From positions 1 to 64,000 of the forward strand of contig JACCXK010000049.1 of the NCBI GenBank assembly GCA_013697055.1: 64,000 bases of DNA, read 5' to 3'. Below the pieces are notes generated by a model, which saw nothing but the letters and a program-made list of their open reading frames with translations, ran no database searches and was not told the DNA's origin. Of the stretch, positions 1-64,000 are shown piece after piece; position 1 is the stretch's first letter, and each line of letters opens with the position of its first letter. This DNA comes from Alphaproteobacteria bacterium (lineage in GTDB: Bacteria > Pseudomonadota > Alphaproteobacteria > Micropepsales > Micropepsaceae). The translations under genes were made by a program, and so were the position numbers.

Positions 1-750
1 GCCGACCTGGAAATCGTGCATCCCGACGTCAAGCGCATGCTGCTGCAGGCGCGCGCTGGCGTCGAAGGCCTGCGGGCGCTGGCGGCCTGGACCGCCTTGA
101 ACATCTCGATTGCGCAATCCTCGCGCCCCGAGGCGGCGACGGCCGGATTGCTGGAAGACCTGATGACCCCAGTGATAAAGGCCTTCGGCACCGATATGGG
201 TTTTGAAGCCACAAATCTCGGCATGCAATGCTATGGCGGCCATGGCTATATCCGCGACAATGGCGTGGAACAGTTCGTGCGCGATGCCCGCATCAACATG
301 GTCTATGAAGGCGCCAATGGTGTGCAGGCCATGGACCTGGTGGGCCGCAAGCTGGGCCGCAAGGGCGGTGCCGCGCCGATGGCGTTGTTTGCGCTGTTGA
401 CCGGCTGGATCGGCGAATACGAAAAAGATGAGGCGATGAAGCCCTTCGTGGCCGGCGTGAAGCGCGGCACCGAGGTCCTGCAGGGCGCCACCCTGTGGCT
501 GGCCGCCAATGGAATCAAGAATCCCAACGACGCGGGCGCCGGCGCCACCGACTACCTGCGGCTGATGGGCATCACCATGGTGGCGCTGATGTGGGGCAAG
601 ATGGCCAAGGTCAGCCTGGGCAAGGACGATCCCTTGCACAAAGACAAGCTGATGTGCGCCCGCTACTGGATGGAGCGCATGGTGCCCGAATGTCCCATGC
701 TGCTGGAACGGATCCAGGCCGGCAGCGCCACCATCATGGAGCTGGAATGA
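1..750 (+). CDS. Acyl-CoA dehydrogenase, C-terminal part (5' end outside window)
   Basis: The reading frame is open from base 1, so the gene starts upstream and only about the last 249 residues are here. It belongs to the long (about 590 aa) acyl-CoA dehydrogenases that carry an extra C-terminal helical domain. The stretch YGGHGYIRD, followed by VYEGANGVQAMDLVGRKL, is the characteristic FAD/substrate region; the Glu in YEG is the position of the catalytic base in this family. The enzyme would oxidise an acyl-CoA at C2-C3 and pass electrons to ETF in the cytoplasm. The substrate cannot be read from sequence, and relatives include DmdC-type enzymes. The stop overlaps the next start in an ATGA junction, so the following gene is probably cotranscribed. 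Confidence 0.9.
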   Translation, partial: ADLEIVHPDVKRMLLQARAGVEGLRALAAWTALNISIAQSSRPEAATAGLLEDLMTPVIKAFGTDMGFEATNLGMQCYGGHGYIRDNGVEQFVRDARINMVYEGANGVQAMDLVGRKLGRKGGAAPMALFALLTGWIGEYEKDEAMKPFVAGVKRGTEVLQGATLWLAANGIKNPNDAGAGATDYLRLMGITMVALMWGKMAKVSLGKDDPLHKDKLMCARYWMERMVPECPMLLERIQAGSATIMELE

Positions 751-1157
751 AAGATTGGTGGCATAAGATCACGATCGACTGGCCATGCGCGCTTGGCGAC
801 TGGTTGTGGTGGGCGCTGGTGGTGGCGCCGGCGAACTTCATCGACGGCCTTACCCGGCGGCGTGTCCTGCATGTCATTGGTTTCGTTCTGCTGCTGATTT
901 TCTTCCAACAGGTCGTGATGTTCGACCTCACCTTCCTTTTTGGGCTCGATCTGGGGCTTCTGATGGAAGTCGCTGCTGCGATTTTCGTGCTGTCGGCACG
1001 CGACCGAGGCCGCGCCTTGGCGCATGCATCCTGGCATGCAGTGAAAGCCGTGGTGCGGGTCATCCGGCGCAGCCGGGTGCGCGAAAGCGTCACCAAGGCA
1101 TGCCGCGTTTTGCTGCCCCCCAAGTCGGACGACGACCCGGTCTTTGCAAGGATTTGA
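747..1157 (+). CDS. Small integral membrane protein of unknown function
   Basis: 136 residues starting at the ATG that overlaps the acyl-CoA dehydrogenase stop (ATGA). The first two thirds are strongly hydrophobic: a Trp-rich segment near residues 15-30 (DWLWWALVVAPANF) and two further probable membrane helices across about residues 45-95. The last 40 residues are Arg/Lys-rich and would lie in the cytoplasm by the positive-inside rule. I recognise no family. Translational coupling on the 5' side and a 1-base gap to the next start suggest an operon with its neighbours, but that does not reveal a function. Confidence 0.6.
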   Translation: MKDWWHKITIDWPCALGDWLWWALVVAPANFIDGLTRRRVLHVIGFVLLLIFFQQVVMFDLTFLFGLDLGLLMEVAAAIFVLSARDRGRALAHASWHAVKAVVRVIRRSRVRESVTKACRVLLPPKSDDDPVFARI

Positions 1158-1158
1158 A

Positions 1159-1542
1159 ATGCCCGCGCCCTGCTATTTCGAAATCCATGCCGATGACTGC
1201 CAGCGCGCCCAGAGATTTTATGGCGCGGTGTTCGGCTGGAGCTTCGATTATTACGAGGCCGCCGATATAGAATATTACCGCATCGCCACCAATGAACCGG
1301 ATACGATGCGGGGCGGCCTGCTCAAGCGGCCCGGCCCGGTCCAGCCGATGCAGGCACCCAACGCCTTTGTCGTCACCGTGCTGGTGCCGTCGCTGGACAC
1401 CTATATCGAAAAAGCCGTGGCGGCGGGCGCTGTCCTGGCGCTGCCCAAATTCGCGGTGAAACAGGTGGGCTGGACCGCCTATCTGGTCGATACCGAAAAG
1501 AACGTGTTCGGCCTGTTCCAGGAAGATGCTGATGCCAGATAA
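1159..1542 (+). CDS. VOC family protein (glyoxalase/bleomycin-resistance fold)
   Basis: 127 residues, one VOC module. The N-terminal strand CYFEIHADDCQRAQRFY followed by GAVFGWSF is the typical start of the beta-alpha-beta-beta-beta unit, and the C-terminal GLFQED is the usual final strand. The His in FEIHADD and the late Glu are at the positions that bind a metal in many members. I chose the ATG at 1159 because AAGGA lies six bases upstream and the preceding gene stops at 1157. An upstream TTG in frame is less likely. Substrate unknown; VOC proteins include lyases, dioxygenases and antibiotic-binding proteins. Confidence 0.75.
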   Translation: MPAPCYFEIHADDCQRAQRFYGAVFGWSFDYYEAADIEYYRIATNEPDTMRGGLLKRPGPVQPMQAPNAFVVTVLVPSLDTYIEKAVAAGAVLALPKFAVKQVGWTAYLVDTEKNVFGLFQEDADAR

Positions 1543-1552
1543 GGGGCGCCCG

Positions 1553-3055
1553 ATGAGAAAACTCGCCGGCGCGTTGAGCCTCCTGCTCGTGCTTCCCGCC
1601 GCGGCGCAAGACGCGCCACACGCAAAAGTCGCCCAGGGCGAACTGGCGGGCTTTTCCGATCGCGGCGCCGAGGCTTACCTGAACATTCCCTTCGGCGCCG
1701 CGCCGGTGGGCGATTTGCGCTGGAAGGCGCCTGCTCCGCCGCCTGCCTGGGGCGGCGTGCGCGACGCCACCAAATTCGGTCCCGCCTGCATCCAACAGGA
1801 CGCCAAGCCCAGCGCGCCCTGGGCCATAGAATATTATGTCCTGCCGCCTTACAGCGAAGACTGCCTGAGCCTGAACGTCTGGACGTCCCCCGGAAAAAAC
1901 AAGGCCGTGGCGCTGTTCATTCCCGGTGGCGGCTTTTCGCAGGGCGGCGGCGGCGTGCCGATCTATAACGGCGCACAGATGGCCAAGTCGGACATCGTCT
2001 TCATCACCATGAATTATCGCCAAAGCGCGGCAGGCTTTCTCGCCCATCCCGAGCTGGCGGCGGAGTCCGCCGGCCACGCCTCCGGCAATTATACCTTGAC
2101 GGACGTGCTGGCGGCGCTGCGCTGGATCAAGGCCAATGCCAAATCGTTCGGCGGCGATCCCGCCAAGGTGACGGTGATGGGCCAGTCGGCGGGGGCCGCC
2201 GCCATTGTCGCCCTGCTGCAATCGCCTTTGTCCAAGGGCCTGTTTCGCGCCGCCATCATCGACAGCGGCGTTCAGGCCGGCGTCCGCTTTGCTTCCAATG
2301 AAGCGCACGAAAAGGTCAGCGCCGACTGGGCGGCGAGCCGCGGCGCGACCACCCTGGCGCAGCTACGCACCCTGCCCGCGGAGGCGCTGGTGCCGGTGCG
2401 CGGACAGAATTTCCGCTTCGGGCCCTCCATCGACGGCCATGTGATGCCCGCTTCGGGTGCGAATGTGATGGACGTGCCGGTGCTGACGGGGTGGAACGCC
2501 GGTGAAGGGTCGGTGGGTGGCGGCCGGCTGTTGACCTCGCCGGTCCCCCGCACGGAATTCGAGAAACAGAACCGCTCGCGCTGGGGTATCGCCAACGAGA
2601 TATCGGCGCTGTATCCGTCAGGCGAGGACGCGCGGGAAGCGGCACAGCAATCCGGCCATGACGCTCTGATGATGAGCGGCGCGGCCTGGGCGGCGGGGCG
2701 CAAGAGCCCGGTCTATTATTATGACTTCGAGCACGTGATGCCGGGCGCCGAAGCCGCTCCCTATGGCAGCTATCATTCCTCGGAGCTGCCTTATGCGCTG
2801 GACTCGCTGCACACATTGAACCGGCCCTGGACCGAAGCCGATTACAAGGTCTCGGCCCTGACCCAGGCCTATTGGGTGAATTTCATCAAGAGCGGCAATC
2901 CCAATGGCGGCCAAAACAGCAAATATGCTCTGCCCCAATGGGCGCGGTTCGATCCGGCGGCGAATGATGTGATGGCGCTGGGCGCCACGCCGCATATGCG
3001 GCCGATCACGGAGAAAGCGCGCGCTGAGGCCTGGCTGCGCGCGATTTCCCGCTAA
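1553..3055 (+). CDS. Exported type-B carboxylesterase
   Basis: 500 residues with a signal peptide (MRKLAGALSLLLVLPAAAQ), so it is probably periplasmic or secreted. It is an alpha/beta hydrolase of the carboxylesterase/para-nitrobenzyl esterase family. The oxyanion-hole loop GGGFSQGG is near residue 125, the nucleophile elbow GQSAGAAA places the catalytic Ser at about 212, and the late SYHSSELPYA carries the catalytic His. EDCLSLNVW is the family signature. The start at 1553 follows AAGGGG; it overlaps no essential part of the VOC gene stop at 1542. The natural ester substrate is unknown. The stop overlaps the stop of the convergent next gene by four bases. Confidence 0.85.
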   Translation: MRKLAGALSLLLVLPAAAQDAPHAKVAQGELAGFSDRGAEAYLNIPFGAAPVGDLRWKAPAPPPAWGGVRDATKFGPACIQQDAKPSAPWAIEYYVLPPYSEDCLSLNVWTSPGKNKAVALFIPGGGFSQGGGGVPIYNGAQMAKSDIVFITMNYRQSAAGFLAHPELAAESAGHASGNYTLTDVLAALRWIKANAKSFGGDPAKVTVMGQSAGAAAIVALLQSPLSKGLFRAAIIDSGVQAGVRFASNEAHEKVSADWAASRGATTLAQLRTLPAEALVPVRGQNFRFGPSIDGHVMPASGANVMDVPVLTGWNAGEGSVGGGRLLTSPVPRTEFEKQNRSRWGIANEISALYPSGEDAREAAQQSGHDALMMSGAAWAAGRKSPVYYYDFEHVMPGAEAAPYGSYHSSELPYALDSLHTLNRPWTEADYKVSALTQAYWVNFIKSGNPNGGQNSKYALPQWARFDPAANDVMALGATPHMRPITEKARAEAWLRAISR

Positions 3056-3285
3056 CTGGTGGTGCCGCTGGTCGAGGGTGTGATGTTGTTGTTGTCGGTG
3101 GTAGAGGCAACCACGGCGATCACAGCCGCTACCGCCACAATACCCGCAACCAGCAGCACGCCGCCGGCTTCGATCTGAGCCTGTTTGGTGCCGGCGGGCT
3201 TGCCGGGCGTCAGTGCGCCATCGGCCGCAAAGGCGCTGGAAAAACACATGGTCATGGCAACAAGAGCCGCACCGATCGCGCGCAT
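3052..3285 (-). CDS. Small exported YjbE/GfcA-like peptide, orphan copy
   Basis: 77 residues: signal peptide (MRAIGAALVAMTMCFSSAFA), a short linker with GALTPGKPAGTKQAQIE, a hydrophobic Val/Ala segment, then an Asn/Thr/Ser tail (TTDNNNITPSTSGTTS). It is clearly related to the gene at 47212-47451, which shares PxGKPAGxKxAQxE and the same overall plan. That plan, about 80 residues ending in a Gly/Thr/Ser-rich tail, resembles E. coli YjbE/GfcA of the exopolysaccharide operons, although the resemblance is architectural and was recalled rather than aligned. The ATG at 3285 is preferred over an upstream TTG because GGAG lies six bases before it. This copy sits alone, far from the capsule locus. Confidence 0.7.
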   Translation of the reverse strand: MRAIGAALVAMTMCFSSAFAADGALTPGKPAGTKQAQIEAGGVLLVAGIVAVAAVIAVVASTTDNNNITPSTSGTTS

Positions 3286-3291
3286 GTCATT

Positions 3292-3295
3292 CTCC
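3292..3295 (-). promoter_or_regulatory. Ribosome binding site deciding the start of the YjbE-like gene
   Basis: On the minus strand GGAG is followed by six bases and ATG. The same GGAG-6-ATG arrangement precedes the paralogue at 47451. In both copies the site would be translated as part of an N-terminal extension (M-E-N) if an earlier start were chosen, which argues for the downstream ATG. Confidence 0.6.
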
Positions 3296-3450
3296 AAAAG
3301 AGTGTGACCGCCATTTTGGTACGGCGATTCTTAAGAAACTCCTAGATGGGGTTCATCCTGCCCCTTTATTAGCCACAAAAACAGGGACTTTCCGCCGCAC
3401 GGCGGGGTTCCGCGGGGCCTGTTAGCCTAACCAAACCCAAGAGGTGACCG

Positions 3451-4761
3451 ATGCGCGCGCTGCTGATTGCCCTCCTGTTTTTGACGGTCCCCGCCGCCGC
3501 CCATCCGGTGCTGATGATCTCCATCGATGGCCTGCGCAGCAAGGATGTCACCGACGCGCCGGCCCGCGGCATGAAGCTGCCCAACCTCTCGCGGCTGATG
3601 ACGGACGGCGCCTGGGCAGATGGCGTGCGCGACGTGCTGCCATCCGTTACCTATCCCAACCACACGACTTTGGTCACGGGCGTTGCGCCCGCTATTCATG
3701 GCATCGCCGGCAACCTGAGCTTCGATCCCTTCGGCAAGAACATGGAAGCCTGGTACTGGTATGCCGAGGACGTAAAGGTCCCCAGCCTGTTTGACGTGGT
3801 GCATGCCAAGGGCGCCAGATCCCTCGCCTTCGGCTGGCCGGCCACGGTGGGCAGCCTGTCCATCACCGACAACATCCCGGAATATTGGCGCGCCTACACA
3901 CAAGACGACGTCAAGGTGGTGCGCGCGGTATCGACCCCGGGCATGGCCGAGCGCATCAACAAGATCTCCGGCACCACCTTCAAGGCGACTTTGGGTGTCA
4001 CCCTGGCGGCGGACATGGCCAAGGCCAAGGCGGCGGCCGCCATCATCGCCGCCGATCACCCCCTGTTTTCGGCTGTGCACCTGTCCAGCCTGGACGAGAC
4101 CGAACACGAGCACGGCCCGGACACGCCGCAGAAGCGCGCCAACCTGGAAGCGCTGGACGATATCGTCGGAACCTTGGTGGCGGCGGCACGCAAAGCCCAG
4201 CCCGATCTGGTGGTGGCGCTGGTGTCGGACCATGGCTTTGCCGCCATCAGCCACGACGTGAACATGGTGACGGCCTTCGTCGAAGCCGGGCTGGTGACAT
4301 TGGACAAAGGCAAGGTGAAGGACTGGCAGGCGATGCCCTGGTACCAGGCCGGCTCGGACATCATCGTGCTGAAGGATCGCAATGATGCGGCGGTGAAGGA
4401 GAAAGTCGCCGCCTTGCTCAAGAAACTGGCCGCCGATCCAAAGAACGGCATTGCCGGCGTCATCGACCGCGCCGAGATCGCCAAACGCGGCGGCGCCAAG
4501 GAGGCCGATTTCTGGGTCAGCTTCGCGCCTGGCTTCAAGGGCGGCAAGGCGCTCACGGGACCGCTAATCACGCCCAGCGTGGACAAGGGCACCCACGGCT
4601 ATTTTCCCGACTGGGACGCCATGCGCTCCACCTTCCTGATCGCAGGACCGGACGTGCCGAAAAAGGCGCTGGGCGAAATCGACATGCACGACATCGCGCC
4701 CACCGTGGCGAAGATCATGGACGTGAAGCTGCCTGCCGCCACCGGCAAGCCGCTGTTCTAG
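3451..4761 (+). CDS. Exported nucleotide pyrophosphatase/phosphodiesterase-like enzyme (alkaline phosphatase superfamily)
   Basis: 436 residues with a signal peptide (MRALLIALLFLTVPAAAH). The metal and nucleophile pattern of the NPP/alkaline phosphatase superfamily is complete. Asp26 is in LMISIDGLR and the nucleophilic Thr67 is in SVTYPNHTTLVTG. Asp and His follow in SSLDETEHEHGPD and in VSDHGFA, and a late His is in GTHGYFPDWDAM. Such enzymes hydrolyse phosphodiester or pyrophosphate bonds with two zinc ions, here outside the cytoplasm. GAGGTG lies just before the ATG. The substrate is not predictable; bacterial relatives act on nucleotides or phospholipid head groups. The stop overlaps that of the convergent gene. 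Confidence 0.85.
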   Translation: MRALLIALLFLTVPAAAHPVLMISIDGLRSKDVTDAPARGMKLPNLSRLMTDGAWADGVRDVLPSVTYPNHTTLVTGVAPAIHGIAGNLSFDPFGKNMEAWYWYAEDVKVPSLFDVVHAKGARSLAFGWPATVGSLSITDNIPEYWRAYTQDDVKVVRAVSTPGMAERINKISGTTFKATLGVTLAADMAKAKAAAAIIAADHPLFSAVHLSSLDETEHEHGPDTPQKRANLEALDDIVGTLVAAARKAQPDLVVALVSDHGFAAISHDVNMVTAFVEAGLVTLDKGKVKDWQAMPWYQAGSDIIVLKDRNDAAVKEKVAALLKKLAADPKNGIAGVIDRAEIAKRGGAKEADFWVSFAPGFKGGKALTGPLITPSVDKGTHGYFPDWDAMRSTFLIAGPDVPKKALGEIDMHDIAPTVAKIMDVKLPAATGKPLF

Positions 4762-5174
4762 CGGTTTTCGAAGGCGATTTTCTGCCAATCGATGTGAGGA
4801 CCGATAGTAGAAAGCAATTCAGCGTCGACATACCTCCCTCTGAGCTCACTTCGGCAATCTTCAATATATTCCTGCACCGCGTCCCAAATTTGATTGTTGG
4901 ACGCCTTGAAAGGAAGTGAAACTTCCGGCGCTAGCTTGTGAGTTTTATAAAGAAATAGCTTTTTCCTAGTTCGCAAAACCCTCTTCGCGCTCACTCCAAA
5001 ATATTCGCCGCGAATTTGCGAGCCCAGAAAGTTCAACCGTATGTGCCCGATAACCTCGTTAAATCGCCACGGACCACCATAACTATTTTCTAGATGACCT
5101 TGGAGCGCCAGTGACCTACCACGAGCACTAGCGTCGGACTTCCAATCTTCTGTGCTTGGAAAAACCATGTCCAT
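4758..5174 (-). CDS. Hypothetical protein, AT-richer orphan gene
   Basis: 138 residues with no signal peptide, no membrane segment and no family that I recognise. The middle is basic (KRVLRTRKKLFLYKTHK) and the C-terminal part looks helical and acidic (IWDAVQEYIEDCRSELRG). The base composition of 4762-5230 is visibly lower in G+C than both flanks, and codons such as ATA, TTA and AAA are common, which suggests recent horizontal acquisition. The start is uncertain: ATG at 5174 or ATG at 5168. No clear ribosome site is seen. An AT-rich leader (5180-5230) could hold its promoter. The end overlaps the stop of the phosphodiesterase gene. Confidence 0.5.
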   Translation of the reverse strand: MDMVFPSTEDWKSDASARGRSLALQGHLENSYGGPWRFNEVIGHIRLNFLGSQIRGEYFGVSAKRVLRTRKKLFLYKTHKLAPEVSLPFKASNNQIWDAVQEYIEDCRSELRGRYVDAELLSTIGPHIDWQKIAFENR

Positions 5175-5278
5175 GAAGGACGCAACATGTACCGAACGGT
5201 CTTTATAATATTTTTATTCGGGTAATCGATACACCGGCACATCAAAAAAGTATTTGCACGGACCCATCTGGCCTCCGC

Positions 5279-8200
5279 CTAATTTGTATCAGCTAATCTC
5301 GCAAGTTGCCCCAGCAGCGCCTTGGCGCCGGCCAGCCGAGCCTCCGGGGTCGGCCAGTCGCGGGTGACCACGATCTTCTGGTCGGGCCGCACCTTCATGG
5401 TGCCGCTATGCTGGTTGATGAACTGGATCAGCTTCATCGGGTTGGCAAAGCTGTTGCCGCGGAAGGCCACGGTGCCGCCCTTGGGACCGGCATCGATCTT
5501 CTCCACCCCGGCCTGCTTGGCGAGCTGCTTGATGGTGACGATCTCGAACAGGTGCTTGACCTCGTCGGGCAGCGGCCCGAAGCGGTCGATCAGTTCGGCG
5601 GCGAAGCGGTCGATATCCTGGCGCGTCTCGATCCCCGCCAGCCGCCGGTAGAGCGACATGCGGACATTGAGGTCGGCGACATAGCCTTCCGGGATCATCA
5701 CCGAGGCGCCCAGGTTGATGGCGGGCGACCATTGGTCGGTGACATCGGCTTCGCCGCCTTCGCGCATGCTGGAGACCGCCTCTTCCAGCATTTCCTGGTA
5801 AAGCTCGATACCAACCTCGCGGACATGGCCGGACTGTTCCTCACCCAAGAGATTGCCGGCGCCGCGGATGTCCATGTCATGGCTGGCGATCGAGAAACCT
5901 GCCCCCAGCTGGTCCAGCGACTGCAGCACTTCCAGCCGCCGCGTGGCGTTCTCGGTCAGCTTCTTGTCCGGCTGTGTGGTCAGATAAGCATAGGCGCGCA
6001 CCTTGGAGCGGCCGATGCGGCCGCGCAATTGGTAGAGCTGCGACAGGCCGAACTTGTCGGCCTTGTTGATGATCAATGTATTGGCGGTGGGGATGTCGAG
6101 GCCGGATTCCACGATGTTGGTGGAGACCAGCACATCGACCTTGCGCTCGTAGAAGGCGGTCATCACCTCTTCCAGCAGCTTGGGCGCCATCTGGCCATGC
6201 GCCAGGGCCGGTTTCACTTCCGGCACCACCTCCTTCAAAAAGGTCATGGCATCGGCCAGATCGGAAATGCGCGGCGCCACGAAGAAGCTCTGGCCGCCGC
6301 GATAATGCTCGCGCAGCAGCGCCTCGCGCACCACCAGCGGATCGAACGGCGTCACGAAGGTGCGCACCGCCAGCCGGTCGATCGGCGGCGTGGTGATCAG
6401 CGACAGGTCGCGCACACCCGACAGCGCCAGTTGCAAGGTGCGCGGGATGGGTGTGGCGGTCAGGGTCAGGACATGGACATCGGCTTTCAGATTCTTCAGC
6501 CGTTCCTTGTGCACCACCCCAAAATGCTGCTCCTCGTCCACGATGACCAGGCCCAGCCGCTTGAACTGGATGCTTTCGGCCAACAGGGCATGGGTGCCCA
6601 CCACGATATCCAACGTGCCTTCGGCCAGCGCTGCCTTGGTCTCGGCCGCTTCCTTGGTGTCCACGAAGCGCGACAGCTGCCGCACCTTCAGCGGAAAACC
6701 GGCAAAGCGTTCGGCAAAGCCGCGATAATGCTGGCGCGCCAGCAAGGTGGTGGGCACCACCACCGCCACCTGCTCGCCTGCCATGGCGGCAACAAAGGCG
6801 GCGCGCATGGCGACCTCGGTCTTGCCGAAGCCGACATCGCCGCACACCAGCCGGTCCATGGGACGGCCGGCCGCCAGGTCGTCCACCACTTCGTTGATGG
6901 CGCGCTCCTGGTCTTCCGTCTCCTGGTAGGGGAAGCGGGCGGAGAATTCGTCATACAGGCCCGCCGGCGGTTCCACCGGCGGCAGGGATTTGAGCTGGCG
7001 GGCGGCGGCGATCTTGATCAGCTCGGCGGCGATGGCGCGCACCCGCTCCTTCATCTCGGCCTTGCGCTTCTGCCAGCCCGCGCCGCCGAGGCGGTCGAGC
7101 TGCGCGCCCTCGTCCGAGCCGTAGCGGGTCAGCAGTTCGATATTCTCGACCGGCAGGAACAGCTTGCCGCCGTCGTATTGCAGTTCCAGGCAGTCATGCG
7201 GCGCGCCCAGCGCGTCGATCGCCTTCAGGCCCAGGTAACGGCCCACGCCATGCTCGATATGGGTGACCAGATCGCCCGGCGTCAGGGACGAGGCTTCGGC
7301 GATGAAATTCTGCGCCCGGCGGGCGCGGCTGGCGGCGCGCACCATGCGGTCGCCCAGCACATCCTGTTCCGACAGGATGGCGAAGTCCGGTCCTTCAAAG
7401 CCGCGCTCGATGCCGAGGCAGGCAATGCCGAAGGCGGTTGGGTCCAGCTTCAGCGCCCCAGGCCAGTCCGCCACCTTCTTGATGGGCGTGACGCCGTGAT
7501 CGGACATCACCCCGCCCATGCGTTCCAGCGAACCTTCGGTCCAGCTCGCCACCAACACGCGCTTGCCGGCCGCCTGCAGGGTTTTCAGGTGATCGGCGGC
7601 GGCCTGGAATACATTGAGATTGCCGCCCTGGCGCTCCGGCGCGAAATCACGGCCCAGGCGGCCGCCGGCATCCAGACTGGTCATGCTGTCCGGCGCCTGG
7701 AAGGGCGAAAGCTCGCGCAGGATGTTCTTGCCCAGCGCCGCATTCCATTCCGCATCGCTGAGATACAGCGTTTCGGGCTTCAATGGCTTGTAAGGCGGCC
7801 CCTTGATGGCATGTTTGTCGTCTTTCTGGTGCCGGAACTGTTCGCGGGTCTCGTAATAGTCCCGGATCAGCTCCAGCCGCGCCGCCTTGGACTCTTCCGC
7901 CTGGTGGCCCAGCAGCACCAGGCAGCGCGGCAGGTAATCGAACAGCGTGTCCAGGTAGCTGTAGAACAGCGGCAGCCAATGCTCCATGCCTTGGGTCTTG
8001 CGACCGGCGCTGACGCTTTCATACAGCGGGTCATCGCCCGCCGCGCCAAAGGCCGCGACATAACCGGTGCGGAATCGGCTGATCGCCTGCGCATTCAGCG
8101 GCGCTTCGCTGGCGGGCAGAAGCGTAACGTCCGGCACCGGCGTCTTGTCCGACAGTTGCGTCTCGGCATCGAAGCGGCGAATGGCATCCAGGGTCGAACC

Positions 8201-8755
8201 GAAGAAGTCCAGCCGCAATGGCTGTTCCTCGCCCGGCGGCCACAGATCGACGATGCCGCCGCGCAAGGAAAAGTCGCCCGGCTCGCGCACCGTGCCGGCA
8301 CGGACATAACCATTGCCTGACAGGAAGCCGACCAGCGCGTCACGATCCACCTCGGCGCCGTTCTTCGCCATGAAACTGGCGCCGGCGATCACCGATTTGG
8401 GCGGCACCCGCTGCAGCAGGGCGTTGATGGTGGTGACGATGACGCACGGCTTGTCCGCGCCCCGCGCCAGCGCCGCCAAAGTGGCGAGCCGCTTGCTCTC
8501 GATATCCGGCTTGGGCGACACGCGGTCATACGGCAAACAATCCCAGGCCGGGAAGGCCAGCACCGGCATCTTGGGCGCAAAAAAGCCCAGCGCCCGTTCC
8601 ACCGCATCGGCCTGGACATCGTCCAGCGCCACGAACAGCACCGGTCCACCCCGCCGCCGCGCCGCTTGCGCCGCCACATAGGCGTCGTAACCCTGCGGCA
8701 CGCCCGAAACGGTGAGCCTGCCCTGCTGCTTGGCGATGGTATCAAGACGGTCCAA
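5279..8755 (-). CDS. mfd: Transcription-repair coupling factor Mfd
   Basis: 1158 residues, the normal length. Mfd displaces RNA polymerase stalled at DNA lesions and recruits UvrA. Domains in order are a UvrB-like N-terminal module (about residues 1-330) and the RNA-polymerase-interacting CarD-like domain near 480-545 (PGDLVTHIEHGVGRYLGL). Next come the RecG-like translocase with Walker A GDVGFGKTE near 637 and the DEEQ box VIVDEEQHFGV near 740. A helicase C domain with LYQLRGRIGRS and the C-terminal TRCF domain near 1020-1158 complete the protein. The start is a TTG placed directly after the sdhE stop, so translation is probably coupled. No better in-frame ATG precedes the conserved N-terminus. 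Confidence 0.97.
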   Translation of the reverse strand: MDRLDTIAKQQGRLTVSGVPQGYDAYVAAQAARRRGGPVLFVALDDVQADAVERALGFFAPKMPVLAFPAWDCLPYDRVSPKPDIESKRLATLAALARGADKPCVIVTTINALLQRVPPKSVIAGASFMAKNGAEVDRDALVGFLSGNGYVRAGTVREPGDFSLRGGIVDLWPPGEEQPLRLDFFGSTLDAIRRFDAETQLSDKTPVPDVTLLPASEAPLNAQAISRFRTGYVAAFGAAGDDPLYESVSAGRKTQGMEHWLPLFYSYLDTLFDYLPRCLVLLGHQAEESKAARLELIRDYYETREQFRHQKDDKHAIKGPPYKPLKPETLYLSDAEWNAALGKNILRELSPFQAPDSMTSLDAGGRLGRDFAPERQGGNLNVFQAAADHLKTLQAAGKRVLVASWTEGSLERMGGVMSDHGVTPIKKVADWPGALKLDPTAFGIACLGIERGFEGPDFAILSEQDVLGDRMVRAASRARRAQNFIAEASSLTPGDLVTHIEHGVGRYLGLKAIDALGAPHDCLELQYDGGKLFLPVENIELLTRYGSDEGAQLDRLGGAGWQKRKAEMKERVRAIAAELIKIAAARQLKSLPPVEPPAGLYDEFSARFPYQETEDQERAINEVVDDLAAGRPMDRLVCGDVGFGKTEVAMRAAFVAAMAGEQVAVVVPTTLLARQHYRGFAERFAGFPLKVRQLSRFVDTKEAAETKAALAEGTLDIVVGTHALLAESIQFKRLGLVIVDEEQHFGVVHKERLKNLKADVHVLTLTATPIPRTLQLALSGVRDLSLITTPPIDRLAVRTFVTPFDPLVVREALLREHYRGGQSFFVAPRISDLADAMTFLKEVVPEVKPALAHGQMAPKLLEEVMTAFYERKVDVLVSTNIVESGLDIPTANTLIINKADKFGLSQLYQLRGRIGRSKVRAYAYLTTQPDKKLTENATRRLEVLQSLDQLGAGFSIASHDMDIRGAGNLLGEEQSGHVREVGIELYQEMLEEAVSSMREGGEADVTDQWSPAINLGASVMIPEGYVADLNVRMSLYRRLAGIETRQDIDRFAAELIDRFGPLPDEVKHLFEIVTIKQLAKQAGVEKIDAGPKGGTVAFRGNSFANPMKLIQFINQHSGTMKVRPDQKIVVTRDWPTPEARLAGAKALLGQLARLADTN

Positions 8756-9052
8756 CTAACTGGTCCAGCGCGGCGCTTGCTGTTCGCACACCGCCTTCAG
8801 GCCGGCGAACACCGGATTGTCACAGTCGGCGGGAACGGGTGCCGCCCCGCGCAGCCAGGCATAGACATCCTGGTCGGGCGCGGTCAGCAGCGCCTCGAAC
8901 TGGTCCAGCCCCGCCTCGTCCAGCCCGGCCAGGTTGGCATTGGCATAGGCGCCAAAGATCAGATCGACCTCCTTGAAGCCGCGCCTTTGGGCCCGAAACA
9001 AAAGGCGTTTCCGGCGGTTCTCCGAAGAGCCACCCTGTTCAAACTCTGTCAT
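8756..9052 (-). CDS. sdhE: FAD assembly factor SdhE (succinate dehydrogenase flavinylation)
   Basis: 98 residues. SdhE (SDHAF2 / former DUF339 family) helps attach FAD covalently to the flavoprotein subunit of succinate dehydrogenase. The conserved RRGFKEVDLIFGAYA matches the RGxxExD core of the family, and the downstream DQDVYAWLRG is also typical. The gene lies directly upstream of mfd with no gap and is divergent from recG; sdhE between recG and mfd is a recurrent alphaproteobacterial arrangement. The 61-base space to recG must hold promoters for both directions. Confidence 0.92.
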   Translation of the reverse strand: MTEFEQGGSSENRRKRLLFRAQRRGFKEVDLIFGAYANANLAGLDEAGLDQFEALLTAPDQDVYAWLRGAAPVPADCDNPVFAGLKAVCEQQAPRWTS

Positions 9053-9113
9053 GGGCGGGATATAGCCTTGGCAGTGTTACAGAACAACGGGCGGGCGCTA
9101 ATATCTTGCCGTC

Positions 9114-11207
9114 ATGCGGCCTTCGATTCTGTTTCCCCTGTTCGCCGAGATCCGCACCCTGTCCGGGGTGGGTCCCAAGCTGGAAAAACTGATCCAGAAG
9201 GTGGCCGGGCCTCGGCTGGTGGATCTGGTGTTCGATTTGCCAGTGGGGGTGGTGGACCGCTCCTACCAGCCCAGGCTGGCAGCGGCCGAGCCGGGCCGGA
9301 TCGCCACCGTGGCGGTGACGGTACTGGAGCATCGCGCGCCCCGCGTGAAATCCCAGCCCTATAAAGTGATGGTGTCGGACGACACCTCGCTGATGGAACT
9401 GGTGTTCTTTCGGGCACATGCCGATTACCTGGCCAAGCAGTTGCCGGTGGGCGAGAAGCGCGTGCTGTCGGGCCGCATCGAACGTTTCAAGGATCGGCTG
9501 CAGATGACCCATCCCGATTATGTCGTGGCGCCGGAGGACATCGCATCCTTTCCACTGCACGAACCGATCTATCCGTTGACCGAGGGACTGACGGCGCGGC
9601 CGATGGCCAAGGCGGTGCGGGGCGCGCTGGAAAAAGTACCGGCGATGCCGGAATGGCAGGACCCGGCCTTTGTGAAGCAGCGCAAGTGGGACGGGTTCGT
9701 CGCGGCGCTGGAAATTGCGCATGGCCCGGCGCATCACAGCGATCTTCAGCCCAGCACTCCGGCGCGCCAGCGGCTGGCCTATGACGAGTTGCTGGCCAAT
9801 CAACTGGCGCTGCTGTTGATCCGCGCCAATCTGCGCGGCGGCAAGGGCCGGGTGATCAGCGGCACGGGCAGGTTGAAAGCCAAGGCCATCGCCGCCCTGC
9901 CCTTCACCCTGACCGATCCGCAACTGGCGGCGCTGGCGGAGATCGAACAGGACATGGCCTCCGAGAAGCGCATGTTGCGGCTGCTGCAAGGCGATGTCGG
10001 CTCCGGCAAGACCATCGTAGCGCTGCTGGCGATGCTGAAGGCGGTGGAAGACGGGCTGCAGGCGGCACTGATGGCGCCCACCGAACTGCTGGTGCGCCAG
10101 CATCTCGCCTCACTGGAACCTTATGCGGCAGCGGCCGGGATACGGCTGGCCTGCCTCACCGGACGGGAAAAAGGGCTGGTGCGCGAAACCACCTTGGCGA
10201 AACTGGCGGCGGGCGAGATCGACATCCTGGTCGGCACCCATGCGTTGTTCTCTGAAGACGTCACCTTCAAGGATCTCGGGCTGGCGGTGGTGGACGAGCA
10301 GCACCGCTTCGGCGTGCACCAGCGCATGCAATTGCAATCCAAAGGCAAGCCGGCGGATGTGCTGGTGATGACCGCAACGCCCATCCCGCGCACTTTGGCG
10401 CTGACCGCCTATGGCGACATGGATGTGTCCAAGATTACCGGCCGGCCGCCCGGCCGAAAGCCGGTGGAGACTCGGGTGATGGGTGCCGCCCGCATGGACG
10501 ATCTGATCACCCATCTGCGCACGGCACTGGACCGTGGCGCGCGCGCCTATTGGGTCTGTCCGCTGGTGGATGAGTCCGAAAAGATCGATCTGGCCGCCGC
10601 CCAGGAGCGCGCCGTGATGCTGCGCCAGGCCTTGGGCCTGAATGCCCCTCATCAAATAGGGCTGGTGCACGGCAAGATGAAAGCCACCGAGCGCGATGCC
10701 GCGATGACTGCATTCAAAACCGGTGAGACTCAGCTTCTGGTCGCCACCACGGTGATCGAGGTCGGCGTGGACGTGCCGGAGGCCACCATCATGGTGGTGG
10801 AACACGCCGAACGCTTCGGCCTGTCGCAATTGCATCAATTGCGGGGCCGGGTCGGGCGCGGCAGCGGCAAATCCAGCTGCATCCTGTTGTGGCATGAGCC
10901 GCTGGGCGTCACCGCCAAGGCAAGGCTCAAGACCATGCGTGAAACCGATGATGGTTTTGTCATTGCAGAAGAAGATCTGCGCCTGCGCGGGCCGGGCGAA
11001 GTATTGGGCAAACGCCAAAGCGGGATGGAGGAATTCCGCATGGCCGATCCGACGGCGCATGCCGACCTGCTGGCCGTGGCGCATGACGATGCGCGCCTGG
11101 TGCTGGCGCGCGACCCGGATCTCAAATCCCAACGCGGCGATGCCCTGCGGGTACTGCTCTACCTGTTCGGGCGCGACGAAGCCGTGCGCTACCTGCGCAC
11201 GGGATAA
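9114..11207 (+). CDS. recG: ATP-dependent DNA helicase RecG
   Basis: 697 residues, full length. RecG remodels stalled replication forks and Holliday junctions. The N-terminal part has the wedge/OB domain (LSGVGPKLEKLIQKV at the start), then Walker A GDVGSGKTIVA near residue 292 and the DEQH box VVDEQHRFGVHQRM near 392. The helicase C domain carries LHQLRGRVGRG, and the C-terminal region has the conserved LRLRGPGEVLGKRQSG. It starts at the first ATG after the divergent spacer; no strong ribosome site is seen. It ends just before a strong hairpin terminator. Confidence 0.97.
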   Translation: MRPSILFPLFAEIRTLSGVGPKLEKLIQKVAGPRLVDLVFDLPVGVVDRSYQPRLAAAEPGRIATVAVTVLEHRAPRVKSQPYKVMVSDDTSLMELVFFRAHADYLAKQLPVGEKRVLSGRIERFKDRLQMTHPDYVVAPEDIASFPLHEPIYPLTEGLTARPMAKAVRGALEKVPAMPEWQDPAFVKQRKWDGFVAALEIAHGPAHHSDLQPSTPARQRLAYDELLANQLALLLIRANLRGGKGRVISGTGRLKAKAIAALPFTLTDPQLAALAEIEQDMASEKRMLRLLQGDVGSGKTIVALLAMLKAVEDGLQAALMAPTELLVRQHLASLEPYAAAAGIRLACLTGREKGLVRETTLAKLAAGEIDILVGTHALFSEDVTFKDLGLAVVDEQHRFGVHQRMQLQSKGKPADVLVMTATPIPRTLALTAYGDMDVSKITGRPPGRKPVETRVMGAARMDDLITHLRTALDRGARAYWVCPLVDESEKIDLAAAQERAVMLRQALGLNAPHQIGLVHGKMKATERDAAMTAFKTGETQLLVATTVIEVGVDVPEATIMVVEHAERFGLSQLHQLRGRVGRGSGKSSCILLWHEPLGVTAKARLKTMRETDDGFVIAEEDLRLRGPGEVLGKRQSGMEEFRMADPTAHADLLAVAHDDARLVLARDPDLKSQRGDALRVLLYLFGRDEAVRYLRTG

Positions 11208-11210
11208 AAA

Positions 11211-11234
11211 AGAAGCCCGCCGGAGCGGGCTTCT
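11211..11234. terminator. Intrinsic terminator between convergent recG and the Ala-rich protein gene
   Basis: A perfect 10-base stem AGAAGCCCGC / GCGGGCTTCT with a 4-base loop begins three bases after the recG stop codon. It is preceded by a run of A and followed by a T/C-rich tract, so it can serve both convergent genes. Confidence 0.85.
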
Positions 11235-11246
11235 TCTTTCCAGATT

Positions 11247-11624
11247 TTAGTTGGCGTGGACTTCCGCGCGGGCATTGTCTGCGCGGTCGATGGCATTATT
11301 GCGCTCAGAGGTCGCCACATCGGCGCGGGTCTGGGCGTTGTTGGCCTGGGCCGCCGCGCTGTCTGCTGCCGCCTGCGCGGTATTCGCCTGGGCCTGCGAT
11401 GCGCTGGCGTCGGTCTTGGCCGCATTGGCCTGCGCCTGCGCACTGGCGGCATCAGCCGCATTGGCATTGGCTTCGTCTTGGGCATCTTCCTTCTGCATCT
11501 GGGCCTTCATGGCGTCGGATTTGGCCTGATGCAGATCGGCCTTGGCCTGTTCGCGGGCGACCGGATCCGCCAGAACCGGCGTAGCCGTCAGTGCGGCAAT
11601 CGCCGCGAGTGTCATAAATTTCAT
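11247..11624 (-). CDS. Exported Ala-rich coiled-coil protein with 14-residue repeats
   Basis: 125 residues. A signal peptide (MKFMTLAAIAALTATPVLA) is followed by about 105 residues made mostly of Ala, Gln, Asn, Asp, Lys and Arg with no Gly, Pro, aromatic residue or Cys after the first few positions. Such a chain should be one long helix. In the second half a 14-residue unit of the form QAQANxAxxxADxx repeats about three times, which equals two heptads, so a left-handed coiled coil with small Ala cores (like the Lpp lipoprotein helix) is plausible. There is no lipobox Cys. The ATG at 11624 follows AGGAGAGCAGG. Function unknown; a periplasmic structural role is an inference. Confidence 0.7.
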   Translation of the reverse strand: MKFMTLAAIAALTATPVLADPVAREQAKADLHQAKSDAMKAQMQKEDAQDEANANAADAASAQAQANAAKTDASASQAQANTAQAAADSAAAQANNAQTRADVATSERNNAIDRADNARAEVHAN

Positions 11625-11709
11625 CCTGCTCTCCTGTGTGAGATGTGCAGGGATAGAACTTGGTGCGCGCAAACTGGTTGCAGCAGTTCCGCGAGAAACC
11701 CTGTCGGAA

Positions 11710-12480
11710 CTATTGCGACTTGCCGGTCAGGCGGTACGCCACAAGGCCGACGGCTTCATGAGTCGCAAAATCCGTCATTTCGAGATTGGCGCCGATATTG
11801 TAAAATCCGCCAAAACCGATATCGGGGCCTGTGATGTAATCGCTGGGCCAGGCCAGCATCGGCCAATCCAGTTTGCGCGCGATGGCCATGGCGCGGGGCA
11901 TGTGCACGGCCGATGTCACCAGCAACCAGACCTCGCCCGGCTTTGGTTTCACCATCGCTTTAGAATAAAGAATATTTTCGTAGGTGTTGCGCGAACGCGG
12001 TTCCAGGATCAGGCGCTTGGAATCCAACCCCATTCCGGTCAGGACATAGCGCGCGGTTTCCGCTTCCGACCAGTCCACGCCTCCCAGCACGCCGGAGCCG
12101 CCGCTGAACACAACGCGCGCGTTCGGATAATGCCGGGCGGCGGCATAGGCCTCGGTCAACCGGTAGGCGGTGCCGTTGGTGGCCGGCGCGTGGCGGGTCC
12201 GCAGCACCCAGGTGTTGTAGCCGCCCCCCAGGATCAGAATGCCATCGACGCGGGCAGACCAGTCGCCGCGCGGATACTGATTCTCGATCGCGCGGACCAG
12301 GTATCCGCCCAGCGGCGACATCCCCGCCACCACCAACACCAGCACCGCCGCGAGCATCAACCGCCGCGCCGCCCGCAGCCGGCCCAGGAACAGGCACAGC
12401 GCGCCAGCCAGTATCAAAAGCCCCAGCCAATGGCTGGGCGCCGCCAGGATCCAGAAAATCTTGGAGACCGCGAAAAACAT
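11710..12480 (-). CDS. YdcF/ElyC family membrane protein (DUF218)
   Basis: 256 residues. Two N-terminal membrane helices (about residues 5-30 and 40-60) are followed by a DUF218 domain: DGILILGGGYN, VVFSGGSGVLGG, EAETARYVLTGMG, LEPRSRNTYENI and LVTSAVHMPRAM are all conserved signatures. Relatives such as SanA and ElyC influence envelope integrity and peptidoglycan precursor use, but the biochemical activity of the family is not settled. The domain should face the periplasm. Transcribed away from the next gene, with a short divergent spacer (12481-12553). Confidence 0.85.
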   Translation of the reverse strand: MFFAVSKIFWILAAPSHWLGLLILAGALCLFLGRLRAARRLMLAAVLVLVVAGMSPLGGYLVRAIENQYPRGDWSARVDGILILGGGYNTWVLRTRHAPATNGTAYRLTEAYAAARHYPNARVVFSGGSGVLGGVDWSEAETARYVLTGMGLDSKRLILEPRSRNTYENILYSKAMVKPKPGEVWLLVTSAVHMPRAMAIARKLDWPMLAWPSDYITGPDIGFGGFYNIGANLEMTDFATHEAVGLVAYRLTGKSQ

Positions 12481-12553
12481 GGAGCCATAGCGTCACAAAA
12501 TATAAGACCAGACAAGGATTGCCCGCGCCGGGGTTTCGCGGCAGAACCGCGTG

Positions 12554-13654
12554 ATGGAAAGGTTCGAGACAGACGCGGTGGTGATCGGCGCGGGCGCGGT
12601 GGGACTTGCCATCGCCCGCCGGCTGGAAGAAGCCGGGCACGACACCATCGTCCTGGAGAAGAACGAACATATCGGCATGGAAACCAGCGCCCGCAACAGC
12701 GAGGTGATCCATGCCGGCATCTATTACGCCAGGGACTCGTTGAAGGCGCGGTTGTGCGTGAAAGGCAAGCGCCTGCTCTATGATTTCTGCGCCAGCCATG
12801 GCGTGCCGCACAAACAGTTGGGCAAGCTGATCGTGGGCCATGCGGCGCAAGGCGCCCAGATCGCGGCTCTCGCCAAGGCGGCGGTGGACAATGGCGTGGA
12901 TGATCTGAAACCCCTCACCGCGCGCGACATCGCGAGGCTGGAGCCGGAGATCAAAGCCGATGAAGGCCTGTTCTCGCCTTCCACCGGCATCATCGACAGT
13001 CATCAATATATGCTGGCACTGCTGGGCGACCGCACCCTGGTGCGCGACAGCGAAGTGAAGAGGATCGCGCGCAGCGGCGACGGCTGGACGCTGTCGGTGA
13101 CCAGCCAGGAAGATGAAATCGCGCTGGAGGCGCGGCTGGTGGTCAATGCCGCCGGCTTGTGGGCACAGAAACTCGCTGCCCGCATCGAAGGGTTGACGGA
13201 CATCCCGCCGCTGGTGCTGGCCAAGGGCAGCTATGCGAGCCTCGCGGTAAAAAGCCCGTTCCGGCACCTGGTCTATCCGGTACCCGAGCCCGGCGGGTTG
13301 GGGGTGCATGTGACATTGGACATGGGGGGGCGGGCGCGTTTCGGCCCCAATGTCGAATGGCTGGCCAGCAACGATCCCGCCGCGATCGATTACACCGTAT
13401 CGCCGGACATCGCCGCCGCCTTCGCGCCGGTGATCGCATCCTACTGGCCCGGCGTGAAGGCCGAGATGCTGACGCCGGACTATGCGGGGGTGCGGCCTAA
13501 GCTGTCGGGACCGCGCCAGCCGGCCGCCGATTTCCGCATCGATGGGCCGCAAGTGCATGGGTTGCCTGGGCTGGTCAACCTGTTCGGCATGGAATCGCCC
13601 GGCCTGACTTCATCGCTGGCCATCGCCGAATATGTCGTGGACTTGCTGGCGTAA
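12554..13654 (+). CDS. FAD-dependent oxidoreductase of the L-2-hydroxyglutarate oxidase (LhgO/L2HGDH) family
   Basis: 366 residues of the DAO superfamily. The N-terminal dinucleotide-binding motif VVIGAGAVGLAIARRLEEAG is followed by an acidic end to the second strand (VLEKNEHIG), as expected for FAD. ETSARNSEVIHAGIYY is the hallmark of the L-2-hydroxyglutarate dehydrogenase group, and GVRPKLSGP with NLFGMESPGLTSSLAIAEYV is the C-terminal FAD-contact region. The likely reaction is oxidation of L-2-hydroxyglutarate to 2-oxoglutarate, a metabolite-repair step. It is somewhat shorter than E. coli LhgO, so a related 2-hydroxy acid is also possible. ATG at 12554 is preferred to the GTG at 12551. 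Confidence 0.75.
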   Translation: MERFETDAVVIGAGAVGLAIARRLEEAGHDTIVLEKNEHIGMETSARNSEVIHAGIYYARDSLKARLCVKGKRLLYDFCASHGVPHKQLGKLIVGHAAQGAQIAALAKAAVDNGVDDLKPLTARDIARLEPEIKADEGLFSPSTGIIDSHQYMLALLGDRTLVRDSEVKRIARSGDGWTLSVTSQEDEIALEARLVVNAAGLWAQKLAARIEGLTDIPPLVLAKGSYASLAVKSPFRHLVYPVPEPGGLGVHVTLDMGGRARFGPNVEWLASNDPAAIDYTVSPDIAAAFAPVIASYWPGVKAEMLTPDYAGVRPKLSGPRQPAADFRIDGPQVHGLPGLVNLFGMESPGLTSSLAIAEYVVDLLA

Positions 13655-15247
13655 CTACCAGAGCGATGGCGTCAGCACCCGCGCATCGCTCAGGGCGAAG
13701 CCGGACCAGTCCAGCGCCGGCAAGGGCGCAGCGGCGGCAGCCAATATCTCTTCCAGTTCTTTCAGTGAGGTCACGCCCGTCACCGCCACATCAACCTGCG
13801 GACAGGACAGCACAAAACCAAGCGCGGCGGCCAGCGGGGTGCTGCCTGCTGCTGCAATCCAGTCCCGCGCGTCTTTCAGCAGCGGCGCGGCGGCGCGCAG
13901 ATTCTCCGGCGGGTTTTCCAGAAACAACAGGCCCTGCAGGAAGATGGAGCGGGCATGGACTTCCACGCCCAATTCCTTCAGCCGCGCCAGCGAGCCATCG
14001 CGCAACAGCCGCTGATCCAGCAGGCTGAACGGCACCTGCATGGCATCGGGCCGGAAGCGCCGGGCCAGCGCGGCCGGATCATCCGCGACATAAGCGGAAA
14101 TGCCGATGCCGCCAACAGCGCCCTCGTCCTTCAATCCGCGCAACGCAAGCCACAGCGCTTCACCGTCCGTGCCCAACAAGTCGGACACGGCATGGACCAG
14201 CAACAGGTCGACGCGTCCCAGCGCGGCGACGGATTGGCGGGCGCGGGCGATCACCGCCGGGACACCCTGTTTCATGCTGATGGTCTTGGTGACGATGCGG
14301 AAGGCGCTGGTATCGGCCTGCGCCAGCACCTGTTCGGCCTCGCCGTAATTGGCGGCGGTATCCAGCAGGCCCACCCCGGCCCGCGCCGCCCGCGCCAGGA
14401 TGGCGCGCGCCTCGGCCGGCGGCACCTGGCCGCGCACATTCGAGATGCCATAGGCCTGGCCGAACTGCACCGTGCCGATGCCCAGCCTCCGGGCCGCACC
14501 CGGGCGTTCCACCTCGGTCACCAGCTTCTGGCGGACATGCGCATTCATGGCGCGGTATTGCGGTTCGTTCCGCAGCAACGTGAGGACGGCGGTGAGCGGC
14601 AGCTCGCCGGCCACCGCGCCAAGGCGCTCGTAAACAGCGCGCAGGAAAGCGAGATCTTCCGGCGTGTCCACGCTGAGACGCTCGGACGGCACCGCCAGCG
14701 GCGCATAGGCCGCCACGGTGACGGTTTTGACGGCGCCCGGATGATACTTGAAATAGCTGGTGACATGCTCGCGCGCGATCTCGTCGTCGCCCGCATGGAT
14801 GGTAAGCCAGTCCAGACCTGCGCGGGAAAACGCATCGGCGCCTTCATGGGCGCAAAGCGCGCCGGCTTCCAGCTGCACAAAATCGCCGTCGCCCAGGCTT
14901 TGCACCAGATAATCGATCAGGCCCGGATCGATCAGCGGCGCATCGCCGGTGATGCGCAGCAGGGTCGCCGCGTCCGTCGCTTCTGCCGCCAGGCGGTAAC
15001 GCTCGAGCACATTCTGCAGGGGGCCGCGCACGCACACAATGCCTTCACCCGCACAGAAGCTCTCGATGGCGTCGTCAGCAGGATCGGTGGACGTCGCAAC
15101 GGCGATCCGGTCGACCGTCCGGCATTGCCGCAGGCGATGGATGCTGTGCCACAACAGCGGTTTGCCCGCGACCGGCATCAGCACCTTGCCCGGCAGGCGC
15201 GAGGAGCCCATGCGTGCCTGGATGACGGCGACGACGGGACCGGTCAT
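13655..15247 (-). CDS. Fusion: SpsF-type cytidylyltransferase domain + aldo/keto reductase
   Basis: 530 residues with two enzymes in one chain. Residues 1 to about 235 are a SpsF/NeuA-like nucleotidyltransferase: VIQARMGSSRLPGKVL is the intact nucleotide-binding signature and LRITGDAPLIDPGLID the metal region. From about residue 250 to the end is an aldo/keto reductase (RLGIGTVQFGQAYGIS) with the full catalytic set: Asp and Tyr in LLDTAANYGEAE, Lys in IVTKT and His in LLLVHAV. The first domain would activate an acidic sugar as a CMP or similar nucleotide; the second would reduce a carbonyl in the same pathway. It is the last gene of the minus-strand operon, with no gap after the NeuB-like gene. 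The fusion is what I see; the substrate is not known. Confidence 0.85.
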   Translation of the reverse strand: MTGPVVAVIQARMGSSRLPGKVLMPVAGKPLLWHSIHRLRQCRTVDRIAVATSTDPADDAIESFCAGEGIVCVRGPLQNVLERYRLAAEATDAATLLRITGDAPLIDPGLIDYLVQSLGDGDFVQLEAGALCAHEGADAFSRAGLDWLTIHAGDDEIAREHVTSYFKYHPGAVKTVTVAAYAPLAVPSERLSVDTPEDLAFLRAVYERLGAVAGELPLTAVLTLLRNEPQYRAMNAHVRQKLVTEVERPGAARRLGIGTVQFGQAYGISNVRGQVPPAEARAILARAARAGVGLLDTAANYGEAEQVLAQADTSAFRIVTKTISMKQGVPAVIARARQSVAALGRVDLLLVHAVSDLLGTDGEALWLALRGLKDEGAVGGIGISAYVADDPAALARRFRPDAMQVPFSLLDQRLLRDGSLARLKELGVEVHARSIFLQGLLFLENPPENLRAAAPLLKDARDWIAAAGSTPLAAALGFVLSCPQVDVAVTGVTSLKELEEILAAAAAPLPALDWSGFALSDARVLTPSLW

Positions 15248-16105
15248 TTATGCTGGCGTCCAGCTTTCGCGCACATGTTTGAAGGGGCGCAAGCCATCCG
15301 CCGGATCGGCGCGCCATTCCCGGTCGGGCAGTTCGGCCGGCACCGGTTCCTTGAAGCCCTTGCCGTCGGCGGTCATCGCCTGCCGGATGCGCGCAATCAC
15401 CGGGGTGATTTCCTGCGGCAACCAGCAATGGCCGGTGTGATATTCCTCGCCGGTGCCGTCCAGGTCCAGGTGCAATTCAATGGTTTGCGCATTCCAGTGA
15501 TGCACCGCGCGTTCGATCACCGCAGGCGAGCGGGAATGATCCGACCAACCGGTCTTGGCGCCCGTTTCGCGGCGGATAGCCTCGATGGCCGAAAGATTGG
15601 ACTGCTCCGGCGGCGACGGATAGGCGGAAACACAGTGCAGAACAGTGATGTCCTTGGCGCCGGACTTCTCCAACGTGGACACCGCCGCCTTGATCTCGGG
15701 CATGACCGCCATGCCGGTGGAGATGATCACGGGCTTGCCTGTCTTGGCGCAGGCCTTCAGCAGGTCGGTCCACAGCAGCTCATAAGACGCCACCTTATAG
15801 AAGGCGACGTAGGGCTCCAGCTCCGCCACCGCTTCCAGATAGAAAGGCGTGCAGGAGAACTCCACGCCCTTTTCCTGGCAGCGTTTCGCCAACGGAGCGA
15901 GATGCTCCAGTGGCAATTCCCAGGCGACGCGCTTTCGGTGCTGCGAGCTCTTGGCCAGGATCTCGGGCGCAAAAAGTTGCGCGACGCGGAAAAGCTGGAA
16001 TTTTACGGCATCGAAACCGGCCTCGGCGGCGGCATCCACGAAAGCGATGGAGCGGTCCAGGTCCTGGGCATGGTTGCTGGAGACTTCGGCGATGAACTTG
16101 ACCAT
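15248..16105 (-). CDS. NeuB/PseI-like nonulosonate synthase, short form without SAF domain
   Basis: 285 residues, homologous to the TIM-barrel half of N-acetylneuraminate synthases, which condense phosphoenolpyruvate with an aldose. FIAEVSSNHAQDLDRS, FDAVKFQLFR, KVASYELLWTDLL, VIISTGMAVMPEI, VLHCVSAYPSP and GWSDHSRSP follow the order of the family. Typical members are about 335-350 residues and end in an antifreeze-like (SAF) domain that completes the active site of the partner subunit; here the chain stops soon after the barrel. The region near HTGHCWLPQEI also departs from the usual pattern. It probably makes an unusual 2-keto-3-deoxy sugar acid. TGA-ATG junction with the upstream ATP-grasp gene. 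Confidence 0.8.
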   Translation of the reverse strand: MVKFIAEVSSNHAQDLDRSIAFVDAAAEAGFDAVKFQLFRVAQLFAPEILAKSSQHRKRVAWELPLEHLAPLAKRCQEKGVEFSCTPFYLEAVAELEPYVAFYKVASYELLWTDLLKACAKTGKPVIISTGMAVMPEIKAAVSTLEKSGAKDITVLHCVSAYPSPPEQSNLSAIEAIRRETGAKTGWSDHSRSPAVIERAVHHWNAQTIELHLDLDGTGEEYHTGHCWLPQEITPVIARIRQAMTADGKGFKEPVPAELPDREWRADPADGLRPFKHVRESWTPA

Positions 16106-17317
16106 TCAGGCCTCCACCAGGAATTCGACGCGCGCCACAGCGGCTTGCGCCGCGGCGACGGCTTGTTCGCGGGTCGGGGCGCAGGAAATGACATAGCCGA
16201 CGCGCGAAGGATGATTTTCCAGCGCCGCGATCGTCTCGCCGGGACGCGCCCAGACATCGACTTTCCGGATATGATCGGCGCCCTTGGCCGCCGGCAGGCC
16301 GCGAATTTCGCGGATGGTGCCGGGGGTGGGGAAGAAATAGCGCTGCGAGGTGGCGAGATTGCGGGTGGGCACAAAGCGCGCCGGGTCGATCCCGTTACCC
16401 ACCGCCATGTCCACCAATATGTCCACAATATCCACGCCGGTGGACCATGGCACCTTGTCGTAACAGAAATTGCCGCCGGACAGCCGCGCCGCGATCTCGA
16501 TGACATAGGGCTTGCCGTCATCGCCGAAGATCATGTCGCCCTTGGCAGGACCCCAGTCGATGCCGAGGGCGCGGGCAGCCTTCTCGAACTCGGCTTCGAC
16601 GGCGCGCTTGTCGGTGTCGTTCAGGAGGGTGGGAATGTCGCCGCCATCCTCGACCATGAAGGGCACGGCATCGTCCAGCCGGGCATAATTGCGGTCGGCA
16701 AAGCCGGTGCAATAAAACTTGCCGTCATGCACCAGCCCTTCGGTGCTGATCTGCAGGCCGGTGATGAATTTCTCCGCAATTACTTCGCCCGAATAGGCAA
16801 AGCCGCGCGAATATTCGAAGGCAGCTTGGATATCCATGTCGGCGCTCAGGCGCTGCACGCCCCGGGCGCCGGAATTGTCCACCGGCTTGATGACAATGGG
16901 AAAACCGGTTTTTGCGATGAAGGATTTGAGATCGGCCAGGCCGGCGATGCGGGCGAACAGCGGCACATTCACGCCCGCTTCGCGCAGCTTTTCCTTCATG
17001 TGCAGCTTGTGGACGCACAATTCCGCCACCGCGACGGGAATGTGCCGGGCGCCCAGCGCCTCACCCGCTGCCGCGACCATGTGGGGAATGTCGCTGGCGA
17101 TGGTCATCACGCCGTCAATTTTCGACGGGTAATATCTCACGAAGTTCAGGATGGCGTCCTTGTCGCGGGTGCTGACCAGATGGAATTCGTCGGCCATGGC
17201 CCGGCCATCGGCCTTGGAGTTCATGTCCAGCACAACCGTGCGGATGCCCTTGGCCTTGGCGGCGGCGATGGCCGCGACCTGTTCCTTGCCGGCCCCCAGG
17301 ATCAGCAATGTCTTCAT
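16106..17317 (-). CDS. ATP-grasp ligase
   Basis: 403 residues. The N-terminal pre-grasp domain begins LLILGAGKEQVAAIAAAKAKG, and the ATP-grasp fold follows: KPVDNSGARGVQRL near residue 145 (ATP lysine and glycine loop), STEGLVHDGKFY, and the metal-binding YVIEIAARLSGGNF near 270. The family joins a carboxylate, through an acyl phosphate, to an amine or thiol. In an amino-sugar cluster an amide-forming role (acylating an amino group on the sugar) is plausible but inferred. The ATG overlaps the SDR stop in an ATGA junction. I rejected a longer upstream reading of the frame because it runs through the SDR gene. Confidence 0.8.
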   Translation of the reverse strand: MKTLLILGAGKEQVAAIAAAKAKGIRTVVLDMNSKADGRAMADEFHLVSTRDKDAILNFVRYYPSKIDGVMTIASDIPHMVAAAGEALGARHIPVAVAELCVHKLHMKEKLREAGVNVPLFARIAGLADLKSFIAKTGFPIVIKPVDNSGARGVQRLSADMDIQAAFEYSRGFAYSGEVIAEKFITGLQISTEGLVHDGKFYCTGFADRNYARLDDAVPFMVEDGGDIPTLLNDTDKRAVEAEFEKAARALGIDWGPAKGDMIFGDDGKPYVIEIAARLSGGNFCYDKVPWSTGVDIVDILVDMAVGNGIDPARFVPTRNLATSQRYFFPTPGTIREIRGLPAAKGADHIRKVDVWARPGETIAALENHPSRVGYVISCAPTREQAVAAAQAAVARVEFLVEA

Positions 17318-18054
17318 GACATCAACATCCCGCCGTTGATGTTCAGGGTCTGGCCGGTGACATAGGCGGCGCCCTCGGACGCCAGGTACAGCACACCGGC
17401 GGCGATCTCTTCCGGCTCGGCGATGCGGCCTACCGGGATCTGGGCGGCCTTCCGCTTGCCGGCCTTCGACTTCAACTCTTTCCGGATCATGTCCGTGGCT
17501 ACCAGCCCCGGCGCGATGGCATTTGCGGTGATGCCGGACGGCGAATAGAGCCGCGCCAGCGAATGGGTCAGGTTGATCAACCCGGCCTTGGCGGCGGCAT
17601 AATGGACCTGGCGCATGCCGCCCCACTGTCCGCCGATGGAGGTGATGTTGATGATGCGGCCCCATTTCTTCGCCAGCATGCCGGGCAAAATTTCCTGCAC
17701 CACGATGAAGGCGCCGCGCAAATTGACCGCCAGCATCCGGTCCCAGTCGGCATCCGTCAGGGCCTCGAACGGCTTTTCCTGCACCAGCGCGGCGTTGTTG
17801 ACCACAATGGCGACGTCCGCTTTGAAATGCGCGGCGGCAGCAGCGATGGCGCGCTTGACGGAAGCGCGGCTGGCAATGTCGATCTTGATCGCCAAGGCGC
17901 CGGAGAATGCGTCCTGCAGCTTTTGGGCGCCGGCGCGGTTGGAATTATAGCCACAGGCGACGCGATAGCCGGCCTCCAGCAACGCCAGCGCCGCGGCACG
18001 GCCGATGCCGCCGCCCGCCCCGGTCACCAGCGCCAATTTGGGCTTCGCCGCCAT
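17314..18054 (-). CDS. Short-chain dehydrogenase/reductase (FabG-like)
   Basis: 246 residues, classical SDR. The cofactor loop VTGAGGGIGRAAAL is at residues 10-23, NNAAL is the structural strand, the catalytic Ser is in NITSIGG, and the Tyr and Lys are in HYAAAKAG. The C-terminal LASEGAAYVTGQTLNINGG is typical of 3-oxoacyl-ACP reductase-like members. It would use NAD(P)H to reduce a keto group. Its position between an acetolactate-synthase-like enzyme and an ATP-grasp ligase suggests that it reduces the product of the TPP enzyme before transfer, rather than serving fatty acid synthesis; that is inference. It starts directly after the stop of the TPP gene. Confidence 0.85.
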   Translation of the reverse strand: MAAKPKLALVTGAGGGIGRAAALALLEAGYRVACGYNSNRAGAQKLQDAFSGALAIKIDIASRASVKRAIAAAAAHFKADVAIVVNNAALVQEKPFEALTDADWDRMLAVNLRGAFIVVQEILPGMLAKKWGRIINITSIGGQWGGMRQVHYAAAKAGLINLTHSLARLYSPSGITANAIAPGLVATDMIRKELKSKAGKRKAAQIPVGRIAEPEEIAAGVLYLASEGAAYVTGQTLNINGGMLMS

Positions 18055-19803
18055 TCAGAACGACCATTCGTTGGACATGTCGTCCAGGGTGTGACCGCCC
18101 AGCAGCATGGGCAGCAGGTCTTCGGTGGGGTCAACCTGGCAGTGGATCAGCACCGCGCCCTTGCGCGACAGCGCGCCCCGCAGCGTTTCCGCCATGCCGT
18201 CCGTCGAACTGATGGAGACCGCTTCAATGCCATAGGCCCGGGCGATGGCCGCGAAGTCCGGATTGAACTTGTCGCCCGTGGCGGGATGGGACTTCCAGTT
18301 CTGGCGCTGGAACTGCGCCACGATGGACAGAGCGTGGTTGTCCAGCACCACAATCTTGATGTCGAGCCCCCGCTCCACAATGGTCGCCAGCTCCTGGATG
18401 TTCATCTGCAGGCTGCCGTCACCGACAAAGCAGATCACCGTGGCGTCCGGGGCGGCGATCCTGGCGCCGATGGCGGTGGGCAAATCGAAGCCCATGGTGC
18501 CGTGGCCCGAAGAAGTCAGCAGCACGCGTGAGGGTGAATCGAAATCGAAATGGCGCGGCACCCAGACCTGGTGTTGCCCGACACCGGTGGTTGCGATCAC
18601 AAATTTGTCCTGTACCGCCTCGTTCACCGCGATGATCACGTCCTGCGGCTTGGGCAGCGCGCCGGGCTTGCCGGTGACAAGCGGATATTGCTTCTTCCAG
18701 GCGGCGATCTGGGCCATCCAGCGGCCGGTCTTGCCCGACGGCTTGGGCAAGGCGCGGTCCAGCGCCGCCAGCGCGGCGCGGGCATCGGCGTTGATCTGAA
18801 GATCCAGCGGCACCCGGCTGTGATTGAGTTCATTGACGTCCAGGTCAATGCGGGCGATGCGGCCTTTCTCCACAGTCTTGTCCGGCAGGCTGCCGGTCTG
18901 GCGCAGGTGAAAGGTGGTGCCGATGCCGATCAGCAGATCGGCCTTGTACATCGCCATGTTGGCATACTGGCTGCCGGCATAGCCGCACAGGCCCAGCGAA
19001 AGCTCGCCGGTGGAAGGATAGGCGCCCATGCCCGGCATGCTCATGGTCACGGGAATGCGGTGGCGGTCGGCCAGCAGGCGCAACTCTTCCCAGGCACGGC
19101 ACGCGATCACGCCGCCGCCCGCCAGGATCACCGGTCGCTCGGCTTCGCCAATCCATTGCGCCAGCATTTCGATCTTGTCAGCCGGGACGAACGGCACCAC
19201 CTCGGTGCGTTTTTCGGGCGGCGACGGCGCCGCGCAAATGCCCCGCTGGATGTTCATCGGCAGGTCCACCACAACCGGGCCCTGGCGGCCGCTGCGCGCC
19301 AGGAAGAAAGCCTCTTCCATCACGCGCGGAAGATCGGCGATATCCGCGACCAGAAAGGCCGCCTTGGTGACGGGCTTCATCAGGTCCACGGTGTCCACTT
19401 CCTGGAAACCGCGCTGCTTGATGGGAAGGCTGCCGCGCATGTCGGAGGTAGCCACCTGGCCGGTGATCACCACCATGGGGACATTGTCGTAATAGGCATC
19501 GGCGATGGGCGTCACCGCATTGGTCACGCCCGGGCCGGAGGTCACCATGAACACTGCTGTCTGGCCGGTCATGCGGGCATAGCCCAGCGCGGCATAGCCG
19601 GCGCCCTGCTCGGTGCGCGGGCAGACGATCTCGATCCTGGAGCGCTTTTCGATGCGGTCCAGGATTGGCGCTATGGTGCCGCCCGGATAGATGAACACAT
19701 GGCGGACGCCATGGCGCAGCAAACTGTCCAGCACCAGGTCGGCGCCCAGCACATCGGGCGCCAGCTGCGCCTGGGGCACGGCAGCGGATTCAACTATTGA
19801 CAT
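18055..19803 (-). CDS. Thiamine-diphosphate enzyme, acetolactate-synthase-like
   Basis: 582 residues with the three-domain layout of acetohydroxyacid synthase large subunits. Glu65 in RTEQGAGYAALGYARMTG is the cofactor-activating Glu. GQVATSDMRGSLPIKQRGFQE resembles the substrate and FAD-contact stretch of those enzymes, and VGDGSLQMNIQE starts the ThDP-binding motif that closes at VVLDN. It probably decarboxylates pyruvate or another 2-keto acid and transfers the two-carbon unit. No regulatory small subunit (ilvN) lies nearby and the context is a sugar cluster, so branched-chain amino acid synthesis is unlikely to be its job. Start ATG at 19803 overlaps the end of the upstream gene by ten bases; a longer frame upstream is a shadow. 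Confidence 0.82.
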   Translation of the reverse strand: MSIVESAAVPQAQLAPDVLGADLVLDSLLRHGVRHVFIYPGGTIAPILDRIEKRSRIEIVCPRTEQGAGYAALGYARMTGQTAVFMVTSGPGVTNAVTPIADAYYDNVPMVVITGQVATSDMRGSLPIKQRGFQEVDTVDLMKPVTKAAFLVADIADLPRVMEEAFFLARSGRQGPVVVDLPMNIQRGICAAPSPPEKRTEVVPFVPADKIEMLAQWIGEAERPVILAGGGVIACRAWEELRLLADRHRIPVTMSMPGMGAYPSTGELSLGLCGYAGSQYANMAMYKADLLIGIGTTFHLRQTGSLPDKTVEKGRIARIDLDVNELNHSRVPLDLQINADARAALAALDRALPKPSGKTGRWMAQIAAWKKQYPLVTGKPGALPKPQDVIIAVNEAVQDKFVIATTGVGQHQVWVPRHFDFDSPSRVLLTSSGHGTMGFDLPTAIGARIAAPDATVICFVGDGSLQMNIQELATIVERGLDIKIVVLDNHALSIVAQFQRQNWKSHPATGDKFNPDFAAIARAYGIEAVSISSTDGMAETLRGALSRKGAVLIHCQVDPTEDLLPMLLGGHTLDDMSNEWSF

Positions 19804-21002
19804 AGGGCAACCATTTTCTGGCCGGTCTCGCATTCGCTGAGACGGCCGCCGGACTTGGAGGAGAGGATTTTCACGCTGCCGAAATGACGCTCCAGGATGG
19901 CACGCAGTTCGGGCGCGGAATATTCGCGCACATGCCACGGCACCACGGGAATTTCGCCGTCGCTGTTCTGGGGCGTGGAGCAGATGAAAGCGCCGCCCGG
20001 CTTCACCACCCGGCGGACTTCCTTCACGAAGGTATCCACCTGGTCCACCGGCAGATGCTCGATCACTTCCATTGCCGTGGCGCCGTCGACCGACGCATCT
20101 TCGAGCGACAGGCCGAATGCATTGTCCACGGCATAGCGGATGTTGCGGGGATCATTGCGCTGGTTGTTGTTGGCGATCAGGCCTTCATTGATGTCCACCC
20201 CCAGCACCTGCCCGACATTGGGCGACAGGATGCGGCAGCCATAGCCGTCGCCACAGGCGATATCCAGCACGTGATCGTTCCCGCCGAAGCGATTGCGCGC
20301 GAACTCGTAGCTTTCGAACAACGGGTTGGAAATCTTGCTCGCCTCGCCCGCATCAACATGCATGCGGTCATCGGCGAAGATCTGCTGCGCCAGGTCGCGC
20401 ACCTTCAGCATGTATTCGCGGTCATACTGCGGTACATTTTCATACACCAGGGCGCCGAATGTCTCGCGGTGATGCTCGATGAAGCCGGCATAGCGGGCGT
20501 AATTGACGGCGCGGTCGTCCGGCAGGGCGGCGATGGCAGCCGCCACCTGGTCCAGGAGCTTGCGGGTATAGATCTTGCCCGCGAAATTGGGGTGAAACGC
20601 GTCGGGCAGTGAGACAAACTTGGCGTTGTGCTCGTGCAGGAAAGCCAGCATGTCACCCAGCAGAGCGGTGTCGATAAAGCAGTGCTGGCCCATCACATGC
20701 ACGGCGACATCGGCACCCATCGCGTCCAGCGCGCCGGTCATGCGCTCCAACACATTCTCGCGGGAACCGAAATGGCAGGTCACGCCATGCGCGGCGGCGA
20801 TGTCGCGGAAGATCTGGTTGCCCGGATCATCCGGCACCGCAATCGTCACGGCGGAAACCTGCGGCATGGACTGCAGCCGGCCGATCACCTCTTCCACCGC
20901 ATACTTGCCGTCGATGCGGGCCAGCGAAAAATCCCGCGCCCCGGCCCAGCCGCAATGATGCGCTTGAATCAATCCAACGATCTTCGGAGGGGCAATTTTC
21001 AT
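19794..21002 (-). CDS. Fusion: degenerate SpsF-like nucleotidyltransferase domain + class I methyltransferase
   Basis: 402 residues. About the first 200 align in order with SpsF/cytidylyltransferases (VIGRLQSMPQVSAVTIAV, SRENVLERMTGALDAMGADVAVHVMGQ). However, the signature QARMxSxRLPGK is replaced by QAHHCGWAGARDFSLARIDGK, so the nucleotide-binding loop is not canonical. The second half is a SAM-dependent methyltransferase: VLDIACGDGYGCRIL is motif I, GVDINEGLI motif II and AMEVIEHLPVDQVD the post-motif. It would methylate a sugar or an attached group, with the first half binding or activating it. ATG at 21002 overlaps the upstream stop (ATGA). Confidence 0.78.
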   Translation of the reverse strand: MKIAPPKIVGLIQAHHCGWAGARDFSLARIDGKYAVEEVIGRLQSMPQVSAVTIAVPDDPGNQIFRDIAAAHGVTCHFGSRENVLERMTGALDAMGADVAVHVMGQHCFIDTALLGDMLAFLHEHNAKFVSLPDAFHPNFAGKIYTRKLLDQVAAAIAALPDDRAVNYARYAGFIEHHRETFGALVYENVPQYDREYMLKVRDLAQQIFADDRMHVDAGEASKISNPLFESYEFARNRFGGNDHVLDIACGDGYGCRILSPNVGQVLGVDINEGLIANNNQRNDPRNIRYAVDNAFGLSLEDASVDGATAMEVIEHLPVDQVDTFVKEVRRVVKPGGAFICSTPQNSDGEIPVVPWHVREYSAPELRAILERHFGSVKILSSKSGGRLSECETGQKMVALCQ

Positions 21003-21928
21003 GGCTTCTGACCCAGGATGATGAATTCGCGGCCGATGCCTTGCGCCGACCAGGATGCGGCCAGCGCCTTTATCTGCGCCTTGTCGTGGGCAAACAGTGC
21101 GATCTCGAAGGCCTTGCGTTCGGCGTGGCATTCGCGGCCCACCGCGTCATTGCCGACATAGTTGCGGCCCGCCAGCAGGAAATTCTCCAGCGGATAGCTG
21201 GTTTCCTGGTGCAGGGTCTTGAGGCCATGGGCGGTGAAGAAACGCTTGGCGGAAGCGCCGTCGAAATAGTTCAAATGATGCTTGGGCACCACCCACCAGG
21301 GCGCGAAACCCATCTTCTTCCACAGCACCATTTGCAGCGGGTTGAAATCGTTGGGCGAGGAAACGAACAGCAGCCCGCCCGGGGCCAGCATGCTCTTGGC
21401 CTCTTCCACCAGCGCGATCGGATCGCGCAGATGTTCCAGCACCAGGTTCATCGAGATGGCGTCGAACAGCCCGCGCCCTTCGGCCTTGCCGGCCGAGAAG
21501 AAATCATTGACCACGGCGATGCCGCGGCCAGCGGTGTATTCCGCAGCGATGCGCGACGGTTCAAAGCCCAGAACATCCCAGCCGCGATTGCGGCCGGCTT
21601 CCAGGAAATAGCCGGGGCCGGAGCCGATATCCAGGATCCGCCGTCGGCTATTATTGGAAGTGGGGGCATGCGCCTCCAGCAACTCGTAGTAATGGTGGTA
21701 GCGCAGCATCCACCATTCCTTGTCGCCTTCGGCGCGGGTGAAATAGTCGGGGCGTTCCTTTTCGTAGAATTCGCCGTCGTAGAATTTCTTCAGCTCTTCA
21801 TCGCTGAACAACGGATCGATGTGGCGAAAGCCGCAAGGCCCGCAGTCGATCACGTCGAAGCCGTCCACCGTGGCCAGCACGGGGCCGAAATGTCCTGCAG
21901 TCTCAACCAGGCGTTCCGCGAGATTCAT
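20999..21928 (-). CDS. SAM-dependent methyltransferase with N-terminal Cys motif
   Basis: About 309 residues. An N-terminal VIDCGPCGFRHIDPLFSDEEL motif is the small Cys-containing segment seen in many sugar C- and O-methyltransferases of this type. RILDIGSGPGYFLEAG is SAM motif I, VLGFEPSR motif II and NLVLEHLRDP motif IV. It is the first gene of the seven-gene minus-strand operon. The start is not certain: ATG at 21928 (used here) gives the usual N-terminus, while an ATG at 21988 would add 20 residues with no family support. The region 21929-22067 separates it from the divergent FlmG-like gene and should hold promoters for both. Confidence 0.8.
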   Translation of the reverse strand: MNLAERLVETAGHFGPVLATVDGFDVIDCGPCGFRHIDPLFSDEELKKFYDGEFYEKERPDYFTRAEGDKEWWMLRYHHYYELLEAHAPTSNNSRRRILDIGSGPGYFLEAGRNRGWDVLGFEPSRIAAEYTAGRGIAVVNDFFSAGKAEGRGLFDAISMNLVLEHLRDPIALVEEAKSMLAPGGLLFVSSPNDFNPLQMVLWKKMGFAPWWVVPKHHLNYFDGASAKRFFTAHGLKTLHQETSYPLENFLLAGRNYVGNDAVGRECHAERKAFEIALFAHDKAQIKALAASWSAQGIGREFIILGQKP

Positions 21929-22067
21929 GGTGGGTCCCAGCGTTGTATTATTGCCGCCGAAAGTACCGAAGCAGGGCGAACGCCCCATTTTTCAACGAAT
22001 TCATTCATGAGTGATTAACGATAAACCGCTTTGATAAAGGCCGATTTTCAAAGCCGAGGTGTCCCCG

Positions 22068-23816
22068 ATGGCCAAGGCCCTGCCCCAGCCGACCCTGAAC
22101 ATGCGTGCCGGCGTGGATGCGCGCCTGGAGGCCATCGACAAGCTGGAAGCCCTGGTCAACGAGGTGGTGAAGGAAAAGGCGCGCCACCGCTCCAACGTCT
22201 TCCTCAAGCGGTCCATCCGCACCTGGCGCAAGGGCGACGTCGTCAGAAGCGGCCAGTGGGCGCTGAAGGCGACCGAGGCCGATCCTGACAACTCCAAGGC
22301 CTTTCACGTCCTGGCCATGGCGCTCGAACGGATGGGCCATCTGCACAAGGCGCTGGTGACCTACGAGCGCGCCTTTGAGCTGGACCCCAGGGATCCCGAA
22401 CTCTTGATCAATCTGGGCCTCACCGCCTGGAACCTCAAGCTGACCGACGGCGCCGCCAAGATGTTCCAGCTCTACATCGCCTCCTGTCCGGACTCGCCCT
22501 TGGGCTACAACAATCTGGGCAGCGTGCAGAGCGACATGGGCGAGGTCGATGTGGCGATCGAAACTCTGCGCGCCGCGCTCTACCGCATGCCCGAGGAAGC
22601 CATGCTGTGGAATTCGCTCGCCACCGTGCTGGCGGAAAACAGCCGGGCCCAGGAAAGCGTCATCTTCTACGAGGAAGCCGCGCGCCTGGCGCCCGGATTC
22701 GCCCGCGCCTATCACAATCTGGGCTATGCCTATCTGCACCTGTCGCAGATGGACAAGGCGCTTATCGCCTATGACCGGGCGCTGGAACTGGTGATCGACC
22801 CGGCCGAGCGTATCGAGACCCGGCATTCGCGCAGCATCTGCCTGATCGGGCTCGGTCAGGTGGAAGAAGGCTTTCGCGAATATGAGATCCGCAACAATGA
22901 ACGCTTCCGCTGCTATTTCCACCACATGATCAACGCCCCCAAGTGGCAGGGCGAGGATGTGCGCGGCAAGAAGCTGCTGCTGGTGGGCGAACAGGGCCTG
23001 GGCGACGAGATCATGTTCTCCAACATCCTGCCCGATGCCTATGAGGCAGTGGGCGAGACCGGCAAGCTGCAGATCTGCGTCGATCCGCGCATGATCCCGC
23101 TCTACCAGCGCTCCTTCCCAAGGGCCGAAGTCGGCGGCTATGACGACCGCACCCTGATCGACGACAATGGCAACAAGGCGCTGCGCCTGGTGCCGTTCCT
23201 CAAGGACAATCTGCCCGATTATTGGGCGCCGATGGGCACCGCCCTGCAATATTACCGCAAGTCGCTGGACGCGTTCCCGCACAAGCCATTCCTCTTTCCC
23301 GATGACAAGCGCGTCGCGGCGTTCAAGGAAAAGCTGGCGGCCCTGCCCGGCAAGAAGGTCGGCATCTGCTGGCGCTCCATGCTGATGACCGGCAAGCGCG
23401 CCAAGTATTTCTCGCCCATCGACGCCTGGGGCGACCTGCTCAAGACCCCCGGCATCACCTTCGTGAACCTGCAATATGGCGACAGCGCACCGGACATCGC
23501 CCGCGCCGAGGGGAAGTTCGGCGTCAAGATCCATTCTATGGAAGGCCTGGACCTGAAGGACGATATCGACGGCACCGCCGCGCTGTGCCGCGCGTTGGAC
23601 TTGGTCGTCTCCGCCCCCACCGCCGCCGCCCATACCGCGGCCAGCGTGGGCGCCGAAGTCTGGTACCTGTCGGTCGGCCTGGGCTGGCCGCAGCTGGGCA
23701 CCGCCGAGTATCCCTGGTACGCCAACACCCGCGTCTATTGGCCGGAAAAGTTCGGCGACTGGGACGCGATCATGCCGCGCTTCGCCAGCGACCTGGCGGC
23801 GTTTGCCGCTTCCTGA
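22068..23816 (+). CDS. TPR-glycosyltransferase, FlmG-like (candidate flagellin/protein glycosyltransferase)
   Basis: 582 residues. The first part (about 60-260) holds several tetratricopeptide repeats (AFHVLAMALERMGHLHKALVTYERA, shown only by its ends AFHVL and TYERA, then AYHNLGYAYLHLSQMDKAL). The second part (about 290-582) is a GT-B-like domain with GEQGLGDEIMFS near residue 306, KVGICWRS and VVSAPTAAAHTAASVGAEV. This TPR-plus-GT layout is that of Caulobacter FlmG, which transfers pseudaminic acid to flagellin, and of many related proteins. PseB and PseC genes nearby support that role. No flagellin gene is in the window, so the acceptor is unknown. The ATG at 22068 follows GAGG; a GTG nine bases upstream is less likely. 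Confidence 0.75.
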   Translation: MAKALPQPTLNMRAGVDARLEAIDKLEALVNEVVKEKARHRSNVFLKRSIRTWRKGDVVRSGQWALKATEADPDNSKAFHVLAMALERMGHLHKALVTYERAFELDPRDPELLINLGLTAWNLKLTDGAAKMFQLYIASCPDSPLGYNNLGSVQSDMGEVDVAIETLRAALYRMPEEAMLWNSLATVLAENSRAQESVIFYEEAARLAPGFARAYHNLGYAYLHLSQMDKALIAYDRALELVIDPAERIETRHSRSICLIGLGQVEEGFREYEIRNNERFRCYFHHMINAPKWQGEDVRGKKLLLVGEQGLGDEIMFSNILPDAYEAVGETGKLQICVDPRMIPLYQRSFPRAEVGGYDDRTLIDDNGNKALRLVPFLKDNLPDYWAPMGTALQYYRKSLDAFPHKPFLFPDDKRVAAFKEKLAALPGKKVGICWRSMLMTGKRAKYFSPIDAWGDLLKTPGITFVNLQYGDSAPDIARAEGKFGVKIHSMEGLDLKDDIDGTAALCRALDLVVSAPTAAAHTAASVGAEVWYLSVGLGWPQLGTAEYPWYANTRVYWPEKFGDWDAIMPRFASDLAAFAAS

Positions 23817-23817
23817 C

Positions 23818-25776
23818 ATGACGGCGCGGCGCGAAGGCGGCACGCCCCCCGTCATTCCGCTCACTTCGGGCGTGCTGCACTGCTTCGCCCTGTTTCACCT
23901 CAATCTCGCCTTCTCTTCCATTGAGGAAGAGCAGCGCGCCACGGTGGTGCGCGATTGCTATGGCCCGCTGCTGGACCTGGCGGAACGCCATGGTCCCATC
24001 GGCATCGAGGCCACCGCCTATACCTTGCTGGCCATCGCCAAATGCGATGCGAACTGGCCGGCGCGGCTGAAAGACCTGATCGGTCGCGGCCGGGTTGAAT
24101 TCATCGGCTCCGGCTATGCCCAGGCGATCGGGCCGTTGCTGCCCGCCGACATGGTCGCCGCCAATCTGCGGCTGGGCAACGACGCCTATCGGAAGATGCT
24201 GGGCCTGACGCCGCGCATTGGCCTGGTCAATGAGCAAACCTGGTCGGGCGGCCTGGTCGGCCAATATCTCGATGCGGGCTATCAGGCCTTGCTGGTGGAC
24301 TGGGACAATGTCGCCAACTTCCATCCCGGCTGGACGCAACCCATGCGCTATGCGCCGCAGCGGGCGCTGGGCAGCGACGGCCGCGACATCCCCATCCTGT
24401 GGACCAACACGGTCGCCTTCCAGAAATTGCAGCGCCTGGCGCATGACGATATTTCGCTGGACGAGTATCTGGCCTTCGTCTCCGGCCAGCGCGGCGAGGA
24501 AGATCGCACCGTCTGTCTGTATGCCAGCGACGCGGAGATTTTCGGTTTCCGCCCCGGCCGCTACCGCACCGAGGAAAGCAACCAGGGCGGCACGGAATGG
24601 ATGCGCATCAACGCCGCGCTTGAAGGCCTCCGCGACCTGCCCGGCGTGCGGCTGGTGTCTCCCTCTGGTGCCTTGAACGCGGCTCACGCAGCTCCCATCC
24701 GGCTGGAAACCGCGCCCTATCCCATCCCGGTGAAAAAACAGCGCAAGTACAATGTCACCCGCTGGGCGGTCAGCGGCCGCGACGACATCGCCATCAATGC
24801 CGCCTGCCAGCGTATCCATGACGCCCTGAAACGCACCGACGCCCCGGATGACGACTGGCGCGAACTGTGCCGGTTATGGGCCAGCGATTTTCGCACCCAC
24901 ATCACCCAAAGCCGCTGGGAGCGCTATTGCCGTGATCTGGCCGCGCTGGAAACACGCCTGGGCACAGCGCCTGCCGTTGCCCTGCCCGCAGCCGCCGGCG
25001 AACCCATCACGGATCGTCATATCGAGATTGAAACCCGATCCCTGCGCGTGCGGCTGGACCGCCGCAGGGGCCTCGCCATCCAGCGCGCCGGCTTCGCGCC
25101 CGATTTCACGCCCCTGATCGGCGGCATCGCCCATGGCCATTTCGACGACATCGCCCTGCAGGCCGACTGGTACACGGGCGACTGCGTGTTCGAGGCGCCA
25201 GGCGAACCCAAGGTCACCGACCTGGACTGGGCCACCACCCATATCGCGCGCGCCCCGGGCGGCAAGGTCGTGGTGCATGGCGTGATCGCCTCGCCGCTGG
25301 GCCCCATCGTCAAGATCATGACCTTCCATGCCCACAGCCCACGCATCGACTTCGACCTGGAATTACAATGGGAGAATTGGGGCCGTGGCGCGCTTCGGTT
25401 GGGGCACATCACCCTGTTGGGCGAAGCCTTCGACGAACAGAGCCTGTGTTTCACCACCACCAATGGCGGCGCGCCGGAGCGCTTCGCCCTGGCCGGCCAG
25501 ACGGTCGAGCATGGCGCGCCGGTATCGTTCCTGGTGTCGGCGGCCTGCGCCCTCGGCATGACCGAAGGCTGGATCGAACTGGCCGACAGGAGCCGCAAGG
25601 TCCGGATTGAGGTGGACCGGGCGGTGGCGCCGCTGGTCGGGCTGATCAATCACCGCAGCACGGGCGGCAAGCTGTTCTGCCAGTTGCTGCTGTCGGCGCT
25701 GGAGCTGGACGATACCCGCAAGCCCTCGCCTTATGGCAACGGTCCCCGGCGCTTCCGCTTTTCCATTATGGGCTGA
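23818..25776 (+). CDS. Glycoside hydrolase family 57-like protein
   Basis: 652 residues. The N-terminal domain (about 1-300) has the GH57 barrel pattern: HCFALFHLNLAFSSIEEEQR at the start, GLVNEQTWSGGL near residue 135 in the region of the nucleophile Glu, and LYASDAEIFGFRPGRY near 235. The last matches the region that carries the catalytic Asp (DxExFG). The C-terminal 250 residues look like the beta-rich domain that follows in related amylase/branching or transferase enzymes. GH57 members act on alpha-glucans or alpha-galactosides, some as transferases. It starts one base after the FlmG-like stop (TGA-C-ATG), so the two are almost certainly coexpressed. The substrate is unknown. Confidence 0.75.
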   Translation: MTARREGGTPPVIPLTSGVLHCFALFHLNLAFSSIEEEQRATVVRDCYGPLLDLAERHGPIGIEATAYTLLAIAKCDANWPARLKDLIGRGRVEFIGSGYAQAIGPLLPADMVAANLRLGNDAYRKMLGLTPRIGLVNEQTWSGGLVGQYLDAGYQALLVDWDNVANFHPGWTQPMRYAPQRALGSDGRDIPILWTNTVAFQKLQRLAHDDISLDEYLAFVSGQRGEEDRTVCLYASDAEIFGFRPGRYRTEESNQGGTEWMRINAALEGLRDLPGVRLVSPSGALNAAHAAPIRLETAPYPIPVKKQRKYNVTRWAVSGRDDIAINAACQRIHDALKRTDAPDDDWRELCRLWASDFRTHITQSRWERYCRDLAALETRLGTAPAVALPAAAGEPITDRHIEIETRSLRVRLDRRRGLAIQRAGFAPDFTPLIGGIAHGHFDDIALQADWYTGDCVFEAPGEPKVTDLDWATTHIARAPGGKVVVHGVIASPLGPIVKIMTFHAHSPRIDFDLELQWENWGRGALRLGHITLLGEAFDEQSLCFTTTNGGAPERFALAGQTVEHGAPVSFLVSAACALGMTEGWIELADRSRKVRIEVDRAVAPLVGLINHRSTGGKLFCQLLLSALELDDTRKPSPYGNGPRRFRFSIMG

Positions 25777-26931
25777 TCAGGCCGTGGCGCCCTGAAGCGC
25801 CGATGCCACCCGTTCGACATCGTTCGCGGTCATGGCCGGGAACATGGGCAGAGTCAGGATTTTCTTCGCCGCCGCTTCCGCCACCGGCGCGATGCCAGGC
25901 CTATAACCCAGTTTGCGATAGTGGGAGTGCAGATAAACCGGCGCGTAATGGACGTTGGCGCCGATGCCTTCGGCGCGCAGGCGTGCAAAAGCGCGGTCGC
26001 GGTCGACATGGTCGGCCAGCTTCACCACATAGAGATGATGCGCGTTGGTGCGGTCCGCACGGGTCGTGAGCGGCGTGACTTCCGCCAGACTTGCCAGCGT
26101 TTCGTCATATAGCGCGGCGATGCGCTGGCGAGCGGCCACCCAGCCGGACAGGCGGGTGAGTTGCGCCATGCCAAGCGCGCATTGCACATCCGGCAGGCGA
26201 TAGTTGAAGCCCAGCTCGGTCATGTCATAGGCGTGCGCCCCGCTGGCCTCGCGGCTGCGATGATCGCTGTCGATGCCGTGATTGCGGAAGCGGCGCATAT
26301 GCGCCGCCATGCCGGCATCCTTCGTCACCGCCATGCCGCCTTCGCAGGTGGTGAGATGCTTGACCGGGTGAAAGGAGAAACAGGAGATATCGCCCAGGGT
26401 ACCCGCGCTGCGGCCTTTGTAGGTGGCGCCCGGCGCATGACAGGCATCCGCAACAATCGAGATGCCCCTGCCCCGCACCAGCTCGCGCAAGGCGTCATAG
26501 TCGGCGGGCTGGCCGGCATAATCCACCGCCACAATGGCTTTGGTCTTGGGCGTGATCTTCATCGCCACCGAGACCGGGTCGATCAGAAGCGTGTCGACTT
26601 CGACATCGACGAACACCGGCGTAGCGCCTTCATAGAGCGCCGCATTGGCGCTGGCGGCGAAGGTGATGGCCGGCACGATGACTTCGTCCCCGGGCTGTAT
26701 GTTCAGGGCGCGCATGGCGCAATGCAGGGCGGCGGTGCCGCTATTGACCGCCACGCCTTCCGCCGCGCCGCAATGGGCGACAAAGGCTTTCTCGAATTCG
26801 GAAACGCGCGGACCGGTGGTCAGCCAGCCCGAGCACAGGGCTTCGACGACGGCCTTGATGTCGGCGTCGGCGATTTCCTGCTTGCCGTAGGGAAGAAAGG
26901 CGGCCTCCCAGGGGCCGTCACGGTCAGGCAT
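25777..26931 (-). CDS. pseC: PseC-type UDP-4-keto-6-deoxy-AltNAc aminotransferase
   Basis: 384 residues, DegT/DnrJ/EryC1 aminotransferase. FLPYGKQEIADADIKAVVEAL is close to the usual PseC start, GVAVNSGTAALH binds the PLP phosphate region, and SFHPVKHLTTCEGG near residue 189 carries the PLP-binding Lys. GFNYRLPDVQCALG is also conserved. PseC transfers an amino group from glutamate to C4 of the 4-keto sugar made by PseB. Its ATG at 26931 lies inside the end of pseB (8-base overlap), the usual pseB-pseC order. It is convergent with the GH57 gene with no space between the stops. Confidence 0.88.
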   Translation of the reverse strand: MPDRDGPWEAAFLPYGKQEIADADIKAVVEALCSGWLTTGPRVSEFEKAFVAHCGAAEGVAVNSGTAALHCAMRALNIQPGDEVIVPAITFAASANAALYEGATPVFVDVEVDTLLIDPVSVAMKITPKTKAIVAVDYAGQPADYDALRELVRGRGISIVADACHAPGATYKGRSAGTLGDISCFSFHPVKHLTTCEGGMAVTKDAGMAAHMRRFRNHGIDSDHRSREASGAHAYDMTELGFNYRLPDVQCALGMAQLTRLSGWVAARQRIAALYDETLASLAEVTPLTTRADRTNAHHLYVVKLADHVDRDRAFARLRAEGIGANVHYAPVYLHSHYRKLGYRPGIAPVAEAAAKKILTLPMFPAMTANDVERVASALQGATA

Positions 26932-28018
26932 AGGCCATGGTGAGCAGGGTTTGAAGCCCCCGCCCGTCCAATTGTTCAGGATTGCGGTCGCTGGAATAGC
27001 TGAAGCCATCCGCCACTGGCTTGCCGCCGCGATGCAGATAAGCATCCCGCGCGGCATGGGCAAAGCTCTGCAGGATCACATAGCGATCTTCCATCTCCAC
27101 GGTGCAATGGGCGTCGTCAGCCGGGATCATGGTCTCATGCAGCTTCTCGCCCGGACGGATGCCGATGACATGCTGCTTGTGGCCGGGGCTCACCAGGGTG
27201 GCGAGTTCAGGAATGGTGGTGGAGGGAATCTTGGGGACATAGATTTCGCCGCCCTTCATCATCTCCATGCTGGAGAGCACGAAGTTCACGCCCTGGGTCA
27301 AGGTGATCCAGAAGCGGGTCATGCGTTCGTCGGTGATGGGCAGGCTGTCGGCGCCCTCCGCGATCAGCTTCTTGAAGAAGGGCACCACCGAGCCTCTGGA
27401 GCCGAACACATTGCCATAGCGCACCACCGAGAAGCGGGTGCCGTCGGCGCCGGCAAGGTTGTTGGCGGCGACGAAAATCTTGTCCGAGGCCAGCTTGGAG
27501 GCACCGTAAAGGTTGATCGGGTTGGCGGCCTTGTCGGTGGACAGCGCCACGACGCGCTTGACGCCGACGCGCAGACACGCGCTGACCACATTCTCGGCGC
27601 CGAACACATTGGTGCGGATACATTCAAAGGGATTGTATTCGGCGGTGGTGACCTGCTTCATGGCGGCGGCATGGACCACGAAATCCACGCCGTTCAGCGC
27701 CAGCTCCAGCCGGTCCCGGTCGCGTACATCGCCGATGAAATAGCGGATGAAGGGATATTTCTCGATTGGGAATTCCTGCTGCATCTCGAACTGCTTGAGT
27801 TCGTCGCGGCTGAACACGATCAGCCGGCGCGGCTTGTATTGCGCGAGCACCGTCTTGATGAAATGCTTGCCGAAGGAACCGGTGCCGCCGGTAACCAGCA
27901 CCGCCTTGTCGTTGAGGTCCATCCAGGGCTGCGAGAAATCGCGCAGGCCGGAGAAGATCGGCGCCGGTGCCGCGACGCTCTGGGGCGTGGCAATGGCAAG
28001 CACAGCAGATGGACTCAT
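26924..28018 (-). CDS. pseB: UDP-GlcNAc 4,6-dehydratase (inverting), PseB
   Basis: 364 residues. Extended SDR with VLVTGGTGSFGKHF (cofactor loop), VHAAAMKQV, LSTDKAANPINLYGASK (Thr/Asp/Lys and Tyr-x3-Lys active site of inverting dehydratases) and VRYGNVFGSRGSVVPFF. It makes UDP-2-acetamido-2,6-dideoxy-L-arabino-4-hexulose, the first step of pseudaminic acid synthesis and of some other 4-amino sugars. Most relatives begin near the internal ATG at 27922 (MDLNDKAVLVTGG). The longer start at 28018 adds 32 residues of low-complexity Ala/Pro type and has AGGA about ten bases upstream, so the true start is open. The region 28019-28087 upstream is short and AT-richer. Confidence 0.9.
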   Translation of the reverse strand: MSPSAVLAIATPQSVAAPAPIFSGLRDFSQPWMDLNDKAVLVTGGTGSFGKHFIKTVLAQYKPRRLIVFSRDELKQFEMQQEFPIEKYPFIRYFIGDVRDRDRLELALNGVDFVVHAAAMKQVTTAEYNPFECIRTNVFGAENVVSACLRVGVKRVVALSTDKAANPINLYGASKLASDKIFVAANNLAGADGTRFSVVRYGNVFGSRGSVVPFFKKLIAEGADSLPITDERMTRFWITLTQGVNFVLSSMEMMKGGEIYVPKIPSTTIPELATLVSPGHKQHVIGIRPGEKLHETMIPADDAHCTVEMEDRYVILQSFAHAARDAYLHRGGKPVADGFSYSSDRNPEQLDGRGLQTLLTMAYA

Positions 28019-28087
28019 GGCCTGTTAATCCTGTTTATCAGGCCTGAGTGTGAAACCTCGCGGTTAAAAAGCTCTGAAGCTTAAGTA

Positions 28088-29416
28088 TTAAGGCGCGTTA
28101 AGCCTTTTGCCGATGCTGCGGGCCGCCAGCCAGACGGCAGCTATCCCTTGTATCCAGGCCGCGGGCACACCCAAGACCGCTGCGCTCGTGAGGACGGGGA
28201 TCAGTAAAAACGCCAGGCTGGACAGGCCAAGCCCGCGAAGCACCATCGGCAGCAACAGATAGAGCACGCCCAGCGCCGCCAGTGCCGCGAAGTCGCCCTT
28301 GTTGCCGGCCAAGGCCCGCATGGCCACGAAGATCGCCACATCGCGGATCAGAAAGCCCAGCATCGCCAGCATGGCCAATGCGAAATTCAGGGCCCCGCCG
28401 GATGCCAGCACCAGCGCGAGCACCAGGCCTACCGCGAGGGCGGCGGCAGTGCTGAGCATCCAGCTGTCCAGCGCCATGAACGCTGTGGTGAAACGGCGGC
28501 TGCGGATTTGTTCGCCCAGCCAGCGCAGGCGAACCGGATCCTTGGGCTCCAGGAAGGTCATGCCGTAGGCCGAGGACAGAAGCGCAAAACACGCCAGGCC
28601 CAGCCGGATGGCGGCCGGGGATAGCCCGCCGATATAGTCCAGCACCACTCGCGGAATGGCCGATTCAAACCCGGCGCTGTAGAGGCTCAGATAGCCGAGA
28701 TAGCCCAGCCAGACGAAAGGTCCGTTGGCGAAGCGCAGCTCGGCGCGCATCGCCCGCCAGCAGCCCACCAGCGCCCAGCCCAGGAACAGCAGCAGCGAGA
28801 CAATGTGGAAGCTGTTGAGGTCAAAGGCATGACCCCACCACACCACTGCGCTTTCGCCTTTGCGTTCAAAGATGGAGGCCGAACTCCACAGTGAATAATA
28901 GAGCAAGCCCGCGCCGATGCCGGCGATCTGGCAGAGGAAAGCGTCCAACCGCCAGTTGCCGGTGTTGCGGCGGATCAGGATCAGCGACGACAACAGCGCC
29001 ACCGCCTGCGAGAACAGGCCCAGCGCCAGGAGGATGGCGCCATAGGCCAGGGCGCGGCCGGGGCCGGCGCCAATCCAGACCGGCATCATGATGACAGCCA
29101 GGCATGGCAGGGCGCCGAACCAGTTGGCGCTGGTGGCGCCCAGAAGCTTGCCCCACATCATTTCGCCGGGCCCCAGCGACGACAATTTCTGGCCGTCCCA
29201 GGTGCGTTCGCGGATTTCGCCCACCACCGACATGGCGGCACTGCGCGTGCCCCACAGGACGGCGAAGAGCCAGTAGAGCGCCATTGCCGCGTGATCGGGG
29301 GAAATGATGGGTGCCACCGTGCACAAGCCGAACACCAGCAGCAGCAGGCCCGCGGTCTGCACCAGTTTGAAGGGCGATGCCTCCAGCCAGAGATTTCGCA
29401 GCAGCTCCGGATTCAC
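28088..29416 (-). CDS. ABC transporter permease subunit
   Basis: 442 residues with about ten hydrophobic segments and no signal peptide. The stretch MSVVGEIRERTWDGQKLSSLG following the first helices resembles ABC-2 type permeases, in which a cytoplasmic coupling segment (here EIRERTWD) follows the first helix pair. Its ATG overlaps the stop of the ATP-binding subunit gene (ATGA), so the two form one exporter. The transported substrate cannot be read from sequence. The location between pseB and ugd makes envelope material possible, but ABC-2 exporters of this shape have many substrates. Confidence 0.78.
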   Translation of the reverse strand: MNPELLRNLWLEASPFKLVQTAGLLLLVFGLCTVAPIISPDHAAMALYWLFAVLWGTRSAAMSVVGEIRERTWDGQKLSSLGPGEMMWGKLLGATSANWFGALPCLAVIMMPVWIGAGPGRALAYGAILLALGLFSQAVALLSSLILIRRNTGNWRLDAFLCQIAGIGAGLLYYSLWSSASIFERKGESAVVWWGHAFDLNSFHIVSLLLFLGWALVGCWRAMRAELRFANGPFVWLGYLGYLSLYSAGFESAIPRVVLDYIGGLSPAAIRLGLACFALLSSAYGMTFLEPKDPVRLRWLGEQIRSRRFTTAFMALDSWMLSTAAALAVGLVLALVLASGGALNFALAMLAMLGFLIRDVAIFVAMRALAGNKGDFAALAALGVLYLLLPMVLRGLGLSSLAFLLIPVLTSAAVLGVPAAWIQGIAAVWLAARSIGKRLNAP

Positions 29417-30351
29417 TTTATATGGGCCTCCGGCCCGTTGCGGGCATCCGCCCGCGGGTTCACCTGCGCGAAATAAACCTCTTCCAATGCCTTGGCATCT
29501 TCGGCGAATTCCGACACCGCAAAACCGGCCCCGACCAACGCCGCCAGCAGCGCGGCGCGTTCCGCCGCACCGCCCTCCAGCGCCACCAGCGCTTGGGCGG
29601 CATCCGCGCTTTCGATCCGGGCGCCCTGCCCGGCCAGGAAATCCTTCAGGTCATTGCGCGGGGCCGCCAGCTTGACGCGCAGCCTTGCCGCGCCTTTCAG
29701 GGCGATGCTTTGCCCCCCGGCAATGCGGCCATTGTCCACGATCACCATGCGATCGGAATAGTCTTCCAGCTCGGCCAGGATGTGCGACGACACTACCAAA
29801 GTCATGCCGCCGTCGCGCAACGACAGCAGAAGCTGCGACAGGTCGCGCCGCGCCTGGGGATCAAGCCCCGCCGCCGGCTCATCCAGCAGCAGCACCCTGG
29901 GCCCATGCACGATGGCCTGGGCGATGGCCAGGCGCTGGCGCAAGCCCCGCGACAGCGCACCGGCCGGCTGCTCCAACCGGTCGGTCAGTCCAACACGCGC
30001 CGCAGCAACGAGTGCCGCACCGGCCGCATCCTTCGCGGCGATGCCATGGGCGCGCGCCGCATAGTGCAGGCAGCGCCGCACACTGCGCGCGTCATAGAGG
30101 CCGAAGAAGTCGGGCAGATAACCCAGCCGGGCGTGAATGGCGCGCGGCGCTTCGCGCGTGTCCAATCCGTCAATCGACACCCGCCCGGCATAAGGCGTCT
30201 CCAGCGCCGCCATGCAGCGCAACAGCGTGGTTTTCCCGGCGCCGTTCGGCCCCACCAGCGCGGTGATGGCCTTGTCGGCGATGGTCAGGCTGACGCCATG
30301 CAGCGCCCTGTGGCCGGGATATTCAAACACCAGGCCCTGGATCTCAATCAT
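29413..30351 (-). CDS. ABC transporter ATP-binding subunit
   Basis: 312 residues. Walker A GPNGAGKTT is at residues 35-43, the signature LSRGLRQRLAIAQAI near 135, Walker B VLLLDEPAAGLDP near 155 and the H-loop His in VVSSHILAELE. The C-terminal 90 residues form the accessory domain common in ABC-2 exporter ATPases of the CcmA/DrrA kind. Start at ATG 30351, with GTG 30354 as an alternative. It precedes and overlaps the permease gene. The spacer to ugd (30352-30465) is divergent and must contain promoters for both. Confidence 0.9.
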   Translation of the reverse strand: MIEIQGLVFEYPGHRALHGVSLTIADKAITALVGPNGAGKTTLLRCMAALETPYAGRVSIDGLDTREAPRAIHARLGYLPDFFGLYDARSVRRCLHYAARAHGIAAKDAAGAALVAAARVGLTDRLEQPAGALSRGLRQRLAIAQAIVHGPRVLLLDEPAAGLDPQARRDLSQLLLSLRDGGMTLVVSSHILAELEDYSDRMVIVDNGRIAGGQSIALKGAARLRVKLAAPRNDLKDFLAGQGARIESADAAQALVALEGGAAERAALLAALVGAGFAVSEFAEDAKALEEVYFAQVNPRADARNGPEAHIK

Positions 30352-30465
30352 CACACGCGTTGTAACCTATTGTCATGAAAGGGACAATTTAACCTTTGGG
30401 CGCGTAAACTTCTTGTATTTGAACCCAAGCCTTGCCATTAGGGCTGACTTTTTCGAGGGATTTTC

Positions 30466-31764
30466 ATGCGTATTGCCATGATCGGCACGGGCTATGTGGG
30501 CCTGGTTTCGGGCGCCTGCCTGTCGGAGTTCGGCCATGAGGTAGTCTGCATCGACAATGACGCGGCCAAGGTCGAGACCCTGAAGAACGGCGGCATTCCG
30601 ATCTTCGAGCCGGGCCTGGAAGATGTGGTGGCGGTGAACGCAAAAGCCGGACGCCTGTCCTTCACCACCGATCTCAAATCCGCCGTGGCGGGCGCGGAAG
30701 CGGTGTTCATCGCGGTGGGCACGCCCAGCCGCCGTGGCGATGGCCATGCCGACCTGTCCTATGTCTTTGCCGCCGCCGAAGAGATCGCCGCCGCCCTGAC
30801 CGGCTATGCCGTGGTGGTGACCAAGTCCACCGTGCCGGTGGGCACCAGCCGCAAAGTGGAAGAGATCATCAAGAAGACGCGCGCCGATGCGCAGTTCGAC
30901 ATGGCGTCCAACCCCGAATTCCTGCGTGAAGGCTCGGCCCTGGAAGACTTCCGCCGCCCCGACCGGGTGGTGGTGGGCTGCGATACCGAACAGGCCCGTG
31001 AGGTGATGCGGGAAGTCTATCGTCCGCTGTTCCTCAACGAGACCCCGATCCTGTTCACCAGCCGCGAGACCAGCGAGCTGATCAAATATGCCGCCAATGC
31101 GTTTCTGGCCACCAAGATCACTTTCATCAACGAGATGGCGGACATCTGCGAAAAGGTCGACGGCAACGTTCAGGACGTCGCCCGCGGCATTGGCCTGGAC
31201 GGCCGTATCGGCAAGAAGTTCCTGAATGCCGGTCCCGGCTATGGCGGCTCGTGCTTCCCCAAGGACACCCTGGCCCTGGTGCAGACGGCCCAGGAACTGG
31301 GCGCCCCCAGCCGCATCGTCGAAGCGGTGGTCAAGGTCAATGACGAGCGCAAGCTGGCCATGGCCCGGAAGATCGAGGCGGCGTTCGGCGGGGTGAAGGG
31401 CAAGACCATTGCGGTGCTGGGCCTGACCTTCAAGCCCAACACCGATGACATGCGCGATGCCCCCAGCCTGGTGATCGTGCCCTATCTGCAGAAGGCCGGC
31501 GCCATCATCCGGGCCTTCGACCCCGAAGGTCACAAGGAAGCGGCCAAGCACATGGAGTTGGACTATCGCGCCGACACCTATGACGCGCTGGAAGGCGCCG
31601 ATGGGGTGGTGATCCTGACCGAGTGGAATGAGTTCCGGGCGCTGGACTTTGCCAAGGTCAAGGCGGCGCTCAAGACCCCGCTGATGATCGACCTGCGCAA
31701 CATCTACCGTCCCGCCCAGATGGCCGAGAATGGCTTCCGCTATATCAGCGTGGGGCGGAGTTAG
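30466..31764 (+). CDS. ugd: UDP-glucose 6-dehydrogenase
   Basis: 432 residues. Rossmann start MRIAMIGTGYVGLVSGACL, central dimer helix region EFLREGSALEDF, catalytic Cys263 in GPGYGGSCFPKD, and the C-terminal UDP-binding domain with GLTFKPNTDDMRDAPS. It oxidises UDP-glucose twice with NAD to UDP-glucuronate, a precursor for acidic polysaccharides. Together with galU at 45592 and the capsule locus, this supplies a likely uronic acid building block. The start follows GAGGGA. Upstream 30352-30465 is AT-richer than the genes and is the probable promoter region. Confidence 0.95.
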   Translation: MRIAMIGTGYVGLVSGACLSEFGHEVVCIDNDAAKVETLKNGGIPIFEPGLEDVVAVNAKAGRLSFTTDLKSAVAGAEAVFIAVGTPSRRGDGHADLSYVFAAAEEIAAALTGYAVVVTKSTVPVGTSRKVEEIIKKTRADAQFDMASNPEFLREGSALEDFRRPDRVVVGCDTEQAREVMREVYRPLFLNETPILFTSRETSELIKYAANAFLATKITFINEMADICEKVDGNVQDVARGIGLDGRIGKKFLNAGPGYGGSCFPKDTLALVQTAQELGAPSRIVEAVVKVNDERKLAMARKIEAAFGGVKGKTIAVLGLTFKPNTDDMRDAPSLVIVPYLQKAGAIIRAFDPEGHKEAAKHMELDYRADTYDALEGADGVVILTEWNEFRALDFAKVKAALKTPLMIDLRNIYRPAQMAENGFRYISVGRS

Positions 31765-31777
31765 GCGCGAAGGTTTT

Positions 31778-31918
31778 TTAAGCGCGAAGTCGCGGCGCGG
31801 CGCAGATCAGGATAAAGACGCACGCCAGCAGGCTGATCAGCAACACCGTGGCGCCCGCGACAGCGGCAAACGCCACCCGTCCCGTCTCCACTGCGATGTT
31901 TCTGAGCCCTGCGAACAT
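31778..31918 (-). CDS. Possible 46-residue single-pass membrane peptide
   Basis: A short frame that encodes a polar N-terminus (MFAGLRNIAVETGR), one strongly hydrophobic segment of about 24 residues (VAFAAVAGATVLLISLLACV and on) and a basic tail ending APRLRA. The charge pattern suits a single-pass membrane peptide. It fills the gap between ugd and the HAD gene and would be convergent with ugd. The ribosome site is weak and no family is recognised, so it could be a chance frame. Confidence 0.35.
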   Translation of the reverse strand: MFAGLRNIAVETGRVAFAAVAGATVLLISLLACVFILICAAPRLRA

Positions 31919-31979
31919 GCCGAGCTTGTAATCCCGTTTTGGCACAGGCGCCAAAGCGCGCGCAAGTTAAGCTTACCGG

Positions 31980-32660
31980 TCAAGCGCCGGCCATCAGGCG
32001 CGCGGCCTCCGGCCAGTCCCGCACCAGCCGTTCGGCCCCCGCCTCCAGCAGGCGGCGGCCCAAACCATCATCGGCATGGCCCCCGCCCAGGAAACCCCAC
32101 ACCGTCATGCCGGCGGCGCGCGCCCCAAGCACCCCGTTGACGCTGTCTTCCAGCACCAGGCAGTCGGCCGGCGCAACAGCCAACGCCGCGGCGGCATGGA
32201 GAAACAGGTCGGGCGCCGGCTTGGCGTTGGCAACGTGATCGGCGGAATAGACATGCGGCGCGAAGTGGTCCCACAGGCCTGTGCTTTTGAGCTTGCGTTC
32301 CATGCCGGGCATGGAGCCGGAACTGGCGATCGCCTTGGGCAACTTCAGGGCGGCCACGGCGTGAACCGCGCCCGGGACTTCGGTCAGTTCGGCCACCATC
32401 ACGGCGCGCAGCCGCTCGGACTGGCGGATGACTTCGGCGATGGGACGGCCCAGGCGCTTTTGGGATTCCTCATCGATGGCGGCGTGATAGGCGTAGGTGG
32501 AAAGACCCATGAAGCGCTGGACATAGTCGCTGCGCTCGAAGGTCAGCCCCTGCTCGGCCAGCATTTCCAGCTCGACCGCCAGCGCGATCTTTTCGCTGTC
32601 GACCAGCACGCCGTCGCAATCGAAAATGACCGCCTTAAACAATTGGTCGCTCCGGCTCAC
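31980..32660 (-). CDS. HAD-superfamily phosphatase (beta-phosphoglucomutase/phosphoglycolate phosphatase-like)
   Basis: About 226 residues. Motif I FDCDGVLVDSE supplies the nucleophile and acid Asp, IASSG is motif II, NAKPAPDLFLHAA carries the motif III Lys, and VLEDSVNGVLGARAAGM is motif IV. A helical cap follows motif I, as in subclass I members that act on sugar phosphates or phosphoglycolate. The start is uncertain: GTG at 32660 (used) and TTG at 32642 both have GGAG at a suitable distance; readings further upstream run into the aminotransferase gene. It lies 20-40 bases after that gene and may be cotranscribed. Confidence 0.78.
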   Translation of the reverse strand: MSRSDQLFKAVIFDCDGVLVDSEKIALAVELEMLAEQGLTFERSDYVQRFMGLSTYAYHAAIDEESQKRLGRPIAEVIRQSERLRAVMVAELTEVPGAVHAVAALKLPKAIASSGSMPGMERKLKSTGLWDHFAPHVYSADHVANAKPAPDLFLHAAAALAVAPADCLVLEDSVNGVLGARAAGMTVWGFLGGGHADDGLGRRLLEAGAERLVRDWPEAARLMAGA

Positions 32661-32682
32661 GCCTACGCTCCGGAAGCTCAGA

Positions 32683-33867
32683 TCAAACCGCCTTGCGGGT
32701 CTTGAGGAACTCGCCCATGCGCTCCAGCGCGCGCAGGATATTCTCCGCCGAATTGGCATAGGACAGGCGCAAATAGCCTTCGCCCAGGATGCCGAAGTCC
32801 GGTCCGCCGATCAGCGCCACGCCGGTTTCGTCCAGCAGCGCGTTGGCCAGCGCCTTGGCCTTCCAGCCGGTCTGCTTGACGTTGGGGAAAGCATAAAAGG
32901 CGCCCTTGGGAATGATGCAGGACACGCCCGGCAGTTTGTTCAGGCCATCCACCACCAGCTTGCGGCGCTTGTCAAACTCGCCGCGCATGTGGGTCACCGC
33001 ATCCTGGGGCCCGGTCAGCGCAGCGATGCCGGCATACTGGGTCGGCGCGTTGACGCAGGAATGCAGGTTCACCGCCAGCTTGCGGGCATAGTCGTAGAGC
33101 TTGCCCGGCCAGATCGCGTAACCCAGCCGCCAGCCGGTCATGGCATAGGTCTTGGACCAGCCATTGAGGATGATCAGCCGGTCGCGGATGGAGGGATAGT
33201 TCAGCAGGGTGACATGCTTTTCGCCGTCATAGAGCAGCTGGTCGTAAATCTCGTCCGACAGGATGGCGACATTCGGCCACTTGGCCATGCCGGCGACAAA
33301 CTTTTCCACTTCCGCCTTGGGCGTGACGCCGCCGGTGGGATTGGCGGGCGAGTTGATGATGATCAGCCGGGTCTTGTCGGTGATCAGGCCCAAAGTTTCT
33401 TCCGCCGAAAAAGCGAAACCATTTTCCTCGCGAATCGGGATCGGCACTGGGGTGGCGCCGGTATATTCGATCATCGAGCGGTAAATCGGAAAGCCGGGAT
33501 CCGGATACATGATCTCCACGCCCGGCTCGCCGAACATCAGGATGGACATGTACATGGTGGGCTTGCCGCCCGGCATGATCATCACTTCCTCGGGCGACAC
33601 GGTCACGCCATAGCGCTTGTGCAGATCGGCCGATACCGCTTCGCGCAGAGGCAGGATGCCGTTGGCGGGGGTGTAACCGTGATGGCCGTCGCGCAGCGCC
33701 TGGGCGGCGGCTTCGACGATATGGTCGGGGGTGCGAAAGTCCGGCTGGCCGATGCCCAGGTTGATGATGTCGCGGCCAGCCGCAGCCAGCGCGGTGGCGC
33801 GGGCCAGCACGGCGAAGGCGTTTTCCTCGCCGATACGGTCGAAATTCGCGACGGTTTTCATGGGCAT
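32683..33867 (-). CDS. Class I/II pyridoxal-phosphate aminotransferase (aspartate aminotransferase-like)
   Basis: 394 residues, fold type I. INLGIGQPDFRTPDHI is the N-terminal substrate segment, INSPANPTGG the PLP-contact Asn region, and NGWSKTYAMTGWRLGY near residue 240 carries the PLP-binding Lys and the following Arg. GEGYLRLSYANS near the end holds the Arg that binds the alpha-carboxylate. It transfers an amino group between an amino acid and a 2-oxo acid in the cytoplasm; aspartate or alanine/aromatic specificity cannot be decided here. Start ATG at 33867 or 33861. Confidence 0.88.
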   Translation of the reverse strand: MPMKTVANFDRIGEENAFAVLARATALAAAGRDIINLGIGQPDFRTPDHIVEAAAQALRDGHHGYTPANGILPLREAVSADLHKRYGVTVSPEEVMIMPGGKPTMYMSILMFGEPGVEIMYPDPGFPIYRSMIEYTGATPVPIPIREENGFAFSAEETLGLITDKTRLIIINSPANPTGGVTPKAEVEKFVAGMAKWPNVAILSDEIYDQLLYDGEKHVTLLNYPSIRDRLIILNGWSKTYAMTGWRLGYAIWPGKLYDYARKLAVNLHSCVNAPTQYAGIAALTGPQDAVTHMRGEFDKRRKLVVDGLNKLPGVSCIIPKGAFYAFPNVKQTGWKAKALANALLDETGVALIGGPDFGILGEGYLRLSYANSAENILRALERMGEFLKTRKAV

Positions 33868-33937
33868 CCAGGGCTTCTAAAGCGGCTTTTGGAGGGTTGC
33901 CATATAAAGCCTCGCGCCCCAGGATGCCAGCGTCCCT

Positions 33938-34798
33938 TTAGCCGCGCCGGAGCAGCAGCCGGGCCAGGTTTTTGGCCTTTTCCTTGATGAGCGGGGCATA
34001 GGCGAGCCCCCTGCCTTGGGCCACCCGCGACATCTGCGCCTTGATATGGCCCTGGAAGTGCAGCGAACGGAATCGCACCCAGTGGCCGGTCTTCAGACTG
34101 CGGCACCAGGGCTGGCCATCCCGAAACACGATGTGCTTGCGGCCCAGCCGGGTTTCGTACTCGTCCTTCACCAGATTCTCGGCGCTGTTGATATTGATGT
34201 CGAACACCGCGCCGCCGATCGGCGCGGCGAAATTCATCACGTCGCAGCGGTCCCTGGCCCACAGATGCAGCAGCGCCATGTCGCAGATGCCGCCGGGGGC
34301 GCCGGTCTCGAGATGCCAGGCCCATTTGTCGGTTATGGCGGGCAAAAGGTTTTCAAACGACGCGACCAGATAGGCGCAGAAGTCATCCACCGCGCCCTTC
34401 GTCCAGTAGGAGGTCTGCGGCCCGTAGGAATAGCGAAAGCCCGGCTGGGCCAGCGGCATGTGCAGACCGCAGAACACGCCCTTCAGATATTCCGACTCAA
34501 AGGCATGGAGATCATCGAACAGCAGCACGTCGCTGTCGACATGGAAGAAACTTTCGATCCCTTCTTCCTGCATCAGCCGCTGCATCACAAAGAAACGCTG
34601 GAAGCAGCGCAGCTCGAAAATATGCGAATGGGTGGACATGTGGCGGTAGGCCGCCTCGAAACGCGACCAGCCGTCCGACATGCGGTCAATACCCAGATGG
34701 GCAACCGCGTTGCCGGCCGCCCGCGCGCGGGCCAGCGCGGTCTTGAGGTACTCCTGGTCGCCGTCGTGAATGATCACGACATTGGGTTTGGCCGTCAC
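33938..34798 (-). CDS. Putative glycosyltransferase with DxD motif
   Basis: About 286 residues. The best feature is FFHVDSDVLLFDDL near residue 100, a DxD-type motif preceded by a hydrophobic strand, as in GT-A transferases that bind a nucleotide sugar through a metal ion. A start of Rossmann type (NVVIIHDGDQEYL) precedes it. The later GAPGGICDMALLHLW fits the acceptor region of such enzymes. No signal peptide or membrane segment. The start is uncertain: GTG 34798 (used), TTG 34819, or GTG 34855, which would overlap the end of cysNC. The acceptor and sugar are unknown. Confidence 0.6.
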   Translation of the reverse strand: MTAKPNVVIIHDGDQEYLKTALARARAAGNAVAHLGIDRMSDGWSRFEAAYRHMSTHSHIFELRCFQRFFVMQRLMQEEGIESFFHVDSDVLLFDDLHAFESEYLKGVFCGLHMPLAQPGFRYSYGPQTSYWTKGAVDDFCAYLVASFENLLPAITDKWAWHLETGAPGGICDMALLHLWARDRCDVMNFAAPIGGAVFDININSAENLVKDEYETRLGRKHIVFRDGQPWCRSLKTGHWVRFRSLHFQGHIKAQMSRVAQGRGLAYAPLIKEKAKNLARLLLRRG

Positions 34799-34832
34799 GA
34801 ACCTGTCCGCTCTTTGCAAACTGCCATCGAGC

Positions 34833-36719
34833 CTAGCCCAGATAGCCCTTGTCACGCAGATATTTCACGATGCTTTCGGCCTGGGCCTCCGGTGAAGACT
34901 CTACCGTCTTGAGGATGAGATCAGCCTGCTCCGGCGCTTCATAGGGACTGTCGATGCCGGTGAAATTCTTGATCTTGCCGGCCTTGGCCTTTTCGTAAAG
35001 CCCCTTGGGGTCGCGGCGCATGCAGACCTCGATGGGCGTGTCCACGAACACTTCCAGGAACTCGCCCTCGCCCACCAGCTCGCGTGCCATGCGGCGTTCG
35101 GAGCGGAAGGGCGAGATGAAGGCGGTGAGCACGATCAGGCCGGCATCCACGAACAGCCTGGCGGCCTCGCCGACGCGGCGGATATTTTCCACCCGGTCGG
35201 CATCGGTGAAGCCCAGGTCGCGGTTCAGGCCATGGCGAACATTGTCGCCGTCCAGCAAATAGGTGTGCTTGCCTTGGCCCGCCAGTGCCTTCTCCACCAG
35301 GTTGGCGATGGTGGATTTGCCGGAACCCGACAGGCCGGTGAACCATAGCACCACCGGCTTCTGGCCCTTCATGGCAGCGCGGGCCTGCTTGTCCACGTCC
35401 ACCGCCTGCCAATGCACGTTGGTGGCGCGCATCAGCGAGAAGTCGATCATGCCGGCGCCCACCGTGGCATTGGTGAAGCGGTCGATCAGGATGAAGCCGC
35501 CGGTGTCGCGATTGTCGCGATAGGCATCGAATGCCAGGGGCTGGGCCAGAGAGAAATTGGCATAGCCCACTTCATTCAGCGCCAGGGTGCGCGCGGCATG
35601 ACTGTCCAAGGTGTTGACGTCGATCTTGTGCTTAAGCCCGGAGACCTGCGCCGGCACCGTCGCGGTGCCCAGCTTGAGCAGATACTGGCGGCCGGGCAGC
35701 AGCTCTTCGTCCGCCATCCATAACAGATGCGCCGCGAACTGGTCGGAAACAACAGGTCGCGCCTGCGGATCGCTGAGCACGTCACCGCGGGAAATATCCA
35801 CTTCGTCGGCCAGGGTCAGGGTAATCGCGTCACCCGCCACGGCCTCGGCCTTGTCGCCATCCATGGTGACGATGCGGGTGACCGTGGAGGTGCGGCCCGA
35901 CTTGGCAACGGCGATCGGCTGTCCCGGTTTGATGCGGCCGCCGGCGATGGTGCCGGAGAAGCCGCGGAAATCCAGATCCGGACGATTGACCCATTGCACC
36001 GGCAGGCGGAATGCCGTGTCGGCCAGCGCGGTATCGACATCCACCACTTCCAGATGCGACAGCAGGCTCGGCCCGGTATACCAAGGTGTTTCCTTGGACT
36101 TCTCGATGACGTTGATGCCGAACCGCGCCGACAACGGGATGGCCACCTGGCTGGCAAAATTCAGCCGCGCCGAGAACTGGTGGAAATCCGACACGACCCG
36201 GTCGAACACCGCCTGGCTGTAATCCATAAGATCGATCTTGTTCACCGCCAGCACGACGTGGCGGATGCCCAGCAGGGAGGCGATATAGGCGTGACGGCGG
36301 GTCTGGGTCAGCACGCCCTTGCGCGCATCGATCAGGATGACGGCGAGGTCGCTGTTGGAGGCGCCAGTCGCCATGTTGCGGGTATATTGTTCATGGCCCG
36401 GCGTGTCGGCGACGATGAACTTGCGCTTGTCGGTGGCGAAGAAGCGATAGGCGACATCGATGGTGATGCCTTGCTCGCGCTCTGCTTCCAGGCCGTCCAC
36501 CAAAAGGGCGAAGTCGATATCCCCGCCGGTGGTGCCGAACTTCTTGGAGTCTTTCTCCAACGAAGCCAGCGTGTCCTCGAACAGCAGCTTGGTGTCGTAG
36601 AGCAGCCGCCCGATCAGGGTGGACTTGCCATCATCGACGCTGCCGCAGGTGAGAAACCGCAGAAGGCTTTTCTTTTCCTGGGCGGCGAGGAACTTCTGAA
36701 GATCGGTGGGAGCATTCAT
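34833..36719 (-). CDS. cysNC: Bifunctional sulfate adenylyltransferase subunit 1 / adenylylsulfate kinase
   Basis: 628 residues, a CysN-CysC fusion. The N-terminal GTPase ([19 protein letters not shown] near 25, DTPGHEQY near 105, NKIDLMD near 160) drives ATP sulfurylase made with CysD. From about residue 455 is APS kinase: [18 protein letters not shown] and [15 protein letters not shown]. The product is PAPS, used for sulfate reduction or for sulfation of glycans. The partner gene cysD is upstream, but the two are separated by about 110 bases that contain a palindromic repeat. No PAPS reductase or sulfotransferase gene is in the window. Confidence 0.95.
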
Positions 36720-36733
36720 AACAACGCCTCACC

Positions 36734-36814
36734 ATGGGCGGGCTTGACCCGCCCATCCAGGGGCCGCAGACGCAGGTGCTTGTCGCTCTGGATGGCCGGC
36801 TCAAGGCCGGCCAT
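36734..36814. repeat. Pair of inverted palindromes between cysD and cysNC
   Basis: Two hairpins occupy most of the 112-base spacer. The first is ATGGGCGGG / CCCGCCCAT (36734-36742 and 36748-36756). The second is ATGGCCGGC / GCCGGCCAT (36792-36800 and 36806-36814), each with a five-base loop. The flanks GGAT and CATGG and the loop TCAAG show that the two units are related and lie in opposite orientation. This is the layout of REP-type dispersed intergenic repeats; both hairpins would be transcribed with the operon and could stabilise or attenuate the mRNA. Confidence 0.7.
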
Positions 36815-36831
36815 GGAGGAAATATTTTGCA

Positions 36832-37785
36832 TCAGAAATAGCCCTCCTTCTTCTTCTTCTCCATCGAAGCTTTCTCGTCCGTGTCGATCAAACGGCCTTG
36901 GCGCTCGCTGGTGCGGGCGGTGAACATCTCGGTGACAATGCCTTCCAATGTGTCGGCGTCGCTTTCGATGGCACCGGTGAGCGGATAGCAGCCCAGGGTG
37001 CGGAAGCGGACCAGCTTCTCTTCCACTTTTTCGCCGGGCAGCAGCTTCATGCGTTCGTCATCGCGCATGATCAGGGTGCCGGCGCGTTCCACCACCGGAC
37101 GCTTCTTGGCGAAGTAGAGCGGCACGATGGGAATATTCTCGGCCAGGATATATTGCCAGATGTCCAGCTCGGTCCAGATGGACAGCGGGAAGACACGGAT
37201 GCTTTCGCCCTTGTTGATGCGGGTGTTGTAAACGCGCCAAAGCTCGGGCCGCTGGTTCTTGGGGTCCCAGCCATGATGGCGGTCGCGGAAGGAGAAGATG
37301 CGCTCCTTGGCTCTGGACTTTTCCTCGTCGCGGCGCGCGCCGCCAAAGGCGGCGTCGAAGCCATATTTGTCCAGCGCCTGCTTCAGCGCCTCGGTCTTCA
37401 TCACCTGGGTGTGCAGCGACGAGCCGGAATCGAACGGATTGATGCCGCGCTTCACGCCGTCTTCATTGATGTATTCGATGAAATTCAGGCCCAGCCTTCT
37501 GACGGTCTCATCGCGGAACTTGATCATCTCCTGGAATTTCCACGTCGTGTTGACGTGCATCAGGGGAAAGGGCGGCTTGGAGGGATAGAAGGCCTTCATC
37601 GCCAGGTGGAGCATGACGGCGGAATCCTTGCCCACCGAATAAAGCATTACCGGGTTGGCAAACTCGGACGCCACCTCGCGCATGATGTGCATACTCTCGG
37701 CTTCCAGCCGGCGCAGGTGCGATATAACAGTTTTTTTACTGGACAATCTTGGGTATCCCAAATCTGAGCTGTGAAATAAGCGCAA
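36832..37785 (-). CDS. cysD: Sulfate adenylyltransferase subunit 2
   Basis: Up to 317 residues. CysD is the catalytic half of ATP sulfurylase, forming APS from sulfate and [22 protein letters not shown] is the standard N-terminal region, [16 protein letters not shown] the PP-loop, [16 protein letters not shown] and [13 protein letters not shown] are conserved, and the C-terminus [20 protein letters not shown] is characteristic of the family. The start is uncertain. All candidates are TTG codons; the one at 37785 is the most upstream, and one about 15 codons later (before [10 protein letters not shown]) gives a more usual length. No good ribosome site is seen for any of them. Confidence 0.92.
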
Positions 37786-37875
37786 TACCCTACCAATGCA
37801 AGACCGATCTGGTGTTTAAGAAAGCCGGGAAACGTCGCCAAATCATCACGGGGGCGGGCCGGGGACGCCAGTTTA

Positions 37876-39414
37876 ATGCTCTTCAATTCCAGCATTTTCA
37901 TTCTGGCCTTCCTGCCGGTGACCCTGGCGCTGTTTTTCGTTGGTGGGCGGGTCAGCCCCAATGCGGCGGCCGCCCTGCTGGGGCTGGCGTCCGTGGTCTT
38001 TTATGGGGCCTGGAACATCCGGTATGTGCCGCTGCTGCTGGCCTCGATCGGGGCCAACTTCGCGCTGTCGCAGGTGTTGGGTGACACCGCCCGCCGGCCC
38101 GGCACGCGGCGCGCCGTGTTCGCCGGCGCGATTGCGGCCAACCTCGCCCTCCTGGGCTATTTCAAATATGCCAATTTCTTCCTGAACAGCTGGGCCGATG
38201 TGACCGGCGCAAGCCTTTCGCTGTGGAGCATCGTGCTGCCGCTGGGCATCTCCTTCTACACCTTCACCCAGATCGCCTTTCTCGCCGACACCTACAAGAA
38301 CCAGGCGCGGGAAAAGAACTTCGCGCACTACCTCCTTTTCGTGACCTACTTTCCCCACCTGATCGCCGGACCGATCCTGCATCACGCCGAGATGATGCCG
38401 CAGTTTCGCAAGAAGGCGATCTACCGGCCCGATTGGGAAAATTTCGCGGTTGGCGTCAGCGTCTTCATCCTCGGCCTCGCCAAGAAGACGCTGATCGCGG
38501 ACGGTATCGCGCCGGTGGCGCGCGCGGTATTCGCCTCGGCGGATTACGGCCAGCGCATCGAATTCCTGCGCGCCTGGGGCGGGGCGCTGGCCTATGCCAT
38601 GCAGATCTATTTCGATTTTTCCGGCTATTGCGACATGGCGATCGGCATTTCCATCTTGTTCGGCGTGCGCCTGCCGCTGAACTTCAACTCGCCCTACAAG
38701 GCCCGCAGCATCGTGGATTTCTGGCGGCGCTGGCACATGACCCTGTCGCGTTTCCTGCGCGACTATCTTTATATCCCGCTGGGCGGCAGCCGGCGTTCGC
38801 GTCCGCGCCGCTATGTCAACCTGATGATCACCATGCTGCTGGGCGGGCTATGGCATGGCGCGGCCTGGACCTATGTCGCCTGGGGCGGACTGCACGGTTT
38901 CTATCTTGTCGTGAATCACGCCTGGGACTATTTGCGCAAACGCATCGCGCCCAATGCCCCTCCGGCAGGACCCGTGCTGCGCGCCGCATCCGCCCTTCTC
39001 ACCTTCGCCGCGGTGGTGGCGGCCTGGGTGCTGTTCCGCGCCTCCAGCTTCGCCTCCGCCACGCGCATCTTGAGCGGCATGGCCGGGCTCAACGGCATCG
39101 ACCTGCCCGCCAAGGCGGAGACCGCAAAAGCGCTGTCCGCCCGGCTGGGCATGGCGCCGGTTTCCCAGACGCCTTACATCTCCAACACCGCCATCCTGGG
39201 GCTGATACTGTTGCTGGCGATCTGCTGGCTGGCGCCCAACGCCTATCAGATCATGGGCGCCAGGAACCCAGCCCTCAATGCGGTCGAGCCGGGCACGAAA
39301 TGGACGTGGCGGCCGTCCCTGGGCTGGGCGGTGGGCCTTGGCGCGCTGGGAGCGGTGGCATTCACAGCGATCTTTACCGGGCCAGCGTCCGAATTCCTCT
39401 ATTTCCAGTTCTGA
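37876..39414 (+). CDS. MBOAT O-acyltransferase (AlgI-like), first copy
   Basis: 512 residues with about a dozen membrane segments. The MBOAT hallmarks are present: FDFSGYCDMAIGISIL, LNFNSPYKARSIVDFWRRWH and GGLWHGAAWTYVAWG with the catalytic His at residue 327. AlgI-type proteins move acetyl or other acyl groups across the membrane for O-acylation of a polysaccharide or cell wall, working with an SGNH partner. The next gene, one base downstream, encodes such a partner. It resembles the second MBOAT at 61942 in its opening residues and whole layout. The target polymer is unknown. Confidence 0.9.
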   Translation: MLFNSSIFILAFLPVTLALFFVGGRVSPNAAAALLGLASVVFYGAWNIRYVPLLLASIGANFALSQVLGDTARRPGTRRAVFAGAIAANLALLGYFKYANFFLNSWADVTGASLSLWSIVLPLGISFYTFTQIAFLADTYKNQAREKNFAHYLLFVTYFPHLIAGPILHHAEMMPQFRKKAIYRPDWENFAVGVSVFILGLAKKTLIADGIAPVARAVFASADYGQRIEFLRAWGGALAYAMQIYFDFSGYCDMAIGISILFGVRLPLNFNSPYKARSIVDFWRRWHMTLSRFLRDYLYIPLGGSRRSRPRRYVNLMITMLLGGLWHGAAWTYVAWGGLHGFYLVVNHAWDYLRKRIAPNAPPAGPVLRAASALLTFAAVVAAWVLFRASSFASATRILSGMAGLNGIDLPAKAETAKALSARLGMAPVSQTPYISNTAILGLILLLAICWLAPNAYQIMGARNPALNAVEPGTKWTWRPSLGWAVGLGALGAVAFTAIFTGPASEFLYFQF

Positions 39415-39415
39415 C

Positions 39416-40369
39416 ATGCAGAACCGGCGCTTCCTTCTTGTCCTGTTTGTCTCGGCGCTGGCGACCCTGGTTCTGATTGTCCTGCTGCCGCTGGCGCCGG
39501 GCATGAAGACCGACCCGTCTGCGCCCTGGATTGATGGACTGTACAAACAGAAGATAGCCGCCTTGCGCGCAGTCAAAGGTGAGCGGATCTACGTCGTGTC
39601 CGGCTCCAGCAGCCTGTTCAGCCTGGACACCAAGCTGCTGGCCAGCGCCGCCGGCAAGCCGGTGATCAACCTGGCCACCCATGCGGGCCTGGAGCTTCCC
39701 TATATCCTGGACCGGGCGGAACGCGAGATGCAGCCCGGCGACACCATCATCTTCACGCCGGAATATCCGCTGATGGTGCTGCCGGTCCAGCCCAACCAAC
39801 TGATCATCGACTATGTGACATTCTTCGACCGCGCCTATATCCCGACCCGGCCGCTCGGCGAGCAGGCGCATTTCTATCTCGGCTACGGCTTCGTGGATTC
39901 CATCGTGGAGACCCTGAAGACGATCCGCACCGGCAAACAGGTCGGCCGCGACGATCTCACCATCGACGCGCTGGGCAACGCGCGCGGCAATACCGTCGCC
40001 CTGTCGGTGAAGGACAAGAGCGAATTCGGCCCGCACGGCTCCCCCTCCCCCATTTCGCCGGATGAAGTGGCGGTGTTGCGGAAATTCGCTGGGTTAGCGC
40101 GCGCCAGGCACGTCACCATCCTCGCCTTCCCCCCTGCGCTGATCCGCCTGCGCGGCTATGAAACACAAGGCCAGCGGGCGCTGCGCCAGCATATCCGCGC
40201 GACATTTCGTGATCTTGGCATGACGGTGCGCGGCGGCGACGAAGACGGCTGGGTGGAGCCGGACGGCATCTATGACAGCGGCGCGCACGCCAACGATGTC
40301 GGCCGCGCCGCCTACACCGCGCGCATCGCCGTCCTGTTGTGCCGGGAAATACGCTGCGCCGGGCGCTGA
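39416..40369 (+). CDS. Membrane-anchored SGNH-like partner of the MBOAT acyltransferase
   Basis: 317 residues. One N-terminal membrane helix (RRFLLVLFVSALATLVLIVL) anchors a periplasmic domain. VVSGSSSLFSLDT looks like the block I Ser region of SGNH hydrolases, and DSGAHANDVGRAAYT near the C-terminus carries an Asp-x3-His pair like block V. Such proteins receive an acyl group exported by the MBOAT and transfer it to the polymer, as AlgX/AlgJ do for alginate. ATG at 39416 is one base after the MBOAT stop; a longer upstream frame inside the MBOAT gene is rejected. Family assignment rests on layout and motifs. Confidence 0.7.
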   Translation: MQNRRFLLVLFVSALATLVLIVLLPLAPGMKTDPSAPWIDGLYKQKIAALRAVKGERIYVVSGSSSLFSLDTKLLASAAGKPVINLATHAGLELPYILDRAEREMQPGDTIIFTPEYPLMVLPVQPNQLIIDYVTFFDRAYIPTRPLGEQAHFYLGYGFVDSIVETLKTIRTGKQVGRDDLTIDALGNARGNTVALSVKDKSEFGPHGSPSPISPDEVAVLRKFAGLARARHVTILAFPPALIRLRGYETQGQRALRQHIRATFRDLGMTVRGGDEDGWVEPDGIYDSGAHANDVGRAAYTARIAVLLCREIRCAGR

Positions 40370-41476
40370 CTATTTGAGAATCCGCGTGCCGGTCGCCGGG
40401 GGCACGGCCTGTTCTTCCACCGCAAAGCGCACGTGGCCTACGGAACGGCCGTCACCCGTCAGGATATTGACCTGCCACTGGCCGGGCTGCGGCGACGTCT
40501 TGGTGGTGTAGTAGCGAAAGCCTTCCTCGCGCCCGCCGGTGATGGGCACCGAGATGCGCTGCTGCGACACCCAGCCCTTTTTCGGCTGCAGCCATAGCCA
40601 GTCATGCACGATGCGGGTGCGCAAGCCCCGCGGGGCGAACACCGCATTGTAGAGAAAGAGCCTGGCGCCCTTTTGCACATGCATGATGGCATGGGTGCCG
40701 AACAGCGCCTGCCACTCCGGCGGCTCTTCTTCCTGCTGCGCCTGGAAGTCCCTGCCCACCCGCTTGACCTCGTGATAGACCCCCGCATCGGTCAACACCA
40801 ATGGCAGCGGCGGCAACAGGCGCGCGAAATAGGCGATGTTGAGGAAGATGGTGATGAGCACCATGCCGGCGAAAATCTGCCCGCGCGCGCCGCGATAGCG
40901 CTCATGCCCCAGCTGCGCCAGCGCCTGCATGAAAAAGAAGAAGATCACCACCGCGATGGCGCCGCTGATCAGGAACGGGATGCGGCCGATGCGGCCGATC
41001 ACCACCGGCACCAGCAGGATGGCGTAGGAATAGAGCGCGAAGAAGAACAGCAGGCCCGAGAACACCAGCCGGGAATGATAGCGGCGCATATATTCATTGC
41101 CGATGAAGATCGCCGCCATCGCCAGCAGGAACGGCCAGGAGGAGGTGATCGAGGCGCTGCGGATGTAGAAGACGCAGAAACCCGACAACAGGCAGCCCAG
41201 CGCGAACTGGGTGATGGCGACCAGGATGGTGCGGGTCTTGTCCGAGGGCTTCCTGCCGTCGGGCCGCGATTCCAGCCCATGCAGCACGGCGATGGCGATG
41301 CCCGCGACCAGGAGATAGACAATGAACACCGCCTGGGTGATCGCATGGTCGATGCGCCCGAAGGTGGCGCTGTCGAAGGCGAAGCCGCCGGCCAGCGACA
41401 GGGCCGAGATCTGGCGTTCGTGCCGCCGGGCCCAGCCGATGGCGGGCTCGAAAGCCTTGGTGTCAAAGGTCCGCAT
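40370..41476 (-). CDS. Membrane protein with C-terminal DUF2914 domain
   Basis: 368 residues. Residues 45 to about 225 contain six or so membrane helices, and the last 130 residues are a soluble domain with LTDAGVYHEVKR, HVQKGARLFLYNAVFAPRGL and VHDWLWLQ, which I associate with DUF2914. The domain begins after the last helix and is probably periplasmic. Function unknown. The ATG at 41476 (MRTFDTKAF) is preferred to an upstream start that adds a basic leader. It is convergent with the SGNH gene, with the stops adjacent. Confidence 0.65.
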   Translation of the reverse strand: MRTFDTKAFEPAIGWARRHERQISALSLAGGFAFDSATFGRIDHAITQAVFIVYLLVAGIAIAVLHGLESRPDGRKPSDKTRTILVAITQFALGCLLSGFCVFYIRSASITSSWPFLLAMAAIFIGNEYMRRYHSRLVFSGLLFFFALYSYAILLVPVVIGRIGRIPFLISGAIAVVIFFFFMQALAQLGHERYRGARGQIFAGMVLITIFLNIAYFARLLPPLPLVLTDAGVYHEVKRVGRDFQAQQEEEPPEWQALFGTHAIMHVQKGARLFLYNAVFAPRGLRTRIVHDWLWLQPKKGWVSQQRISVPITGGREEGFRYYTTKTSPQPGQWQVNILTGDGRSVGHVRFAVEEQAVPPATGTRILK

Positions 41477-41582
41477 GCGTGGTCTTATGCTGCCCGGTCC
41501 CCTGCATAACAAGGCCGGATTGCGGCAAAAGCAGGATTTGCGGCTATGATGCCGCCCAAGAAATGCTTCAAGGAGTTACACG

Positions 41583-42590
41583 ATGCGGCTGGTGCAAATA
41601 AAGGGCGCGGATGGGGTGCGCATGGTGGCCGTGTTGGGTGAAGACGCCGGCGGACGGCTGATCAGGAGCGTCGCCAGCGCTTATGAACTGGCCGGCCGCG
41701 CCATTGCCGAAAAACTGTCACTGGAGGCCATGGCGGCCAAGCTGGGCCTTGGAGACAGCGTCGACGTGCGTGCCGCCCTGGCCGAGGGCCGCGTGCTGGC
41801 GCCGCTGGATCATCCGGACCCTGCGCATCTGGTGGTGACCGGCACGGGCCTGACGCATTTGGGCTCCGCCGAAGGGCGCGACGCCATGCACAAGAAGCTG
41901 GCTGTCGATAAGACAACTGGCGGCGAGCCCGTGCTCACCGACTCCATGAAGATGTTCAAGCACGGCGTGGAAAGCGGCAAACCCAAACCGGGCGAGGAAG
42001 GTTTCCAGCCGGAATGGTTCTACAAGGGCGATGGCGGCAGCGTGGTGGCGCCGGAAGCAGCCTTCGCCTCGCCCGCCTTCGCCCAGGATGGCGGCGAAGA
42101 ACCGGAGATCGTGGGCCTCTACCTGATCGGTCCCGATGGCACGCCGCACCGGTTGGGCTTCGCCCTGGGCAACGAGTTCTCCGATCATGTCACCGAGAAG
42201 TTCAACTATCTGTGGCTGGCCCATTCCAAGCTGCGGCAATGCTCGTTCGGGCCCGAACTGCGCACCGGCCCCCTGCCCGCCGCCGTCACCGGCCGCTCCC
42301 GCGTCCGCCGCGGCAACGAGATCATCTTCGACAAGCCGTTCCTGTCGGGTGAGGACAATATGAGCCACACCATCGCCAACCTGGAATTCCATCACTTCAA
42401 GTATGCGGGCTTCCGGCGGCCGGGCGATGTGCATGTGCATTTCTTCGGCACCGCCACCCTGTCCTTCAGCGCCGGGGTCACGACGCAGGACGGCGATGTG
42501 TTCGAGATCGATGCCGATGCCTTCGTATTTCCCCTGCGCAACACGCTGGGCACCGCGCCCGCGATGCCGTTCCTGGTCGCCGCGCTTTAA
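41583..42590 (+). CDS. GguC / AraD1-type protein (FAH fold)
   Basis: 335 residues. VVTGTGLTHLGSAEGRDAMHKK and KYAGFRRPGDVHVHFFGTATL (quoted only in part here: TGLTHLGSAEGRDAMH, GDVHVHFFGTATLSF) are typical of the GguC/AraD1 proteins, a fumarylacetoacetate-hydrolase-like group linked to sugar-acid catabolism in Agrobacterium and relatives. GDGGSVVAP, FALGNEFSDHV and GEDNMSHTIANLEFHHF match FAH-fold metal and substrate positions. It may act on a 2-keto-3-deoxy sugar acid. No sugar transporter or partner dehydrogenase lies beside it, so the substrate is not supported by context. A clear AAGGAG precedes the ATG. Confidence 0.75.
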   Translation: MRLVQIKGADGVRMVAVLGEDAGGRLIRSVASAYELAGRAIAEKLSLEAMAAKLGLGDSVDVRAALAEGRVLAPLDHPDPAHLVVTGTGLTHLGSAEGRDAMHKKLAVDKTTGGEPVLTDSMKMFKHGVESGKPKPGEEGFQPEWFYKGDGGSVVAPEAAFASPAFAQDGGEEPEIVGLYLIGPDGTPHRLGFALGNEFSDHVTEKFNYLWLAHSKLRQCSFGPELRTGPLPAAVTGRSRVRRGNEIIFDKPFLSGEDNMSHTIANLEFHHFKYAGFRRPGDVHVHFFGTATLSFSAGVTTQDGDVFEIDADAFVFPLRNTLGTAPAMPFLVAAL

Positions 42591-42591
42591 A

Positions 42592-42691
42592 GCGCGATCC
42601 GGAAAATCGGAATCGATTTTCCGGTAAATTGCGCGACAAAGCAAGAATCTAGCGAATGATCCGATTTCAAAGAAATCGGATCATTCGCTAG
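42592..42691. repeat. Double palindromic intergenic repeat, possible bidirectional terminator
   Basis: Directly after the GguC-like stop is CCGGAAAATCG-GAAT-CGATTTTCCGG (42599-42624), flanked by GCGC on both sides. A perfect 19-base stem follows: 42649-42667 pairs with 42673-42691 around the loop CAAAG, and the stem covers the stop codon of the convergent Wzi-like gene. This pair of palindromes resembles dispersed repeats that I know from intergenic regions of Rhizobiales and other alphaproteobacteria. It lies between two convergent genes and could stop transcription in both directions. Confidence 0.7.
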
Positions 42692-44151
42692 AGCGGCGCG
42701 CGCAACGCCACCTCCACCGCCGCGGCAAAGCCGCCATGCGGATAGGGCTGGTTGTCCTGCAGCCGCCCCGCCAGGTCCAGCTTGAAGCCGCGCCTGTCCA
42801 GCATCAGCGGCAGTGACACGCGTGCCTCGGCCTGGTTCAGCGCCACCGGCGGGTCGCTGATGATGTTGCCATGGCCGCGGCGGTTGCCGATGGTGGCGTG
42901 GTGCAGGCTGAGTTCGTAGAAGCGCCCCGCGGCATCGCTCCAGCTTCCTTGCACCGACGCCAGGGTGGAATCGGTATCCAGGCTGAAGCCCAGGGTGCGG
43001 CCGCGGTAGCGCATGCCGTCAGGATACTGGCCGTTGGTGTAGGTGTAGCCATAGATGAAGTTGCCGAAACTGAACGGTGTCCTGGTCGCGATACTGTCGG
43101 CGAATTCCGCCGTCAGCTTCACGGGGCTGCCGGCGGTGGGCACGAGCACGCTGGCGCCGAACAGGTGGCTGGAGCCGGAGCTGCTGGAAAAGGAATAGTC
43201 CTCGTTCATCATCTGGGCATAGACCTGGAACGGGACGCCGCCGAGCAGGCGGCTATATTTGAGTTCGAACGATCCCTCGCCATTGACGTTGTCGGGATGG
43301 TTGGAGAAATCGAAGTTGGTGAAATAATCGCGCAACGGCGAGCAGGGATGTCCCTGGCCGCAGAACTGCTCGGTCTTGGCCGCCGCCAGTTCAAGGCCCG
43401 GCAGCGGGCTGATCGAGAGCCGCGCCCCATTGTAATAAACGTTGGACTGGATCTGCGGCCCGTCGAACTTGGCCAGGAAGAATTCGAACTGCCAGGGACC
43501 AAGCCAGCGCAGCACCGGCCAATGCGAAGGCGCGGTGCTGGAACGCTGGATGCCGATCTGCGGCATGGGACGCGCATTGTTGGAAAGCTGCAGGGTCGAG
43601 ATTTCGCCAGGCCCCCACCAGTGATCGAGATAGCCGGCATAGACCAGCGCGCCGCCGAGCCGGGCGGCAAAATAGGTCCCGTCGGGCATCAGCTTGTTGG
43701 GCTTGGCCCCGAAATTGTTGGTGATGGCGCCCAGCGAAACCCGGCCCGAAAAGATGCCGCTGTTGAGGCTCAGGGAAGCCTGCGCCTGCGCGTCGCCGCG
43801 CCCCATGCCGTCAAAGCCGTAAATCACATCGGACTTGTTGGTGGCGTCCAGATACACGGCGCCGGAAAAGCCCGGCGCGGTCCCGGCATGGGCCAGCCCC
43901 AGCAGCCGGGCGGCGGCGGCGCGCACCGCCGGCGTCTGGCGCGACAGCTCCTGGCTTTCCAGGCTGGAGACAATGGATTGCCAAGGCATCGGCCACTGGA
44001 TGGTGATATCGCGAACCACGCCCGAGGCGTTCAGGAGTTCCAGGTCAGAACGCAGCTGGTTGTCGCCCACCTCGGCCCATGGCGAAGCGGCAGCCGGTGC
44101 TGCCAACAGCAGCGCAAAGATGGCACCCATGCCAAAAGTTCCGGCGCGCAT
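42688..44151 (-). CDS. Capsule assembly Wzi-like outer membrane protein
   Basis: 487 residues with a signal peptide (ending AAPAAA). The mature part has many short alternating strands (FSGRVSLGAITNNF, YAGYLDHWWGPGEISTLQLS, PFQVYAQMMNEDYSF) and ends in an Arg-Ala-Pro-Leu tail after a strand, as expected of a beta-barrel. DHWWGPGEISTLQLSNNARP is the most characteristic segment of the Wzi family, whose members bind capsular polysaccharide at the cell surface. It opens the polysaccharide locus. Its stop codon lies inside the palindromic repeat on its 3' side. Confidence 0.85.
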   Translation of the reverse strand: MRAGTFGMGAIFALLLAAPAAASPWAEVGDNQLRSDLELLNASGVVRDITIQWPMPWQSIVSSLESQELSRQTPAVRAAAARLLGLAHAGTAPGFSGAVYLDATNKSDVIYGFDGMGRGDAQAQASLSLNSGIFSGRVSLGAITNNFGAKPNKLMPDGTYFAARLGGALVYAGYLDHWWGPGEISTLQLSNNARPMPQIGIQRSSTAPSHWPVLRWLGPWQFEFFLAKFDGPQIQSNVYYNGARLSISPLPGLELAAAKTEQFCGQGHPCSPLRDYFTNFDFSNHPDNVNGEGSFELKYSRLLGGVPFQVYAQMMNEDYSFSSSSGSSHLFGASVLVPTAGSPVKLTAEFADSIATRTPFSFGNFIYGYTYTNGQYPDGMRYRGRTLGFSLDTDSTLASVQGSWSDAAGRFYELSLHHATIGNRRGHGNIISDPPVALNQAEARVSLPLMLDRRGFKLDLAGRLQDNQPYPHGGFAAAVEVALRAPL

Positions 44152-44241
44152 ACGACTCCAGCCTGGGCCCCCACAGCGGAAGCGACCTTAGCGATTCCGC
44201 ATATGCGAACAAGCTTGATTTCTGAAAAAAAGTTACTTGAG

Positions 44242-45480
44242 TCAGTCTCTTACAGGCATGCAGGCCAGGCCGTTTGCCACCAAACTGTCACACAGGGCGG
44301 CTTGGCTTTGGCCCGGGGGCGGACTGATCCGGAGGCGGTAATAGCGGCCTTTGCCCGGCAAATCGGCCATCACGACATGGGGGCTGAGCCGGCCAAGCTG
44401 ACCCGGGGCCCTGGCTTTGGCCTTGTCCCAGCCGTCACCGGCTTCGGCCTGGCTGCGCCAGGCGCCGAGCTGGACTTCGCCGGCCACAGGCTGGACGGGC
44501 GGCCGTTCCGGCTGGTCCAGCGCGGGGCGCAGCGCCGGCTTTCCTGGCGGCGGCGGCGCGGCGCGCACGGTCCGCTCCTCGATCGCACGCACAGTCGCGC
44601 CGGGCGGACGCAGCACGATATCCGAGCCCTGATTGTCCGCGCCCTGGCGCGCGCGGGGTGGACGCAGCGCGACAGTGTCGCCGGAATCCGGGCGGACTTC
44701 GGTCGCGACCTTGAAGCCGCGCGCCGTATCGGCAGGCGATGCGACGGGTGGGCGCATCGCAGATTCGGGGGCATGCAATGTCACCCTGTCGGCATCGGCG
44801 AGTGTTCCCTCCGGCGGACCGCCGAGCGCCGCCAGCCGTTCCGACGCCAGACTGTAATCAGGGTCGGCATTCAGTGCCTTGGCGTAGGAGCTGCGCGCCG
44901 TGAGCATGTCGCCTTGCGCCTCCGCGATCTGGCCGAGGCCATAATAGCTGTATTGGGGCTTGCCACTTCTGGCCGATAGAGCCGCCACATAATCGCGCCG
45001 CGCATCCATCAGCCGGTTCTGACGGCGATGGATGTTGGCGCGGTTGTTGAGCGCCGTGGCAAGGCCTTCGCCTTTCATGGCGATGACGGCGGTGTAATCG
45101 GTGCTGGCCTGATCGAGCCGCCCCTGTCCGTCCCGCAGGAAGCCGCGCTGGAGCAGCGCCTGCGCCCGTTCTTCCGGCGGCAGCGCATTGGTGGCCAGCG
45201 CCTGGGTGAAATCACCGACCGCCGCGTCATGCGATCCCAAGAGTTCCTGCGCCAGGCCGCGATAGAACAGAAGCTGCCCACGTTCGATGGTGCTGACGCC
45301 GCCCTCCTTCAGCGCTCCTTCTGCCAGGAGCGCGGCCTGTAGTGCATCGCCCTTGTCCAGCGCAGCCTGCACTTCGGCGATCAGGACAGGGGTGGTCGGC
45401 GCCGCTGCCACAGGCCACGAAAAGCCTGCGCCCGCCAAGAGCCAGGCGGCAAAAATGCCGATCCTCGCCGCCTTTGCCAT
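44242..45480 (-). CDS. Exported TPR protein with C-terminal SPOR domain
   Basis: 412 residues: signal peptide (MAKAARIGIFAAWLLAGAGF...AAA), tetratricopeptide repeats from about 30 to 210 (FYRGLAQELLGSHDAAVGDF, ALLQRGFLRDGQGRLDQAS, YYGLGQIAEAQGDMLTARSSY), a Pro/Arg-rich linker (about 215-335), and a SPOR-like domain from about 340 (VQLGAWRSQAEAGDGW to the end). SPOR domains bind denuded peptidoglycan, so this protein probably sits in the periplasm at division or growth sites. The ATG at 45480 follows AGG; the frame is open far upstream but that part overlaps galU. It is divergent from galU. Confidence 0.8.
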   Translation of the reverse strand: MAKAARIGIFAAWLLAGAGFSWPVAAAPTTPVLIAEVQAALDKGDALQAALLAEGALKEGGVSTIERGQLLFYRGLAQELLGSHDAAVGDFTQALATNALPPEERAQALLQRGFLRDGQGRLDQASTDYTAVIAMKGEGLATALNNRANIHRRQNRLMDARRDYVAALSARSGKPQYSYYGLGQIAEAQGDMLTARSSYAKALNADPDYSLASERLAALGGPPEGTLADADRVTLHAPESAMRPPVASPADTARGFKVATEVRPDSGDTVALRPPRARQGADNQGSDIVLRPPGATVRAIEERTVRAAPPPPGKPALRPALDQPERPPVQPVAGEVQLGAWRSQAEAGDGWDKAKARAPGQLGRLSPHVVMADLPGKGRYYRLRISPPPGQSQAALCDSLVANGLACMPVRD

Positions 45481-45591
45481 TATGCCTGGCCCATCATGCC
45501 CGCGCCGCCTGCCAAATCCTTGAAACTGGACAATAATGGCGGGCCCATGCCATGAAACAGGCCGTTTGCGAAACCATCCCCCGGAAAACGC

Positions 45592-46470
45592 ATGACCACG
45601 ATAAAACCCGTCCGCAAAGCCGTTTTTCCCGTCGCGGGAATGGGAACCCGCTTCCTGCCCGCCACCAAGGCAGTCCCCAAGGAGATGCTGCCGGTGGTGG
45701 ACAAGCCGGTCATCCAGTATGCGGTGGAAGAAGCCCGTGAAGCCGGGATCGAGCAGTTCGTCTTCATCACCGGGCGCGGCAAGTATGTCATCGCCGATCA
45801 TTTCGACCATGCCTATGAGCTGGAATCGCTGCTGGAAGCACGCGACAAGACCACCGAACTGAACAGCTTGCTGGAGATGCTGCCCAAGAGCGGCTCTGTC
45901 GGATATATCCGACAGCAGCAGCCCCTGGGGCTGGGCCATGCGGTGTGGTGCGCCCGCCATTTCGTCGGCAACGAACCTTTCGCCGTGCTGCTGCCGGACG
46001 ACCTGATGGTGGGCAAGCCCGGCGCGCTGGCGCAGATGATCGCCTCCTACAACCAGGTCGGCGGCGGCATCATCGTGGCGGCGGAGGAAAAGCCGCAAGC
46101 CGAGGTCAAGCGCTATGGCGTGGTCAAGCCGGGCGCGGTGAAGGGCAATGCCACCGAAGTAAAGGGCGTGGTGGAAAAACCCGCCACCGGCACCGAACCC
46201 TCCAACCTGTGCGTGATCGGCCGCTACATTCTGCAGCCCGAGATCTTCGCCATCCTGGACCGCCAGGAACGCGGCGCCGGCAACGAAATCCAGCTGACCG
46301 ACGCCATGGCGCAGATGATCGGCAAGACGCCTTTTCACGCCGTGAAAACCGATTGCGCCCGCTATGACTGCGGCGACAAGGTGGGCTTCCTGCACGCCAA
46401 TATCGCGGTCGGCCTGTCGCGCCCCGACATCGCGCCGCAGCTTTCCGCCATCATCAAGGCGCTGGTGTGA
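45592..46470 (+). CDS. galU: UTP-glucose-1-phosphate uridylyltransferase
   Basis: 292 residues, normal length. KAVFPVAGMGTRFLPATKA is the nucleotide-binding start, PKEMLPVVDKPVIQYAVEEA carries conserved Lys and Asp, and LLPDDLMVGKPG and GVVEKP are typical. It makes UDP-glucose from UTP and glucose 1-phosphate in the cytoplasm, feeding Ugd and glycosyltransferases of the locus. The stop overlaps the GTG start of the YjbF gene, so the two are translationally coupled. Confidence 0.96.
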   Translation: MTTIKPVRKAVFPVAGMGTRFLPATKAVPKEMLPVVDKPVIQYAVEEAREAGIEQFVFITGRGKYVIADHFDHAYELESLLEARDKTTELNSLLEMLPKSGSVGYIRQQQPLGLGHAVWCARHFVGNEPFAVLLPDDLMVGKPGALAQMIASYNQVGGGIIVAAEEKPQAEVKRYGVVKPGAVKGNATEVKGVVEKPATGTEPSNLCVIGRYILQPEIFAILDRQERGAGNEIQLTDAMAQMIGKTPFHAVKTDCARYDCGDKVGFLHANIAVGLSRPDIAPQLSAIIKALV

Positions 46471-47150
46471 GAAAGACAGCGGCGCTGGCGGGCGCTGGCC
46501 TGACGATGGTATGGGCTTTGCTGGCGGCGGGCTGCAGCTCCGGCCAATCCGGCAACACCAACTATTCGCAGTTCCTGCAACTGATACGCCAGAGCTGGGC
46601 GGCGAGCACCGGCAATGTGCGCATCACCCGCGACCAGGCCGCCTCCATTCCGTATGCCTCCATGGGTTACCGCCAGGACGGCGGCAACGAGATGCTGTTG
46701 GTCCTGGGCACCGACAATGGCGGAGAACAGCTCTGGACCTCTTCGGCCAAGGTTGTAATCGTCACCCGCGACGGCCGCATCGTGCGTACCCTGGGGCTGG
46801 AGCATGACCTGTCCGGACTTACCGCGCGTGGTGGTCAGGCGCCAGCGCCGGCCTCGGCAATCACCGCGCCCTTCACCACCACACGGCTGGAGGATTTTCC
46901 GGAGTTGGGCCTGTATGGCGCCATCGTGGTGTGCAACGCCCGGGCCGCCGGCCGCCAGTCCATCAAAATCCTGGACCAGCCCATCACCACCATGCGGGTG
47001 GATGAATCCTGCCGCAGCCGCAAACCCGAATGGTCTTTCACCGACAATTACTGGGTAGACCTGGACAATGGCCGGGTCTGGCGTTCGCGCCAACATGTCC
47101 ATCCCAAGGGCGGGCTGATCGAGACGGAAATCTTCCGTCCACCCGGCTGA
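46467..47150 (+). CDS. YjbF/GfcB family outer-membrane lipoprotein
   Basis: 227 residues. A lipoprotein signal with lipobox LAAGCSS is followed by a short linker and the YjbF domain. ITRDQAASIPYASMGYRQDG, MLLVLGTDNGGEQLWTS and VVIVTRDGRIVRTLGLEHDL are close to the YjbF/GfcB pattern, and the C-terminal half has WSFTDNYWVDLDNGRVWRS. YjbF belongs to yjbEFGH/gfc operons for extracellular polysaccharide. It starts at a GTG inside the galU stop (GTGA). The yjbH relative lies at 52435, and a YjbE-like gene follows on the other strand. Confidence 0.85.
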   Translation: MRKTAALAGAGLTMVWALLAAGCSSGQSGNTNYSQFLQLIRQSWAASTGNVRITRDQAASIPYASMGYRQDGGNEMLLVLGTDNGGEQLWTSSAKVVIVTRDGRIVRTLGLEHDLSGLTARGGQAPAPASAITAPFTTTRLEDFPELGLYGAIVVCNARAAGRQSIKILDQPITTMRVDESCRSRKPEWSFTDNYWVDLDNGRVWRSRQHVHPKGGLIETEIFRPPG

Positions 47151-47160
47151 GACAAAAAAA

Positions 47161-47186
47161 TCGGGAGAGCCTTGCAGCTCTCCCGA
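47161..47186 (-). terminator. Intrinsic terminator of the YjbE-like gene
   Basis: A perfect 10-base stem TCGGGAGAGC / GCTCTCCCGA with a 6-base loop lies between the convergent YjbF and YjbE-like genes. On the minus strand it is followed directly by seven T residues, so it fits a terminator for the YjbE-like gene. On the plus strand no T run follows. Confidence 0.8.
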
Positions 47187-47211
47187 TCCGAATTCAAAAA
47201 AGACGAACCCG

Positions 47212-47451
47212 TTACGGAGTACCCGTGACCGAGCCGGTGGTCGAAGTCTGCACGCCGCCGCCATTGCTGGACGCCGCCAGGCCGATCCCTAGGCCCGCAA
47301 GGCCGAGGCCCGTGACAATCAGGAGAGCGCTGGGGGATTCCATCTGCGCCTTCTTCACGCCGGCAGGCTTGCCCGCGGGAAGTGTAGTCGCCGCAAATGC
47401 GTTCGTCGTCACCAAGCTGGCCGCCAAAATGGCTGCACTGAAAGTCCGCAT
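47212..47451 (-). CDS. Small exported YjbE/GfcA-like peptide
   Basis: 79 residues: signal peptide (MRTFSAAILAASLVTTNAFA), TTLPAGKPAGVKKAQME, a Gly/Leu-rich hydrophobic segment (LLIVTGLGLAGLGIGLAA) and a Gly/Ser/Thr tail (SSNGGGVQTSTTGSVTGTP). It lies between the YjbF lipoprotein and YjbH genes, and its plan matches E. coli YjbE, a small exported protein of unknown role in the same kind of operon. It is a paralogue of the gene at 3052-3285. ATG at 47451 is chosen because GGAG is six bases upstream; an ATG at 47463 is less likely. A strong terminator follows. Confidence 0.75.
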   Translation of the reverse strand: MRTFSAAILAASLVTTNAFAATTLPAGKPAGVKKAQMESPSALLIVTGLGLAGLGIGLAASSNGGGVQTSTTGSVTGTP

Positions 47452-47457
47452 CTGGTT

Positions 47458-47461
47458 CTCC
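47458..47461 (-). promoter_or_regulatory. Ribosome binding site deciding the start of the YjbE-like gene
   Basis: GGAG, six bases, then ATG on the minus strand. The spacing is identical to the site before the paralogue at 3285, which supports the shorter N-terminus in both genes. Confidence 0.6.
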
Positions 47462-47568
47462 ATAAAGAATAATCTTGGGCTGTTAGGCCTGTTCTACGCG
47501 GCCTCCAGTAACACTGTCAATTCGCGATAGGCCAGTCGGTTCACGGTTGGCGGGAAACAAGGTTTTTG

Positions 47569-47586
47569 TGTTGCTGCGGCGCAACA
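47569..47586. promoter_or_regulatory. Dyad in the spacer upstream of manC (possible operator)
   Basis: The 242-base spacer 47452-47693 between the divergent YjbE-like gene and manC is AT-richer than its surroundings. It contains TGTTGC-TGCGGC-GCAACA, a perfect 6-base dyad. No repressor is known for it, and no clear promoter boxes can be assigned. Nothing else that I recognise lies in the spacer. Confidence 0.3.
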
Positions 47587-47693
47587 ATATCGCTTTTCTG
47601 TCAAATTGTCAGGATCCCCGTTCCTCGTCCGGCAAGGCATCTCAACACATCTCTGATAAGTAGATTCCCGTCTTAAACCGAGTGGCCCCTAAA

Positions 47694-49112
47694 ATGTCCG
47701 CTGTCCATCCCGTCATTCTGTCCGGAGGCTCAGGGTCGCGGCTCTGGCCGCTGTCGCGCAGCCTTTTCCCCAAGCAACTGCTCGCTTTGGCCGGAAAACA
47801 CAGCTTGATTCAGGACACCGCCTTGCGCGCGGGGGGCGCGGATTTCGCCAATCCGCTGATCATCTGCAACGTTGAACATCGCTTCCTGATCGCCGAACAG
47901 ATGCGCGAAGCCGGTGTCTCGCCCGAGGCGATTGTCCTGGAACCGATGGGGCGCAACACCGCGCCCGCCGCCGCCATCGCCGCCCTGATGGTGGAACGCA
48001 AGGATTCCGATGGGGTGCTGCTGCTGATGCCGGCGGACCACATTGTGCGGAACCGTACGGCTTTTCTGGAGGCCTTGGACCGCGCCACCGCCGCCGCGCG
48101 GCAGAATCACCTGGTGAGTTTTGGCATCACGCCTGATTCGCCGGAGACCGGTTACGGCTATATCCGGCGTGGGCCGGCCCTGAAGGGGTTGGAGAAAAGC
48201 TTCCAGGTGGCGCGCTTTGTCGAAAAGCCCGATGCTGCCACCGCCGCCGGCTATGTCGCCTCGGGCGACCATGACTGGAACAGCGGCATGTTCGTTTTCA
48301 AGGCCGCCACCTTCCTGGCCGAACTGGAAAAGCTGGAGCCTGAACTTCTGGCGCATTGCCGCGCTGCGCTGGACGGCGCCAAGGGCGACCTGGATTTCCT
48401 GCGGTTGGAAGCGGGTGCTTTCGCCAAGGCCAAGTCCATCTCCATCGACTATGCCGTGATGGAACGCACCGACAAGGCGGCGGTGGTGCCGGTCGAAATG
48501 GGTTGGAGCGATATCGGTTCCTGGGAATCACTTTGGAGCGTGGCGGAGCGCGACGGTAGCGGAAATGCCGTGAAGGGCGATGTGCTGCACCATGGCACGA
48601 AGAATTCCTATCTGCGGAGCGAAGGTCCGCTGGTGGCGGCAGTGGGTGTCGAAGACCTGGTGGTGGTCGCCACCCCGGACGCCGTCCTGGTCAGCCACAA
48701 GAGCGCCTCCCAGGACGTCAAGCGGATCGTGGAGCAACTGGAGAAGTCAGGACGCGAACTGCACAACACCCATCGCAAGGTCTATCGACCCTGGGGCGCC
48801 TATGAAGGCGTCGACGCCGGCGACAATTTCCAGGTCAAGCACATCACCGTGAATCCGGGCGCCAAGCTGTCGCTGCAGATGCATCACAAGCGCGCCGAAC
48901 ACTGGATCGTAGTGTCCGGTACCGCCCAGGTGACTTGCGGCGACAAGGTGTTCGCGATGCGCGAAAATGAATCCACCTATATCCCGCTGGGCTCCAAACA
49001 CCGGCTGGAGAATATGGGCCCCGAGCCGCTACACCTGATCGAGGTGCAATCGGGTTCCTATCTCGGGGAGGACGATATCGTCCGCTTCGAAGATACCTAC
49101 GGACGCAGCTAG
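47694..49112 (+). CDS. manC: Mannose-1-phosphate guanylyltransferase / mannose-6-phosphate isomerase
   Basis: 472 residues, bifunctional ManC/AlgA/XanB type. The N-terminal pyrophosphorylase has VILSGGSGSRLWPLSRSLFP (nucleotide loop) and PKQLL, with FVEKPD and YAVMERT further on. The C-terminal 120 residues are the cupin isomerase: RPWGAYEGVDAGDNFQVKHI and LQMHHKRAEHWIVVSGTA with the metal His residues. It provides GDP-mannose for Gmd and Fcl downstream. No phosphomannomutase gene is in the window. ATG at 47694 is chosen over GTG at 47682. Confidence 0.95.
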   Translation: MSAVHPVILSGGSGSRLWPLSRSLFPKQLLALAGKHSLIQDTALRAGGADFANPLIICNVEHRFLIAEQMREAGVSPEAIVLEPMGRNTAPAAAIAALMVERKDSDGVLLLMPADHIVRNRTAFLEALDRATAAARQNHLVSFGITPDSPETGYGYIRRGPALKGLEKSFQVARFVEKPDAATAAGYVASGDHDWNSGMFVFKAATFLAELEKLEPELLAHCRAALDGAKGDLDFLRLEAGAFAKAKSISIDYAVMERTDKAAVVPVEMGWSDIGSWESLWSVAERDGSGNAVKGDVLHHGTKNSYLRSEGPLVAAVGVEDLVVVATPDAVLVSHKSASQDVKRIVEQLEKSGRELHNTHRKVYRPWGAYEGVDAGDNFQVKHITVNPGAKLSLQMHHKRAEHWIVVSGTAQVTCGDKVFAMRENESTYIPLGSKHRLENMGPEPLHLIEVQSGSYLGEDDIVRFEDTYGRS

Positions 49113-49119
49113 ACGCGTC

Positions 49120-52100
49120 TTACTGCTTCGCCAGGATGGCCAACGAGGCAGCCGTGACCGCAAACGAACTGAGGATGCCTGTAACGTCCAGCAGAATTTG
49201 GCGCGCGGTAAGCGGCGCCAGGTCGCGCGGCACCACGATGGAGCTGCCGGGCGGCAGGCTCTGGGCGTCGAAATTCAGCCACGACGTCTCCACGCGGCGC
49301 GCCGAGCCGTCAGGTTGGACGACGAAGGTCAGGTCGTCGTCCGAGAATTGCGCGTAACCGCCCGCCCGCTTGATGTAGTCGCCGACGGTCAGGCCCGGGC
49401 GATAACTGTAGCTGCCCGGCTGCATGACTTCGCCCAGTACGGTGACGGTGGAGGGACGCTGCGGGATGAACACCACGTCGCCGGCTTCCAGCAGCGGATC
49501 CAGTTGCGGATTGGCCGCCAGCACGCTCGGATCGGCAGTTAGCGCGATGCGGCCCAGGCCCTTCTGGGTGCGCAACTGAGTGATGAAACCCTGAATGGCG
49601 GTGTAGCCTTCGCCGGTGATCTTGTCGCTGCCGATGCGCGCGATGCCCGCGAGCAACTGGCTCTGGATTTCAGAGGCGGCGCGATTATAGCCTTCTTCCT
49701 CCAACTGGGCCGCGGACTTGCGCAGAAAGACCGTGCCCTGCGGATAGGCCGTGCTGGTCAGCCCACCGGCGCGCATCAGCAATTCGGACAGATGCTCGCC
49801 GCGGCGAATGGGATAATTGCCGGTGAAGCGCACTTCGCCCTGGATGGTGATGGAGCCGGCGCCGACTTCGGTGAAGACCTTGTTGAAGTGAATCTGGTCG
49901 CGCGGACGCACGACATAGCTGACCAGGGTGCCCTGGCGCAGCGGCAATGTCTGCCGCTGGCTGGCGGCGCGGCCGGAGCGGTTGTCCACCGCGGTGGTCA
50001 GAAGCTCCACGCCGCTTTCGTCCGCCCAGCTCACCGTGCCGCCGCCGGCCTGGACCAAATCCGCCAGGGACACGCTGGGGCCAACCAGATAGGTGCCGGG
50101 CCCACGCACCGCGCCGTCGAGGCGGGCGCGATGGTCGATCAGGAAGTTGACCATCACCAGCGGGTCGACACCCAGTTGGCGCGTGAACTCGCCAAAGGTG
50201 TGGGCTTCACGGTTGGTGGCGAAGTCGCCCTGCTCGACCGGCTGGTCCTGGAAATTAGCCGCTGGCGGGAGTGGCTTCTTGTTCGGGCCCAACTGATCCT
50301 GCTCAAACTGCGAGGCCCCGGACGCCTCCTGGTTCTGGTTGGGGGGTTGTTGCTGCTGCGGAACCGCAGGCGTGCCATAGGGCGATGGCGCCGCCTGCAA
50401 GGGCGTTCCGGTTTGTGACGCGACCAGGGCAGCCTGCTGTGCCTGTGCCGACTGGATCGGGCTCTGGGCGCCGCCGCCGGCCGTGCCGCTGCCATTGGCG
50501 GTGATCAGCGCCTGCTGATATGCCTGTTGGCGCATCAGGGCGTTCAAGGTACCGGGCGCAGCGGTGTGCAGGAGCGCGATAATGTTGCTGCGCTGGATGT
50601 CCGCCGGAACGCCGCTGAAATCTTCAACGTCCAAGCCGTTGGCCAGGGCTTCATCCGGTGAAAGACCGAAGGGGTTGGCAGGTGAAACCGCGCTGGCCAC
50701 GGCCACCTGCGCCGCGGCAATGGCCGCCGGCGAAGCCGCATTGCTGCTATTACTGGCATTGCTGGCCGGCCCCGACGATTGGGACGCCGCTATGGCCTGG
50801 GCGCGGTTGGTGGCAAGAGGGTTGCGAATGCGCGACTGATCCAGCGCCAGCTTGTCGAGATAGGTCTTGACGATAAAGCTCAGAAGCTGCGCTTCATCCA
50901 CGGAAATCGGCCGGATAATGTCGTCACTCTGAGTCTGCTGGTCTTCAGTGCCGTTCAGCACCGCCACCGGCGTAAAAGCGACCAGGCTTCTGAGCAGGGT
51001 GCGAGGATCCTTGCGGACGATGATGCCGAACAGGGTATAGGGACTGGCGCCAAGCGCGCCGGGCGCGCGAATAACGTCCGACAGTTTCGTGCCGCCGGTG
51101 ACGGCATACTGGCCCGCGATGCCCGAGCCGCCGGACAGCGTCGCCTGCGCGCCCTGCAGATCGGCGCCGAGTTCTACGCGCAGGATTTCGCTGTCGCGCA
51201 CCACGCCGCCCTGGGCCGGCAAGGCAACAAGATTGAGACGGCCATCGGCCTCAATGCGCTGGACCGCGAGGCGGTAACGCCCGCGTACTTCCTGTCCGCC
51301 CGCCAGCGCCAGCAGGTTTCGCGCCGATATGCTGGCGGCATGGGGCGGAAGCTCATAGATGCCAGGACGGCGCACCAGGCCGGCCACCGCCACGGTGGCG
51401 CCAAGCGGCGCCACGACGATGCGGTCGCCATCGGCCAGGCGCATGCTGGCGCCGCTGCCGCTGCCGGTCAGCACACTGTAAAGATCGATATTGTAGACGC
51501 GGCCGCCGCGATCCAGCCGGATGCGTCGCAGGGTTCCGGCCTTTCTGATGCCGCCCGAAAGCAGAATGGCGTCCACAACCGAGGACAAGCCCGTGACCAA
51601 CCGGGGGCCCGGCGCATTGACCTCACCTGAGACCAGAACGCTGATCTGGCGCACGCGGCCGATCGAGGTGGAGGCGGTGCTGGCGACATAGGCGCGATGC
51701 ACCGCCGCTTCGACATCCTGGCGGAAGCCGCCGAAGCTGCGCCCGGAAGCGGGGATCGGCGCCAAGCGCGGCAGCACGACATTGCCGTCGCGTCCCACCA
51801 CACTGCGGAAATCGCTGTTCTCCTGGCCGCGCAGCGACACGGCAATTTCGTCGCCGGGCCCGAGAATATAATCGTCCTGCACCGCTCCGGTTTCCGGAAC
51901 GGTTACCGGTTGGCCGCTGCCGAGTTGGTCATATCCGAACTGCTGCAAGCGCATGCCGGCGCGCGCGGAGAGAATCTGCTCCAGCCGCGACGTCGGCAGC
52001 GGGCGCAGAAGCTGCATGTTCTGCTGCGGCTGAAGGGTCTGGCCTTGTCCGGGCGTGGACTGCGAATTTCCTGTCCCGCTATTGTTGCCGCCGATGTTGG

Positions 52101-52338
52101 CGCCGCCTAGCAAGCCGCCGAGCCCGCCGCTCTGGCCGCCACGCAGTTGTTGGAGCAGATCGGCGCCAGAATTCTGCGCAAGGCCTTCTCCGGGGAGCGC
52201 CATCCAGCCTATGGCCGCAAGCACAAAGGGCGCGACAAACCCCGCCACGGAGGCGCTGGGGCGGCGGCCCCTCCCGCCGGACTTTTTCGGTATTAGCACT
52301 TGGGAACGTCCCGGTTCGACAGGGCCGTGGTCTAGCAT
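49120..52338 (-). CDS. Very large polysaccharide export protein with SLBB domains
   Basis: 1072 residues, about three times the length of Wza. An N-terminal hydrophobic signal (about 30-55) precedes low-complexity Gly/Gln/Asn sequence. The poly-export domain starts near 150 (DYILGPGDEIAVSLRGQ) with SLBB repeats after it (ISVLVSGEVNAPGPRLVTG, VAVAGLVRRPGIYELPP). A Gln/Asn/Pro/Ala-rich stretch covers about 520-700, then SLBB units follow (DGAVRGPGTYLVGPSVSL, ITIQGEVRFTGNYPIRRGEH, VTVLGEVMQPGSYSYRPGLT). The C-terminus is a hydrophobic helix (ILSSFAVTAASLAILAK), possibly an outer-membrane helix as in Wza. It should form the channel for the polymer. Divergent from yjbH. Confidence 0.88.
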   Translation of the reverse strand: MLDHGPVEPGRSQVLIPKKSGGRGRRPSASVAGFVAPFVLAAIGWMALPGEGLAQNSGADLLQQLRGGQSGGLGGLLGGANIGGNNSGTGNSQSTPGQGQTLQPQQNMQLLRPLPTSRLEQILSARAGMRLQQFGYDQLGSGQPVTVPETGAVQDDYILGPGDEIAVSLRGQENSDFRSVVGRDGNVVLPRLAPIPASGRSFGGFRQDVEAAVHRAYVASTASTSIGRVRQISVLVSGEVNAPGPRLVTGLSSVVDAILLSGGIRKAGTLRRIRLDRGGRVYNIDLYSVLTGSGSGASMRLADGDRIVVAPLGATVAVAGLVRRPGIYELPPHAASISARNLLALAGGQEVRGRYRLAVQRIEADGRLNLVALPAQGGVVRDSEILRVELGADLQGAQATLSGGSGIAGQYAVTGGTKLSDVIRAPGALGASPYTLFGIIVRKDPRTLLRSLVAFTPVAVLNGTEDQQTQSDDIIRPISVDEAQLLSFIVKTYLDKLALDQSRIRNPLATNRAQAIAASQSSGPASNASNSSNAASPAAIAAAQVAVASAVSPANPFGLSPDEALANGLDVEDFSGVPADIQRSNIIALLHTAAPGTLNALMRQQAYQQALITANGSGTAGGGAQSPIQSAQAQQAALVASQTGTPLQAAPSPYGTPAVPQQQQPPNQNQEASGASQFEQDQLGPNKKPLPPAANFQDQPVEQGDFATNREAHTFGEFTRQLGVDPLVMVNFLIDHRARLDGAVRGPGTYLVGPSVSLADLVQAGGGTVSWADESGVELLTTAVDNRSGRAASQRQTLPLRQGTLVSYVVRPRDQIHFNKVFTEVGAGSITIQGEVRFTGNYPIRRGEHLSELLMRAGGLTSTAYPQGTVFLRKSAAQLEEEGYNRAASEIQSQLLAGIARIGSDKITGEGYTAIQGFITQLRTQKGLGRIALTADPSVLAANPQLDPLLEAGDVVFIPQRPSTVTVLGEVMQPGSYSYRPGLTVGDYIKRAGGYAQFSDDDLTFVVQPDGSARRVETSWLNFDAQSLPPGSSIVVPRDLAPLTARQILLDVTGILSSFAVTAASLAILAKQ

Positions 52339-52434
52339 AGGGCCGCGGAAAGATAGAAGGAAAAAGATTTTCCTTGCAATTGCTTAGGCGAAAGGCAAGG
52401 AAATCCCGGACGGGCAGATCGAAGGTCAAAGCAA

Positions 52435-55002
52435 GTGAAGGGACGGGCGCCGTTACCCGGCAGCGGACATACCGCCGCCCGGCGCACGGGCCGGAAAGCG
52501 GCCCGCCGGACCGCGGCTGCGGGATCTACCCTCCTCGCCGTCCTTTTCCTGGCCAGTCCCGCCCGGGCGCAGGAACCCGCCGATCCCGCCAACCTGTTCG
52601 GCGGACGCGGGGTGATCGGAACACCCAGCGCGCGCATGGCCCCGGACGGGGAATTGTCCGTCGGCGCCAGCTTTCTGAAAAACAATCAACATTACAATTT
52701 CGGCTTCGAGGTTTTGCCCTGGCTGGAAACGACCTTCCGCTATTCCGGATTACAGCATTTTCAGAAGGATTATCCCGTCTATTACGACCGCGCCTTTGGC
52801 GTGAAGGCGCGACTGTGGGACGAAAGCGGCCCGTGGCCGGCCGTGGCGGTGGGCATCGACGATGTCATCGGCACCGGCGTCTATAACGGTGAGTATGTCG
52901 TCGCCTCCAAGCGGTTCGGCGACGTCGATACCAGCATCGGCATGGGCTGGGGCCGTCACGCGGGCACGGCAGAACTGCGCAATCCCATCGCGCTGGTGAT
53001 CAAGTCCTTCGACCAGCGCCAATCCTTTTTCGGCCAGGCGGGCGGCGCCGACTTCAAGGCCTTCTTCCACGGCCACAATGTCGGCGTGTTCGGCGGCGCG
53101 GTGTGGCACACTCCGTTCGAAGGCCTGTCGCTGATGGCCGAGTATGACAGCGACAACTATTCGCAGGAAAAAGCCTTCGGCAACTTCTCGCCCAGGAGCC
53201 AGATCAATTACGGCCTCGCCTACAACATCTCCGACAGCGCCCTGCTCGGGCTTTATTGGCTTTACGGCAGGAGCGTCGGCGGCAACTTCTCGCTGCGGCT
53301 CGATCCGGTGCATGAGCAATATCCGCAGAAGTTCGAACCGCCGCCCCCGCCCGTGGCCGAACGCAGCGCCGAACAGCAACGCGCGGCGCTGGCCTCGCTC
53401 CTGGGGCAGCGCGATCCGATCAATGCGGTCAACATCAGATTGATGGATGCCCGCAACGCGGACCGCAATGATTTCGTCGATGCCCTGTGGCGGCAGGGCG
53501 GCGATTATGCCGACATCCAGGTCCGGCAAAGCATGCTCGACCTGACGGTGACGGGCACCGTTTCCAGCACGCGTTGCGCTGCCACCGCGCGGCTGATGCA
53601 GGGCGTGGCGGCGCATATCGATCGTGTCCGGCTGCACGACCCGGAGGCAAGGCGCAGCGTGTCCTGCGCCGTGCCGCGCACGGTGGAAGGTGCAGCGGTC
53701 AGCGCCGCCTTCCTGTCCACCGCCAATCTTAAGCTCCTGGCCCTGCCGGTGGTGCAGACCATCGATGCCTCCGATGTCACGCCCGTGATCGACCTCAAGC
53801 AGGCGATGCGCAATATCAGGACGGCGCTGACCGAGCAGCATCTTGTGGTGGAAGCGCTGTCGCTGGGCGCTGGCGACTTGGTGCTTTACTACCGCAACAA
53901 CCATTACTTCGCGGAAACCGACGCCATCGACCGGATCGTGCGCGTCCTGACCAGGGAAGCGCCGCCCGATGTCGAGAAATTTCGCCTGATCGCCATCTAT
54001 GGCGGCATTCCCCAGCAGGAATTCGACGTCCTGCGCGGCCCGGTAGAACGCAGCGCCTCGCAGAACAGCGGCGAGATTTGGGACAAGTCGGTCAGCCTGG
54101 TCGTACCGCCGATGGACAATCCGGTGCTGGCAGCGGCGGGGCGCGAAACCTATCCCCGGTTCAGCTGGGGCATCTACCCGCAACTGCGCCAGGCGCTGTT
54201 CGATCCCAACCAGCCGTTCGGCGTTCAGCTTCTGGCGGCCGCGAATGCGGGCCTTGAGCTGGCGCCTGGGCTGAGCGTCAGCGGCTCGCTGGAAGTCAGC
54301 CTGTATGACAATTTCGACACCACACGCACCAGCGACAGCGCCTTGCCGCATGTGCGCAGCGACTTCCTGAAATACTTCAATGCCGGCAAAACCGGCATCG
54401 GCCATCTGGAGATGGACTATCGTTTCCGGTTTTCACCCACGGTCTATGTGTCGGCGCGCGCCGGCTATCTCGAAAGCATGTTCGCCGGCGCCGGTGGCGA
54501 GATCCTGTGGCGGCCGGAAGGCGCACGCTGGGCGCTGGGCGCCGACCTCTACCAGGTATGGCAGCGCGATTTCGACAGGCTGGTTGGACTGCAGCACTAT
54601 CATGTGACCACCGGCCATGTGTCGCTCTACTACGCCTCGCCCTGGTATGGCCTGAATTTCCAGTTGCGCGCCGGACAGTATCTGGCAGGAGACCGCGGCT
54701 TCACCTTCCAGGTGACGCGGCGCTTTTCGACCGGCGTCGAGATCGGCGCCTTCTTCACCAAGACCAACGTGCCGGCCAGCCAGTTCGGCGAAGGCAGCTT
54801 CGACAAGGGCATCATCATCCGGCTGCCGCTGGGCTGGGTCGCGCCGCTGGAAACCCAGAGCCAGATCGTCATGGATCTGCGGCCCGTGCAGCGCGACGGC
54901 GGCCAGACACTGTTGGGCGATGCGAACCTGTTCGAAGAAAGCCGCCCCACCAGCGAAGGTGAACTGCTGCTGCGAGAACCTGAGCTGCAGAACGCCAATT
55001 GA
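52435..55002 (+). CDS. YjbH family outer membrane protein for exopolysaccharide export
   Basis: 855 residues. After a signal peptide (LLAVLFLASPARA) the N-terminal part reads NLFGGRGVIGTPSARMAPDG and VGASFLKNNQHYNFGFEVLP, the standard start of YjbH proteins. Many amphipathic strands follow, and the C-terminal region (SLYYASPWYGLNFQLRAG, FQVTRRFSTGVEIGAFFTKT, FDKGIIIRLPLGW) is a beta-barrel of the kind seen in E. coli YjbH/GfcD. It starts at GTG 52435 after a divergent spacer of 96 bases shared with the SLBB gene. The mechanism of YjbH proteins is not settled; a role in polymer passage or modification at the outer membrane is inferred from the operon. Confidence 0.88.
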   Translation: MKGRAPLPGSGHTAARRTGRKAARRTAAAGSTLLAVLFLASPARAQEPADPANLFGGRGVIGTPSARMAPDGELSVGASFLKNNQHYNFGFEVLPWLETTFRYSGLQHFQKDYPVYYDRAFGVKARLWDESGPWPAVAVGIDDVIGTGVYNGEYVVASKRFGDVDTSIGMGWGRHAGTAELRNPIALVIKSFDQRQSFFGQAGGADFKAFFHGHNVGVFGGAVWHTPFEGLSLMAEYDSDNYSQEKAFGNFSPRSQINYGLAYNISDSALLGLYWLYGRSVGGNFSLRLDPVHEQYPQKFEPPPPPVAERSAEQQRAALASLLGQRDPINAVNIRLMDARNADRNDFVDALWRQGGDYADIQVRQSMLDLTVTGTVSSTRCAATARLMQGVAAHIDRVRLHDPEARRSVSCAVPRTVEGAAVSAAFLSTANLKLLALPVVQTIDASDVTPVIDLKQAMRNIRTALTEQHLVVEALSLGAGDLVLYYRNNHYFAETDAIDRIVRVLTREAPPDVEKFRLIAIYGGIPQQEFDVLRGPVERSASQNSGEIWDKSVSLVVPPMDNPVLAAAGRETYPRFSWGIYPQLRQALFDPNQPFGVQLLAAANAGLELAPGLSVSGSLEVSLYDNFDTTRTSDSALPHVRSDFLKYFNAGKTGIGHLEMDYRFRFSPTVYVSARAGYLESMFAGAGGEILWRPEGARWALGADLYQVWQRDFDRLVGLQHYHVTTGHVSLYYASPWYGLNFQLRAGQYLAGDRGFTFQVTRRFSTGVEIGAFFTKTNVPASQFGEGSFDKGIIIRLPLGWVAPLETQSQIVMDLRPVQRDGGQTLLGDANLFEESRPTSEGELLLREPELQNAN

Positions 55003-55070
55003 ACGCATGGACGGGCCCCCGAACCGTGGTAAATAACGGGCCCACCTTGCGGCGGCCGACGGAGCAGTGA

Positions 55071-56045
55071 ATGACGAGCCTGGATGAAGTTGAAGCCCGC
55101 GCACCCACCGCAGCGATACGCGAGTTCCTGCGCAACTCGATTTCCATCTCCGACATAACGCAGCAGCTATGGTCCGGCCGGCTGATCGTGGTGGCCGCGC
55201 TGGTGCTGGGGCTGATTTATGGACTCTATGACGCACACCGCGCGGGCCCGCAATTTCAGGCGAACATCGAAATCCTGCCGGCGGAAACCGGCGACGGGGG
55301 CGGCGGCGGCGCCGGTGCGATCGGCATGCTGGCCAGCCTGGCCGGCGGCAGCGGCGGAGGCCCAATATCGAAGTTTACGCAATTTCAGTTCGCCATAGGT
55401 TCCGTCGGAGTGGCGCAGATGCTCGACAAGAAATACGACATGCTCTGCATCATCTATCGCGGCCTGTGCGATCCTAAGACCCATAACTGGCGTCCGCGCA
55501 CCGGCATCGATGCGGCCTTCAACGCCTTTCTGGCGCGCGTCGCGGGCCTGCCCAACCCCAACGGCGCGATGACGCTCGCGGACCTGGCGCAACATAATGC
55601 GAACGGCATCGTCATCACCAAGGACAAGACCAGCGGACTGGTCACGCTGAGCTACCAGAACAAGGACCCGCAATTCGCCGGCGACTATCTCCGCAAGGTT
55701 CTCGACACCACCAACGAGTATGTCCGCGAACAGGATCGCGCTACGGCGCGCAATATGGTGGATTATGTCGCGCACCGCATCGCTACCAATACCAATGTCG
55801 AACAGCGCCAGGCTCTGGATCAATTGCTTCTGCAGCAGGAACGCCGGCAGATGATGACCGAGGTGAACGCCCCTTATGCCGCCACCATTCTTGACGGTCC
55901 GATCGTGCTGCCACTGAACAATGTGCTGCGGAGCACGCTACTGAGTGGTTTCTTCTTCCTGCTGGTCGGCATGGCCATCGTCCTGTTCCGGGGCCTCGTG
56001 CCGGCGCGCTTCCGATTCTGGAGCAGGATTTGCACGCGCTCCTGA
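55071..56045 (+). CDS. Wzz-like chain-length/co-polymerase protein
   Basis: 324 residues. Two membrane helices enclose a periplasmic domain: LIVVAALVLGLIYGLYDAHR near residue 40 and LLSGFFFLLVGMAIVLFRGLV near 295. This is the Wzz/polysaccharide co-polymerase layout. A Gly-rich loop follows the first helix, and the region before the second helix (LDGPIVLPLNNVLRSTL) is the Pro-containing segment of the family. No cytoplasmic BY-kinase domain is attached. It would set polymer length together with the Wzy-like protein that overlaps its 3' end. Confidence 0.8.
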   Translation: MTSLDEVEARAPTAAIREFLRNSISISDITQQLWSGRLIVVAALVLGLIYGLYDAHRAGPQFQANIEILPAETGDGGGGGAGAIGMLASLAGGSGGGPISKFTQFQFAIGSVGVAQMLDKKYDMLCIIYRGLCDPKTHNWRPRTGIDAAFNAFLARVAGLPNPNGAMTLADLAQHNANGIVITKDKTSGLVTLSYQNKDPQFAGDYLRKVLDTTNEYVREQDRATARNMVDYVAHRIATNTNVEQRQALDQLLLQQERRQMMTEVNAPYAATILDGPIVLPLNNVLRSTLLSGFFFLLVGMAIVLFRGLVPARFRFWSRICTRS

Positions 56046-57298
56046 ACCGCAAGATTAATGTCCAGACTTGGCTGGTCTTTTCGACTCTGGCCAGTGTCTT
56101 CCTGATCATCAAGATCGGACGTCTCGGCGCGGACATATTTGCCGGTTATCCGATCGTTATCCTCAATGCCGGCCTTCTTTTGCTGCTGGGAAGACTGATG
56201 ATCCACAAGAGCCACGCCATCCTCATCGCCCTGATCGCCGTCACCAGCGTGCTGGCGGCGCATTTTTCGCACACTCCGATGACGGCGATCCTCGCCCAGA
56301 TAACCGGCATCATCTTGATGTCGGTCTGCTACTTCAGCGTGCTGCTGACCTCCGGCCTGACGGTGCCGCGCTGGATGAACCTTTATGCCGATGTCGCCTT
56401 TTACCTGGCAGTCTTCGGCATCGCCGCTTTCATCGCCCAGCACATCCTGCACTACGACCCGGAAGGCGATCAGCGCCTGAAATCCATCTTCGCCGAGCCG
56501 TCCCTGTTCGTTTACACCACCTTGCCGGCAATGGGCTATTACATGAATGCCTGGGCGAGCGAGCGGCGATACGGGCTCGAAACCTTAATCTTTCTGCTGG
56601 CCTATGTGCTGGCGGATTCCGCGCTGGGCTTTATGGGCCTGCTGCTGATCGGCGCGTTTACCTTCATCAAGCGCTTCACCATCTGGCATCTGTTGCTGGG
56701 CGCCATCGTAATAGCCACTCTGCTGGCCGGACTGTTTTTTGCCAGCGAAAATTTCCGCTTGCGTGTCACCGATACAGCCGTCGCCGCGTCCAGCGAGGAC
56801 ATCAAGCAGACCAACGGCAGCACCTTTGCCTTTCTGTCCAACCTTTACGTCACGGGTCACGCCGTGGCCGATCATCCGGTGTTGGGCGTCGGCATCGGAG
56901 GATATCGCAGCGCCTATGACCGCTATATCAGTGAACTCGGCCAGGTAACTTTGGAGAGCAACAAGAATTCCGTCGGACTGAACAGCGATGACGCCAATTC
57001 CCTGTTCCTGCGGGTGGTGGCGGAGCTGGGCCCGATCGGGCTGATCGCCCTGTTGGGCTTCCTGATTGTCTGCGCCAAAGTAGACGGAACGCCTTATCGC
57101 CAGATCCGCAATGCGCTGTTGCCTTATTTTTTTGTGCGCATGTCGCGCTTCGGCGCCTATTTCTCGATGGAGCTCTACTTCTTCGTGGGTCTCTATCTGC
57201 TCAATTTTCTGGATTACCGCCGGCAGGTGGCATCCGCCGTTCCCGGCGCCCTGCCCGCCCCTGCCGATCCCGCCGGGGCGCGCTACAGCCCGGGATAA
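56030..57298 (+). CDS. O-antigen polymerase/ligase-like membrane protein (Wzy candidate)
   Basis: 422 residues with about eleven hydrophobic segments and one large periplasmic loop (about 235-310) that contains GHAVADHPVLGVGIGGYRSAY, a pattern typical of the Wzy/WaaL family (shown here by its parts HPVLGVGIG and GGYRSAY). The nearby NSVGLNSDDANSLFLRVVAE is the other conserved loop. It would polymerise repeat units on the periplasmic side of the inner membrane. The only in-frame start before the first helix is TTG at 56030, which overlaps the Wzz-like gene by 16 bases; the start is therefore uncertain. Confidence 0.75.
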   Translation: MHALLNRKINVQTWLVFSTLASVFLIIKIGRLGADIFAGYPIVILNAGLLLLLGRLMIHKSHAILIALIAVTSVLAAHFSHTPMTAILAQITGIILMSVCYFSVLLTSGLTVPRWMNLYADVAFYLAVFGIAAFIAQHILHYDPEGDQRLKSIFAEPSLFVYTTLPAMGYYMNAWASERRYGLETLIFLLAYVLADSALGFMGLLLIGAFTFIKRFTIWHLLLGAIVIATLLAGLFFASENFRLRVTDTAVAASSEDIKQTNGSTFAFLSNLYVTGHAVADHPVLGVGIGGYRSAYDRYISELGQVTLESNKNSVGLNSDDANSLFLRVVAELGPIGLIALLGFLIVCAKVDGTPYRQIRNALLPYFFVRMSRFGAYFSMELYFFVGLYLLNFLDYRRQVASAVPGALPAPADPAGARYSPG

Positions 57299-57301
57299 TG
57301 G

Positions 57302-57976
57302 ATGAAAAACATTGCAATCCGCAAGCGCCGTGCCCCGAACCACCTTGCGCTCTGGGGTGCGATCAGCCTTTGCCTGGCGGTGACAGAGGCACAGGCCGCT
57401 TATCCGGGCCAGCCTATTGCCGTGCATGGCGACAGCACCGCCATCGGCTCGCGCATACCGTTGCTGGAAAAATACTGGAACATTTTTCCCCAGCTGGATG
57501 GGGCGCGATGGTGGAATCAGTTATCCCAAAGCTATCGGCCCGCCCGGCCCGTTTTCAACGACGGGGTCGGCGGGCAAAGCATCGTCACCATGCGCCGGAA
57601 GATGGAACAAGACGTTCTTCACAGGCGCGACACCACCATCATTTACGATCGCCGGAATGACGGAGAAAATGCGAACAGTTATGTGGAAAATCTGGCGGCT
57701 GCGCTTGCTACATTGGCAACAGATCATTTTCTGATTATGCCGCAAGTGCCCCGCGCGGACGCAGAGAGTCCGCAGGACTTGGCTGTCTTGAAAAAGATTG
57801 ACGGCCTCGTATCTGCGCGCTGGCCGCACAACAGCTTCAGCGGCCCGGAGCGCCAACGCTTCTTGGCCGCGCTCGCCTTTTTAGACACAAGAGACGACGG
57901 GTTACACCGCAACCGCAAAGGCCAGGCCATTGAAGCCCGGCTAATTAAGGCATGGCTGAATGCGCGGGGATGGTAA
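57302..57976 (+). CDS. Exported SGNH/GDSL-like hydrolase
   Basis: 224 residues with a signal peptide (LALWGAISLCLAVTEAQA). The four SGNH blocks can be seen in order: HGDSTAIGSR (block I Ser), FNDGVGGQSI (block II Gly), YDRRNDGENANS (block III Asn) and DDGLHRNRKGQ (block V Asp and His). The protein is probably a periplasmic esterase or acyl-transferring enzyme acting on the polymer. It follows the polymerase gene by four bases and therefore belongs to the exopolysaccharide operon. Small for the family but complete. The substrate is unknown. Confidence 0.72.
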   Translation: MKNIAIRKRRAPNHLALWGAISLCLAVTEAQAAYPGQPIAVHGDSTAIGSRIPLLEKYWNIFPQLDGARWWNQLSQSYRPARPVFNDGVGGQSIVTMRRKMEQDVLHRRDTTIIYDRRNDGENANSYVENLAAALATLATDHFLIMPQVPRADAESPQDLAVLKKIDGLVSARWPHNSFSGPERQRFLAALAFLDTRDDGLHRNRKGQAIEARLIKAWLNARGW

Positions 57977-58072
57977 CCCCTCGATCTTTAGGCCATTTTC
58001 TCGAAATTTGGCAGGATTGCCACTGGCGAGGGTTCGGGTTATGCATCGGCCGCTTTTGCGGATGACAGGTTG

Positions 58073-59131
58073 ATGCGAAAAAAGGCCCTGATTACAGGCG
58101 TTACCGGCCAGGATGGCGCACTGTTGGCCGAGCTGCTGCTGGCTAAGGGTTATGAGGTTCATGGCGTCAAGCGCCGCTCCTCTTCTTTCAACAGCGAGCG
58201 CATCGATCATCTCTATCAGGACCCGCACAAGGCGGGCGCCAATTTCTTCCTGCATTATGGCGACCTGACCGACTCCACCAACCTGATCCGCCTGGTGCAG
58301 GAAACCCAGCCTGACGAGATCTACAACCTGGCCGCCCAGAGCCATGTCCAGGTCAGCTTCGAGACCGCAGAATACACCGCCAACGCCGACGGCATCGGTG
58401 TGCTGCGCCTTCTGGAAGCGATCCGCATCCTGAAGCTGGAAGACAAGGTGCGGTTCTACCAGGCTTCGACTTCCGAACTGTACGGCAAGGTGCAGGAGAC
58501 GCCGCAGAAGGAAACCACGCCCTTCTATCCGCGCAGTCCCTATGCCGCCGCCAAGCTTTACGCCTACTGGATCACGGTGAATTACCGCGAGGCCTATGGC
58601 ATGCATGCCTCCAACGGCATCCTGTTCAACCATGAAGGCCCCACCCGCGGCGAGACCTTCGTCACCCGCAAGATCACCCGCGCCGTGGCCGCCATCCAGC
58701 TTGGCCTGCAGAAGACGCTCTACATGGGCAACATCGACTCGCTGCGTGACTGGGGCGATGCCCGCGACTATGTGAAAGGCATGTACCTGATCCTGCAGCA
58801 GGACAAGCCCGACGATTACGTGCTGGCCACCGGCGAGATGCACTCGGTGCGCGAGTTCATCGAGGTCGCCTTTGCCGAAGTCGGCCGCAAGATCAACTGG
58901 CGCGGCCAGGGCGTGGATGAAGAAGGTGTCGACGCCGGGACCGGCGAGGTCCTGGTCAAGATCGATCCGCGCTATTTCCGCCCCACCGAAGTGGAACTGC
59001 TGCTGGGCGATCCCAGCAAGGCGCGCAAGGCGCTGGGCTGGAAGCATGAAATCACCTTCCCGCAGCTGGTGAAGGAAATGGTCGCCTCCGACGTCATAAA
59101 AGTCGCGGAAGAAGGCAAGCGCAATTCATGA
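58073..59131 (+). CDS. gmd: GDP-mannose 4,6-dehydratase
   Basis: 352 residues. [19 protein letters not shown] is the cofactor loop, [13 protein letters not shown] is conserved, [16 protein letters not shown] carries the Ser/Thr and Glu and the following [12 protein letters not shown] the Tyr and Lys of the active site. It converts GDP-mannose to GDP-4-keto-6-deoxymannose. ManC supplies the substrate and Fcl, whose ATG overlaps the gmd stop (ATGA), uses the product. ATG 58073 is preferred to TTG 58070. A 95-base spacer (57977-58072) separates it from the SGNH gene and may hold a promoter. Confidence 0.96.
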
Positions 59132-60078
59132 GCTACGCGCTTGCCGGCAAGCGCGTCTGGGTCGCCGGCCATAACGGCATGGTCGGCAGCGGCCTGGTGC
59201 GCCGGCTGGAAAAGGAAAACTGCACCGTCCTGACCGCGGATCGCGACCGCCTGGACCTGCGCGATGCCGCCGCCGTCGCCGCCTGGACCCGGGCCAACAA
59301 GCCGCACGCCGTGCTGCTGGCCGCCGCCAAGGTCGGCGGCATTGTCGCCAACGACACCTATCCGGCCGATTTCCTGTTCGACAACCTGGCTATTGAAACG
59401 GCCATCATCCATGCCGCCCATCAGGCGGGCGTGGAAAAGCTGCTGTTCCTGGGCTCTTCCTGCATCTATCCGAAGTTTGCGCCCCAGCCGATCACCGAGG
59501 AAGCGCTGCTGACCGGCCCGCTGGAGCCAACCAACGAATGGTATGCCCTGGCCAAGATCGCCGGCGTCAAGCTAGCCCAAGCCTATCGCCGGCAGTACGG
59601 GCATGATTTCATCTCGGCCATGCCTACCAACCTGTACGGCCCCGGCGACAACTTCAATCTCCAGGCCTCGCACGTCATTCCGGCCCTGATGCGCAAGGCC
59701 CATGAGGCCAAGCTGGCAGCCGCACCCTCCATCACCATCTGGGGCTCAGGGACCCCGCGCCGCGAATTCCTGCATGTCGATGATTGCGCCTCGGCGCTGG
59801 TCTTCCTGCTGAAGAATTATTCCGGCGACGGCCATATTAATGTCGGCTATGGCGACGATGTCACCATCGACGAGCTGGCGCGCGAGGTGATGGCGGTGGT
59901 CGGCTATGCCGGCACCCTGGAGCATGACACCTCCAAGCCTGACGGGACGCCGCGCAAGCTGATGTCCAGCGCCAAGCTGACCGCCATGGGCTGGACGCCA
60001 CAGATCTCGCTGGAACAGGGCCTGGCCGGCACCTATGCCTGGTTCACCGAGCAGGAAAAAGGCGCGCTTCGTGCCTGA
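59128..60078 (+). CDS. fcl: GDP-L-fucose synthase
   Basis: 316 residues. [19 protein letters not shown] is the NADPH loop, [19 protein letters not shown] and [11 protein letters not shown] hold the catalytic Ser, Tyr and Lys, and [11 protein letters not shown] is conserved. It is a bifunctional epimerase/reductase that turns the Gmd product into GDP-L-fucose. The chain is complete. This makes fucose, or a derivative of it, a likely component of the polymer made by this locus. Confidence 0.95.
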
Positions 60079-60616
60079 GCGGCAGGATCTTAGCCGCTTC
60101 CGCCTGCCGCCCGGTTTTCGCGGCCGTTCCGCTCCTATCGTGTTTCTCTGGCAGATCGTGCAGGGCTCGCTGTTCGCCTGCTCCCCGCAATTCGCCCATG
60201 GCTGGCGGCGCTTTCTGTTGCGCGCCTTCGGCGCGCGGATCGGGCGCGCCGTCATCGTGCGGCCCAGTGCTCGCATCGCCTATCCGTGGAAAGTGGCGAT
60301 CGGCGACTATGCCTGGATCGGCGACCATGCCGAGCTTTACAGCCTGGGACCCATCAGCATCGGCGCCCACAGCGTGATATCGCAGCGCACCTATCTGTGC
60401 GCCGGCAGCCATGACTATCGGGGCATCGACTTCGCCATTCACGCACATTCCATTACGATCGGCAGTGAGGTCTGGATCGCCACTGATGTTTTTGTCGCGC
60501 CAGGCGTCCGCATCGGAGATTGTGCGGTGATCGGCGCCCGCAGCAGCGTGTTCCAGGATATCGAGGCCGGCGTAATCGCCTTCGGCTCTCCGGCCAAGGT
60601 TCAAGGCAAGCGCTGA
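60071..60616 (+). CDS. WcaF-like hexapeptide-repeat acetyltransferase
   Basis: 181 residues, the usual length. A left-handed beta-helix is visible from about residue 60 on (VIVRPSARIAYPWKVAIGDYAWIGDHAELYSL as parts VIVRP, AIGDYAWIGD and HAELYSL, then ISIGAHSVIS, ITIGSEVWIAT, VRIGDCAVIGA). The His in CAGSHDY is the catalytic position in this group. WcaF-type enzymes O-acetylate a sugar during synthesis of colanic-acid-like polymers, often fucose or a hexose. The GTG at 60071 overlaps the fcl stop by eight bases and has AAGG eight bases upstream. The 3' end overlaps the convergent glycosyltransferase by 16 bases. Confidence 0.82.
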   Translation: MPERQDLSRFRLPPGFRGRSAPIVFLWQIVQGSLFACSPQFAHGWRRFLLRAFGARIGRAVIVRPSARIAYPWKVAIGDYAWIGDHAELYSLGPISIGAHSVISQRTYLCAGSHDYRGIDFAIHAHSITIGSEVWIATDVFVAPGVRIGDCAVIGARSSVFQDIEAGVIAFGSPAKVQGKR

Positions 60617-61818
60617 TCGCTGCCGACGCGGTGGAAGATCCCGATCAGGTGATCCAGCTCGCCATCATAGGAAAAGTCTTTCGCCCGCTGAAGCCCTTTG
60701 GCGCGCAATTGCGCGCGCAGGTCCTGGTCTTGCAGGATGGCGGCGATCTCTGCTGCGCAGCCTTCGACATCCTGGGCTTCATAATAGCGCCCGGCATCGG
60801 CCAATATTTCCGGCGTTGCCCCGGCGCGCGCCGCCAACACCGGCGCGCCGCAGGCCATCGCCTCAATCACCGTGCGGCCGAAGGTTTCCGCGGCGCTGGA
60901 TTGGACATAGAGGTCCGTACCCGCATAGAGCGCGCGCAAATCCTGGATGCCGACATCCTCCAGCGCCACCAGCCGGTCTGACAGGCCGGCATCGGCGATG
61001 CCCTTGAGAACCTGCTCCCGATAGGCCTCACCCATGCTGTCGGTGCGGGAAAAGCTGCCCACCACCACCAGCTTGTGCGGCAGGTCGCGCGACGCCGCCG
61101 CGCGCGCAAAGGCTTCGGCCAAGATATGGAGCAGCTTGTAGGGATAGAGCTGGCCTACGAACAATATATAGGGACCGTTCACGCCGCGTGACGCCAGCGG
61201 CGCCATTTCATCCTGCGTCAGCGGACCGGGACGGAACAGATTGAAATCCACCCCGTGATGCACGACTTCCACGGGCGCCCGAATGCCGCCGCCATAGTGC
61301 TTCAGCAACAGGTCGCGGGTATAGGCGGAATTGACCAGTATGGCGTCCGCGCGGCGCAAGCCCGGACGAAACAGCAGCCGGCGATAAAGCCGCTGCTCCC
61401 ATCGTATGTCTGCGGCCGCGACATGCTGCATGCCCCAGATCGCCAGAATCAGCTTGGTCCGGCGCGGCATCACGAGCGGCGCCACGCCAGAGGAGCCATG
61501 AAACAGGATATCGGCGCCCAGCCGTTTCAGCGCCGGTCCAAGAAGAAAATGCTCCGACAGGATGCGCAAGATGCGGCGGCGATTGCCCCATCCGGCGCCT
61601 TCCACGTGCAGCGCCGGATTCTTCTGGCGGTAATAGGCTGCATCATCGCGGCCCGCGACATAGACATAGGTGTTTGCCGGATCGCGGCCCGGCGCTGCCC
61701 GCGCAAACTGGGTGAACCAGCTCAGCGCGCCGGTGGAATGGGTGGGGCTTTGGAACAGGACGTCGACAGCGATCTTCAAGCGGGCTCGGATCCGGAATGC
61801 GCTGCTTTGTAGGATCAT
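60601..61818 (-). CDS. GT4-type glycosyltransferase
   Basis: 405 residues with GT-B fold. The C-terminal domain holds YILFVGQLYPYKLLHILAEAF, LVALEDVGIQDLRALYAGTD and the donor-site pair of Glu residues in SAAETFGRTVIEAMACGAPV. The N-terminal acceptor domain begins KIAVDVLFQSPTHSTGALSW. It transfers a sugar from a nucleotide donor to the growing repeat unit in the cytoplasm. The start may be ATG 61818 (used) or TTG 61779, which would begin at the first strand. It is the only clear polymer glycosyltransferase in the locus; others must be outside the window. Confidence 0.87.
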   Translation of the reverse strand: MILQSSAFRIRARLKIAVDVLFQSPTHSTGALSWFTQFARAAPGRDPANTYVYVAGRDDAAYYRQKNPALHVEGAGWGNRRRILRILSEHFLLGPALKRLGADILFHGSSGVAPLVMPRRTKLILAIWGMQHVAAADIRWEQRLYRRLLFRPGLRRADAILVNSAYTRDLLLKHYGGGIRAPVEVVHHGVDFNLFRPGPLTQDEMAPLASRGVNGPYILFVGQLYPYKLLHILAEAFARAAASRDLPHKLVVVGSFSRTDSMGEAYREQVLKGIADAGLSDRLVALEDVGIQDLRALYAGTDLYVQSSAAETFGRTVIEAMACGAPVLAARAGATPEILADAGRYYEAQDVEGCAAEIAAILQDQDLRAQLRAKGLQRAKDFSYDGELDHLIGIFHRVGSDQRLP

Positions 61819-61941
61819 TCGCCGCAGCTGGAAAGACCATTGCGACCAGTTATTTATGCGGTCTGCAGGCGGATTTGCGGGGCCGCCCCAGCCCAGCTAG
61901 AAGGGGGCCGCCGGCGGCCTCAACCCCTTAATTCCTGCGCG

Positions 61942-63432
61942 ATGCTCTTCAACTCGACCATTTTCCTGTTCGGTTTCCTGCCGGTCGCCCTGATCGTGTT
62001 CTTCACGCTGGGCCGGCTGTCGGTGACGGCCGCGCGCATCTGGCTGGCGGCGGCATCGCTGTATTTCTACGCCTGGTGGAATCCGCCTTACCTGGTCCTG
62101 CTGGCGATCTCGATCCTGTTCAATTTCGGCGTCGGCCGGTTGCTGCAGGAGCCGGAACGATTTGCCTTCCTGCCCTCCCGCAAGCTGGTCCTCGGCCTGA
62201 GCCTCCTCTTCAATCTCGGTTTCCTGGGCTATTTCAAATATTACGCCTTCATCGTCCAGAACATCGATACGGCCACCGGCGCCGATTTCGTGGTCCATCA
62301 CATCGCACTGCCGCTGGCGATCTCCTTCTTCACCTTCCAGAAGATCGCCTATCTGGTGGATTCCTATCTGGGCAAGGTGAAGGACCGCAGCTTCATCAAT
62401 TACGTGCTGTTCGCCGCCTTCTTCCCGCAGCTGATCGCGGGGCCCATCGTGCACTACAGTGACTTATTTCCCCAGTTCCGTAAAGTCGAGACGTACCGCT
62501 TCCAGTGGCCGGGCCTCACTGACGGGTTGACCCTTTTTCTTTTGGGCCTGGCCAAGAAGGTGGTGCTGGCCGACGAATTCGCCCGTTACAGCGACATCAT
62601 GTTCAATGGCGCGCAGGCTGGCGCCACCATCACCCTGGCGCCGGCCTGGGTCGGAGCCCTCTCCTACACGCTGCAGCTCTATTTCGATTTCTCCGGCTAT
62701 TCCGACATGGCGATCGGAATGGCGAAAATGTTCAACATCGAGCTGCCGCTGAATTTCTGGTCGCCCTACAAATCCGGCAGCATCATCGAATTCTGGCGGC
62801 GCTGGCATATGACGCTTTCGCGCTTCCTGCGCGACTATGTCTATATCCCACTGGGGGGCAATCGCGGCGGCGAAGCACGGCGTTACCGCAACCTTCTGCT
62901 GACCATGCTGGTGGGCGGCATCTGGCACGGCGCGGGGTGGACCTTTGTCGCCTGGGGCGCCCTGCATGGCGTGGCGCTGGCCGTCAATCATCTGTGGGCG
63001 GAGCATGTCCCCCGACCCCTGGGTTCGCGGCTGTATCGTATGGTGGCGCACCTGATGACCTTGCTGGTGGTGGTGTGCGGCTGGGTGATCTTCCGCAGCC
63101 CGTCCATGCAGGCGGCGGGCCGCGTCTTCGCCGGCATGAGCGGGCGCAACGGCGCCGTGCTGCCGGACCAGTTTCTGAATGTTCTGCATCCGCTGCGGGC
63201 GCTGTTCGGCGGCGTGGGCCAGGTGCCCTATCTCGGCGACATGACCGTGATGGGCGCCTTCGAGGCCTTTTTCATGCTGGGACTGGGCGGCGCCATCGTG
63301 TTCTTCGCGCCCAACCTCTATCAATTCGGCAAGCGCGCCAGGCTGGTGCTGGTGGCATTGAGCTTCGCCTTCGTGCTCCAGAAGATCTTGTTCGCGGGCG
63401 CCATGTCACCCTTCCTCTATTTCCAGTTCTAG
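61942..63432 (+). CDS. MBOAT O-acyltransferase (AlgI-like), second copy
   Basis: 496 residues, about twelve membrane segments. FDFSGYSDMAIGMAKMF, LNFWSPYKSGSIIEFWRRWH and GGIWHGAGWTFVAWG (catalytic His329) are the MBOAT motifs. The opening MLFNSTIFLFGFLPVALIVF and the ending SPFLYFQF are nearly the same as in the copy at 37876, so the two are paralogues. It probably exports an acyl group for O-acylation of the polymer of this locus. The next gene, nine bases downstream, codes for its probable SGNH partner. Confidence 0.9.
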   Translation: MLFNSTIFLFGFLPVALIVFFTLGRLSVTAARIWLAAASLYFYAWWNPPYLVLLAISILFNFGVGRLLQEPERFAFLPSRKLVLGLSLLFNLGFLGYFKYYAFIVQNIDTATGADFVVHHIALPLAISFFTFQKIAYLVDSYLGKVKDRSFINYVLFAAFFPQLIAGPIVHYSDLFPQFRKVETYRFQWPGLTDGLTLFLLGLAKKVVLADEFARYSDIMFNGAQAGATITLAPAWVGALSYTLQLYFDFSGYSDMAIGMAKMFNIELPLNFWSPYKSGSIIEFWRRWHMTLSRFLRDYVYIPLGGNRGGEARRYRNLLLTMLVGGIWHGAGWTFVAWGALHGVALAVNHLWAEHVPRPLGSRLYRMVAHLMTLLVVVCGWVIFRSPSMQAAGRVFAGMSGRNGAVLPDQFLNVLHPLRALFGGVGQVPYLGDMTVMGAFEAFFMLGLGGAIVFFAPNLYQFGKRARLVLVALSFAFVLQKILFAGAMSPFLYFQF

Positions 63433-63441
63433 GTGGGAGCG

Positions 63442-64000
63442 ATGCGAACATTCCTGTCCCTGCTGGCGGCCGCGGCGATCTCCCTCGCCGGCTATTTCCT
63501 GCTGTTCGGTTTTGTCGTGTCGCGTCCACTGGTGGTGGACCAGATCAGCGCCCTGATGGACAAGAAGCTGGCTTACGCAGCCGCCACGCCTCATCCCAAG
63601 CTGTTCATCGTGGCAGGTAGCAACGCCCGTTTCAGCCACAGCTGCGCCGCAGTGGAAAGGGTCCTGCACCGGCCTTGCGTGAATATGGGTATTGCCGCCG
63701 ACGTTGCGCTGGACTGGACCCTGGACAGGGCTCGCGCGCAGCTGGCGCCCGGCGACTTGGTCTATCTGCCCCTCGAATATGATTTGTACTCCCGCCCCCT
63801 GACCCAACTGCAAACCGGAATGGATGCGGCCTATCGTTTCCGCCATGACAAGGCTTCGCTCACGGCACGCGGACCCGAAGGCATGGTGCGCGCCGCCTTC
63901 ATGTTCAGCCTGCCCACCCTGGTCCATTCCATCGGCGAGATGGGCCTCAAGGCCGCTGGCGTGGCGCGCCGCTTCAACGTGGAGACCCTGGACCGGCAGG
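63442..64000 (+). CDS. Membrane-anchored SGNH-like MBOAT partner (3' end outside window)
   Basis: The first 186 residues are present and the frame is still open at the window end. One N-terminal membrane helix (ISLAGYFLLFGFVVS) leads to a periplasmic domain with KLFIVAGSNARFSHSCAAVE, which is like the block I Ser region of the SGNH proteins that work with MBOAT acyltransferases. GDLVYLPLEYDLYSRPL resembles the matching region (TIIFTPEYPLMV) of the protein at 39416. GGGAGCG precedes the ATG. The C-terminal Asp/His block cannot be checked here. Confidence 0.7.
   Translation, partial: MRTFLSLLAAAAISLAGYFLLFGFVVSRPLVVDQISALMDKKLAYAAATPHPKLFIVAGSNARFSHSCAAVERVLHRPCVNMGIAADVALDWTLDRARAQLAPGDLVYLPLEYDLYSRPLTQLQTGMDAAYRFRHDKASLTARGPEGMVRAAFMFSLPTLVHSIGEMGLKAAGVARRFNVETLDRQ

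Follow-up and report, generated by a model that had tools for sequence, protein, structure and literature searches.

The locus studied here raises the question of why a small gene with no polysaccharide neighbour should closely resemble another one which is placed in a capsule locus, and what the two of them may be doing. Both are found in a stretch of 64,000 nt, which we will call the window, in the genome of an uncultured alphaproteobacterium. They are ORFs on the minus strand, a detail that the original prediction had left unmentioned; with the stop codon included they occupy positions 3052–3285 (77 aa) and 47212–47451 (79 aa), as checked by ORF search and translation. Their products are MRAIGAALVAMTMCFSSAFAADGALTPGKPAGTKQAQIEAGGVLLVAGIVAVAAVIAVVASTTDNNNITPSTSGTTS and MRTFSAAILAASLVTTNAFAATTLPAGKPAGVKKAQMESPSALLIVTGLGLAGLGIGLAASSNGGGVQTSTTGSVTGTP, respectively. 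The general layout is a signal-peptide-like start, a short G-x-(P/A)-A-G linker, one hydrophobic Gly/Ala-rich segment and a largely uncharged Ser/Thr/Gly/Asn tail. In the 3052 gene (P0002) the linker is GKPAGTKQAQIE, followed by the hydrophobic helix and a Thr/Ser/Asn tail. The original prediction had attributed to both products a signal peptide, a hydrophobic region and a tail of Thr, Ser and Gly; the last two features, after a start that resembles a signal peptide, are indeed seen in both. A BLASTP comparison of the pair gives E 2e-10 (single comparison), with 46% identity across 46 aa. Their global alignment score is 112.5; segment-wise shuffles, in which the composition of signal peptide, linker, helix and tail is retained, have a mean of 39.5 and a maximum of 92.5, so that none out of 3000 is as high. 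On these alignments the two products are homologous.

Two other resemblances had been proposed. The first one was the segment PxGKPAGxKxAQxE: the part GKPAG-x-K-x-A-Q-x-E is common to both products, but the leading P-x is out of register (TPGKPAG in one case, PAGKPAG in the other). The second one was the leader GGAG-6-ATG, which is real in both genes but nothing special: it is also present in 15 of the 154 ATG genes scored and is therefore an ordinary Shine-Dalgarno sequence, too generic to be retained as a signature of the peptide family. We also searched for a shared promoter motif by enumeration of 10-mers in 12 upstream regions of family copies, and nothing exceeded the shuffles. A palindrome, TGACAAWTTGTCA, is found upstream of two family members (47599–47611 in the window; positions 10335–10347 of contig C105 of the same genome) and is a possible operator. 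The genome has seven such sites at one mismatch or less, and two genes closely related to the 47212 gene retain the palindrome near -160. It is not counted as evidence, since it was chosen after the sequences had been seen.

As had been predicted, only the 47212 copy (P0003) is found in a polysaccharide locus. It adjoins a gene of the YjbF/GfcB group 4 capsule lipoprotein family (46467–47150, plus strand, PF11102 E 6e-35), the only YjbF of the genome, which ends 61 bp away from it: the two genes are convergent, tail to tail. A terminator-like hairpin with a T run lies downstream of the peptide gene, at about 47150–47190. Divergent from it there is a ManC-type mannose-1-phosphate guanylyltransferase/isomerase (47694–49112, plus strand). 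Then come an OPX protein for polysaccharide export, which carries several SLBB domains (49120–52299, minus strand), and the YjbH/GfcD outer-membrane double-barrel protein (52435–55002, plus strand, PF06082 E 7.8e-182), also the only copy of its genome; the YjbF and YjbH homologues are thus both inside the capsule locus of the window. A Wzi-like capsule assembly protein is encoded at 42688–44151 (minus strand, PF14052 E 6.4e-52). Other members of the locus are a nucleotidyl transferase, a Wzy/ligase, a GDP-mannose dehydratase, an epimerase and acyltransferases, together with a weak Wzz match. As a side observation, five SLBB stretches are recognised in the OPX protein, and its C-terminal end matches the N and C domains of GfcC weakly and in co-linear order (E 0.068 and 0.0013, below the cut-off); this export protein may carry a fused GfcC-like domain.

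The peptides are not restricted to these two genes. A dispersed family had been suggested and a genome-wide search had been called for: the protein search has found 11 clear full copies in this genome, and a profile search, which matches the 3052 gene with E 1.7e-26, has added a divergent one (C164:79827–80009), which makes 12. All of them have the signal-peptide-like start, the linker, the hydrophobic segment and the polar tail. The genome (G000) has 3.77 Mb in 256 contigs, with a listed completeness of 97% and a contamination of 2.3%. One family copy is found in a region (L062, C156:1–16000) with a GC content of 0.579, compared with about 0.63 elsewhere, and with poor codon scores; this region may have been acquired or may be an artefact of binning. 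In the genus, peptide copies are present in 45 of the 69 genomes, with 1–12 copies each (0–12 over the whole genus). Where close relatives occur in named records, these records are uncultured MAGs, and several of them apparently come from lakes or ponds, to judge by their isolate names. In a sample of 385 genomes of the class, matches outside the genus are few and weak. Small proteins of other Alphaproteobacteria (L121, L122) have the same layout, a putative signal peptide with one hydrophobic segment and a polar tail. They differ by the absence of the GKPAG linker, reach an E of only 1e-5 to 8e-5 per genome and are at most putative relatives; two further class-wide matches (L123, L124) appear unrelated and were set aside. 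In sum, YjbE/GfcA-like peptides have expanded in this genus.

This name requires some justification. YjbE is the Pfam family matched by the largest number of members: 12 out of 40 match it at E up to 1, with a best E of 5.7e-6. However, no individually scored member reaches the curated PF11106 cut-off of 27.9 bits. The best one has 23.6 bits, the 47212 product 14.9 bits and the 3052 product no listed match. For this reason we speak of YjbE/GfcA-like peptides and not of members of PF11106. In a profile comparison the likeness that had been proposed stands above reversed and shuffled controls: with an HMM of Enterobacteriaceae YjbE, 22 of 52 members exceed 10 bits (the best one at 32 bits), against 1 of 260 segment shuffles and none of 52 reversed sequences. 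In the reverse search the family HMM recovers ten of ten YjbE sequences at 18–28 bits, with shuffles at 11 at most; GfcA is absent from its matches. The features which align with YjbE are G-x-(A/P)-A-G, the small-residue helix, a turn (ASGNG/ATGGGDG) and the Thr tail. The profile scores, together with synteny, support a remote homology of the family to YjbE; positional equivalence to YjbE is supported for the 47212 gene only. A YjbE-like protein from another class of the phylum (L145, genome G645), below the Pfam cut-off, scores 29.6 bits with the family HMM, at the top of the set from outside, and looks intermediate between YjbE and the genus family.

The E. coli counterparts may be compared in detail. 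YjbE (PF11106), from the yjbEFGH exopolysaccharide operon, also has about 80 aa, a signal peptide (a putative one in the genus peptides), a G-x-A-A-G linker, a small-residue hydrophobic segment, a Gly/Asp turn and a Thr-rich tail, and yjbF adjoins its gene. It differs in having GEAAG in the place of GKPAG: where the genus has KPAG, the YjbE proteins of Enterobacteriaceae show the motif as G[E/D/A]AAG, and Lys-Pro is therefore not universal. A recognition or attachment site, as had been proposed for KPAG, is at most a hypothetical role of this segment. In addition, yjbE is the first gene of a co-directional operon, whereas the 47212 gene is convergent with yjbF, and the genus has up to 12 copies with a more hydrophobic helix. 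GfcA, from gfcABCDE-etp-etk (group 4 capsule), shares the presumed signal peptide, a hydrophobic Gly/Ala/Val segment, an AND-SGDGG turn, the Thr/Ser tail and an adjoining gfcB. It has an extra Thr-rich stretch ahead of the helix and no G-x-P-A-G linker, and its operon is co-directional, unlike the genus pair. The yjbF/gfcB neighbourhood holds for the 47212 copy but fails for the 3052 gene and the other dispersed copies.

The convergent pair of peptide and YjbF is found in 28 genomes (this one and 27 others), with 18–519 bp between match ends; in 8 of the 30 YjbF loci read in detail there is no adjoining peptide. There are 19 genomes with a single peptide copy. In 15 of them it is the one paired with YjbF; in two it lies 11–13 kb away and in two it is weak and on another contig. 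The YjbF-paired copy is thus probably the ancestral one and the others duplicates, which is the parsimonious reading. The peptide tree has few resolved forks, but YjbF-adjacent and dispersed copies fall apart in it: 4 changes suffice, against 14.8 when shuffled. Among near-complete genomes 29 have the peptide and YjbF/YjbH, 4 the peptide only, 2 the Yjb proteins only and 13 neither (Fisher p 1e-6, relatedness ignored). The four exceptions (G001, G006, G015 and G075) have 2–4 peptide copies each, while YjbF and YjbH are undetected; for this reason the dispersed copies probably act also independently.

The dispersed copies have quite different neighbours, among them a carboxylesterase, a phosphodiesterase, RlmJ, an MFS transporter, PQQ dehydrogenases, an FkbM methyltransferase, a GidA-family protein and a TonB receptor. 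No polysaccharide neighbour is common to them in the flanking genes. At least six copies are found at the same location in other species, as judged by flanking genes: the 3052 gene, two on C231 and those on C43, C93 and C164. The 3052 gene had been described as an orphan. This is right as regards polysaccharide neighbours, but it is a positional orthologue rather than a stray copy: its place is conserved in three other species (G016, G012/RYN_537 and an Erken MAG). The esterase which flanks it is unmatched in G016 and G012/RYN_537, and the phosphodiesterase is unmatched in the Erken MAG; the gene therefore appears to form no unit with either neighbour. Two dispersed copies (C93:18.3–20.5 kb and C43:19–21.4 kb of G000; L056, L061) adjoin PQQ quinoprotein dehydrogenase genes, and a similar pairing is present in another genome (L126). 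We have not retained this association: the two genes are among about 24 that flank family copies, the genome has 30 PQQ matches in all, and the excess is small, post hoc and uncorrected.

What could these peptides do? The reading which we prefer, with a probability of about 40%, is that they are small envelope proteins, exported by Sec and with their helix in an envelope membrane, which serve polysaccharide export or anchoring, the dispersed copies being variants. The peptide would be cleaved after A-x-A and its helix would insert or self-associate in an envelope membrane, so that the linker or the tail could meet surface polysaccharide. The peptide would assist GfcB/YjbF and the double barrel of GfcD/YjbH in exporting or anchoring the polymer, and it may itself be glycosylated or carried along. 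The dispersed copies would be transcribed as units of their own, adding variations on this role in the envelope and depending on YjbF/YjbH in part at most. This role is suggested by the pairing with YjbF in 28 genomes and the co-occurrence with YjbF/YjbH, by the similarity to the YjbE profile, and also by purifying selection, conserved positions and the split in the tree. It agrees with published work: gfcABCD/yjbEFGH have been assigned to the production of capsule or EPS, and a computational study backs GfcD as the exporter of a lipid-anchored polymer, while calling GfcA entirely uncharacterized (PMC11494523). It has been speculated that GfcA, which is rich in Ser/Thr, receives O-antigen as a modification and leaves the cell through GfcD (PMC8592465). 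In E. coli, overproduction of colanic acid and resistance to sedimentation accompanied an insertion of IS1 between yjbE and yjbF (PMC8117528), which may act via YjbF or Rcs.

Against a polysaccharide role we have the four near-complete genomes mentioned above, the eight YjbF loci with no adjoining peptide, the scores below the PF11106 cut-off and the lack of shared polysaccharide neighbours. An alternative which we regard as nearly as probable is that only the YjbF-adjacent copy serves capsule export, while the dispersed ones are membrane peptides with a single helix whose role, structural or in stress, has nothing to do with polysaccharide. Those same four genomes and the unrelated, unshared neighbours of the dispersed copies are in its favour. 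So is the strongly hydrophobic helix: over 19 residues the Kyte-Doolittle value is 2.95 for the 3052 copy and 1.24 for E. coli YjbE. However, the linker motif and the tail are conserved alike in dispersed and YjbF-adjacent copies, and the presence of the family tracks YjbF/YjbH across the genus.

Structural data give limited guidance. The signal-peptide-like start and the A-x-A site were recognised by eye, with a helix at 2–22 in a low-confidence model. AlphaFold predicts the signal-peptide helix, one further helix and disordered ends, with a mean pLDDT of 59.9, too low for a fold search; a search of solved structures with the peptide gave no match. The net charge is +1 for the linker and 0 for the tail, which does not discriminate between the possible topologies. 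If the helix were to stop transfer once the signal peptide has been cleaved, the Ser/Thr tail would lie in the cytoplasm, out of reach of surface glycan. It is unlikely, in our opinion, that a single capsule-locus peptide has become up to 12 dispersed, separately transcribed surface peptides which present or anchor polysaccharide by their Ser/Thr tail; in the literature searched we found no description of a multi-copy protein-glycan anchoring system of this kind.

Also unlikely is secretion through the N-terminal barrel of YjbH/GfcD, with self-assembly outside as a fibre-like or matrix component. By fold recognition that half of GfcD/YjbH resembles the amyloid transporter FapF (PMC9603273), and the hydrophobic segment is rich in small residues and followed by a polar tail. 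On the other hand the AlphaFold model has a helix rather than strands (at low confidence), a repeat structure is absent and some genomes have peptides but no YjbH. Small, exported, hydrophobic and multi-copy peptides could also be bacteriocins or toxins, but this is very improbable: no recurrent immunity-like partner is found among the flanking genes, the copies have been conserved for long at fixed positions, and there is the tie to YjbF. Finally, untranslated chance ORFs, which the short and low-complexity frames might suggest, are essentially refuted by the codon scores (16.5 and 23.6, the latter for the 3052 gene), the Shine-Dalgarno sites, the conservation of the frame in 45 genomes and Nei-Gojobori dN/dS values of 0.01–0.46, below 0.5 in all nine pairs. 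For the 3052 gene and its positional orthologues these values are 0.46 and 0.43, for the 47212 gene 0.10–0.41; they indicate that the frames are translated and constrained by purifying selection.

The observation from which we started is correct and larger than stated. The module for polysaccharide export to which GfcA and YjbE belong is widespread, and these two are its uncharacterised members; a genus with 0–12 natural copies offers comparative evidence on which residues matter. The copies retained in genomes with no detectable YjbF/YjbH suggest a role of the peptide beyond the capsule operon. Most dispersed copies tested have retained their chromosomal position in other species, and this provides a handle on the role of these peptides.
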